The notes under the pieces were generated by a model. The model was not told where the DNA came from. It was given only the letters and a program-made list of their open reading frames with translations, and made no database searches. A program made the translations under genes and the position numbers. A stretch of 45,766 nucleotides of DNA, from positions 1 through 45,766 of the forward strand of contig JAIEFT010000048.1 in the NCBI GenBank assembly GCA_029066805.1, written 5' to 3'. Source of the stretch: Clostridiales bacterium. Its GTDB lineage: Bacteria > Bacillota > Clostridia > Christensenellales > Pumilibacteraceae. This document shows, piece after piece, positions 1 to 45,766 of the stretch (position 1 is the stretch's first letter; the number at the start of each line of letters is the position of its first letter).

Positions 1-433
1 ATCGTCCAATTCCTAAAAATAAGAAATTACAAGATATAAACTTTCAAAATTGTACTGGTAATACATATCACCAATTTATTTGATATTTGTATACTCGCTT
101 TAAGTTATATGCAGTTGTCAATGTGCGACGCGGCAGACCGTTAGGGTCAAAAAAAACACAACAAACAACAACTTTGAACTTTCGTCCCTTTATGCGTTAT
201 TGCTCATTATGTCCAGAGGTATGGCTTATTCGCGATACTTGGAAAACCCGTGTGCTGTCCATTTGCGTGACAGCTTTGTCATAATAACACACCTATAAAG
301 GGATGTCAAGCGTTTTTTACAAATTTTTTAAAATTTTTTTAAAAATTTTTTTTGAGGCAATTGTTGTCCTATAAAATACACAAAAAACAAAATCGGCCGG
401 ACGCCAATGCCCGCCGACTTATGTGTACGACTA
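1..433. other. Unassigned left edge
   Basis: No gene is assigned here. A 65-codon open frame on the plus strand (87-284) has no ribosome-binding site and no recognisable domain. A 26-codon frame open from base 3 to a TGA at about 83 could be the C-terminal end of a gene lying outside the window, but there is no support beyond the open frame. Bases 300-350 are a poly-A/poly-T rich stretch. A terminator-like hairpin at 381-420 serves the minus-strand gene that ends at 434. Confidence 0.4.
381..420 (-). terminator. Rho-independent terminator of the lipoprotein gene
   Basis: On the minus strand, AAGTCGGC (420-413) pairs with GCCGATTT (397-390, one G-U pair) and is followed by TTGTTTTTTG. It lies just downstream of the stop codon at 434, so it probably ends the peptidase/lipoprotein transcript. 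Confidence 0.6.
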
Positions 434-1759
434 TTATATATTATCTTTATTATATACGGTTGTCCCCATATTTTTAACATTGCCGTTTCCCTCGTCTAAC
501 GTTTCGTACATTACGAGCAAACCTCCCTGCTGTGTAAGCAGAAAGATACGCACGCCGTCGCCCACACTTTTATAAAACGAAAAAACAAGCTTCACGTCGA
601 GATTTTCGTACAATTCGTCTGCGTTGCCGTAACGAGCGAGTATCGATTTTACATAGTCATCCTCATCCGTCAAAACGATAGCGGTTGAACCATAGTGTCT
701 AATGTATTCGTTTTCCATGCCATCTATTCCGTCGGCGTATTTGTAGCCGTGTTTACCGAACACTCGAGCCATCTGAGAGAACGTGTAATCGAACTTCCAC
801 TCGAAAGCCGACTCTTTATACTTGACCGATTTATAGCGCGGCACAGCAACATACACCTCGTTACCGTCTTTGTCCACACCCACAACATAGTACCCACCCT
901 CCGGTGGAATGCAGTTTTCTATTACATTATTTTGATGTCTCGCAAAATCCACCCAAAGTATTTTTTCACAACCGAAATCAGCATGCGCAATACGCACCGC
1001 GTCTTCTATATAGTTGCGCTCGTAGGTTATTACGTTTATTGTGCTTTCAAGCTCGGTTATTTTATTCTCATACATTATCAGTTTGCCATCGATTTGCATA
1101 ATATAATAATCCGACCAATTCATTTTGTCTACCATATCTCTATAGTAAAACACAAACTTAACATCGAGCTCATCATACTTTTTTTCGGCATCGCTAAATA
1201 TTTCTTTAAAGTGATACATTACTCTATCTTCACGGCTGAGAATAGTAAAAGAGGCTTTATAATAATCAATTAACAACTCATCATTAAGTCCGTCTATTCC
1301 ATCGGCGTATTTGTATCCGTGTTCCGCCGCAAAGCCGGCTATTTCCGTAAATGAATACGCAAACGGCCATTGTATAAGCCGCGGGCTGTACTTTTCTGAA
1401 TTTTTTTTGACCGACTGCCGATCGGGTATTGCTATAAATAGCTCTCTCCCGAATTTGTCAACACCCAAGACGTAATCACCACCTCTTTCTTGCGTGAAAG
1501 CCGAATCGTATGGGAACGGCATTTTATGCCCATATGTATCATATAAATACACGCTTACCAATTCACTGCTATAATCACCACCCGCATACCATAAAATCTT
1601 TTCACAACCGAACTCTTCTTTTGCTATTCTCATGGCATATTCGTAATCGCTCTCGTCTTTACCGCACCCAGATGCCGTAAGTCCGATGCACACCGCCATG
1701 ATCACAGCGATTATTGCAGCAAGCTTTGATTTTACACTTTTATATAATTTATTTACCAT
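434..1759 (-). CDS. Lipoprotein with two tandem copies of an unrecognised domain
   Basis: This is a predicted 441-residue exported lipoprotein. A basic N-terminus is followed by a hydrophobic stretch and a lipobox (A-S-G-C, Cys32). The mature part has two related halves of about 190 residues. Each contains, in order, 'FGCEKILW', a 'GVDK(F/D)G(R/N)E' turn, 'HGYKYADGIDG' and 'LDVK(F/L)VF', so the gene arose by internal duplication. I do not recognise the domain. An ATG 114 bases upstream would extend the frame into the peptidase gene, but the start at 1759 is the one that gives a signal peptide. The gene begins 16 bases after the cysteine peptidase stop codon, so the two are almost certainly co-transcribed and both act outside the membrane. 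The Shine-Dalgarno sequence is weak, which suggests translational coupling. Confidence 0.8.
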   Translation of the reverse strand: MVNKLYKSVKSKLAAIIAVIMAVCIGLTASGCGKDESDYEYAMRIAKEEFGCEKILWYAGGDYSSELVSVYLYDTYGHKMPFPYDSAFTQERGGDYVLGVDKFGRELFIAIPDRQSVKKNSEKYSPRLIQWPFAYSFTEIAGFAAEHGYKYADGIDGLNDELLIDYYKASFTILSREDRVMYHFKEIFSDAEKKYDELDVKFVFYYRDMVDKMNWSDYYIMQIDGKLIMYENKITELESTINVITYERNYIEDAVRIAHADFGCEKILWVDFARHQNNVIENCIPPEGGYYVVGVDKDGNEVYVAVPRYKSVKYKESAFEWKFDYTFSQMARVFGKHGYKYADGIDGMENEYIRHYGSTAIVLTDEDDYVKSILARYGNADELYENLDVKLVFSFYKSVGDGVRIFLLTQQGGLLVMYETLDEGNGNVKNMGTTVYNKDNI

Positions 1760-1775
1760 AATCACAACACCCAAA

Positions 1776-3134
1776 TCAACACCTTGATAGCGTAGTTTTA
1801 TACACTTGAATTGCTGCCGAGCTAATAACTTGGCTTTTATCCATAATAAAATATTGAGCGCCACCCCAGCCATCCGCGACTTGTAGATAGTTTAATGTAA
1901 TTAAATTTTTATCCTTATCGTATAACTCATATTCTTTATACCCATATGCTATAAAAGTGTGTGCGGTTTCTAAGCCCGTTCTATATTTGCCCTGGTATTG
2001 TAGATAATTCATGTACCTATAATCGTTTAAATAACCTAAATAATAATTTACTGCTGTAATAAAAACCGGTATATTGCACATAATGCACAACTTTATGTGC
2101 TCATATGAGTTTGTATAAACTCTTTGGGTCTTGTATCCCTTTTCATGAATAAGTCGTTCGAATCCTGCATAACAGTTTTCGGGATGCGTTCCTCCATATT
2201 TATCATCCGTAAACAAACTCGTAATCCAATCATCTACAAAATCACCAATCCATTTGTTTGTATTCATATAATTGTAAAATATATCGGCATATGAATATGC
2301 AATATCCCATTTCATACTCCTATTTATTGCCGGATCGTTAGAATTGATAACTTGCTCTATATTAAGCTTCAATAAATCATTGTCAAAATATTTATTCCAA
2401 TAATTTAAAGCTATAACACCTGCTATGTTAGCGCAATTATTAGGTTGAGGTGTGCGATTAACTTTATTACCATCTGCATCACGATAATTAGTCGAATATT
2501 CACAATAAAAATTAGGTATCTTATATTGTTTAAATGAGCCGATATCATTATAATAATAATCGTAAACCGCAGGCTCTGTTTTACCTTCAATTACGCTCAT
2601 CATTACAACATTTTGCGGTTTATTGCTCACCGCCGTGTACTGCAATGCCTCAACGACATCGCCGTTTTCCGTCATGATAAAATGATTACCCTGCGCAGGA
2701 TACAGATATGTACCGGATTTGCCGCAATATGGGGATTGGCTGTCCAACACTATCTCCGCAGGAGTTGCCGCATTGTCGCCCACAAGCATAATGATATATC
2801 CGCAAGATTCACCGTACTTAAAGTCTATTACATATCCCGCTTTATTTTCGGGAGAGTAATACAAATCCTCGTAGGTGTAGCTCACATCGTCGATTTCCTC
2901 GGACTGTACACTATCCGCCACAATTTGGGAAATGAGCAATTCTACTTGGGATTTAGTGTAATCATCTTGCGTAAACTCATCGGCAACCACTGCTTGACTG
3001 ACCGATGCTGCTTTGGTAAAATCCACCTCTTCCGCTTGCACCCGAACGCCGCCTATAGCGGCTGCCGCTTGCGAAGAAAGCGTCACGGCAACCAATGCCG
3101 CAGCTGCCACTTTGACTACTTTACTTTTCATCAT
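1776..3134 (-). CDS. Secreted papain-fold (C39-like) cysteine peptidase
   Basis: 452 residues, starting after a strong AGGAGG site. An Ala-rich signal peptide covers about residues 1-26. Residues 35-210 are an unassigned N-terminal region that could be a prodomain. The C-terminal half has the triad pattern of papain-like C39/C10-type peptidases: 'NNCANIAG' with candidate nucleophile Cys234, 'ETAHTFIAYGY' with His392, and 'VADGWGG' with Asp421 followed by the Trp/Gly motif common in this fold. The overall layout resembles secreted Clostridia proteins with 'NCAPTA'-type active sites. It is likely an extracellular protease or amidase of unknown substrate. It sits between the radical SAM gene (99 bases upstream) and the duplicated lipoprotein (16 bases downstream). 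A role in processing a modified peptide is possible but only inferred. The family call is good; the exact MEROPS class is uncertain. Confidence 0.72.
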   Translation of the reverse strand: MMKSKVVKVAAAALVAVTLSSQAAAAIGGVRVQAEEVDFTKAASVSQAVVADEFTQDDYTKSQVELLISQIVADSVQSEEIDDVSYTYEDLYYSPENKAGYVIDFKYGESCGYIIMLVGDNAATPAEIVLDSQSPYCGKSGTYLYPAQGNHFIMTENGDVVEALQYTAVSNKPQNVVMMSVIEGKTEPAVYDYYYNDIGSFKQYKIPNFYCEYSTNYRDADGNKVNRTPQPNNCANIAGVIALNYWNKYFDNDLLKLNIEQVINSNDPAINRSMKWDIAYSYADIFYNYMNTNKWIGDFVDDWITSLFTDDKYGGTHPENCYAGFERLIHEKGYKTQRVYTNSYEHIKLCIMCNIPVFITAVNYYLGYLNDYRYMNYLQYQGKYRTGLETAHTFIAYGYKEYELYDKDKNLITLNYLQVADGWGGAQYFIMDKSQVISSAAIQVYKTTLSRC

Positions 3135-3233
3135 AATATACCTCCTATTACCATATACTAAAAAAATCTATTATATTTTTCCATTTTTCAAAATTTTGTC
3201 GTTAATTTATTCAAAATTTAATCCATATATGAA

Positions 3234-4514
3234 TTAACTATTTATTAGCTTCGCGTACAGTTCGCGAAATAGTTCGGGTTTCGTGTCCTTTATTTTTTTC
3301 ATTTCCGAATATTTATACTGTCCTTGCGAAAGCTTGACGGCATTAATCAAGGCATCATCCTTATCGTAATACGATTCGACTTTGCTGCACGTTTCTTTCA
3401 ACCATTCCAGCATATCGGGACGAGTGTCCGCCAATACTGCCACAAAGCGCTTAGCCAAGCCATAAATGTGCCGTTTAATCTTACACATAATGGAATCTAT
3501 GCCGTCGAAATTGCCGTAACGGTTGTACGATACGATCTTGCATTCTCCGCCGCACGCACCCGAAGCTTCGCAACCGCCGCACATGGTATTATACAATTTT
3601 GACCACATCAGTCGAATTTTGGACTGATTTATTCCGTTTTCCAAATCTCCGACGATACCGCCATCTATGTGCGCTGCCGCAGGACAGCAATATATCTTTT
3701 TATCCCCCGCAAGCGCGAACCTGCCTATACCCGCGTCACAGCGACCCAATACGTTTACGTTTAACGTTACGCGCCGCAAGAACTTACCAAAATAGTCATC
3801 GCCGTTTAGCAAAGCGTAAGTATAGCTCGTATCGGCATTCAATAGCTTATTCAAAACAAATTCCACAAGCTCGTCGTATGACGCGCAAATCGCGTCTGCA
3901 TCCAATTCGTTTCCGTCGGTATATCTGACAGGCTTCATGCTGACGGTAGGCAAAAGCTTGAAAGCGCTCAAAAACGATTGCAATAAATCCGCGCCCGAAT
4001 AAGTTAGCGCCGCACCCACAAAGTCCTTATGCTTAATGCCTCGGATATTCTTTTCTATTATGTCGTAGCTGCCGTCGCCGTTTTGGAAAACTCTGTTTTT
4101 GTTATGCGCGTCTCTTGTTCCGTCAAGACTGACGCCGAAAAGGACGCCCTCGGATTGCAGTTCGTTTACAACTTGTTCTGTCAGCAAAGTCCCGTTAGTG
4201 ACTATCGTAGGCAAAAATTCTCGCAAATGCTTGTCGCTCAATGTTTTGCAATAGCGTGCAATCTTGAAAAGTAAATCCTTTCTCAACAACGGTTCACCCG
4301 CGCCGGACATATCCACAATATACCTGTCGGCATGCGGATAAACCTGCAAAACGCAATCTATAAATCGTTGCACGTCCGCAATAGTCAAATCCCCCTCGGA
4401 CTGCTTTTTAAAGCAGTATTTACAATTCAAATTGCATACGGGACTTATATGTATACACATAGTGACCGTTCTTACGAATTTCGTACTGTAAGTCGGAATA
4501 TAACTTTCGGGCAT
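3234..4514 (-). CDS. Radical SAM protein with SPASM-type auxiliary cluster domain
   Basis: 426 residues. The canonical CxxxCxxC motif (Cys27, Cys31, Cys34) binds the SAM-cleaving 4Fe-4S cluster, and 'GAGEPLL' (71-77) resembles the GGE motif that contacts SAM. A Cys-rich C-terminal region (Cys259, 276/277, 312, 315, 321, 325, 344) fits a SPASM/twitch domain with auxiliary clusters. Enzymes of this build modify peptides or protein side chains (RiPP maturases, sulfatase-maturating enzymes) in the cytoplasm under anaerobic conditions. There is no sulfatase nearby and no convincing precursor peptide in the flanking gaps, so the substrate is unknown. The secreted cysteine peptidase and the lipoprotein downstream are the obvious candidate partners. 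The gene has its own consensus promoter at 4555-4583, and the start codon is preceded by a run of nine G that appears to serve as the ribosome-binding site. Confidence 0.85.
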   Translation of the reverse strand: MPESYIPTYSTKFVRTVTMCIHISPVCNLNCKYCFKKQSEGDLTIADVQRFIDCVLQVYPHADRYIVDMSGAGEPLLRKDLLFKIARYCKTLSDKHLREFLPTIVTNGTLLTEQVVNELQSEGVLFGVSLDGTRDAHNKNRVFQNGDGSYDIIEKNIRGIKHKDFVGAALTYSGADLLQSFLSAFKLLPTVSMKPVRYTDGNELDADAICASYDELVEFVLNKLLNADTSYTYALLNGDDYFGKFLRRVTLNVNVLGRCDAGIGRFALAGDKKIYCCPAAAHIDGGIVGDLENGINQSKIRLMWSKLYNTMCGGCEASGACGGECKIVSYNRYGNFDGIDSIMCKIKRHIYGLAKRFVAVLADTRPDMLEWLKETCSKVESYYDKDDALINAVKLSQGQYKYSEMKKIKDTKPELFRELYAKLINS

Positions 4515-4530
4515 AATCCCCCCCCCTTAA
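4515..4530 (-). promoter_or_regulatory. Poly-G ribosome-binding site of the radical SAM gene
   Basis: On the minus strand nine consecutive G (4526-4518) follow TTAA and lie 3 bases before the ATG. No other Shine-Dalgarno-like sequence is present, so this homopolymer must pair with 16S rRNA. Such tracts are prone to slipped-strand length change. Confidence 0.6.
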
Positions 4531-4554
4531 GAACTTTTACCTTATTATGATAAT

Positions 4555-4583
4555 ATTATATCAAACTAATCCGTATATGTCAA
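4555..4583 (-). promoter_or_regulatory. Sigma-A promoter of the radical SAM gene
   Basis: TTGACA (4583-4578), a 17-base spacer and TATAAT (4560-4555): a perfect consensus on the minus strand, about 41 bases before the start codon at 4514. Confidence 0.85.
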
Positions 4584-4610
4584 TGCTAAACTATAAATTA
4601 TCTATATAAT

Positions 4611-6293
4611 TTATAGCCGATTATTTATTGTTCGAGCGCAATGCATTTTGTATCCCCACACTACGGGGCGGTTGTCGTTATTCCATTTTTCGCTCCAACC
4701 GTCGGGCTTTTGCTCCGCCTCGCAATACACGGTCAAATTGTCGCACCTCAAAAACGCGGAGTGGCTAACCGTTGTGACTCCTGCGGGTATAATTATACTC
4801 GACAAGCTGTAGCATAGCGCAAAAGCCGTAGAGCCGATTTTAGATACGCTGCTCGGAATTGTAAAGCTATCCAAGCTTGTACAACCAAAAAATGCAAAAT
4901 CGCCTATCTCGGTTACAGCCGCGGGAAGAATTATGCGCTTAAGATTAGTACAACCCCCAAACGTCTGCCTTTCTATACGCGTTATACCGCTTGGTATTTC
5001 TATCTCCGTTATATTGCGGCAATGGAAAAATGCGCAGTCCCCTATGCTCGTAACGGTATCCGGTAATTTTACGGATGTTAAACTTTTGCAATTATAGAAC
5101 GCGCTACCACCGATACTCGTTACGCCGTTCGGTATATTTACGCTTACCAAGCTGTCGCAATTCATAAACGTGCCCCTTTCTATACTTGTAACGCCGTCCG
5201 GTATTTCTATACTCTTTAATCCCCAGCATTCGCGGAATGCACACGAGCCTATACTCGTCACACTGCGCGGTATAGATATACTTGTCAAGCTACCGCAGCC
5301 TAAAAATGTGTCGGTCTCAAGAACCGTCACACCGTCCGGTATGTTTACATTTACTAAATTAATGCAATTATAGAACGCGCACTCGCCTATGCTTTTTACG
5401 CTGTCCGGCAGTTCTATATCGGTTAACGTATCGCAGCCGCTGAACGCATAATCTCCGATATTCGTCACGCCGTCGGGCACTGCTATTTCGGTCACAAGTT
5501 TATTATCGATATACAAATTATGCGCCAAATTTACCGGATTTGAGAAATAGTCCGTGAATTGCATTGCGCACCAATCGACTATGCTCCCCGAAAAATACAC
5601 TTTTTCCAAACTTTTACAGTCGTAAAAAGCCCTGCTGCCGAAGCTTTTGACACTGCTCGGTATCTCTATGCTCGTTATGCTACCGCATTCCTTAAACGCC
5701 GCGCCGTCTATTTGCGTAACGGGCCTAAACCTGTAGGTATCTGGAATGCGTATTACCGTATCCGTAGCCTCGCCCATTCCGACGCTGTATGCAACAACTC
5801 CTCCGTCACCGTAAATCGGCGTGTACTTCAATCCTTTTGTGAACGGCGAACCCGAGTCGTACTCGCCGCACAATGTGCAAGTATATCCGACAAAGCTATG
5901 CCTACCGGCATTTGCCGTGTTCGATTTTGTGCGCGTGTCGGTGGCTTCGCAGTTTTCGCACTTAGCTGTTTCCGTGCCGTCGCTAATGCACGTTTCATCG
6001 TTGTTGTATGTATACGTTACGAACGAATGACCGAGCATTGGGTGGTCTTCGCTTGCTCTCGTAAAGTACGCCTTTTTGCACACGTCGCACAGCGCGGTTT
6101 CCGTGCCGTTGTTTGTGCAAGTCGCGTCGTTATTGTATACGTACGTCGTAAAGGTATGCGGTTCGCGACCTTTTTCACAGCCGCCGTCGCTTTCGTTTCC
6201 GCAAGACAAAAGTGCGAACGCGAAAAAGCATGCCGCTAAAACGGTTGCGATAACTAAAGCTATTCTATAAATTCCGTTCTTTAAAACCGCCAT
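4611..6293 (-). CDS. BspA-like leucine-rich-repeat lipoprotein
   Basis: 560 residues. A hydrophobic signal ends in a lipobox (A-L-L-S-C, Cys31). Two Cys-rich modules follow (about 47-85 and 91-130), each with 'YNND(A/E)TC...GTETA.C..C', and then 'GYTCTLCGEY', a pattern typical of Clostridia surface proteins with paired CxxC. From about residue 190 to 540 there are roughly a dozen LRR_5 (BspA/TpLRR) repeats of about 23 residues with consensus 'IPxxVTxIGxxAFxxCxxL'. Proteins of this kind are cell-surface binding proteins that contact host or bacterial ligands; the ligand here is unknown. The start is at an ATG about 11 bases after GGAG. It lies upstream of the radical SAM gene in the same orientation, but the promoter between them suggests separate control. 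Confidence 0.9.
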   Translation of the reverse strand: MAVLKNGIYRIALVIATVLAACFFAFALLSCGNESDGGCEKGREPHTFTTYVYNNDATCTNNGTETALCDVCKKAYFTRASEDHPMLGHSFVTYTYNNDETCISDGTETAKCENCEATDTRTKSNTANAGRHSFVGYTCTLCGEYDSGSPFTKGLKYTPIYGDGGVVAYSVGMGEATDTVIRIPDTYRFRPVTQIDGAAFKECGSITSIEIPSSVKSFGSRAFYDCKSLEKVYFSGSIVDWCAMQFTDYFSNPVNLAHNLYIDNKLVTEIAVPDGVTNIGDYAFSGCDTLTDIELPDSVKSIGECAFYNCINLVNVNIPDGVTVLETDTFLGCGSLTSISIPRSVTSIGSCAFRECWGLKSIEIPDGVTSIERGTFMNCDSLVSVNIPNGVTSIGGSAFYNCKSLTSVKLPDTVTSIGDCAFFHCRNITEIEIPSGITRIERQTFGGCTNLKRIILPAAVTEIGDFAFFGCTSLDSFTIPSSVSKIGSTAFALCYSLSSIIIPAGVTTVSHSAFLRCDNLTVYCEAEQKPDGWSEKWNNDNRPVVWGYKMHCARTINNRL

Positions 6294-6322
6294 AATGCCG
6301 CGATCTCCGTATTTGATATACT

Positions 6323-6595
6323 TCAGTCTACAAACTTTTTATAGCCCTGTCCGTACTGCAAGGCGCGGGACACGCGGGACAGCGTTGCCGAAGATATGGC
6401 GGTTTGTTCTATGACCTGATTGTATGTTTTGCCCTGCTTGAGTAGCGCCGCAGCCTCCAGCCGTTGCGCCATTTGTTCTATTTCCCTATTGGTGCAAAGG
6501 CAGTCGAAAAACTCGGAACAATCCTCTTTTGTTTCGAGCTTTGCAATAACTCCGTACAGCTTGTCAATCATTTGATCGAGATTGCCCTGATTCAT
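6323..6595 (-). CDS. TrpR/YerC-like transcriptional regulator
   Basis: 90 residues, matching the usual length of YerC/YecD-type TrpR-superfamily proteins. The helix-turn-helix region 'LEAAALLKQGKTYNQVIEQTAISSATLSRVSRAL' region (about 44-77, described here by its ends) ends in the family's 'YGQGYK' signature. The start chosen at 6595 follows AAAGGA at about 7 bases; a much longer frame upstream is read through the transporter gene and encodes no domain. It is the last gene of the amino-acid ABC transporter operon, 22 bases after the ATPase stop codon, which suggests it controls that operon in response to an amino acid. An 18-bp inverted repeat over the operon's promoter (8963-9013) is a candidate target. 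The effector and the binding site are inferred. Confidence 0.82.
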   Translation of the reverse strand: MNQGNLDQMIDKLYGVIAKLETKEDCSEFFDCLCTNREIEQMAQRLEAAALLKQGKTYNQVIEQTAISSATLSRVSRALQYGQGYKKFVD

Positions 6596-6617
6596 ACGCC
6601 AATCCTTTTTACATGTT

Positions 6618-7427
6618 TTACATGATATTTGCCAGAAAAGCCTTTGTTTTTGGACTTTTGGGACTTGCAAACACCTCGTCGGGCGTTCCGAACTCCTCCA
6701 CCACGCCGTCCGCCACAAACGCGACCTTGTCCGCAAAGAGCTGAGCAAACTCCATTTCGTGCGTAACCACAATCATGGTGTGCCCATCGCGCTTTAAGTC
6801 CTTGATTACGCGCATGACCTCCTGCGTAAGCTCGGGGTCGAGCGCGCTGGTCGGCTCGTCAAAGCACAGCACATCGGGCTTTAGCATGAGCGCTCGCGCG
6901 ATAGCCACGCGCTGTTGCTGTCCGCCTGAAAGCTCGCACGGATATGCGCACGCTTTTTCTTCCAACCCCACTCTTTTGAGCAATGCTTCGGCACGTTCGT
7001 CGATCTCGTGATACGCTTGCCTTTTCGCCTTGCGCGCCTCGCTTGAAAACACAGACAGCTGTCGCGGTTTTCCGACACTCCTATTATATTGCAAGCGCGC
7101 CGCCAAAGTCAAGTTCTTTTTTACGCTAAAGTGCGGAAACAGATTGAACGCCTGAAATACCATGCCGATTTTTTGCGCCTTAGCCTCTTCGCATTTTTTG
7201 TCGCGCGTATTACTGCTCGCGCAGAAAACAGGCGTACCGTCAAGCAATATCTCGCCTAAGTCAGCACGTTCCAAAAACGCTATGCATCTTAACAGCGTTG
7301 TTTTGCCGCCGCCCGACGAGCCGATAACGGCAAGCGCCTCGCCCTTTTCAAGACCGAGGTTAACGCCGCGCAGCACTTCGGTATCGCCGAAGCGCTTGTA
7401 TAAATCCTTAATTTCCAAAAACGGCAT
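6618..7427 (-). CDS. Polar amino-acid ABC transporter, ATP-binding protein
   Basis: 269 residues, the ATPase that drives import through the neighbouring permease. Walker A is GSSGGGKT (36-43), the Q-loop is 'MVFQAFNLFPH' (89-99), the signature is LSGGQQQRVA (166-175), Walker B is 'VLCFDEP' (186-192), and the switch histidine is in 'VVTHEM'. Sequence and layout match the GlnQ/HisP/ArtP group. Odd point: between the Q-loop and the signature (about 113-142) there is an insertion of roughly 20 basic, low-complexity residues compared with usual GlnQ length (about 240-245). The gene starts 12 bases after the permease stop codon with a weak ribosome-binding site, so translation is probably coupled. 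Amino-acid specificity cannot be read from the ATPase. Confidence 0.92.
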   Translation of the reverse strand: MPFLEIKDLYKRFGDTEVLRGVNLGLEKGEALAVIGSSGGGKTTLLRCIAFLERADLGEILLDGTPVFCASSNTRDKKCEEAKAQKIGMVFQAFNLFPHFSVKKNLTLAARLQYNRSVGKPRQLSVFSSEARKAKRQAYHEIDERAEALLKRVGLEEKACAYPCELSGGQQQRVAIARALMLKPDVLCFDEPTSALDPELTQEVMRVIKDLKRDGHTMIVVTHEMEFAQLFADKVAFVADGVVEEFGTPDEVFASPKSPKTKAFLANIM

Positions 7428-7439
7428 TGCTTTTCGCCC

Positions 7440-8087
7440 TTACGCCTTATAGTAATTCATTTTCTTTTCGACAAGCTTAAACAGTATTGTTAGCGCGCCT
7501 ATCATAACAAGATAGAACACGCCCGTATAGAACAGCGGCCACAGTATCGCCTTGGTGGTGACAATGCTCTTTGCCGCAAATATGATTTCGCCTATACCAA
7601 TAATGTTGGCAAGCGACGTGTCCTTTACAAGCGTTATTATCTCGCCCGTCATGGCGGGTGTTATCTTTTTTACCACCTGCGGACAGATCACCAAAAGGTT
7701 TATCTGCGTCCTGCTCATGCCGAGCACTCTGCCCGCTTCGTACTGACCGCGCGGCATAGCCTCTATCCCCCCGCGGTATATTTCGGCAAAGTACGCCGCA
7801 TAGTTGATGGCAAACGCAATGAACGCCGCCAAAAACCTGCTCTTGAACGGCACAGAAAACAACAGTCCCGGCACATAGAACACTACTATTATTTGGAGCA
7901 TGAGCGGCGTGCCGCGTACCACCCAAATAAACATATTACTTATCCATTTGATCGGCTTGAACTTAGACATCGCGCCCGCGCAAATGACCACGCCCAACGG
8001 GATAGCTGCAAGCAACGTCAGCGCAAACAGTCCGAGCGTGTACTTGGACGCGTCCAATAATTCAAGCGTAACCGCGCCGAACGACAT
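7440..8087 (-). CDS. Polar amino-acid ABC transporter, permease
   Basis: 215 residues with about five membrane helices, the size of HisM/GlnP-type permeases. The EAA loop that docks on the ATPase is visible as 'EAGRVLGMSRTQ' (about 137-148), and the N-terminal 'LGLFALTLLAAIPLGV' helix and 'WVVRGTPLMLQ' segment are characteristic of the family. The start follows AAGGA located inside the end of the binding-protein gene, whose stop codon is only 2 bases upstream. It forms the membrane channel of an importer with the adjacent ATPase and binding lipoprotein. Confidence 0.92.
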   Translation of the reverse strand: MSFGAVTLELLDASKYTLGLFALTLLAAIPLGVVICAGAMSKFKPIKWISNMFIWVVRGTPLMLQIIVVFYVPGLLFSVPFKSRFLAAFIAFAINYAAYFAEIYRGGIEAMPRGQYEAGRVLGMSRTQINLLVICPQVVKKITPAMTGEIITLVKDTSLANIIGIGEIIFAAKSIVTTKAILWPLFYTGVFYLVMIGALTILFKLVEKKMNYYKA

Positions 8088-8089
8088 AT

Positions 8090-8932
8090 CTATTCCTTAT
8101 ACGCAATCGGCGCATACAAGGTATAGCCGATAACGACAGTACCTTTATCCTCTATGTACTTCCAGCCCGATTTTTGCACGTCCGTTAGCGTATCCCACTT
8201 ACTCTCGTAAGTAACGTCGCACAGTTCGGATTTAAGCCCGTACTTTTCGGCGATTCTATTCAGCTCGCCGGAGGACTGAAGAGCATACAGCGCAGTGTTG
8301 ATTTTGTCAATAGTGCCTACGTCGCCTTTGCGTGCCGCAATGCCGTACTGTTCGACGGTGAAGTCAAGATCAGGTATAATCATGAGATCGGAAAACGACG
8401 CATCGCTGTTGCAGTAGAAATTGGCAAGCACCGAGTCGAGTATGGCAATATCGCTTGCGCCCGCCTTAACGTCGGTAAGCGCGTCCACCTGCGCGTTTAG
8501 CGCCACGGTTTTTGCATATCCGCGCTCCTCGGCGACATCCTGCCCCGCGCTACCCTTTTCAAATGAAAAATTTGCCGACTTGATATTATCAAAAGTAGTA
8601 AACTTACCCTTATCCGCCTTGCGAATGACAGCCACTTGCTTGTTGTTCATATACGGCGTGCCGATTTCCATTTCCGCCCTGCGCTCGTCGGTTATGGTAA
8701 GCCCGTTCCAAATCAAATCAATGGTCTTGCCGTTGAGCTCCATTTCCTTGTTGCTCCATTCAATAAGCTGAAAATCCACCTTTACGCCCAGCTCGACCGC
8801 AACCGCTTTGGCAAGCTCAACGTCAAACCCGATAAGCTCCGCCCCGTTATCGTCCGAACACGCCGCCAGCGAGAATGTGGAGGAAAGCGCAACCGCGCTG
8901 AGTAGTACTGCCGTGACCTTTTTGATATTCAT
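8090..8932 (-). CDS. Amino-acid ABC transporter binding lipoprotein, apparently circularly permuted
   Basis: 280 residues from an ATG after AAGGAG (a longer frame upstream is intergenic). Signal peptide and lipobox (L-A-A-C, Cys25). This is a type II periplasmic-binding fold (SBP_bac_3) that captures an amino acid outside the membrane. The order is abnormal. The mature protein begins at 'DDNGAELIGFDVELAKAV', which in this family normally follows the first beta strand. It runs to the usual C-terminal 'ELNRIAEKYGLKSEL' (about 223-237), and then carries 'DVQKSGWKYIEDKG', 'TVVIGYTLYAPIAYKE' (251-280), which is the canonical N-terminal segment. The last residues (YKE) and the first mature residues (DDNG) would join exactly in a normal protein. 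The lipid anchor would therefore attach near the ligand cleft. Either a natural circular permutation by duplication and deletion, or a rearranged assembly. Confidence 0.88.
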   Translation of the reverse strand: MNIKKVTAVLLSAVALSSTFSLAACSDDNGAELIGFDVELAKAVAVELGVKVDFQLIEWSNKEMELNGKTIDLIWNGLTITDERRAEMEIGTPYMNNKQVAVIRKADKGKFTTFDNIKSANFSFEKGSAGQDVAEERGYAKTVALNAQVDALTDVKAGASDIAILDSVLANFYCNSDASFSDLMIIPDLDFTVEQYGIAARKGDVGTIDKINTALYALQSSGELNRIAEKYGLKSELCDVTYESKWDTLTDVQKSGWKYIEDKGTVVIGYTLYAPIAYKE

Positions 8933-8962
8933 AATATACTCCTTAAAAGTGTAATTTAGTGA

Positions 8963-9013
8963 TTTAGCGTAATAAAGTATCACAATAAACACATTATACT
9001 TTATCGCGCTAAA
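8963..9013. promoter_or_regulatory. Inverted repeat over the amino-acid transporter promoter (candidate operator)
   Basis: TTTAGCGTAATAAAGTAT (8963-8980) and ATACTTTATCGCGCTAAA (8996-9013) are complementary at 16 of 18 positions, separated by 15 bases. The right arm covers the -10 box and spacer of the promoter, as expected for a repressor site. The TrpR-like protein encoded at the end of the same operon is a candidate binder (inference). Confidence 0.55.
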
Positions 9014-9021
9014 TTTGTAAA
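8993..9021 (-). promoter_or_regulatory. Sigma-A promoter of the amino-acid ABC operon
   Basis: TTTACA (9021-9016), 17-base spacer, TATAAT (8998-8993) on the minus strand, about 60 bases before the start codon at 8932. Confidence 0.8.
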
Positions 9022-9085
9022 GCGTTTTGGGCATAAAATTCAAAATTTTTTCAAAAAATTTTTTTGCGGTAAAAATGCCCGGCAA

Positions 9086-9122
9086 CACAAAAACTCTTCC
9101 CTACTGTCGCAGAGAAGAGTTT
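9086..9122 (-). terminator. Terminator of the 978-residue surface protein gene
   Basis: On the minus strand AAACTCTTC (9122-9114) pairs perfectly with GAAGAGTTT (9099-9091) and is followed by T residues. It lies 34 bases after the stop codon at 9156 and separates this gene from the amino-acid transporter operon. Confidence 0.75.
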
Positions 9123-9155
9123 GACGTTATTACTCCGATTTATAATTATAAATGC

Positions 9156-12092
9156 TTATTTCTTTTTGCTCTTTGATTTGCAGACGAGCGCCACAATAGC
9201 TATTATCGCAACCGCGCCGACTATTGCCAAGAGCACCCACAACCAAGTGAGTCCTGCGCCGTCAATGTTGGCGGATATAAACGGGTTATCGCCGTTGTTG
9301 CCGTGTGAAGGATTATTCGGATCGTCAGGGTCATCCGGATTGTCGGGGTCATCCGGATTATCCGGATTATCGGGATCGTCCGGGTCGTCGGGGTCAATCG
9401 GATCTACAGGCGGTTCGTCGCTTACGACGACAAGCAGAATACAAGTCAAGCTGCGCGATTCGAATGTTGCGTAATTGCCGTTTGCCGTATAAGGCAGTTC
9501 TGTAGCCACGTTGCCGTTAAGGTTGTAGATTTTGTAAGTTTTGTCACGCAAATCATTGGGGATCATTATATTCGCAGTAACTTTACCCTTAAGAGTTACG
9601 TTGGCAGTTCCCTTGACTATATTGACGTTGTACGCCGTATGGATTTCACCCGAAACCACACTTGTATTGCCGACCGTAGTCTTTTCGGCTTTGAGCTCTG
9701 TGCCGTTATCGAACGTCGAACCGTCGGAGTACGATACACCCAAAACGGTCACTCCCGATTCCTCATATATCAGTTGCGCGATATCGCTGAGCTTTTCCAC
9801 AACGGTGTATGTAAACAGGTTATTTCCAAAGACGTAGTTTTCGTCGGCGGCAAGGGTCAAAGTGTATACGCCGATGTTCTTCAACGAATTAACCGTATTG
9901 CCGTTTGCGTCCTTTATGATCACACTGTTGGAAGACGCCCTGACGGTCTGTTTTCTCCCATCGATGCCGTCGTATTTGGCGACTATTTTGGTAATCTCAT
10001 CCTTATCGTCGAACACGTGATTCAGTGAGTTACTGCCGACAAGTTGATTATTGTAATACCATTCGACGTTTACGGACTTTTTGGAAACATCTACGGTAAC
10101 GGAAAGGTCTTTGGACTTTTCGCCGTACGTGTATGTAAAGTTTATGGTCTTTCTCCCGACCGTAAGCGCAGTATCGGGTGTAACGGTGTGTTCAACAATC
10201 TTGGTCGTTTCTATAGCGCTATCGTCTGTATCGACAAGAGTCAATTTGATTCTTACCTTGATCGTACTATCGCCTATACTGGGCGAACCGACAACGCCGA
10301 CAACTTCCGCGTCCTTCATTTCGTATATAATATCGTCTGTCGGAACGACTTCCAAAGTGAGCGTATTATTGTCGAACACATAGTCGTCGGAATCTACAAG
10401 ATGGAAATAGTATGTGCCGGGCTTCGCCGTAGAAGTAACATTCTCGCCGTTGGCGTTCTGCAATATTACTCGATCGGTCATTCCCTCAACGCGCACTTCT
10501 TCGCCGTCATAGCCTGTGTACCTTGCACGAACCGACCCACTGACGTCCGTGCCGTCATACACGCGACTATATTCGTTTTGTCCTCTTTGCGTGCCGTTGC
10601 ACGACCAAATGACAAACGTCTTATACTTTGCCGCTTCTATCTCGTACGGTATATTTTTTGTTACGCCTTCGTACGTGTAATCATAAGTTCCTCTGTTGAT
10701 TCCGCCACTTAACGGCTGAGCTAGAGTCACATCCTTAACTTCGGTTATCGTTTGCTTTTTCGTTCCGGCTGCAAGAGTGGCTTCTATGGTGAGCTTAATT
10801 TTGGTGTCGCCCACCGTCGCCCCTGCCGCGCCGATAACCCTTGCGCTTTCCAGCATGTAAGTGAGCTGCTCGCTGCTGTCGACAACCGCCGCTTCCTTGC
10901 CAGTGCCGTCATACCCTATCTTTAGGCTGCCGGTAGCGCCGCCGTCGAGAATAAAGTACTTGGACGGGTCTTCGGTGTTGCCCGCCGCCGTGTAGTTATC
11001 GGTAAAAACACCCTTCTGCACTGTAATGCCGATTTTTGCGTTTTCGCCGAGCTTGCCTGTAAGTTTGATATTGGGTGCGCATACTGCGCCTCCGTAATAA
11101 CCGTCTTTTTTGCTGCCGTCGGGCTTGTGGCTACGGAACAGCTCCACGTTGTTGATCACTTTGGAATTGCCTTTGACTCTGTAATTTCCCGTAATATTGA
11201 CGTCGCCCTGCAAAAAGAACGTTTCCTCGTTATGCACGCTAACGCCCGCACCGTAATACCACATGCTAAAGTCTTGGTCGGCGCTTGCCTTATTAGCGTC
11301 TACCCAGTTATTGATTATAGAGCCACCGTACATTTTGAACGCACCGCCGGAAACAAGAACGCCCGCGCCGCCGCCACTATTATTAGTAGTGTTGTTGCTT
11401 ATCGTTCCGCCGTACATATTGAACGTAGCGCCACTGACGGATACGCCGCCGCCACCGCCGCCGCTTGCCTTACAGTTGGTTATGACGCCGTCGTACATAT
11501 TGAACGTGCCGCCGCCGCAAACCGTAACGCCACCGCCGATTCCGTAGCCGCCGGAGGAATCCGTTATACTGCCGCCGCACAAATCCAACGTGCCGCCCAT
11601 AACATATAAACCTTTGCCACCAAACAACGATCCGCTACAATCCGCGCTGCAATCGTGAATATTCAGTCTAGAGCTATTATAAACTTCAAAAAACTTATCG
11701 GTAGCGGATATTTTATGCCCGTTAAGACAAATGTTTACAGTTAAGCTATCGCTTCCGAAATAGCTCGGCAACAAATCCATCGGCTTGGATAACACAAGAT
11801 CTTCCGTCAGATAATATGTACCAGACTTCAAGTAGTAATATAAGCTGCTACTCTCCGCTATCTCATCATCCGACAACGAAAACGCTTTGGAACTAGAATG
11901 GTTTGCGCCGAATACGCTGTCGTGCGACGGGGCTTCCGCCTGCACGGCAATATCGCCCTGCTCGGACTCTTCCGCATGCGCCGAATTACCGAACACAAAA
12001 GAAAACGCCAGCCACGATAATACGGCAACGGCAATCACCGCAACCGACGCCAAAATACGCCGACATAACGTCATCGACTTACGATAAGTCAC
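9156..12092 (-). CDS. Membrane-anchored beta-helix/Ig-like surface protein (paralog 1)
   Basis: About 978 residues. I chose the GTG at 12092, 5 bases after GGAGG, because the neighbouring paralog has the same GGAGG-GTG arrangement; an ATG at 12104 is the alternative. The signal peptide ends near 'SAHA|EE'. After about 100 residues come Gly-rich repeats of the form 'GGTFNMYDG.ITN' (about 150-300), typical of a right-handed parallel beta-helix (POMP/pectate-lyase-like). Three Ig-like modules follow, with 'VGDTKIKLTIE', 'ARYTGYDGEEV', 'YYFHLVDSDDYVFDNN' type motifs. A Pro/Asp/Asn linker precedes a C-terminal membrane helix and a SKSKKK tail, with no LPXTG motif. Probably displayed on the cell surface for adhesion or glycan contact; function is not established. 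It is downstream of its paralog and has its own promoter. Confidence 0.82.
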   Translation of the reverse strand: MTYRKSMTLCRRILASVAVIAVAVLSWLAFSFVFGNSAHAEESEQGDIAVQAEAPSHDSVFGANHSSSKAFSLSDDEIAESSSLYYYLKSGTYYLTEDLVLSKPMDLLPSYFGSDSLTVNICLNGHKISATDKFFEVYNSSRLNIHDCSADCSGSLFGGKGLYVMGGTLDLCGGSITDSSGGYGIGGGVTVCGGGTFNMYDGVITNCKASGGGGGGVSVSGATFNMYGGTISNNTTNNSGGGAGVLVSGGAFKMYGGSIINNWVDANKASADQDFSMWYYGAGVSVHNEETFFLQGDVNITGNYRVKGNSKVINNVELFRSHKPDGSKKDGYYGGAVCAPNIKLTGKLGENAKIGITVQKGVFTDNYTAAGNTEDPSKYFILDGGATGSLKIGYDGTGKEAAVVDSSEQLTYMLESARVIGAAGATVGDTKIKLTIEATLAAGTKKQTITEVKDVTLAQPLSGGINRGTYDYTYEGVTKNIPYEIEAAKYKTFVIWSCNGTQRGQNEYSRVYDGTDVSGSVRARYTGYDGEEVRVEGMTDRVILQNANGENVTSTAKPGTYYFHLVDSDDYVFDNNTLTLEVVPTDDIIYEMKDAEVVGVVGSPSIGDSTIKVRIKLTLVDTDDSAIETTKIVEHTVTPDTALTVGRKTINFTYTYGEKSKDLSVTVDVSKKSVNVEWYYNNQLVGSNSLNHVFDDKDEITKIVAKYDGIDGRKQTVRASSNSVIIKDANGNTVNSLKNIGVYTLTLAADENYVFGNNLFTYTVVEKLSDIAQLIYEESGVTVLGVSYSDGSTFDNGTELKAEKTTVGNTSVVSGEIHTAYNVNIVKGTANVTLKGKVTANIMIPNDLRDKTYKIYNLNGNVATELPYTANGNYATFESRSLTCILLVVVSDEPPVDPIDPDDPDDPDNPDNPDDPDNPDDPDDPNNPSHGNNGDNPFISANIDGAGLTWLWVLLAIVGAVAIIAIVALVCKSKSKKK

Positions 12093-12149
12093 ATTTCCCT
12101 CCATATTATTCCGACAGGAAAAATCACGGTTTAAAAAAACCATGTATTT

Positions 12150-12178
12150 ATTATAAATTACATATAGAAATATGTCAA
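12150..12178 (-). promoter_or_regulatory. Promoter of surface protein paralog 1
   Basis: TTGACA (12178-12173), 17-base spacer, TATAAT (12155-12150). The leader down to GGAGGGAAATGTG is closely similar to that of paralog 2. Confidence 0.85.
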
Positions 12179-12203
12179 TACATTTTTTGAAAATTTCAGA
12201 CAA

Positions 12204-12250
12204 AAACGAGGAGATTCCTTGCCGAGGGAATACGCACGGCAAAGAATCTC
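12204..12250 (-). terminator. Terminator of surface protein paralog 2 gene
   Basis: On the minus strand the arms 12250-12237 and 12224-12211 (GAGATTCTTTGCCG with CGGCAAGGAATCTC) form a 14-bp stem with one G-U pair, followed by GTTTTTG. It lies 31 bases after the stop codon at 12282. Confidence 0.75.
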
Positions 12251-12281
12251 TTCCATACTCTATTTCATGTCATATTACTTA

Positions 12282-15149
12282 TTACTTCTTTTTGCTCTTC
12301 GCTTTGCAGACGAGCGCAACAACCGCTATTACCGCGACCGCGCCGAGTATTGCAAGCACAACCCACAACCACGCAAGCCCCGCGTCGTCGATATTTGCGG
12401 ACATGAACGGATCGTCTGCGTTGTTGTGGTCGGGCGGATTATCGATCGGAGGATCGTCTACGGGAGGATCGATTACAGGAGGGTCAACTATCGGCGGGTC
12501 TACAGGCGGATCGACTATCGGCGGCGCGGAGTTATCATCCACAAAAAGAATGCAGTTAAGCGCGTCCGTTTCAAATACCACGTAATTGCCGTCGGTAGAA
12601 TACTGCCGTATGTACGGCACGTTGCCCGCAAGGTTGTAAAGCTTGTAAGCTTTGCCGCGCAATTCTTCGGGAATGAGCACGCGTACAGTTAATGTTCCCG
12701 TCGGAGTTACCTCGCCGGAGTTCTTGACAAACTTGACGTCGAGAGCCGATTTGATTTCGCCGGCTACCACGTTCGGGTTGTAGTCGGTAACTCTTTCGAC
12801 AACAAGCTCCGTGCCGGCTTCAAATCCGTCGGCGCGAGATACGCCCAAAACAGTTACCCCGTTTTCTTCGTACGTCAAGCCCATAATGTCGCTGAGCTTT
12901 TCCGCGACGGTGTATCTAAACGAATTATTTTTGAACACGTAATCGGCGGAATCCGCAAGCGTCAGCGTGTATTCGCCCACCGCGCTCAATGCCGAAACGG
13001 CATTGCCGTCCTTGTCTTTTTTGAGCATGGCTGCGGAAGTGCCGTCAACTCGCTGTTTTGTTCCGTCGATACCGTCATATTCGGCGACTATCTTGCCTGC
13101 CGCGTCCACTCCGTCAAATACGTGCTGCGTAGCGTTATTTGCGACAACTGACCCGTTGAAATACCATTTGATCGTCACCGTCTTTTTTGTAGCCGTCACC
13201 GTCACGGTGAGCGACTCTGTTTGCACGTCGCCACCCTTGTCGTTATATTTATAATCGAACGTAACCGAATTTTCTCCGACGTGTAGCGCGGTAGACAGCG
13301 TAAGAAGATAATCTACCCTGTCGGTCGCATCGGGCTGATCCTTTGTGTGCTTTAGCTTGCGCTCGACGATTATAGTTACGTTTTTATCGCCCGCCGCAGG
13401 CGTGCCCTTCACTCCGATGACCCTTGCGCTATCCATTTGATAATAGCCGTCGTCTATACTGCCGACAACCGTCAAGGTGAACAAATTATTGTCGAACTCG
13501 TAATCGACCGACGTGGCAAGATGGAATTTGTATACGCCCACTCCGGCGATTGAATTTACAGCATTGCCGTTTTCGTCCGTTGCTATAATGGCATTTGACG
13601 TCCACGAGCCTTCTGCGCTTTTTTCCTCGCCGTCATAGCCTGTGTATGTAGCCGATATACCGCTAAAAATATCCGTACCGTCATATTCGCGTGTAGCCGC
13701 GTTTCTGTCTTCCAACGTCGCGCCCGTACAACCCCACGTAACTCTTACGTGCAATTTTGCGGGCACGACCACGTATGACAACTGCCGAGCTTGAGTTTCG
13801 TTGCCGTACTTGTAGTCAAACGTTACGGGATTATTACCGCCGTGTAACGGGGAGTCAAACTCCGCAGTTGCGGTGTCGTTTTCGATTATCACGTCATTAG
13901 GATCGGATGTGTTTGTGAGCGTGACTTCTACGGTAAACGTTACTTGAGTGTCGCCTACCGTCGCGCCGGGTGCGCCCACGACCTTTACTCTCGTCACCTC
14001 ATAACTTCCGACCTCGCCGTTTGAAACGGCTGCTTCCTGACCGCGAGCGTCAAAGCCTACCGATAAGCCGCTAGACACGCCTCCGTCATAAACAAAGTAT
14101 TTAGAGGGATCTTCCGTGTTGCCTTTTGCGGTATAATCTTCCGTTAACACACCTGTAGGCATGGTCACGCCGATTTTTGCGTTTTCGCCGAGCTTACCGG
14201 TAATTTTGATCTTGCCGGGGTAGTTATCGCTACGGAACAGCTCCAAATTATTCGCCGTTTTAGTAGTGGCGTCGCCTCTGACGTTTCCGCTTATATTGAC
14301 GTCGCCCTCCAATGTGAACTCTCCGCCGTTGACATATACGCCCGCGCCGTGATAGTTCACTACCTTGGACTGCTCGTTGGGCGCATTGCTGTAGTCCACA
14401 AAGTTGCTTGTTATATTTCCGCCGTACATGTGGAAAGCGCCGGAGGCGTCGGCAACAAGGACGCCCGCGCCACCGCTGCTATACTTTGTGGTGTTGTTGG
14501 TTATAGTCCCGCCGTACATATTGAATATGCCTTTATTTCCGATATGCACGCCGCCGCCGTTGTTGGTAGCGCTGTGGTCGGATATTACACCGCCGTACAT
14601 ATTGAATACAGGACTATCGTTCATACCCCAAATCGACACGCCCGCGCTTACACCGTTGCCGCCCTTTACCGCGCCGCCGTACAAATTGAACACGCCGCCG
14701 TTAACAACATTAATGCCTGTGCCGACGTTTATCGCGCCCATGCTGTCTTCGCCGCAATCGTAAACATTGAAGACCGCGCCGCCGTAGATCCCGAAAATAT
14801 CCCGACCGGAAATCGATACCGAATGCCCGTGCAAGCAAAGCTTGATATCCTCACTGTAGTAAAACGACTTAGTACTCGTCAACACTATGTCGGCGTCCAG
14901 ACAATACGTGCCGGACGGGAGCGTGTTAAAATCCGCAGCGACCGATAGCTTGGTGGCATTGGCATGATCGACGCCGAAAACTTCGTCGTGAGCGGGCTGA
15001 GTATCCGCCTGAACGGCAACGTCGTCTTGCTCGGGCTCTTCCGCTTGCGCCGAATTGCCGAACACAAAAGAAAACGCCAGCCACGCCAGCACAGCAACGG
15101 CGATCGACGCAACCAATGCTATAATGCGCCGCCATAACGTCATAGTCAC
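12282..15149 (-). CDS. Membrane-anchored beta-helix/Ig-like surface protein (paralog 2)
   Basis: 955 residues from a GTG preceded by GGAGGG; an ATG two codons later is possible but is further from the ribosome-binding site. The signal peptide ends near 'SAQA|EE'. The layout is the same as the downstream paralog: N-terminal Gly-rich beta-helix repeats ('GGVFNLYGG', 'FNMYGGVISDH', about 130-270), Ig-like modules ('VTFDYKYGN', 'ATYTGYDGEEK', 'YKFHLATSVDYEFDNN'), a 'VDPPVDPPIVDPP' type Pro/Asp-rich linker, one membrane helix and a basic AKSKKK tail. Signal, anchor and last domain are near-identical to paralog 1, while the linkers and beta-helix parts have diverged. Likely a surface protein of unknown ligand. 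The upstream gene of the pair, with its own consensus promoter and terminator. Confidence 0.82.
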   Translation of the reverse strand: MTMTLWRRIIALVASIAVAVLAWLAFSFVFGNSAQAEEPEQDDVAVQADTQPAHDEVFGVDHANATKLSVAADFNTLPSGTYCLDADIVLTSTKSFYYSEDIKLCLHGHSVSISGRDIFGIYGGAVFNVYDCGEDSMGAINVGTGINVVNGGVFNLYGGAVKGGNGVSAGVSIWGMNDSPVFNMYGGVISDHSATNNGGGVHIGNKGIFNMYGGTITNNTTKYSSGGAGVLVADASGAFHMYGGNITSNFVDYSNAPNEQSKVVNYHGAGVYVNGGEFTLEGDVNISGNVRGDATTKTANNLELFRSDNYPGKIKITGKLGENAKIGVTMPTGVLTEDYTAKGNTEDPSKYFVYDGGVSSGLSVGFDARGQEAAVSNGEVGSYEVTRVKVVGAPGATVGDTQVTFTVEVTLTNTSDPNDVIIENDTATAEFDSPLHGGNNPVTFDYKYGNETQARQLSYVVVPAKLHVRVTWGCTGATLEDRNAATREYDGTDIFSGISATYTGYDGEEKSAEGSWTSNAIIATDENGNAVNSIAGVGVYKFHLATSVDYEFDNNLFTLTVVGSIDDGYYQMDSARVIGVKGTPAAGDKNVTIIVERKLKHTKDQPDATDRVDYLLTLSTALHVGENSVTFDYKYNDKGGDVQTESLTVTVTATKKTVTIKWYFNGSVVANNATQHVFDGVDAAGKIVAEYDGIDGTKQRVDGTSAAMLKKDKDGNAVSALSAVGEYTLTLADSADYVFKNNSFRYTVAEKLSDIMGLTYEENGVTVLGVSRADGFEAGTELVVERVTDYNPNVVAGEIKSALDVKFVKNSGEVTPTGTLTVRVLIPEELRGKAYKLYNLAGNVPYIRQYSTDGNYVVFETDALNCILFVDDNSAPPIVDPPVDPPIVDPPVIDPPVDDPPIDNPPDHNNADDPFMSANIDDAGLAWLWVVLAILGAVAVIAVVALVCKAKSKKK

Positions 15150-15206
15150 ATTTCCCTCCGATATTATTCCAATAGGAAAAATTACAGTTTACAAAAACTA
15201 TAATCC

Positions 15207-15235
15207 ATTATAAGATATATGTCTTTTCATGTCAA
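15207..15235 (-). promoter_or_regulatory. Promoter of surface protein paralog 2
   Basis: TTGACA (15235-15230), 17-base spacer, TATAAT (15212-15207): perfect consensus on the minus strand, about 58 bases before the GTG start. Confidence 0.85.
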
Positions 15236-15280
15236 TACATTTTTTGATTTTTTAAAAAAATGTGCAACGCTTTAATACAT

Positions 15281-16948
15281 CTATCCTCTATACAGATAGT
15301 CCCACCTGCTCACACCGAAAAGCCCTTTGTGGTTTAGCTTGGCGTCGGGTATCACAATTAATGTCAGAAAGGACAACAACATGAACGGCTCAATATGCTT
15401 ATTGTAGTCCATGTCGTCCAAGGCGCTAAACAGCTCGGCGCGGATCTTGATTGCCGTTTCGGCAGTAGCGTCGGTCATAAGCCCGGCAATCTCCAGCGGA
15501 AGTCTGCCAATCAGCTTGCCGTCCTTTACGAGTACAAGTCCTCCGTCGCGTCCTAAGCCGTTGACCGCTATCAGCATGTCGCGGGCATTGTCGCCCAGCA
15601 CGGTTATGTTGTGCGCGTCGTGTCCGACAGTCTGAGCGATCGCGCCGTTTTTCAGACTGAACCCGTCCACATAACAATGCCCTATCATGCCGCTCGCCGA
15701 GTGCCGCTCGATACAGCACATCAGATTCAGCCCGTCACGACTTTCGGCATTGACGGTTTGCGTGACGACTGTGTTAGGGAACACGCGCATAACAGGCATG
15801 CCTTTTTTGAACTCGAATTCAAAATCCTTTTCGGTCACGGGCTTGATATGCACACTGCCGTACAGCCCGCGTGCGTCCGCCGGTGTCACGTCAAACAGCG
15901 GCTTGCCGTTTTGCGCGACTTTCTTTCCGTGATAAAAAACCGCGTCTATCTTTTGCGCGATGTTGTCCGAGCACAGCAAAAGATCCGCCGAGTACCCGGG
16001 CGCAATCGCGCCGTGTTTTTTTATTCCGTACGCCTCGTACGCGTTGAGCGAGGCGATAGTAACAGCTTCGATAGGCTTAAGCCCGCATTCTACGGCGAGC
16101 CGAACGGCATTGGTTATTGTGCCTATCTTGAACAAGTCCTCGACGTTGCGGTCGTCCGTGCAGAACAGGAATCGGCGCAGATTTGTTTTGTCCACCGCTT
16201 GAATCGTCGTTTTTAGGTTTTTTGTCTGACTGCCCTCGCGAATCATGACATACATGCCCTTGCCTATCTTTTCGCGGACTTCGTCTACCGTTTCGCATTC
16301 GTGATCGGTAAGTATATTGCCGCAAAGATATGCGTTGAGCGCATTGCCGACAACCGACGGCGCATGCCCGTCAGTAATACCGCACACTTCAAGCTTTTTC
16401 AACATGTCGGAATCGCCGCCGATAACACCCGGAAAGTTCATCATCTCGCCCAGTCCGAAAAGGTCGTACTTTTCGGAAATGCGCTTGACGTCGCTTGCGT
16501 CAAGAACGCAACCCGACTTGTCCTCCGGCGTTGCGGGCACGCATGACGGCATCATAAAATGCACGTCGCACGGAATACCCTTTACGTCGTCGAGCATGAA
16601 CTTTATTCCCGCCTCGCCGCAAACGTTGGCTATCTCGTGCGGATCGGCGTTTATTGCCGTCACTCCGCGCGGAACGGCAGCCTTAAGATACTCGCTCGGG
16701 CGAATCATGACCGACTCGAAGTGCATGTGCGTATCGTAAAACGACGGCAAAACGTACTTGCCTGTGCCGTCGATCTCGATCTTGCCGCTGTAAGTCCCTA
16801 CGCCCGCGATATTTCCGCCGACGATAGCGACGTCACCCGCCACCCACCTGCCGTTAAAAACGTCGGCAACAGCTGCGTTTTTTATTACGAGATCCGCGGG
16901 CTTTCGTCCCGCCGCGACCGAGATAAGTTCGTTCATGTCCGTATTCAT
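15281..16948 (-). CDS. ade: Adenine deaminase
   Basis: 555 residues. Amidohydrolase-superfamily enzyme that converts adenine to hypoxanthine and ammonia in purine salvage. The metal-binding 'THMHFES' (His74, His76) follows the first strands, 'DPHEIANVCG' (102-111) is the family's conserved PHE motif, and 'DGHAP', 'LTDHE', 'FCTDDR' and 'GHDAHN' supply further metal and active-site residues seen in bacterial AdeC. Length is as usual for the family (about 550-600). Start follows GGAG at 7 bases, and the gene begins only 15 bases after the MMPL transporter stop codon, so the two form an operon driven from 19283-19311. No purine riboswitch is visible upstream. The functional link with the transporter is unclear. 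Confidence 0.94.
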   Translation of the reverse strand: MNTDMNELISVAAGRKPADLVIKNAAVADVFNGRWVAGDVAIVGGNIAGVGTYSGKIEIDGTGKYVLPSFYDTHMHFESVMIRPSEYLKAAVPRGVTAINADPHEIANVCGEAGIKFMLDDVKGIPCDVHFMMPSCVPATPEDKSGCVLDASDVKRISEKYDLFGLGEMMNFPGVIGGDSDMLKKLEVCGITDGHAPSVVGNALNAYLCGNILTDHECETVDEVREKIGKGMYVMIREGSQTKNLKTTIQAVDKTNLRRFLFCTDDRNVEDLFKIGTITNAVRLAVECGLKPIEAVTIASLNAYEAYGIKKHGAIAPGYSADLLLCSDNIAQKIDAVFYHGKKVAQNGKPLFDVTPADARGLYGSVHIKPVTEKDFEFEFKKGMPVMRVFPNTVVTQTVNAESRDGLNLMCCIERHSASGMIGHCYVDGFSLKNGAIAQTVGHDAHNITVLGDNARDMLIAVNGLGRDGGLVLVKDGKLIGRLPLEIAGLMTDATAETAIKIRAELFSALDDMDYNKHIEPFMLLSFLTLIVIPDAKLNHKGLFGVSRWDYLYRG

Positions 16949-16963
16949 GGCGTTTCTCCGTTG

Positions 16964-19276
16964 TTAAATATTCTGCTTGTTTATGGGAATGCTCGGGTTG
17001 GGCATTTTTATGTTTTTTGCTTTCGGTTTACGTTTAATTACCGTTTTTTGCAGCAATCCGCCTAACATATATAAAAGCGCGGGCAAAACGGTGAGCACGC
17101 TTATTATGGATATGATCGTACCAAAGCCGAGCGTCATACCCATTGACGCTATAAGCGGATCGCTAGTCATCAGTCCCACAAGGAAAGACGCTATAGACAT
17201 GATCGTTCCCGAAGTGAGGATCGTCGGGAACGCCGCCGTTATCGCATTTATCAACGCTTCACGGCGGGACATGCTTTCGATATTTGTCATGAACCGATTG
17301 GTCATGAGTATGGCGTAATCGATAGTCGCACCCATTTGAATCGCACTCGCGATTAGGTACACAAAGAAGAACAGGTTGTTACCTACTATTACCGGAATCG
17401 TAAAGTTGATGAATATAGCACCCTGAATTACCGCGACAAGCACAATCGGTATGCCCCACGACCTAAACGTGATGGCGAGTATTATGAATATAAACGCTAT
17501 GGTGAGTAAAGTTATAAGCAGATTATCCGTTTGGAACGAGCCGTTAAGGTCGTATGCGCTCATGCTTGCGCCGGCAAATATTGCCTGCGGTTCGATGCTT
17601 TTGACGGCAGGCGTAAGCCGCTCTATCAAGTCGAACGTTTCTTTTGCTTCCACCGACGCCGAAATATTAAACACAAGCCGATAGTGATTTTTTCCGACAA
17701 GCTGTGATTTGCCGAACTCAAGCGTCTTCTTATACTCTACTATGCCGTCCCCCGCCATGTCCGAAATATCGGGGTTTTCAAATACGTACTCGACCAAATC
17801 CCCAATCGGTACGGTATAGTTTTGGAGCGTGACCGCGTCGCCGTAGCCGCCGTGTGACATTGCATACGCAAAGAACAGCACGCGCGCCGTGCCCTCGTCG
17901 ATTTCTATTATATCGTTGAGCTCGGAATACTTTATCCCGTCCGTAAGGTAGTACGACTTGCTCTCGTCGGTGCGCGACGGCAATGATATTGACGCCCAGC
18001 TCAGCGCAGAAGTGATTAGCGGCTGCTCACTCACCATTGCCGTCACTCGGCGTTGAGTATCGAAGTCTGTGTCCTTGGGCACGAGTATGACAAACATATT
18101 GCTCGCACCGAAAGCCTCTTCCATTTCCTTTTGAGCCGTCATTGTCGCAGTCGGGCGCGATGTATCGATTGAATTCTGGCTGTAGCAGAACGTTATGGTC
18201 TGGCTTAACCAGGCGCACACGCCGAAAAGCGCGACAAACACCGCCACCAGCACGTAACGGATTTTTATTACGCCCGCGCCTAAAAACGTCACCCTTGGCA
18301 CAAAGTTGCGATGGCGCGTTTTATCCATAGGCTTGGTCAGCCACAGCAGTAAACACGGCATCAGCAAAAATACCGTGAGCAGCGAACAGATTATGCTTTT
18401 TGCAAGAACCATACCAAGGTCGAACCCAAGCCCGAGCTGCATAAACATGAGCGCTACAAGTCCCGCCACGGTCGTGAGCGAGCTGGACGCGATTTCCGGT
18501 ATCGCCTTGCTAAGCGCGGTGATTAACGCGGTTTTGGGATCGGCTGGATTTTTGTCTTTCTCTTCGGTAAAGCGGTGACACAAAATTATCGCGTAGTCGA
18601 TGGCGAGCGCAAGCTGCAAAATAATACACACTGTGTTGGACACAAACGATATTTTGCCCAGCCAGTAGTTAGTGCCCATGTTGAGTAGCGCAGCAACCGC
18701 GAACACCACCGGAAACGCCAGCACCTCGGCAAAGCTTTTGGATGTAAACAGCAGCACCGCTATTATTACCGCCGCCGCAATTGCGATTATAATTACCATC
18801 TCGCTAGCCAGCGTTTTTGCATAATCGTTAACAAGCGGCGTTGGCACGGAGTATCGGTAACCACCGTCGTTTAATATTTTGAGCATTTTGTCGTATGCTT
18901 CGACCGAAGCTGAGTCGTTGCTGCTGCCTGCGAAGAAAATACCAAACAGCGCTTTGCCGTCCTTGTAATTCCCGTCAGACGCGCTGTCAAAGCTGACCGA
19001 CGTTACGCCGTCTATATCGCGTATTCTGTCGGCAAGCTTATCAGCGTCGTCCGCTTCGATATTCTTTATCATTACGGTTGCAGAGCCGGACGAAGCAAAC
19101 TCCTCAGCCATAATATTGAGCGCTTTTTTTGTGTCCGTTCCATCGGGCAGATATGTAGTTATGTCATACTCCACCTTGATTTTGGTCACGCCGAAAATGC
19201 AATACGCAATCAGCCCGACAAACATCAGGAACAGCCACAACCGTTTTTCGACTATAAATTGCGCGATTTTTTTCAT
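16964..19276 (-). CDS. MMPL-family RND transporter
   Basis: 770 residues with the duplicated layout of the MMPL/HpnN branch of RND proteins. Each half has one leading membrane helix, a large extracytoplasmic loop and five further helices (about 12 in total). The N-terminal 'EKRLWLFLMFVGLIAYCIFG' helix is followed by 'VEYDITTYLPDGTDTKKAL', which is typical for the family. The first membrane block includes 'LALAIDYAIILCHRF' and the second 'QMGATIDYAILMTNRF', the paired 'GxxxDYxI' helices with Asp residues thought to couple to the proton gradient. Likely exports a lipid or hydrophobic compound; substrate unknown. There is no clear Shine-Dalgarno sequence, and a promoter sits so close that the message may be leaderless. 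Adenine deaminase follows 15 bases downstream. Confidence 0.88.
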   Translation of the reverse strand: MKKIAQFIVEKRLWLFLMFVGLIAYCIFGVTKIKVEYDITTYLPDGTDTKKALNIMAEEFASSGSATVMIKNIEADDADKLADRIRDIDGVTSVSFDSASDGNYKDGKALFGIFFAGSSNDSASVEAYDKMLKILNDGGYRYSVPTPLVNDYAKTLASEMVIIIAIAAAVIIAVLLFTSKSFAEVLAFPVVFAVAALLNMGTNYWLGKISFVSNTVCIILQLALAIDYAIILCHRFTEEKDKNPADPKTALITALSKAIPEIASSSLTTVAGLVALMFMQLGLGFDLGMVLAKSIICSLLTVFLLMPCLLLWLTKPMDKTRHRNFVPRVTFLGAGVIKIRYVLVAVFVALFGVCAWLSQTITFCYSQNSIDTSRPTATMTAQKEMEEAFGASNMFVILVPKDTDFDTQRRVTAMVSEQPLITSALSWASISLPSRTDESKSYYLTDGIKYSELNDIIEIDEGTARVLFFAYAMSHGGYGDAVTLQNYTVPIGDLVEYVFENPDISDMAGDGIVEYKKTLEFGKSQLVGKNHYRLVFNISASVEAKETFDLIERLTPAVKSIEPQAIFAGASMSAYDLNGSFQTDNLLITLLTIAFIFIILAITFRSWGIPIVLVAVIQGAIFINFTIPVIVGNNLFFFVYLIASAIQMGATIDYAILMTNRFMTNIESMSRREALINAITAAFPTILTSGTIMSIASFLVGLMTSDPLIASMGMTLGFGTIISIISVLTVLPALLYMLGGLLQKTVIKRKPKAKNIKMPNPSIPINKQNI

Positions 19277-19282
19277 GGATAT

Positions 19283-19311
19283 ATATTACTCTTTTAACCC
19301 GAAAAAGGCAA
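19283..19311 (-). promoter_or_regulatory. Promoter of MMPL-ade operon, possibly leaderless
   Basis: TTGCCT (19311-19306), 17-base spacer, TAATAT (19288-19283). Only 6 bases separate the -10 box from the ATG at 19276, so transcription would start at or next to the start codon. Confidence 0.6.
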
Positions 19312-19318
19312 GCGTTTG

Positions 19319-19387
19319 AATTAATTAAGAATTAAGAATGAATTGTTATCGTTAATTCTGCATTCTACATTCTACATTCTGCATTAA
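19319..19387. repeat. Copy of the AT-rich 'attctgcattcttaa' dispersed repeat
   Basis: Contains 'aattaagaattaagaatg' and then 'taattctgcattctacattc', which are opposite-strand versions of the same motif, so the stretch can fold. It lies between the divergent MMPL and ldh genes. Confidence 0.6.
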
Positions 19388-19440
19388 TCAGATAACAATA
19401 CGAGATAATAAATAAAGCTTTTTGTTTTTAGGAGAAATAC

Positions 19441-20379
19441 ATGAACTTACGCAAAGTTGGAATAATCGGTTGCGGCATGGTGGGAAGCGCCACCGCGTTT
19501 TCGCTGTTGCACAGCGGGCTGTTCACCGAAATGGTGCTCATTGACGTAAACCGCGACCGCGCCGAGGGCGAAGCGATGGACCTTAGCCATTGCCTGCCGT
19601 TTATACGTCCGCTGGAGATTTTTGCCGGCAACTACCCCGACCTTAAGGACTGCGGCATAATTATCATTACGGCGGGAGTCGGACAAAAGGACGGAGAAAC
19701 GCGACTGGACTGCATTCACAACAACGCAAAAGTGTTTAAGTCGATTATTCCGCAGATTGTCAAGTACAACACCGACGCGTTCCTATTGGTTGTTACCAAT
19801 CCGGTGGACGTGCTCTCATACGTTGCCTATAAGCTTTCCGGATTCCCGAGCAACCGCGTGTTCGGCAGCGGCACGGTGTTGGACTCGGCGCGGCTTAAGT
19901 TCGAAGTCGGGCGCAGACTGAACGTCGACCCCAGAAGCGTGCACGCGTTTGTGATCGGCGAACACGGCGACAGCGAGCTTGCCGTATGGTCGAGCGCAAA
20001 CGTCAGCGGCATACCGCTGGATAATTATTGCGAACACTGCGGCTGCGATTGCAGAGGCAGTCGTACGCAAATGGAAGACGACGTTAAAAATTCGGCGTAC
20101 GAGATTATCAAACGCAAGGGCGCAACATACTACGGCATTGCTGCCGCTACCACCAAAATCTGCAAGAGCATTGTGCGCGACGAGCATTCGGTCATGCCGG
20201 TAAGCGCACTTGTCAGCGGGCACTACGGGCTTGACGACGTGTATATTTCCGTCCCTACCCTTGTCGGCTCGGGCGGCGTGGAGGACATTATTGATATAGA
20301 GCTGTCAAACGACGAACATGAAAAGCTAAAAAAATCCGCCGACACTCTAAAGGAAGTTATCGGCGAACTGAGAATGTAA
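19441..20379 (+). CDS. ldh: L-lactate dehydrogenase
   Basis: 312 residues. Cytoplasmic NAD-dependent enzyme that reduces pyruvate to L-lactate, regenerating NAD in fermentation. The Rossmann motif is GCGMVGS (10-16), the NAD-selecting Asp35 lies in 'LIDVNRDRAEG', and the mobile loop 'GQKDGETR' carries Gln82 (the position that is Arg in malate dehydrogenase), so LDH rather than MDH. Catalytic Asp148/Arg151 are in 'VLDSARL' and His175 in 'IGEHGDSE'. Start is an ATG 7 bases after AGGAG. Length is normal. An unusual Cys-rich loop, 'CEHCGCDCRG' (about 198-207), replaces part of the active-site region that is less Cys-rich in most homologues. It stands alone on the plus strand, flanked on both sides by AT-rich repeats. 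Confidence 0.93.
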   Translation: MNLRKVGIIGCGMVGSATAFSLLHSGLFTEMVLIDVNRDRAEGEAMDLSHCLPFIRPLEIFAGNYPDLKDCGIIIITAGVGQKDGETRLDCIHNNAKVFKSIIPQIVKYNTDAFLLVVTNPVDVLSYVAYKLSGFPSNRVFGSGTVLDSARLKFEVGRRLNVDPRSVHAFVIGEHGDSELAVWSSANVSGIPLDNYCEHCGCDCRGSRTQMEDDVKNSAYEIIKRKGATYYGIAAATTKICKSIVRDEHSVMPVSALVSGHYGLDDVYISVPTLVGSGGVEDIIDIELSNDEHEKLKKSADTLKEVIGELRM

Positions 20380-20380
20380 A

Positions 20381-20453
20381 ATGTAAGATGCAGAATTAGT
20401 ATAGTTAAATTTTTTATCTTCATTCTTAATTCTGCATTCTTATTTCTTAATTA
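20381..20453. repeat. AT-rich repeat hairpin after ldh
   Basis: ATGCAGAATTA (20388-20398) and TAATTCTGCAT (20427-20437) are perfect inverted copies separated by 28 bases, belonging to the same repeat family as 19319-19387. It lies between the convergent ldh and yidD genes and could act as a bidirectional terminator. Confidence 0.6.
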
Positions 20454-20957
20454 AGCTAGCGGGTCTTCCCCGCCGTTGGGCAGATGGCAGCGCCGTAGGC
20501 GCGATATTATTTTTGGCACTCCGCGAATTACTCCGTACCGCTCGAGCGCTTGTATCGCATACTGCGAACACGTGGGGGTAAAAACACAACGGCGGCGAAC
20601 CTCGGCGGGCGCGAAACGTTGATACATAAGAATACTCCAAATAAGAATATCGCGCAGCCTTAATATTGTGTACAACCCAAGCGCGCCGAGCGACGACCCG
20701 AGCGAAATAGCCAAACGATTTTGTTTGAGCGTAAAATACAGCGCACAAAATATCGCCGCCGTAACTACAAGCGGAATAGCTACGTTTAGCACGGCGCGAA
20801 CAGCGGATATGTGCGGACGAACAAGTCCGTCGTCGTCCGCAGTCATGTTAAGCAGTCTTTCTACCGCCGCGGCACGCGCCGCATTATCCGAAAAATCCGC
20901 TTCGGTTAATTCGACCGAAACGGATTCCGTTTGTTGATTAAAGTCTTGCTCGCTCAC
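20451..20957 (-). CDS. yidD: YidD-type membrane insertion factor with an N-terminal membrane extension
   Basis: 168 residues, about twice the normal length of YidD (70-90). The C-terminal part from about residue 98 is a good YidD domain: an amphipathic 'ILRLRDILIWSILMYQRFAP' helix, then 'RRRCVFTPTCSQYAIQAL' with the paired cysteines, 'ERYG', and 'RLRRCHLPNGGEDPL'. YidD helps YidC insert proteins in the cytoplasmic membrane. The first ~95 residues are an acidic segment followed by one or two hydrophobic helices (about 55-76 and 83-98), which is unusual. The start is a GTG 3 bases after the stop of the DUF4177 gene; the upstream AAAGGA is 11 bases away. No yidC, rnpA or rpmH, the usual neighbours, are in the window. 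An internal start that would remove the extension cannot be excluded. Confidence 0.85.
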   Translation of the reverse strand: MSEQDFNQQTESVSVELTEADFSDNAARAAAVERLLNMTADDDGLVRPHISAVRAVLNVAIPLVVTAAIFCALYFTLKQNRLAISLGSSLGALGLYTILRLRDILIWSILMYQRFAPAEVRRRCVFTPTCSQYAIQALERYGVIRGVPKIISRLRRCHLPNGGEDPLA

Positions 20958-20960
20958 GCC

Positions 20961-21212
20961 TTAAATGTCCTTTTCAAACACAAGCATATAGAACGTTTTT
21001 TCGTGATAAATCGTTTGCTTATTGAAAAGGCAGCCTTTTGTTTCCGAGCTGCGCATGTTGATGGGCTCCATGGAATGGTAGCTCCAGCCCTGCGCCGCGT
21101 ATTGCGAAATTACATTCTGGAAAGAATTGACGGCGTCGCTGTCGTTTGATGCGTCTGTCTTACCGACAAATTGGCTTGTGGTAGGGCCTGCTACAAGTTT
21201 GTACTGTTTCAT
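20961..21212 (-). CDS. DUF4177-like small protein
   Basis: 83 residues. The opening 'MKQYKLVAGP', then 'SFQNVISQYAAQGWSYHSME' and a terminal 'FYMLVFEK' match the layout of small DUF4177 proteins (a beta strand, a helix ending in 'GW', and a final strand). Function is unknown. Start follows GGAGG at 8 bases. The gene is 3 bases upstream of the extended yidD and is probably co-transcribed with it. No signal peptide or membrane segment. Confidence 0.7.
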   Translation of the reverse strand: MKQYKLVAGPTTSQFVGKTDASNDSDAVNSFQNVISQYAAQGWSYHSMEPINMRSSETKGCLFNKQTIYHEKTFYMLVFEKDI

Positions 21213-21363
21213 GATTTTTTCCTCCGAATTGATTGATTGTGTATATTATATCACAAATCTTCGAACATGTCAATATATTTTGTTACATATACAACATTAA
21301 AACATACTCAACAGCCAAAATTAATCTTGTAAATACGAAGTATAAACAGATTCATTCCGGTTA

Positions 21364-21846
21364 CTACATTATACCAAGCTCTTTAAGCCAGCTTTTCATA
21401 TCGTCGAGCGACATGTCGTTTTTTATCAGCTTGCCGGGCAGCCAGTTGGCTTTAGGCGCTTTGCTCATAAGTACAGCCTCGGCTTTTTCTATCCCGCTGC
21501 TGCCACTGGTCGCAAACGGCACAACATTTTTGCCCGAAAAGTCATAGCTCTTTAAAAAGCCGTTGATAATTGTCGGCGCTATGTACCACCATATAGGGAA
21601 TCCTACAAACACGGTGTCGTAGCTTTCCATATTTTCCACACGGTCTGCTATTTCCGGTTCTGCAAGCGTGCGCATTTCCACGGACGTACGGCTGTTCTTG
21701 TCGTTCCAGTCAAGATCGGCTTGTGTGTACGGAACAGTCGGCTTGATCGCAAACAAGTCCGCACCCGCGGCCTGCGCCAGTTGTTTTGCCACCATTGCGG
21801 TGTCGCCGCCGCACGAAAAATATGCTACCAAAATCCTGTTACTCAT
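21364..21846 (-). CDS. Flavodoxin-family protein
   Basis: 160 residues with a flavodoxin fold. The FMN phosphate loop is 'YFSCGGDTAMVAK' (9-21), a variant of the usual SxTGNT; 'VFVGFPIWWYIAPTIINGFL' (about 79-98) and 'VVPFATSGSSGI' (109-120) are the second and third FMN-contact segments as in the Flavodoxin_4 group of Clostridia. It probably carries electrons or reduces a small substrate in the cytoplasm; partner unknown. ATG follows AGGAG at about 9 bases. Stands alone between the DUF4177 gene and the M60 peptidase gene. Confidence 0.85.
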   Translation of the reverse strand: MSNRILVAYFSCGGDTAMVAKQLAQAAGADLFAIKPTVPYTQADLDWNDKNSRTSVEMRTLAEPEIADRVENMESYDTVFVGFPIWWYIAPTIINGFLKSYDFSGKNVVPFATSGSSGIEKAEAVLMSKAPKANWLPGKLIKNDMSLDDMKSWLKELGIM

Positions 21847-22029
21847 TATTGTATATCTCCTATTATAAGAAAATTTATTTGTATGTACAGTGTAGTGTAT
21901 TTGACTGCGCAGTCGCGCGTCAGACGGGCAACAGTTGGCGAGGTGGCGACGGGAGTGTAGACCCTCCTACATGACCAAGCCGCCGAACCAAACGTAGCCC
22001 GTATCACGCGATGAATGCGCGGTCAAAAG
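21847..22029. other. Non-coding gap with GC-rich decayed repeat
   Basis: Bases 21903-22000 are more GC-rich than the usual intergenic sequence here and contain the palindrome GACTGCGCAGTC (21904-21915). The minus-strand text 'gtaggagggtctacactccc' resembles short dispersed repeats known from Clostridia genomes. No gene or clear terminator is seen. Confidence 0.35.
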
Positions 22030-25000
22030 CTATTTCCACAAGACAATGTGGTCGATATCCGCCACACCGTTGTTGCATCTGATTTCCACGGTGTGCTTGC
22101 AGTCTTTGCTGAGGTCGTCGGAAAGGAACACAAGCTGCGAGCCCGCGCCCGCGCCTTGCAGATCCACTTTGCCAACCGACTTGCCATCGATAAACACTTC
22201 CATGCCGCCGTATTCCGCGCCCTTATACGCGAACACGCCAAACGCAGAGCCTGTAAACGTAAACTTGATTGTTGCGCCGCTACTTCCCTCGTACACGTGC
22301 CCGAAGGTGTAGAACCCTGCGTTTATCTTCCAGTTGCCGTCGTATTTGAACATGACGTTGTCCGCTTCCATGACAGTGCCGCTTACAAGCGCGCGACGCG
22401 TCGCGAAGCCCATGCTTGACGCAACAAAGTAATCGTTTTCCGATTTAGTTACGGTGAGCGTATAATATCCGAACGTGATATACTCGCCCAAAGCTACTTC
22501 CAGATCCGCCCCGCTTGCATGCGAAGCGTTGGTAAACGTTTTTGTCGCTACGACCTTGCCGTCCTTTTCGTCGCGGAACTCGAGCGTAAAGTTTTGAGGC
22601 AGTCCGGTCTTGTTTGCGCTGTCGTTGCGCGCGTACACAATAAATGCGTTTGCGGTTACGGGCTTGTCAAGCTTAACGGAAATCTTGAATGGATTGTTTG
22701 CATTTACAGAGGTTTCGGGCTTGCCGTCCCTATGCTGCGCACTGTGCGCCGTGGTATTGGGATTGCCGTCGAAAAGGTTTTCTATCTTGTATTGCTCGGA
22801 CCAAGGCACAAAGTTGTGTTCGACTATGCTCTGCTCCACATTGTGATACTCCACGTCGGGGCTGCGGTATGTGTAATTGTAGTCGCGCAGGAAGAAGTAA
22901 TCCGATTTAAACGAATTGTCGACAAACTCATACGTAGCGCGGTATGCGTTGGCATACGTGACGTTAATCGTTTCTCTCGGGTCTTCTATGATATTTCCGT
23001 TACCGTCTATAAGGTTTCCGTCGTTATCGATCGTGCCCTGCGGCGGAATAAACTGTCCCGAGCCCAAGCCGATATATGCATTTTTGCCGCCCTTGTTTTC
23101 GCTCTTGACTATCGCCTTAAAATACACCCAGTCGCCCGCCTTATACTCCGCGTCGAAGTACGTTTCGGGGTCGCTTAAATAGAAGTTGGCATGACTCTCC
23201 GTAGTCTTGATCGTAGCAGAGAGCTTATAATCCTTGTCGGAGTTGACAGCAGTATACAGCGCGCAGTCCCAACGTCCGCGCAATGCTATACGGTACTTTC
23301 CGTTCTCGTTAATGAACAGCTTACCCTTTATCTCGTAATACGTATTGGCAGGCAAAGCCGTTTTCGACCAAATCTCGGTGTTGCCGTTTTGAGTGGGATT
23401 GACGTTATCTACCGTTTCCTTGCTTGTCGCGCCGCTAAAGCCGCTCTCGAACGCCGCCGTAGAGCTTTCTGGCATAGTCTGCGCGTCATAGGTGTAAATC
23501 GTGCGCTCGAGCATGGTCTTGTTCTTTTCGTGCGACTGCTTGAACTCAAGAACAAGGTCGACGTCGTCCACCGTGAACGCGCCGTCGTTCTTGGTTATAG
23601 ACAGCGTCACAACCATCTTGCCCGAACGAAGCTGATTAGCGACAGGCGTGTACGTGTACACATTATCTTCCTTTTTTACGAGCGAGCCGTACTGCGGCGT
23701 AGTGACCGATTTGACGGTGAAGCTGAACCCTTCGGGAATGACTACGCTCCCGTACTGATACATTCCGTCCTGTACGGTGTACGGACGCATATCAACGTCG
23801 ATCGTTTCGCCGTACTTGATTACGTAAGGCTGCATTGTGGTTATATACCGCTTTTCTTTATCGTACATGTAGCTTCTGCCCGTCTGATACACCGACGATA
23901 CCGGCACGAACATGGGATAATCTTTTTGCGTTTTGGCAAGCGACGAGTAGTCCGCCGACGAGTATTTATCGATAAGCGACGTGAAGTACGACATGTTTTG
24001 GTGCGTGACCTCGCCCCACTTGGTGAAGTATGCGAGATCGCGCCCGCTCGAAGCATTCATAAACGCTTCCTGCCCGAGGTTGTGCAACAGCGTAGCGTAC
24101 ACAGCAAGCCCGTTGGTGGAGGTTATAGCGCCCGTTTTGACGCGGTTAAGCGCCCAAGTCGCACTGGTATAACAGTTCCAATCACTCAAGCCGCTACCGC
24201 CGTAAGAGCCGATCTGACGCGCAGCCGATATTTCCGTAAACAGCGAGTATTCCACAAGCGACAGCGCGTTGTTAGTTACCTCGCCGTCCGCACCGCCGCC
24301 GCAACCGTAGCCTTGGAAGTTGTGATTGTATTCATGAACGTTACCCCACGACCCCGACCGCACAAATGCGTCGTAATTGAGCGAACCGCTCATCCAGCCT
24401 GTGGGACAGTTGACAGACATCTGTCCGGGGAACGCGACAGCCGCGCCCGCCGCTACAAACGGATCATAAATGAACACTATGCCTTGCCTGTTGCGACGTG
24501 TGGAAACAATAGAAATTTTTTCCCACAGCTCCGCTGCCTTGTAAATATTATCGTAGGAAAGCACCGCCGCGCTTACCGAAGACTTAGGTCCGGAGTGAAG
24601 CACTCCGTTTTCGCGCACCTCAAGATCGAAATACGGCGCGGAAGACTTAAGGTTTTCTGCGTAATCTTCGGGCGTGGTGTAGCCGAGTATGTAATGCGCA
24701 TAACGCACGCCGCCGCTTATCGTTATGGAAAACTGAACGGGTCTGTTGTATACGTAAATAGGACCGCCGTAGAACGAGCCGACATATCCGGTGTACACAT
24801 GGCGTTCGCTGTCATACGTGCAGTTGGCTGCATTTATCACCCAAGTGTTAAGTATGACCGGCATACGATTGATGCCGCGCGCAGCCCAAATATTATTGGC
24901 TTTGTGGTTATAAAGCGCCTGCCCGATCATAACCTCTATTGCGCCGGTCGCTTTCATATCCGCTTCGCTTACTTCGATTTTGATTACCTCGCCGGCAGGT

Positions 25001-33001: not shown

Positions 33002-33100
33002 GGTTGAGATCCCTCACTGCGTTCGGGATGACAAAAAAAGATAAGTAATTTTTTTGTCATTCAGAGCGAGCGCAAATGCGCGAAGCGAAGAATCTCATCC
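33002..33100. repeat. Palindromic dispersed repeat, copy 1
   Basis: Begins 'ggttgagatccctcactgcg' and ends 'gcgaagcgaagaatctcatcc', an imperfect inverted repeat of the same ends. The centre is a perfect 11-bp hairpin (TGACAAAAAAA 33029-33039 with TTTTTTTGTCA 33049-33059). It is of MITE/REP size with no gene inside, and lies between polA and coaE. Confidence 0.7.
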
Positions 33101-33118
33101 TTATTGATTAATGGTATT

Positions 33119-33754
33119 ATGAACTACACACGCAACAAACGCGAACTGAAAAGCAATAGAAAAAAGTCTGTACGCGTAATCGGCTTGACGGGCGGAATAG
33201 CGAGCGGCAAGACGGTGGCAACTTCCGCCTTGCGCAAAGCAGGCTACACTGTAATCGACGCGGACGAGGTCTCGCGTGCGCTTTTCGCCGCAGGAACAGA
33301 CGGCGAAAAGTCAATAATGCGAGCGTTTCCGCAAGCTTCCGAAGGCGGCAAGCTCGACCGCAAGCTGCTCCGCCGAATTATAGCGACAGACGGTAAAGCG
33401 CGACAAATGCTTAACGAGCTCACCCACCCTGCCATTGTTGCGGAGATTAAAAATCAAATATCGACCGCTACTCCGCCCGTAATACTTTCCGCGCCGCTGC
33501 TGTTCGAGTCGGCGTTATGTTCGCTATGCGACGTTACGGCGACCATATACTGTCCGCGCAGCGTTAGAGTCAAGCGGCTGACCGCGCGCGACGGCATGAC
33601 GGAGAAGGACGCAAACGCGCTTATCGACGCGCAGATCCCCGATACCGAGCGTTGCACGATAGCCGACTATATAGTACCATCAGACTGCGAGCAAAAAGAG
33701 TTTGTAAGTGAAGTAGTTGAGCTTGTTACAGAAATAGTAAAAGAAAAAGGTTGA
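33119..33754 (+). CDS. coaE: Dephospho-CoA kinase
   Basis: 211 residues from the ATG at 33119. Phosphorylates dephospho-CoA in the last step of CoA synthesis. The P-loop is 'GLTGGIASGKT' (22-32), 'VIDADEVSRALF' carries the conserved Asp of the CoA-binding region, 'LTHPAIVAEI' and 'PLLFESALCSLCDV' are the lid and CoA-site segments of the family. The first 18 or so residues are a basic extension not seen in most homologues, and there is no Shine-Dalgarno sequence; no better start exists between 33119 and the P-loop. The stop codon TGA lies inside the first bases of a dispersed repeat (GGTTGAG at 33749), so the last residue and the stop come from the inserted element. Confidence 0.92.
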   Translation: MNYTRNKRELKSNRKKSVRVIGLTGGIASGKTVATSALRKAGYTVIDADEVSRALFAAGTDGEKSIMRAFPQASEGGKLDRKLLRRIIATDGKARQMLNELTHPAIVAEIKNQISTATPPVILSAPLLFESALCSLCDVTATIYCPRSVRVKRLTARDGMTEKDANALIDAQIPDTERCTIADYIVPSDCEQKEFVSEVVELVTEIVKEKG

Positions 33755-33790
33755 GTTTTCTCGCTACGCTCGAAATGACAAAAAATATAT
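33749..33790. repeat. Palindromic dispersed repeat, half copy
   Basis: 'ggttgagttttctcgctacg', 'ctcgaaatgacaaaa' matches the left half of the elements at 33002 and 38051. It provides the coaE stop codon. Confidence 0.6.
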
Positions 33791-33803
33791 GCGACGCGCA
33801 CCA

Positions 33804-33921
33804 TTAATTCTTAATTCTTAATTCTGCATTCTTAATTCTGCATTCTTAATTCTGCATTCTTAATTCTGCATTCTTAATTCTGCATTCTTAATTCTGCATT
33901 CTTAATTCTGCATTCTGCATT
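33804..33921. repeat. Tandem array of 14-bp units
   Basis: Two half units (ttaattc, 33804-33817) are followed by seven perfect copies of 'ttaattctgcattc' (33818-33915) and a partial one. Single or few copies of the same unit occur at 19319, 20381, 32963 and 38008. No spacers, so not CRISPR. Confidence 0.9.
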
Positions 33922-33947
33922 AAAAAACCGCCCGCAGGCGGTTTTTT
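33922..33947. terminator. Bidirectional terminator between coaE and the ABC transporter
   Basis: AAAAAACCGCC (33922-33932), loop CGCA, GGCGGTTTTTT (33937-33947): an 11-bp perfect stem with A/T tracts on both sides, between two convergent genes. Confidence 0.93.
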
Positions 33948-33958
33948 GTTGTTGTTGA

Positions 33959-36900
33959 TTACAATGCTCTGATACTTGCGATCGGAGGTTTGCGCGAATA
34001 GATAGCAACGGGAATTATTGTGGATACAAGCGCTGTAAGCAACGCTACGCCAAGCACGCACAGAACAGACAACGGTCCGAACACGAACAAGCTTATGCTC
34101 AGTCCTACGTCCTCAACAATTACGGTGTTGAGCAGGATACACAGTCCGAAAGTGCCCACAGCCGCAATTGCAAAGCATATAGCAGCGATGATAAGCGCTT
34201 CCGAAACGAATATCTTGAATACGTCGGTCGTTCTTGCGCCTATTGCGCGCAAAATTCCTATCTCTTTCTTCTTTGCCGTAATCGAAGCCGAGATGAAGTT
34301 GAACATCAAAAGGAACGCAAACAGTGCAAGCACAGCGCCCGCGATTATAAACCCGGTCTCAAGTGTAGACGCTATGTCTATAACCATATCCAGCTGTTCG
34401 AGTATAGCGTTTTTGATTTTTACCGCAGAGTCGTCCGCTTTCTTTACGCCCGAAATATCGAGAAGCTCTGTTATAAGCGCCTCCGATTGGTCGTAAGGGA
34501 TAAGGATATTCCTGATATACGCGTCTTTCGGTTCTTCGTACTTGGTCTGTTCCGAACTCTCGTTATAGTCCTGACGTTCATTATAGAACGTGGCGTAGAG
34601 GTCCGAACCGAGATAGCAGCTCCAATCAGCGTCTTCTACAAAGAACGCTTCGATCTTGACCGCGGTTTCGCTTGTCGTGTCGTTATAGATAGTGAAGCCC
34701 GCTTCCAAACCGATCTCGGCAAACACAGACTTTGCAAGCTTAAACCCGTCTACGATTTCTTCAAACGTCGGCTCGTAATACCCATCGTTGTAGTAGTAGT
34801 TCCTAAGATTGTTGAGTACATGAATCGGCTCGGCGTTGTCTCTGGCTTGCCACAATCCGTTATACCACTCTTGGTGCGCTTCGCTGTCGGATTCGGACGG
34901 CTCGGGGTTTTCCGCGCGGTACTTAGCTTCGGCGTCCGCTCTCAGTTTTTCCACGATCGCATTGTACTTGACTTCCGCCTGATCCCTTGCAGCTTCGCGT
35001 GCGACGTCGGCATAAACTCTTCTGTCGTGATTGTATTTTTCTTGTGCCGCTTGATACCGATTCCAGTTTATTTCCGTATAGTGATATTTGGAATCGGTTA
35101 TTTTAGGCTCGGGATTGTCAGCGTCATATTGAGCAAGAGTAGAAATATATTCTTCCGAACCTTCGGGATAACCGTAGTCATAAACAAGCGATTCTTTAAA
35201 TACATTGCGACTACTCTGCCAATTACTATGCTCACGATTGTACCAATCGGTAGCGGTTATCAAATCTTTAAACTCATCGTCATTGGAATCGGGTTCGGGA
35301 TTATCTTCCAAATACTTGTTGTAGGCGTTATCGTAAGCTTCTTGCAGCTTGTTGTAATACTCGCTGCTGTTAAACTGATTCTCGAATTTTCTCAGCACAT
35401 CGGCATACGCTTCGGCAAGGCGCTCGTAGCTCATCACCGCCTCGCCATTAGCCAAAGCCGTTTTCCGGGTGCCGTCAAGCCCGTAAATTCTTAACGTTCT
35501 GCCCTCGTACAGCGCGAAACGGCTGAACTCTCTTTCCCAAGATCTGTTATTGTCGCTGTCTGCATAATTGGAGTTAACGCGAATTTTTGCGCTGTCTGCG
35601 CTTGCTTTGAAATACGCGTAATCGTAATCTATACTACTGCCGCCGCCGCTGCTTGCCGCGGACTTGAATACATCGTCGGTAACGGCGACCGTCATGTACA
35701 GCCCGTTCTCGCGCTCGTTGTTCCAGGTCCACGTAGAATAACTGCCGTCGTACTGCTCGTTATTGTCCGCCGCATTTTTCATGTCTTTGTAATCGTTGGG
35801 AACTTCCATGCCCTTGAATACGCCGACGATTTTGTATGCTTTGTCGCTCATTCTGATCGTAATCGGTTTGGACTCCGACCACAGAATATCGTCGTAGCTG
35901 CTTATGGTAAGCTGAGTATTGTTTTCGCCGTAAACAAACTTGCTGCCGCTCGCTTTGGCGGCGTCGAACATGAAGTCGGTGATCGCTACCTCGTCGTCGT
36001 TTTCGGGCAATTTACCCTTCAATACGTTGAGCTTTGCGCTTGCGGGAACAAGACCGTTGACGCTGTTGGAATAGAACTGCTGCGCCATGCCGCTTGTGCT
36101 TAGATTGGAAATGTAGCCGTTGTAGGATATCATGGGGACTGCGCCTTCGTACTTTTTGGCTAAGTCCTCATATTCTTTATCGGTAAACTTGGTGTCGCGG
36201 TCGTACGTGTAGGAATCGCCGTCATCGTAAGTTTGAGTTACGTAGTACACTTTGCCCAGCGAGATGTAATTGATGTTGGAGTCGGTAAACGACTGTACCT
36301 TTACCTCTTTTCCGTCAAAAAGCATGAGCGTGGACGCTAAGCCGAACAACACAAACGCTATTACCGAAAGGAATATCGTGAATACCAAACGTATCGGTTT
36401 TGTTTTAAGGCTGCCAGCGCCCATCTTGACCGCGTGCTTGATCGGCAAATGCGAGCGGATAAGCTTTTGCGGCTCGTACTGCTTTGGTACGGGCTGTTCC
36501 TTTATGTTCTCGAATGTGCCGACGTCTATCTCGGGACGGTCTTCCTTGAACTGCGCTATTTTTTCGCGCGAGGTGGAAATAACAGCAGTGCCGCCCGCCT
36601 TGGCAAGAAAGCTCTTTATCTGCTTTAGGTCGTCGTCGGTGAGCTCCGATCCGCTTGAGACGCACACGGTGTCCGTGCCGTAAAACTTGACGTTTTGCTG
36701 TCCGTCCGTTTCCGCTCTTGTCTGGTCGGATATTATCTTTCCGTCCTTGAGCTCGATTATGCGGTCGCCGTACTGTTCGGCAAAATCGCGGTCGTGCGAA
36801 ATTACAAGCACGAGCTTTTCCTTAGACAGCTTTTTGAGCGTGTCGAATACCTGCTGACCGGTCTTGCTGTCAAGCGCGCCCGTCGGCTCGTCCGCCATGA

Positions 36901-37384
36901 TGATTTCGGGCTCTTTTACAAGCGCACGCGCAATGGCGACGCGCTGTTTTTGACCGCCCGAAAGCGTGTTGGGCTTGCGCGAGGCAAATTCCGTCATGTC
37001 AACGTCGGCAAGTATCTTGTCGATTGCCGCCTTGTCCGGCTTTTTGTTTTGAAGCTCGAGCGCAAGCGCAATGTTCTGCTCTACGGTAAACTCGTCAAGA
37101 ATGTTGTACTCCTGAAAGACAAAACCGACGTATGTATTGCGGTAGCTATCGAAGTCCTGACCCGAAAAGTCATTGCTGCTTTTGCCCTTGATGATGATCT
37201 CGCCGCTGTCCATGCGATCGAGTCCGCCGCACACGTTGAGTAGCGTCGATTTACCGCTACCCGACTTACCGAGTATAAATACCATTCCCGTTTCGGGAAA
37301 ATTGAGCGACACGTCGTCCAAGGCTCTGGTGACCGCGCCCTTTTTGGTTCTGTACTCCTTTTTTAAATGTTTGACTTCTAACAT
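33959..37384 (-). CDS. Fused ABC ATPase/FtsX-type permease (MacB-like)
   Basis: 1141 residues from an ATG 7 bases after AAGGAG. An N-terminal ABC ATPase of the MacB/LolD group (Walker A GKSGSGKS 39-46; signature LSGGQKQRVA 141-150; Walker B 'IIMADEPTGALDS' 161-173) is joined to a permease. One membrane helix (about 331-355) is followed by about 630 extracellular residues, partly coiled-coil and rich in Tyr/Asp/Glu, and then a C-terminal FtsX domain with three helices ('ISASITAKKKEIGILRAIGA' is the conserved FtsX segment). Such single-chain systems in Bacillota couple ATP hydrolysis to an extracytoplasmic task: peptide/antibiotic handling, lipoprotein or cell-wall enzyme control. There is only one FtsX unit, so it probably works as a dimer. 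No two-component genes are adjacent. Single-gene unit with its own promoter and terminator. Confidence 0.9.
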   Translation of the reverse strand: MLEVKHLKKEYRTKKGAVTRALDDVSLNFPETGMVFILGKSGSGKSTLLNVCGGLDRMDSGEIIIKGKSSNDFSGQDFDSYRNTYVGFVFQEYNILDEFTVEQNIALALELQNKKPDKAAIDKILADVDMTEFASRKPNTLSGGQKQRVAIARALVKEPEIIMADEPTGALDSKTGQQVFDTLKKLSKEKLVLVISHDRDFAEQYGDRIIELKDGKIISDQTRAETDGQQNVKFYGTDTVCVSSGSELTDDDLKQIKSFLAKAGGTAVISTSREKIAQFKEDRPEIDVGTFENIKEQPVPKQYEPQKLIRSHLPIKHAVKMGAGSLKTKPIRLVFTIFLSVIAFVLFGLASTLMLFDGKEVKVQSFTDSNINYISLGKVYYVTQTYDDGDSYTYDRDTKFTDKEYEDLAKKYEGAVPMISYNGYISNLSTSGMAQQFYSNSVNGLVPASAKLNVLKGKLPENDDEVAITDFMFDAAKASGSKFVYGENNTQLTISSYDDILWSESKPITIRMSDKAYKIVGVFKGMEVPNDYKDMKNAADNNEQYDGSYSTWTWNNERENGLYMTVAVTDDVFKSAASSGGGSSIDYDYAYFKASADSAKIRVNSNYADSDNNRSWEREFSRFALYEGRTLRIYGLDGTRKTALANGEAVMSYERLAEAYADVLRKFENQFNSSEYYNKLQEAYDNAYNKYLEDNPEPDSNDDEFKDLITATDWYNREHSNWQSSRNVFKESLVYDYGYPEGSEEYISTLAQYDADNPEPKITDSKYHYTEINWNRYQAAQEKYNHDRRVYADVAREAARDQAEVKYNAIVEKLRADAEAKYRAENPEPSESDSEAHQEWYNGLWQARDNAEPIHVLNNLRNYYYNDGYYEPTFEEIVDGFKLAKSVFAEIGLEAGFTIYNDTTSETAVKIEAFFVEDADWSCYLGSDLYATFYNERQDYNESSEQTKYEEPKDAYIRNILIPYDQSEALITELLDISGVKKADDSAVKIKNAILEQLDMVIDIASTLETGFIIAGAVLALFAFLLMFNFISASITAKKKEIGILRAIGARTTDVFKIFVSEALIIAAICFAIAAVGTFGLCILLNTVIVEDVGLSISLFVFGPLSVLCVLGVALLTALVSTIIPVAIYSRKPPIASIRAL

Positions 37385-37421
37385 ATTTTCTCCTTGTAAA
37401 GTACATTGAAGTTACTGAATG

Positions 37422-37450
37422 ATTTTATCACAAGCATTACAAAGTGTCAA
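37422..37450 (-). promoter_or_regulatory. Promoter of the ABC/FtsX gene
   Basis: TTGACA (37450-37445), 17-base spacer, TAAAAT (37427-37422) on the minus strand, 38 bases before the start codon. Confidence 0.85.
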
Positions 37451-37478
37451 CAAAAAATACTGTTACGCAATGTTCTTT

Positions 37479-37988
37479 TTAGCCGAACAGTCCGTAAATC
37501 TTTTGCGCCTTGTTTATGCTTTTTAAATAGCCTTGCGTTTCGGGAAAAACCTCCGCGCCGTCCAAAAACTTGCGCGCGTTGACCTCCCCCGCATTGTACG
37601 CCATTAGCGCAGCGGTCGTATCGCCGTCAAACTTGTCTATCAAAAGTGACAGATAATAGCAACCGCAGCGCAACGACGTATTCACGTCGTACACGTCCGA
37701 ATCGCGCGGCAGCCCCAGCGCGGCAACGCATTCCTTGAATGTATCGGGCATTATTTGCATAAGCCCTTTTGCGCCCTTGTTTGAAGTAGCCTTAGGGTCG
37801 AACCTGCTCTCCGCCCAAACGACGGATTTTACCAGCGAGCGGGGCAAATCAAACTCGTCCGCCGCCTCCGCGATATTGCTCGCATACTTATTCGGAAAAA
37901 TCATACACAGCGACACCGCGGGTATGATGACCACCGCAAACATAAACGCCGTTATCGCGGCAATCGCGTACCTTACGGATTTTTTCAT
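37479..37988 (-). CDS. Lytic transglycosylase (SLT domain)
   Basis: 169 residues from the ATG at 37988 (a TTG six codons upstream is possible; neither has a Shine-Dalgarno sequence). One N-terminal membrane helix (about 7-30) anchors an extracellular SLT domain that cleaves the glycan strands of peptidoglycan. The catalytic Glu60 is in 'VVWAESRFDP', followed by 'GAKGLMQIMPDT' (72-83) and 'AALMAYNAGE', all hallmark segments of the family. In many Clostridia a gene of this type follows polA-coaE; here it is on the opposite strand beyond the ABC transporter, whose promoter lies just past its stop codon. That suggests a local rearrangement (inference). Confidence 0.92.
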   Translation of the reverse strand: MKKSVRYAIAAITAFMFAVVIIPAVSLCMIFPNKYASNIAEAADEFDLPRSLVKSVVWAESRFDPKATSNKGAKGLMQIMPDTFKECVAALGLPRDSDVYDVNTSLRCGCYYLSLLIDKFDGDTTAALMAYNAGEVNARKFLDGAEVFPETQGYLKSINKAQKIYGLFG

Positions 37989-38007
37989 GTATGTAGTGTA
38001 TGTCAAT

Positions 38008-38045
38008 ATTCAATTAAGAATTCAGAATTATGAATTATGAATCGG
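38008..38045. repeat. AT-rich dispersed repeat, degenerate copy
   Basis: 'attcaattaagaattcagaa' followed by 'ttatgaattatgaat': a diverged member of the 'ttaattctgcattc' family. Confidence 0.5.
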
Positions 38046-38050
38046 AATAA

Positions 38051-38165
38051 GGTTGAGATTTCTCGCGTTGCTCGAAATGACAAAAGTAATTTGCATGCGC
38101 AACAAAAACTTCTTTTGTCATACGAAGCACCGAAGGTATTCTGAACATGCGAAGCGCAGTCCGAC
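38051..38165. repeat. Palindromic dispersed repeat, copy 2
   Basis: Begins 'ggttgagatttctcgcgttg', 'ctcgaaatgacaaaag' and has an inner hairpin of TGACAAAAG (38078-38086) with CTTTTGTCA (38112-38120). Its right half ('tacgaagcaccgaaggtatt', 'ctgaacatgcgaagcgcag') parallels the right half of copy 1. Confidence 0.6.
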
Positions 38166-38282
38166 ACTATTAACTATTCACTCTTATCTATTCACTGACA
38201 AAAAATCCACCTCAAGGGTGTGTTCCATAGGGAATTTACAAAAACTAATTTTTAATCGGAATACACCTTATAAAGGCGAGTT

Positions 38283-38322
38283 AAAAATAGCAGGAACTTG
38301 AAATTAAGTTCCTGCTATTTTT
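38283..38322. terminator. Strong terminator of the defence operon
   Basis: AAAAATAGCAGGAACTT (38283-38299), loop of 6, AAGTTCCTGCTATTTTT (38306-38322): a perfect 17-bp stem with T tracts on both sides, 21 bases after the stop of the last operon gene. Confidence 0.93.
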
Positions 38323-38343
38323 TATAAAATTGTTGGTTAATTT

Positions 38344-40386
38344 TTAAACAATATCATGAAAATAAGTGTCCGCTTGCTCAATAACATACGTATTCCAATA
38401 TTCTACAAGAGTTTGATCCATGAAATCTGTTGGTGTTTTCCCTAACTTTTTTAGCTCAACTTTGTCTGGAACATGAACTTCTGTTAAGGTAGAAACAAGA
38501 GTAAGCCCTGATACTTCTCGATTTTTATTTAAGTGCTGTATTAGTCTGTTTAAAATTGTCACAAGATAATTATATTTTATCTCATCAAGCTGAAGATCTT
38601 CTTTTGCTTTGATATTAAATACAACTTCACTTTTTCCATTAGTTAAAAATTGTGGTATACTATCGTAAGTCAATGCCATAATTTTATAATCGCCAACAGA
38701 TTTGGTTGCCCAAGCGGCACCGCCCTCAAATAAGCAATATTCGCTGCTTCCGAAGTTTGAAGAAGTTAAAAAGAGAATATCGTTATTTTTTCTTATAATA
38801 TATTGTTTAATAAGAATTGACAACGGAGTAAGATTATCAGTATCAAGCCCATTTGACGAGTAAAAAATTTCGCATGCCTCGTCTTTAATATTTCCGTTAA
38901 ATCCCAAATGAACTAAATACCTATAAATAAAATCTGAAAATATGTGGTCTTTGCTTGCATGGGATAAGAAAACAGTAAATTCACTTTTCGCTTCACTATT
39001 AACATCGCCTTCAAGTTGCGCAACGGCATATTGCTCTATTTTTAACCGATCTTGCGGTTTTATGTCGGGTAAATCTGCCAACATGCCGTGAAAATCTTTT
39101 TGAAATCTTGTTTTAGAGCGTGTCGATATACTTATATCATCCGTCTTTTTGCGTTCTCTAATCTTATCGGCTAAGGCTTGACGTTTTGAGACGAGGGAAT
39201 TGCCTATTTTTGTCAGTATTTCTTTTAGCAACAAAAACCGCGGGTCTTGTGTGTTAAAATCTTGACGTCCAGCCGTAGCAATATCTTCCAAATCATCGTC
39301 ATCTAAAACATCAAAAGAAACTTCGCCTTCTATATAATTTACGAATGCACGCGTAATGCCTAAATACTCAATCATATTTGACATCGCTAATTTGTTTCTT
39401 ACATAAACTCGTAATTGGTTGGGATTATAAAATTGATTCTTTATGTAGCGGGAATCATTATTTTTGGCATCTTCGCCATCTATTGTAGCATGAATTCCTA
39501 TCCAACCGTCTAGCGTATAATGTTTTTTTATACCGAAAAATTCTTGTTCGCCTGAAATATGAATGTCCGTTGCAGAAAATGATACAATTTCAGTATCGGC
39601 ACTCATTTTTTTATCTATGCCATTTTTTGTTTTATAGGACATATTAAAACTGTTATTTTTACATTCTTGAACATAATCTTCATTGCTTGTATAAACATAC
39701 GCTAAATTTTTAAAAGCAATTTGTTTGTTGATTGGCAGAAACTTGTGTGGAGTAGTATCATTTTGTATTAATTTAATCCATATCTTTTGTTCAAGTTTGT
39801 CGTACAAAAACAGGTTTGATAATCGGCATTCCAAAGATTCAAATGCCTTGTCTCCCAATCCCTTCATATTGACATTCTTTAAGCAAATGATTGTTCCGTG
39901 GCCTAAAGACATCAACTTTTTTAAACTTTCAAGTTCACTGAACTCATCAATTTCAACAGGTTCAAGCTGCGGAGAATCGTCTTCATCAAGCCCTGATACG
40001 TCCAATTTCCAACAGGTTAAATCCGAATTAATAGTTTTTGTTATTATGGTAAAACAATCAGATAAATATAAAGCCGCTAATTTGCCAATGCCTTTGCGTC
40101 CCAAAGTTTTTCCATCATTAAGTCCTTGTTCGTTGCGGCGCTTATTATATCCTATTTTAATGTAATGATCTGCAATATCTTCTGCAGACATCCCTTTTCC
40201 CTCGTCAAACACTTCTACATATGAGTTCTCTTTATCTCTAATATCAATAGTTAAATAAATATTGGGTGCTTTTGCATCCAACCCATTAGCTACCAACTCA
40301 GAAATTGCTGAGCTAACGTTTGAATAGAGTTGTTTGCCAAACATCTTTAATGCAGAATATGTTAATGTGAATTTGATGCCGTCCAT
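38344..40386 (-). CDS. GHKL (MORC/Hsp90-type) ATPase fused to a TIR domain
   Basis: 680 residues after AAGGAG. The N-terminal GHKL ATPase has the N-box 'SELVANGLDAKA' (29-40), G1 box 'DEGKGMS' (61-67) and lid 'LGRKGIGKLA' (95-104), as in MutL/Hsp90/MORC proteins. Residues 110-460 include an S5-like region ('NQLRVYVRNKLAMSNMIEYLG', about 323-343, given by its ends) and a helical segment. Residues 468-600 are a TIR domain: 'FTVFLSHASKD' (470-480), 'DILFLTSSNFGSSEYCLFEGG' region with Glu554 as likely catalytic residue of an NAD hydrolase. Known: prokaryotic MORC-like ATPases occur in restriction-modification operons, and bacterial TIR domains in anti-phage systems consume NAD. Inferred: senses DNA state or phage and triggers NAD depletion. 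Last gene of the operon, 13 bases after a methyltransferase. Confidence 0.85.
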   Translation of the reverse strand: MDGIKFTLTYSALKMFGKQLYSNVSSAISELVANGLDAKAPNIYLTIDIRDKENSYVEVFDEGKGMSAEDIADHYIKIGYNKRRNEQGLNDGKTLGRKGIGKLAALYLSDCFTIITKTINSDLTCWKLDVSGLDEDDSPQLEPVEIDEFSELESLKKLMSLGHGTIICLKNVNMKGLGDKAFESLECRLSNLFLYDKLEQKIWIKLIQNDTTPHKFLPINKQIAFKNLAYVYTSNEDYVQECKNNSFNMSYKTKNGIDKKMSADTEIVSFSATDIHISGEQEFFGIKKHYTLDGWIGIHATIDGEDAKNNDSRYIKNQFYNPNQLRVYVRNKLAMSNMIEYLGITRAFVNYIEGEVSFDVLDDDDLEDIATAGRQDFNTQDPRFLLLKEILTKIGNSLVSKRQALADKIRERKKTDDISISTRSKTRFQKDFHGMLADLPDIKPQDRLKIEQYAVAQLEGDVNSEAKSEFTVFLSHASKDHIFSDFIYRYLVHLGFNGNIKDEACEIFYSSNGLDTDNLTPLSILIKQYIIRKNNDILFLTSSNFGSSEYCLFEGGAAWATKSVGDYKIMALTYDSIPQFLTNGKSEVVFNIKAKEDLQLDEIKYNYLVTILNRLIQHLNKNREVSGLTLVSTLTEVHVPDKVELKKLGKTPTDFMDQTLVEYWNTYVIEQADTYFHDIV

Positions 40387-40399
40387 TTAAGACTCCTTA

Positions 40400-41368
40400 T
40401 CATAAGTTTTTTAATTGAGTTATTATTTCTTTTAAAATGTATTGCAATACATCTACAACAACGCTATTGCCGAATTGTTTATACGCACTCGAAATCTCTT
40501 TTGCATACTTGAAATTATCGGGGAATCCCATTAATCGTGCACATTCTCTTGGATATAGCTTTCTAACAGAACCGTCTACATAATACATTCCAGTTTTACC
40601 GCCTAAGCCACCACTTTGAGACGACAAAGTGGTCGCATAACCATCTTGACTATAAATCCTTTCTCCTTGTCGTCCTTTACCAATTCTTGCGACTTGTATT
40701 AGCCCTTTCCTATGTAAAGGTTTCTCATTCTTAGTGTACTCTCTTTTGACGCTCACATCATATTTGTCAGCCTCATCATACAATATTTCTCGCAAACAAC
40801 TTGTTTTATTTTTGACTTTCGGGAAAGTAAAAGATTTAACTTTCAAATTCTTTTTGAATGCTACAATATATAATCTTTCACGCGCTTGCGGAACTCCGAA
40901 ATCAGAAGCTGTAAGTAACTCGTCATAAACATCGTATCCTATTTGGTTTAATTGTTTTCTGATTTCAGTTATTGTTTTGGAATTATTATGCGTTTTAAGA
41001 TTTTTAACATTTTCCAATAGCAATATTTTGGGTTTGTGAAATCTTGCAATTCTAATTATTTGATAAAATAATTTTCCATGAGGATCATCAAACCCATTTT
41101 GATTGCCAGATATACTAAAAGGTTGACAAGGAAAGCCTGCGCATAAAAAATCATGTGGGGGGATTTCACTATTTTTAATTTTCGTTATATCCCCAGCAGG
41201 CTCAATTCCAAAATTCTCTTGGTATACTTTGCGAGCCTTGCCGTCAATATCAGACGCAAAAACACATTTTGCCCCAAATGAAGATAGTGCCAGATGGAAA
41301 CCGCCAATCCCACAAAATAAATCAATGTAAGTTACATTATTTAAGCATTTATTTTCTATATCTATCAT
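40400..41368 (-). CDS. C5 cytosine DNA methyltransferase (third in operon)
   Basis: 322 residues after GAGG. All core motifs of DNA (cytosine-5-)-methyltransferases are present: motif I 'DLFCGIGGFH' (16-25), motif IV 'GFPCQPFS' (78-85) with catalytic Cys81, motif VI 'LLENVKNL' (118-125), motif VIII 'QARERLYIVA' (161-170), a target-recognition region of about 90 residues, and motif X 'KQFGNSVVVDV'. It transfers methyl from SAM to cytosine in a short DNA site; the site cannot be read here, and similarity to the M.HpaII-like enzyme upstream is confined to the motifs. No restriction enzyme is paired with it. The gene starts 7 bases after the preceding methyltransferase and appears more AT-rich than the housekeeping genes. 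Confidence 0.92.
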   Translation of the reverse strand: MIDIENKCLNNVTYIDLFCGIGGFHLALSSFGAKCVFASDIDGKARKVYQENFGIEPAGDITKIKNSEIPPHDFLCAGFPCQPFSISGNQNGFDDPHGKLFYQIIRIARFHKPKILLLENVKNLKTHNNSKTITEIRKQLNQIGYDVYDELLTASDFGVPQARERLYIVAFKKNLKVKSFTFPKVKNKTSCLREILYDEADKYDVSVKREYTKNEKPLHRKGLIQVARIGKGRQGERIYSQDGYATTLSSQSGGLGGKTGMYYVDGSVRKLYPRECARLMGFPDNFKYAKEISSAYKQFGNSVVVDVLQYILKEIITQLKNL

Positions 41369-41375
41369 GTAGTCC

Positions 41376-42293
41376 TCATATGTAACAATTAAATATTTTG
41401 CTTAAGCTTACCGTATTGCCAGCTTGTTTGTATTGCTCTCGCTCGGGAACAGTATCGGGAAAGATAAATGTTGTTGGAAAGCCTTGTAATACCAAGCATT
41501 CGGTAGGTGTTATATTGCGTATTCCGAAGTTGTCTTTTATAATCGGCACACGGTTAGGATACGTTCCCATATTGGCTTTAAGAGTGAAAGCGATGCCGTC
41601 TTTGCTTGCTTGAATGCCCCAATCGGAGAAGCGATAAAGCTGTTTATCGTCAACTATTGTTTTTTGTAGTCTTGCAAATTTCGGTTCATCGGGCGAATAA
41701 TAGTAGCGGTCGTCAACTTTAACTGAAGTATTGATAATATCTGTAATATGTTTTTCGAGCGGTACTTTCTCGGGAAAACGAAAGCTGTCGCAAGCCGCTT
41801 TGTCATTGAAAGCTACAATATATGTGCGCGTTCTATGTTGCGGAACACCGTAGTCGCAAGCATCGGCTATAATATAGCGAATGTAGTAGCCGCGTCCTGC
41901 AAGCTCGTTATGAATCACATTAAAAGTTTTGCCGTTGTCGTGTTCGGTTAGGTTCGCTACATTCTCTAAAAATACGATTTGCGGTTGTTTTGCGTCTATA
42001 ACTTTACCGACTTCAAAGAATAGATTGCCGCGCTCGTCGCTAAATCCTTTTTGCTTTCCGCATATCGAGAACGGTTGGCACGGAAATCCAGCAATAACAA
42101 TATCACAATCGGGTATAGATGATTTGTCCACGGAACGAATATCGGCTTCGATCAAATTAACTTTAGGGAAGTTATGTCGATAGGTCATACAAGCAAATCT
42201 ATCGTTATCGTTTGCCCAAATAATTTCATGTCCTGCTTGTTCGAAAGCAAGATCAATTCCGCCTATTCCGCAAAAAAGACTGCAAACTTTCAT
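41376..42293 (-). CDS. C5 cytosine DNA methyltransferase (second in operon)
   Basis: 305 residues. Motif I 'SLFCGIGGIDLAF' (5-17), motif IV 'GFPCQPFS' (69-76, catalytic Cys72), motif VI 'FLENVANL' (108-115), motif VIII 'PQHRTRTYIVAF' (151-162), a short recognition region, and motif X 'KQAGNTVSL'. The ATG comes 1 base after the TAA of the HpaII-like restriction gene, a classic translational coupling. Target site unknown. It differs clearly from both other methyltransferases of the operon, so the three are not recent duplicates. It may protect a site used by the ATPase-TIR protein or a strand of an asymmetric site (inference). Confidence 0.92.
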   Translation of the reverse strand: MKVCSLFCGIGGIDLAFEQAGHEIIWANDNDRFACMTYRHNFPKVNLIEADIRSVDKSSIPDCDIVIAGFPCQPFSICGKQKGFSDERGNLFFEVGKVIDAKQPQIVFLENVANLTEHDNGKTFNVIHNELAGRGYYIRYIIADACDYGVPQHRTRTYIVAFNDKAACDSFRFPEKVPLEKHITDIINTSVKVDDRYYYSPDEPKFARLQKTIVDDKQLYRFSDWGIQASKDGIAFTLKANMGTYPNRVPIIKDNFGIRNITPTECLVLQGFPTTFIFPDTVPEREQYKQAGNTVSLSKIFNCYI

Positions 42294-42294
42294 T

Positions 42295-43446
42295 TTAGCG
42301 TGTATGTGTGCAGAATCGAACAGATATGTTCAGCGGCAAATAATATTCTCCGTCGATTTGAATGATGCGACTCCAATTATACTTGTCGGAACTTACGTAC
42401 TCAAAATAAGTATTGCGATATAAATAATCACGGAATGTTTCTCTATCGTTTGAATGGTAGCATATAACATCACCGTCATCCATAACCACAATATACCCAC
42501 CGTTTACTTGTTCTTTACCGTCCCATTTGTAAGCCGCAGTCATACCTGTAAATCCTGCCATAAGAAAATCTTTAACGGCTTTCTCATAATAGACGGTAGG
42601 GTTGGGAACATTTAACGGATTGGCGGCACTCATTCTTTCGACTGTTTCTTTTACTTCGGTATCTCCAGTCGAATCTATCAAGCGTTCTTTTACGCACCAA
42701 GCCAAAATTTTGCTCATCGACTCGCGCACAAGAAAGAGATTCTCGTCGTATGTAGGGATTTGCGTTCTGCAATAAGAGAGTGTCAAATTATGATCGTAGA
42801 TATATTTTTTGCACAACTTCCAACCGCGTCCTTTACCGTCTGATATTGCATTGAACTCTTGCATAACGGTATCATTGCAACCGGAAACCTTATACAAAAA
42901 TTGCGAAGATGATCCCGCATTGAACAACGTGGGATTTTGCCCGAATTTAGATTTGATAGAAAAGCCCATTACCGACACTATCGAAGTTTGCCCGTCACGA
43001 ACTTCGATAAAAATATCGTTCTTGCCTCCGAACTGTTTCTTTAATGCTTTAACAGCCGGAGCTTTCGGTTTCCCGACATATATTACTTTTGCGAATTCGC
43101 AAACGGAGTTCGGTGCAGGTACGGACATTCCTTTTGCGCGTTTAATACCGTCAAACAATGTTGTCGCTTGCTTTACAAATTCATCCATCGGAATAGACAC
43201 AAGAACCGTATTGGCATTTTGCGGCTTTACCGTAACGGAAGCGGTATCTTCATCGACTATGTATTCCAAAACTTGAGTATCGTATTCTTGGCGAATGATT
43301 TTGAGAATATCTAGATAACTGTCGAGTTTCTTTTTAAGCATTTTATCGGCAGTGTAGAGCTTTCCTTCGCCGAGCAATTTCAGCAACACATAAAATTCCG
43401 CCCATTCGCCTTTATTTAATTTTTTACCGATTATGCTCTCAGTCAT
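42295..43446 (-). CDS. HpaII-like type II restriction endonuclease
   Basis: 383 residues, a length close to R.HpaII (about 360). The N-terminal 'NKGEWAEFYVLLKLLGEGKLYTADKML' region (11-37, given by its ends) and the middle 'VMGFSIKSKFG', 'PTLFNAGSSSQFLYKV' segments fit the RE_HpaII family, which cleaves CCGG. A candidate PD-(D/E)xK core lies around 'NDIFIEVRDGQTSIVSVMGFSIKSK', but I cannot assign the catalytic residues with certainty. The ATG follows a strong AAGGAGG inside the end of the M.HpaII-like gene (8-base overlap), the usual layout for a methyltransferase-restriction pair in which modification is made first. Confidence is raised by that partner; cleavage site is inferred, not shown. 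Confidence 0.78.
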   Translation of the reverse strand: MTESIIGKKLNKGEWAEFYVLLKLLGEGKLYTADKMLKKKLDSYLDILKIIRQEYDTQVLEYIVDEDTASVTVKPQNANTVLVSIPMDEFVKQATTLFDGIKRAKGMSVPAPNSVCEFAKVIYVGKPKAPAVKALKKQFGGKNDIFIEVRDGQTSIVSVMGFSIKSKFGQNPTLFNAGSSSQFLYKVSGCNDTVMQEFNAISDGKGRGWKLCKKYIYDHNLTLSYCRTQIPTYDENLFLVRESMSKILAWCVKERLIDSTGDTEVKETVERMSAANPLNVPNPTVYYEKAVKDFLMAGFTGMTAAYKWDGKEQVNGGYIVVMDDGDVICYHSNDRETFRDYLYRNTYFEYVSSDKYNWSRIIQIDGEYYLPLNISVRFCTHTR

Positions 43447-44434
43447 TCTTTAGTACCTCCTTAACTTTTTCCGCAATGGCTCTGATAACGGGGACGGTTA
43501 CGCTGTTCCCGAACTGCTTGTACAAATGCACATCCGCCAGTATAAGTTTGTAACTGTCGGGAAAACCTTGCAATCGCGCCCATTCTCTCGGCGTCATTTT
43601 ACGAACGCCATCCTTATTGATTTCGCCCTTAATATGTGTAGTGGGTGTAAGATCGGTTTGCCGTTTGTCTATAATCAAATTACGCTCTCTACCCATACCA
43701 CCACAAACAATCGCACCCGCAACATCATCCCAATCTCGAATCTCATAACCAAATCCGTGTCCCTTGGCGGCGTGGCGTGCTTTATGGTCGCGGAGTGTTT
43801 GCATATAGCATTCGCTCAAATAATATTTTGAAGCAACCGGCCCTTCCAAAATGTCTTTGATACGTTTCGACGAATCGGTAGGTGTCGGGAATATAAATTC
43901 TTTCGGCGCAATATCGTTACGAAAAGCAACTATATAAATACGTTCTCGGTTTTGCGGTACTCCAAAATCTTTGCTATTTAGAATTTGTTCGAACGGAGTG
44001 TATCCAATTTCGCGGAGCGTATTTTTTATAATATCGAAAGTTCTACCTTTATCGTGAATGGTAAGCCCTTTCACATTCTCGCAGAATATAACTTTCGGTT
44101 TTTTCTTTTCGCAAATACGCGCAACATCAAAGAACAACGTACCGCGAGACATTCCTTTGTAGTCATCTTCAAAGCCTTTGCGCTGTCCAGCAAGACTGAA
44201 AGCCTGACAAGGGAATCCTGCAAGACAGATATCGAAATCGGGAATATCGTCCTCGGATATTTTCGTAATATCTCCGGCAATCTCGAAATCGTCGTTAAAA
44301 TTTGCTTTATATGTTTTTTGCGCGTATTCGTCCCATTCGCTGACGAACACGGTTTTCATTTCTTCCCCGAAAGCCTGTTCGAATCCCAAGCGTATGCCGC
44401 CGATACCGGCAAATAAGTCTATACTTTTTAGCAT
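43439..44434 (-). CDS. M.HpaII-like C5 cytosine DNA methyltransferase
   Basis: 331 residues from the ATG at 44434, which has GGAG at 9 bases; 11 further codons upstream lie in the intergenic gap and are not needed. Motif I 'DLFAGIGGIRLGF' (6-18), motif IV 'GFPCQAFS' (73-80, Cys76), motif VI 'FCENVKGL', motif VIII 'PQNRERIYIVAF', motif X 'KQFGNSVTVPV'. The recognition region contains 'HGFGYEI', 'GGMGRERNLIID', 'TPTTHIKGEINKDGVRKM' and 'TPREWARLQGFPDSY', which closely resemble what I recall of M.HpaII (CCGG). Modifies host DNA to protect it from the restriction enzyme encoded immediately downstream. Preceded by the Vsr-like gene with a 29-base gap. Confidence 0.88.
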   Translation of the reverse strand: MLKSIDLFAGIGGIRLGFEQAFGEEMKTVFVSEWDEYAQKTYKANFNDDFEIAGDITKISEDDIPDFDICLAGFPCQAFSLAGQRKGFEDDYKGMSRGTLFFDVARICEKKKPKVIFCENVKGLTIHDKGRTFDIIKNTLREIGYTPFEQILNSKDFGVPQNRERIYIVAFRNDIAPKEFIFPTPTDSSKRIKDILEGPVASKYYLSECYMQTLRDHKARHAAKGHGFGYEIRDWDDVAGAIVCGGMGRERNLIIDKRQTDLTPTTHIKGEINKDGVRKMTPREWARLQGFPDSYKLILADVHLYKQFGNSVTVPVIRAIAEKVKEVLKND

Positions 44435-44463
44435 CTTTGTTTCTCCACTACAAATAATCTTAA

Positions 44464-44883
44464 TCAACCGTTTTTTCGATTGTTATAAGCTAGCTGGATT
44501 TTATCTGCACAATCTTGTAGATTTTTTCTGACTTCAAAATCCCAAAACCGCATTACTAACCAATCAAGAGATACAAGTTCTTGAGTTACCTCATAATCAT
44601 GTTCAATGTTACGCTCGATCTTAGGTATCCAATATTCGCGACGACTTTTGAAATCATTTTTTTGATTCTCCCAGTCATATCCGTGCCACATTTTTCCATC
44701 CACGAAAACGGCTATTCTTGCGCCAAGAAAAACAATATCTGGTTTACCGTAAAGTTTTTTGTAATTCTTCCGATATCGTAACCCTCGCCGCCATAATTCT
44801 TTTCGCAACAATAATTCTGGCTTTGTGTCCTTGCTTTTGTTGCTTCTCATATTACGTGAGATTTGTTCTTTGGTATTAGGCAT
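44464..44883 (-). CDS. Vsr-like endonuclease lacking the structural zinc ligands
   Basis: 139 residues from the ATG at 44883 (GAGG at 7 bases; the ATG follows the regulator stop after 1 base). Vsr enzymes nick DNA beside T:G mismatches formed by deamination of 5-methylcytosine and are usual partners of C5 methyltransferases. 'SRNMRSNKSKDTKPELLLRKEL' region (9-30), 'YGKPDIVF' with the catalytic Asp, 'VFVDGKMWHGYDW' and 'YWIPKIERNIEHD' follow the family order. Compared with E. coli Vsr 'FTHGCFWHHHHC', the Cys and His that bind the structural zinc are replaced (K, G, Y, W) and the later Cys of 'VWECALR' is absent ('FWDFEVR'). It probably belongs to the zinc-free branch; repair or restriction use is unproven. 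Confidence 0.85.
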   Translation of the reverse strand: MPNTKEQISRNMRSNKSKDTKPELLLRKELWRRGLRYRKNYKKLYGKPDIVFLGARIAVFVDGKMWHGYDWENQKNDFKSRREYWIPKIERNIEHDYEVTQELVSLDWLVMRFWDFEVRKNLQDCADKIQLAYNNRKNG

Positions 44884-44884
44884 T

Positions 44885-45076
44885 TCAGTCCTCAAAGTTC
44901 AAATTGTTACGAATACAAAAATCACGTATAGCTTTCTTGGCTTTCATATTTGGTTCGGTTTTACCCGTTTCCCAACGGCAAATCGTAATAGCGTTTACTC
45001 CCAGTTCGGTAGCCATCTCGTCTTGTGTTAAAAGCAATCTTTCTCTTGCATTCTTAACCTTTTCGGAATAAGTCAT
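44885..45076 (-). CDS. XRE-family regulator (controller-like)
   Basis: 63 residues from the ATG at 45076, which has GGAG about 10 bases upstream; an upstream TTG at 45109 is less likely. Nearly the whole protein is one Cro/C1-type helix-turn-helix: 'RLLLTQDEMATELGVNAITICRWETGKTEPN' (given by its ends, about 13-43), with 'QDEMATELGV' and 'NAITICRWETG' as the two helices. Small proteins of this type act as controller (C) proteins in restriction-modification operons, delaying or limiting restriction. First gene of the operon. The 9-bp direct repeats at 45112-45131 over the promoter are the likely target. Confidence 0.85.
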   Translation of the reverse strand: MTYSEKVKNARERLLLTQDEMATELGVNAITICRWETGKTEPNMKAKKAIRDFCIRNNLNFED

Positions 45077-45110
45077 ATCGCTCAACTCCAACTTACATTT
45101 AATTATCAAT

Positions 45111-45139
45111 ATTTTAGCATTTTTTTAGCATAAAGTCAA
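45111..45139 (-). promoter_or_regulatory. Promoter and candidate operator of the defence operon
   Basis: TTGACT (45139-45134), 17-base spacer, TAAAAT (45116-45111). ATGCTAAAA occurs twice (45131-45123 and 45120-45112), 11 bases apart, covering the spacer and -10 box, a layout suited to autoregulation by the XRE protein. Confidence 0.75.
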
Positions 45140-45156
45140 CGGTATATTATATCGAA

Positions 45157-45416
45157 AATCGGGTTTCCCGATTGTTCCTGCGAAGCGATAGCCGAGCATC
45201 AAAAAAGTCGAAATCTACGGATTTTGGCTTTTTTCTTTACCTGCTTGCAAAAACAGCGTTTTATTGGCTATTTTCCCAAAATAATCGCAGTATGGAGGCA
45301 AGCCATTCATTTAGTATTTTGCTTTCGTTTTGGTGCGTATTCTGTAACTGAACAAAGCAGGTAAAGAAAAGTACACCAAAGTGTCTTTTGATGGTAATCA
45401 ATCGGGAAACCCGATT
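45157..45416. repeat. Nested inverted repeats flanking a 110-base centre
   Basis: Outer arms AATCGGGTTTCCCGATT (45157-45173) and its reverse complement (45400-45416); each arm is also a palindrome. Inner arms TTTTCTTTACCTGCTT (45231-45246) and its perfect reverse complement (45355-45370). A terminator-like hairpin (about 45201-45236) lies near the left inner arm. No gene inside. Confidence 0.75.
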
Positions 45417-45464
45417 CTTTTGTTGGCAAAAATTTTTGCCTTCTTGGTTGCAAAACCGAGCATA

Positions 45465-45720
45465 ACTGTGCTTGGTTATATGGACGGATGCGAAAGAAAT
45501 TTTCGGTATTTCGGTTGTGAAACGCAAATAAGTGTCCTTGGATATATAGAGGGGTTTGAAAAATTATTTAAAGAAATTTAAGTTCAGACCGTCAACTTTT
45601 TAAGATAAGTGTGCTTGGTTATATGGAGGGATTTTGAAACTTTTTTAAGAAATTTTTACGTTAGACCCCGAACTTTTTGAGAAAAGTGTCCTTGGATAAG
45701 TGAAGGGAATTTTATGTTAG
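45465..45720. repeat. 77-bp degenerate direct repeats
   Basis: 'gtgcttggttatatggacgg', 'gtccttggatatatagaggg', 'gtgcttggttatatggaggg' and 'gtccttggataagtgaaggg' start units at about 45465, 45530, 45607 and 45684. The last two intervals are 77 bases. Each unit continues with an A/T-rich tract and, in units 2 and 3, 'gttcagaccgtcaacttttt'-like text. No coding function seen. Confidence 0.7.
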
Positions 45721-45766
45721 GGCCGGCCCGTTCTTGTTGGGGGTGGTGGGGTTGGTGATATTGGGG
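45721..45766. other. G-rich low-complexity end of window
   Basis: The last 46 bases are unlike the rest: 'ggccggcccg' then repeated G/T runs ('tgggggtggtggggttgg'). This may be unreliable sequence at a contig end inside the repeat array rather than a real feature. Confidence 0.4.

What the first reader, a model, noticed from the sequence alone, without database searches (positions are those of the whole stretch)
38344..45139. Operon combining an HpaII-type restriction-modification unit with a GHKL ATPase-TIR fusion
Seven genes in one direction, most separated by 1-30 bases or overlapping, share a single consensus promoter and end at a 17-bp-stem terminator: XRE, Vsr-like, M.HpaII-like, R.HpaII-like, two further C5 methyltransferases, and a GHKL-TIR protein. 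MORC/MutL-like GHKL ATPases are known from restriction-modification neighbourhoods, and bacterial TIR domains that destroy NAD are known in anti-phage defence, but I know of no described system with this composition. The packing suggests a two-tier defence: DNA cleavage first, and NAD depletion by the TIR fusion if restriction fails or modification is lost.
Basis: partly seen in the sequence, partly recalled or inferred. Interest (0 to 1): 0.78.

Follow-up and report, generated by a model that had tools for sequence, protein, structure and literature searches.

The report
Methyltransferase-linked GHKL-TIR gene pair
Next to an ordinary HpaII-type restriction operon sits a second gene pair, a DNA methyltransferase and a protein that joins the ATPase part of a restriction enzyme to a TIR domain; it probably lets the cell react to unmarked foreign DNA by destroying its own NAD instead of cutting the DNA, but this has not been tested.

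Summary
In detail: seven tightly packed minus-strand genes encode XRE, Vsr, a C5 methyltransferase (M1), R.HpaII, two more C5 methyltransferases (M3, M2) and a GHKL-TIR fusion, ending at a 17-bp hairpin. They are two modules. The HpaII unit occurs without the rest in 11 of 12 other genomes read; M2 plus GHKL-TIR is lower in G+C and occurs without HpaII beside it (L078). The fusion fits the description of paraMORC4 (Iyer 2008), so its architecture is not new. Its N-terminus matches BbrUII/HgiDII-type restriction enzymes, its C-terminus the NADase SpbK, with Glu554 kept. All 10 GHKL-TIR loci held lie within 0.6 kb of a C5 methyltransferase gene. New here: the methyltransferase stays while the output changes. 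M2-type (M.HhaI-like) enzymes sit directly before GHKL-TIR, GHKL-nuclease or GHKL-kinase-like genes; in one genus a TIR and a nuclease locus share about 98% DNA identity across that gene while their GHKL parts share 30%. Best reading: a modification-gated suicide system, restriction-modification with an NADase arm (about 0.55). Specificity, NADase activity and defence are untested; a search for a shared recognition region was negative.

The parts
45111..45139 (-). promoter-like site TTGACT-17-TAAAAT with TG
   Evidence: 10 of 12 matches; number of such sites not above chance
44885..45076 (-). XRE-family regulator, 63 aa from ATG 45076 (the ORF list gives a TTG start at 45109)
   Evidence: present upstream of Vsr-M1-R.HpaII in 5 of 12 other HpaII genomes
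44464..44883 (-). Vsr-type mismatch endonuclease
   Evidence: Pfam Vsr 3.1e-27, NCBIfam vsr 2.2e-38
43439..44434 (-). M1, C5 methyltransferase of the HpaII unit (ORF list start TTG 44467)
   Evidence: directly before R.HpaII in 12 of 12 other genomes read
42295..43446 (-). R.HpaII-type restriction endonuclease
   Evidence: PF09561 1.2e-79, 268.6 bits against a cut-off of 25
41376..42293 (-). M3, C5 methyltransferase that often travels with R.HpaII
   Evidence: directly after R.HpaII in 8 of 12 other genomes
40400..41368 (-). M2, M.HhaI-like C5 methyltransferase (predicted GCGC), partner of the GHKL gene
   Evidence: 332.8 bits to M.HhaI over residues 1-316 including the target-recognition region; directly upstream of a GHKL gene in 7 of 7 loci of the M2 clade
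38344..40386 (-). GHKL-S5-TIR fusion (paraMORC4-like), 680 aa: GHKL+S5 about 1-410, helical linker about 410-465, TIR about 466-590, Glu554
38283..38322 (-). intrinsic terminator hairpin, 17-bp stem, 6-nt loop

Best explanation
M2 and the GHKL-TIR protein form a restriction-modification-like pair in which the DNA-cutting arm is replaced by a TIR NADase. M2 marks the host's own sites (predicted GCGC). The GHKL-S5 module, the same kind of ATPase that is found in BbrUII/HgiDII-type restriction enzymes, engages unmodified DNA, alone or together with M2, and closes as an ATP-bound dimer. That brings TIR domains together and they degrade NAD+, arresting or killing the infected cell. The pair rides downstream of an XRE-Vsr-M1-R.HpaII-M3 restriction operon and is probably transcribed with it. 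Shown here (by sequence): gene order, families, kept ATPase and TIR motifs, M.HhaI-like M2, 10 of 10 linkage of GHKL-TIR to C5 methyltransferases in the loci held, and exchange of TIR, nuclease and kinase-like outputs under the same type of methyltransferase. Inferred: sensing of unmodified DNA, dimer closure, NADase activity, abortive outcome, GCGC specificity, and which protein reads the site.
Against: No region of the GHKL protein is shared specifically by loci with the same methyltransferase type (21 pairs, best excess 0.31, null 95% point 0.327), so direct reading of the site by GHKL is not supported. VcSduA, a GHKL-nuclease relative, protects E. coli when expressed by itself, and the main text of that paper nowhere has the words methyltransferase or methylase (PMC12137116): a GHKL effector can work, without harm to the host, with no methyltransferase of its own. 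Kinase-like and nuclease-type partners do partly track the methyltransferase tree (hk 3 changes against 6.8 shuffled, nuc 12 against 21.5), so the exchange is not equally free for all outputs. GCGC is not avoided in the window (314 against 282.8 expected in 1-38000). The AlphaFold2 models of the TIR part failed. No assay of a homologue came up in the searches.
Confidence: 0.55

Rival explanations
1. GHKL-TIR is a self-standing phage sensor (of a phage protein, DNA ends or replication structures, as SpbK senses a portal protein); the methyltransferase next to it has a separate job, such as shielding host DNA or regulating the gene.
For: VcSduA, GHKL plus Shedu nuclease, protects E. coli by itself and the paper's main text mentions no methyltransferase (PMC12137116; this check raised the rival from 0.22 to 0.25). 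3 of 83 nuclease-type GHKL ORFs show no methyltransferase in the held DNA and one has it 4.5 kb away. No shared recognition region was found.
Against: 10 of 10 GHKL-TIR loci have a C5 methyltransferase within 1 kb, 7 of them immediately upstream on the same strand; the methyltransferase differs in kind from locus to locus but is never missing in the ten.
Confidence: 0.25
2. Two-tier device: GHKL-TIR guards the HpaII system and fires when restriction fails or modification is lost.
For: HpaII-M3-M2-GHKL order recurs in G572 with TIR (read from two contigs) and in viral contig L105 with a kinase-like output; co-directional packing.
Against: In 11 of 12 other HpaII genomes no GHKL gene or M2 lies beside the unit in the stretch read (for G735 only about 2.2 kb downstream were available); M2-GHKL-TIR occurs without HpaII beside it in L078, whose genome carries its HpaII cassette on another contig; the two parts differ in G+C.
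Confidence: 0.12
3. The TIR domain is a signalling enzyme or a scaffold rather than an NAD-depleting effector.
For: TIR domains can make messengers (PMC12847820, passages); related GHKL proteins carry kinase-like outputs.
Against: No separate effector gene follows in the operon (the terminator comes at once); the only solved structure matched is SpbK, an NADase.
Confidence: 0.08

Closest known systems
paraMORC4 (Iyer et al. 2008, PMC2292703)
   Same: GHKL plus S5 plus C-terminal TIR with Hx[ST]xD motif (HASKD here), described as one of the families found in neighbourhoods with methylases and Vsr
   Different: the 2008 paper suggested that the TIR might be a nuclease or a binding site; the constant methyltransferase partner, HhaI-like M2 and exchange of outputs are added here
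BbrUII/HgiDII-type restriction enzymes (NCBIfam NF050001; paraMORC3-like)
   Same: N-terminal GHKL-S5 module and C5 methyltransferase partner
   Different: C-terminal nuclease replaced by TIR; 179.3 bits against a cut-off of 550
GHKL-kinase proteins beside C5 methylases (Bellieny-Rabelo 2021, PMC8011034)
   Same: closest N-terminal relatives outside the window's own TIR group (38-44% identity; the TIR protein L079 is at 40%), methyltransferase directly upstream in 7 of 7
   Different: second HATPase domain instead of TIR; [quoted passage not shown]
SpbK
   Same: TIR domain with aligned glutamate
   Different: SpbK's N-terminal portal-sensing domain is absent
HpaII restriction-modification systems
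   Same: R.HpaII and C5 methylase
   Different: carries Vsr, XRE and a second methylase (M3) and, here, the added M2/GHKL-TIR pair

Membership tests
paraMORC4 | GHKL domain with ATP-binding motifs and S5 domain | tested here: met
paraMORC4 | C-terminal TIR with Hx[ST]xD motif | tested here: met
   HASKD at 476-480; SpbK profile match
paraMORC4 | groups with the paper's own paraMORC4 sequences | not tested
   those sequences were not at hand; membership rests on the description
BbrUII/HgiDII restriction enzymes | full-length match over the curated cut-off | tested here: not met
   179.3 bits against 550; only profile positions 2-369 of 659 match
BbrUII/HgiDII restriction enzymes | C-terminal nuclease domain | tested here: not met
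   TIR there instead
SpbK | TIR domain with the NAD-site glutamate | tested here: met
   Glu554 aligned with Glu192 by hand count
SpbK | NADase activity | not testable with these tools
   needs protein
SpbK | SpbK N-terminal domain | tested here: not met
   N-terminus is GHKL-S5; the PADLOC spbK model matches only residues 461-568 at profile 139-239 of 308
HpaII restriction-modification | RE_HpaII endonuclease beside a C5 methylase | tested here: met
   same order in 12 of 12 relatives read
HpaII restriction-modification | cleavage of CCGG | not testable with these tools
   CCGG is scarce in the window (81 against 195.2 expected in 1-38000), which is only suggestive
M.HhaI | full-length similarity including the target-recognition region | tested here: met
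   QGERIYS and the KTGxY region kept; which residues contact DNA is recalled, not tested
M.HhaI | methylates GCGC | not testable with these tools
   needs methylation data
HEF_HK / Response_reg_2 systems | HEF_HK domain in the kinase-like relatives | tested here: inconclusive
   Pfam scans reported a second HATPase_c copy but no HEF_HK; the next gene gave only marginal Response_reg (0.029 and 0.037 in two loci)

The most novel reading that the evidence does not exclude
A class of restriction-modification systems in which the methyltransferase is the constant self-mark and the 'restriction' arm is interchangeable: the same GHKL sensor design carries a nuclease, a TIR NADase, a kinase-like or another output, so that lack of a DNA methylation mark can trigger cell suicide or signalling instead of DNA cutting. 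The methyltransferase itself may supply the sequence specificity.
Probability: 0.4. Interest if true: 0.85.

Novelty: new variant of a known kind. Interest (0 to 1): 0.63.

Why it matters
If methylation status licenses a TIR NADase, restriction-modification would not be limited to cutting DNA, and an 'unmarked DNA' signal could be coupled to suicide. It would give paraMORC4, described in 2008 and named in no other paper of the held open-access library (search for the word), a testable function. It also offers natural pairs of loci, such as L077 and L101, with the same methyltransferase and different outputs, for finding which part reads the DNA.

Tried and rejected
Shared recognition region: a column-window test over 21 locus pairs with the same methyltransferase type but distant GHKL proteins found nothing beyond the null. 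A first version on rows cut at 430 residues showed an excess near the cut end (window residues 424-430 and beyond); I take it as an end effect, as it did not hold with full-length rows; the best spot, residue 459, also stays inside the null.

TIR structure: two AlphaFold2 jobs (and 129/132) failed for the TIR part (pLDDT mostly under 50, and mean 33); only one TIR relative (L125) was eligible as an alignment row. No claim is made from them beyond the N-terminal half.

TIR as a single origin on the GHKL tree: rejected (p-AU 0.0004), because four kinase-like proteins nest among the TIR proteins; whether TIR was lost once or gained twice is open. One long row (L089) was removed in a rerun with the same count for TIR.

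Site avoidance: GCGC is not depleted in the window; uninformative.

Viral scans with the fusion alone, with the close-relative alignment and with R.HpaII found no relatives; the TIR-only scan found one locus, on the contig already held as L125. The kinase-like label rests on a second HATPase copy and similarity to L016; [quoted passage not shown]

Rows dropped: duplicate short loci (L001, L004-L014, L055-L069, L090-L100) and GHKL ORFs under 480 aa (several broken ones) were left out of the 123. For the GHKL tree, nuclease-type rows over 55% identical to one already kept, nuclease-type proteins under 560 aa, and 18 of the 23 'other' proteins were left out (63 rows kept). Methyltransferases under 250 aa or over 1 kb away were left out of the methyltransferase tree. 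Many of the 83 nuclease-type loci are near-copies. The output labels come from HMMs built here, seeded with the loci they label; for TIR they were confirmed independently by PADLOC in 10 of 10.
Full report
What is there. The window is one contig (C43) of a 1.93 Mb, 61-contig draft genome. On its minus strand seven ORFs run from 45076 to 38344. With ATG starts the spacing is 1, 29, -8, 1, 7 and 13 bases. Pfam, PADLOC and NCBIfam identify XRE, Vsr, C5 methyltransferase M1, R.HpaII, C5 methyltransferases M3 and M2, and a GHKL protein whose C-terminus is a TIR domain. A 17-bp perfect hairpin follows the last stop (z -7.9). The promoter-like site at 45139-45111 is well placed but not above chance in number.

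Two modules. M2 and GHKL-TIR have GC 0.340 and 0.338 (GC3 0.25 and 0.28); the five upstream genes 0.37-0.43; two neighbouring host genes 0.49-0.51. A survey of 396 genomes of the order found R.HpaII in 13 including the window's. In the 12 others, read with flanks, M1 precedes R.HpaII in 12, M3 directly follows it in 8 (seven, plus G572, where one contig ends inside R.HpaII and another begins in it, followed by M3, M2 and GHKL-TIR), and XRE is present in 5. All five genes without M2/GHKL stand in G425, G559 and G617 (in G617, and likewise in G735 and G794, the R.HpaII frame is interrupted). M2 and GHKL-TIR are attached in G572 only. G617 has its HpaII cassette on one contig and Vsr-M2-GHKL-TIR on another (L202, L078). 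So XRE-Vsr-M1-R.HpaII-M3 is a unit by itself and M2/GHKL-TIR an add-on. In six relatives of the genus that were read (19 other genomes searched, 18 carry the gene), the transglycosylase gene that neighbours the operon in the window has other genes upstream, and no operon gene was found in the 5.7-7.1 kb held, so the operon was probably acquired here.

The composite recurs. In viral contig L105 a fused M1::R.HpaII protein (RE_HpaII 4.5e-134) is followed by M3, M2 and a GHKL protein with a kinase-like output. The arrangement HpaII-M3-M2-GHKL thus was seen three times (window; G572, inferred across two contigs; L105), twice with TIR and once with a kinase-like end.

Linkage to methyltransferases. 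Of 123 GHKL ORFs of at least 480 aa, a C5 methyltransferase of at least 250 aa lies within 1 kb in 10 of 10 TIR, 7 of 7 kinase-like and 79 of 83 nuclease-type loci (many of the last are near-copies), in 5 of 5 short ones, and in 2 of the 18 others, which by length and weak similarity look mostly like MutL (not tested). Of the 10 TIR loci 7 have it immediately upstream on the same strand, 1 adjacent and convergent, 2 within 0.6 kb with a Vsr gene between. The window's genome has four C5 methyltransferase genes, three of them here.

The methyltransferase stays, the output changes. M2 aligns with M.HhaI over its length including the target-recognition region (332.8 bits). Seven loci carry M2-type enzymes (the six others 57-83% identical to M2) directly before a GHKL gene: three with TIR (window, L077, L078), three with nuclease (L101, L082, L084), one kinase-like (L105). 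L077 and L101 come from one genus: their M2 proteins are 95% identical, their GHKL parts 30%; DNA identity is 94-99% per 100 bases from 1201 to 2100 of L077 (mean about 98) and drops on both sides. Each junction has an independent witness (window and L078 for TIR; L082, whose GHKL groups with L101's, for nuclease), so an assembly error is unlikely. On the GHKL tree of 63 rows, TIR and four of the seven kinase-like proteins form one group (98/95) and TIR needs 2 changes; TIR as one clade is rejected (p-AU 0.0004). On the methyltransferase tree of 66 rows the ten TIR-linked enzymes are scattered (10 changes, shuffled mean 9.5), whereas kinase-like (3 against 6.8) and nuclease-type (12 against 21.5) partners cluster more than chance. 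Reruns, the GHKL tree without the long row and the methyltransferase tree with immediate neighbours only, give 2 and 8 (of 8 rows) changes for TIR.

Mechanism. A protein with a restriction enzyme's ATPase half, beside a methyltransferase in all ten loci, and related to proteins ending in a nuclease, most simply does what restriction enzymes do (react to unmodified DNA) with a different output: NAD+ loss. What reads the DNA is open. If GHKL read the site itself, loci with the same methyltransferase should share some GHKL region; none was found. That test is weak (21 related pairs, alignment-dependent), but with the exchange of methyltransferases it leaves room for the methyltransferase itself supplying specificity. 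Against the whole idea stands VcSduA, a GHKL-nuclease protein that works by itself in E. coli (PMC12137116); on checking this I lowered the main reading from 0.58 to 0.55, the novel case from 0.42 to 0.40, and raised the self-standing sensor from 0.22 to 0.25.

Prior work. Iyer et al. 2008 (PMC2292703; abstract and passages) described paraMORC4 (GHKL-S5-TIR with Hx[ST]xD) among families of restriction-modification neighbourhoods and paraMORC3 with a nuclease. PMC8011034 (abstract, outline and passages) described GHKL-kinase proteins with C5 methylases. PMC12137116 (passages) showed that a GHKL-Shedu nuclease defends against phage. PMC5867850 (passages) reports M.HgiDII as recognising GTCGAC; the paper on BbrUII itself was not held. 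Searches for a tested GHKL-TIR or methylation-gated TIR system brought up none in the held open-access library (listings only, plus passages of PMC9122126); subscription papers and preprints are not covered.

Verdict. A real, well-read locus; a known protein architecture in a two-module operon; new evidence that a methyltransferase-GHKL pair exchanges its output, including for a TIR. Function inferred, not shown.

Noticed in passing
window 1-38000: GGCC is almost absent (8 found, 115.8 expected) and CCGG scarce (81 against 195.2), while GCGC is normal; GGCC is also low (ratio 0.08-0.49) in 12 of 13 related loci counted.
   Followed up: partly
window 45462-45709: Four imperfect 28-nt direct repeats spaced 66-77 bases upstream of the operon near the contig end; similar sequence occurs on two other contigs of the genome.
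   Followed up: partly
window 45157-45416: About 260 bp bounded by copies of a palindrome (AATCGGGTTTCCCGATT) with an inner inverted repeat, just upstream of the promoter-like site; may be a small mobile element.
   Followed up: no
window 30053-30330: tRNA-Ala and tRNA-Ile genes side by side, as in an rRNA spacer, but Rfam reports no rRNA in the window at its gathering scores.
   Followed up: no
L105:1-2097: A single ORF joins an HpaII-type methyltransferase and an R.HpaII endonuclease.
   Followed up: no
L083:2612-4273: GHKL protein (553 aa) ending in a Hypoth_Ymh / PD-Lambda-3_B-like domain beside a C5 methyltransferase: a fourth output type. L102, L017, L018 and L184 have GHKL proteins of similar length; L017 was scanned and showed no such domain.
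   Followed up: partly
L101:8231-9724: A phage-type integrase gene follows the M2/GHKL-nuclease pair.
   Followed up: no
L003 (Escherichia phage PhiR44_1): This phage carries a ParaMORC3 gene convergent with a Dcm gene between portal and replication genes; many IMG/VR loci show the same convergent pair.
   Followed up: partly
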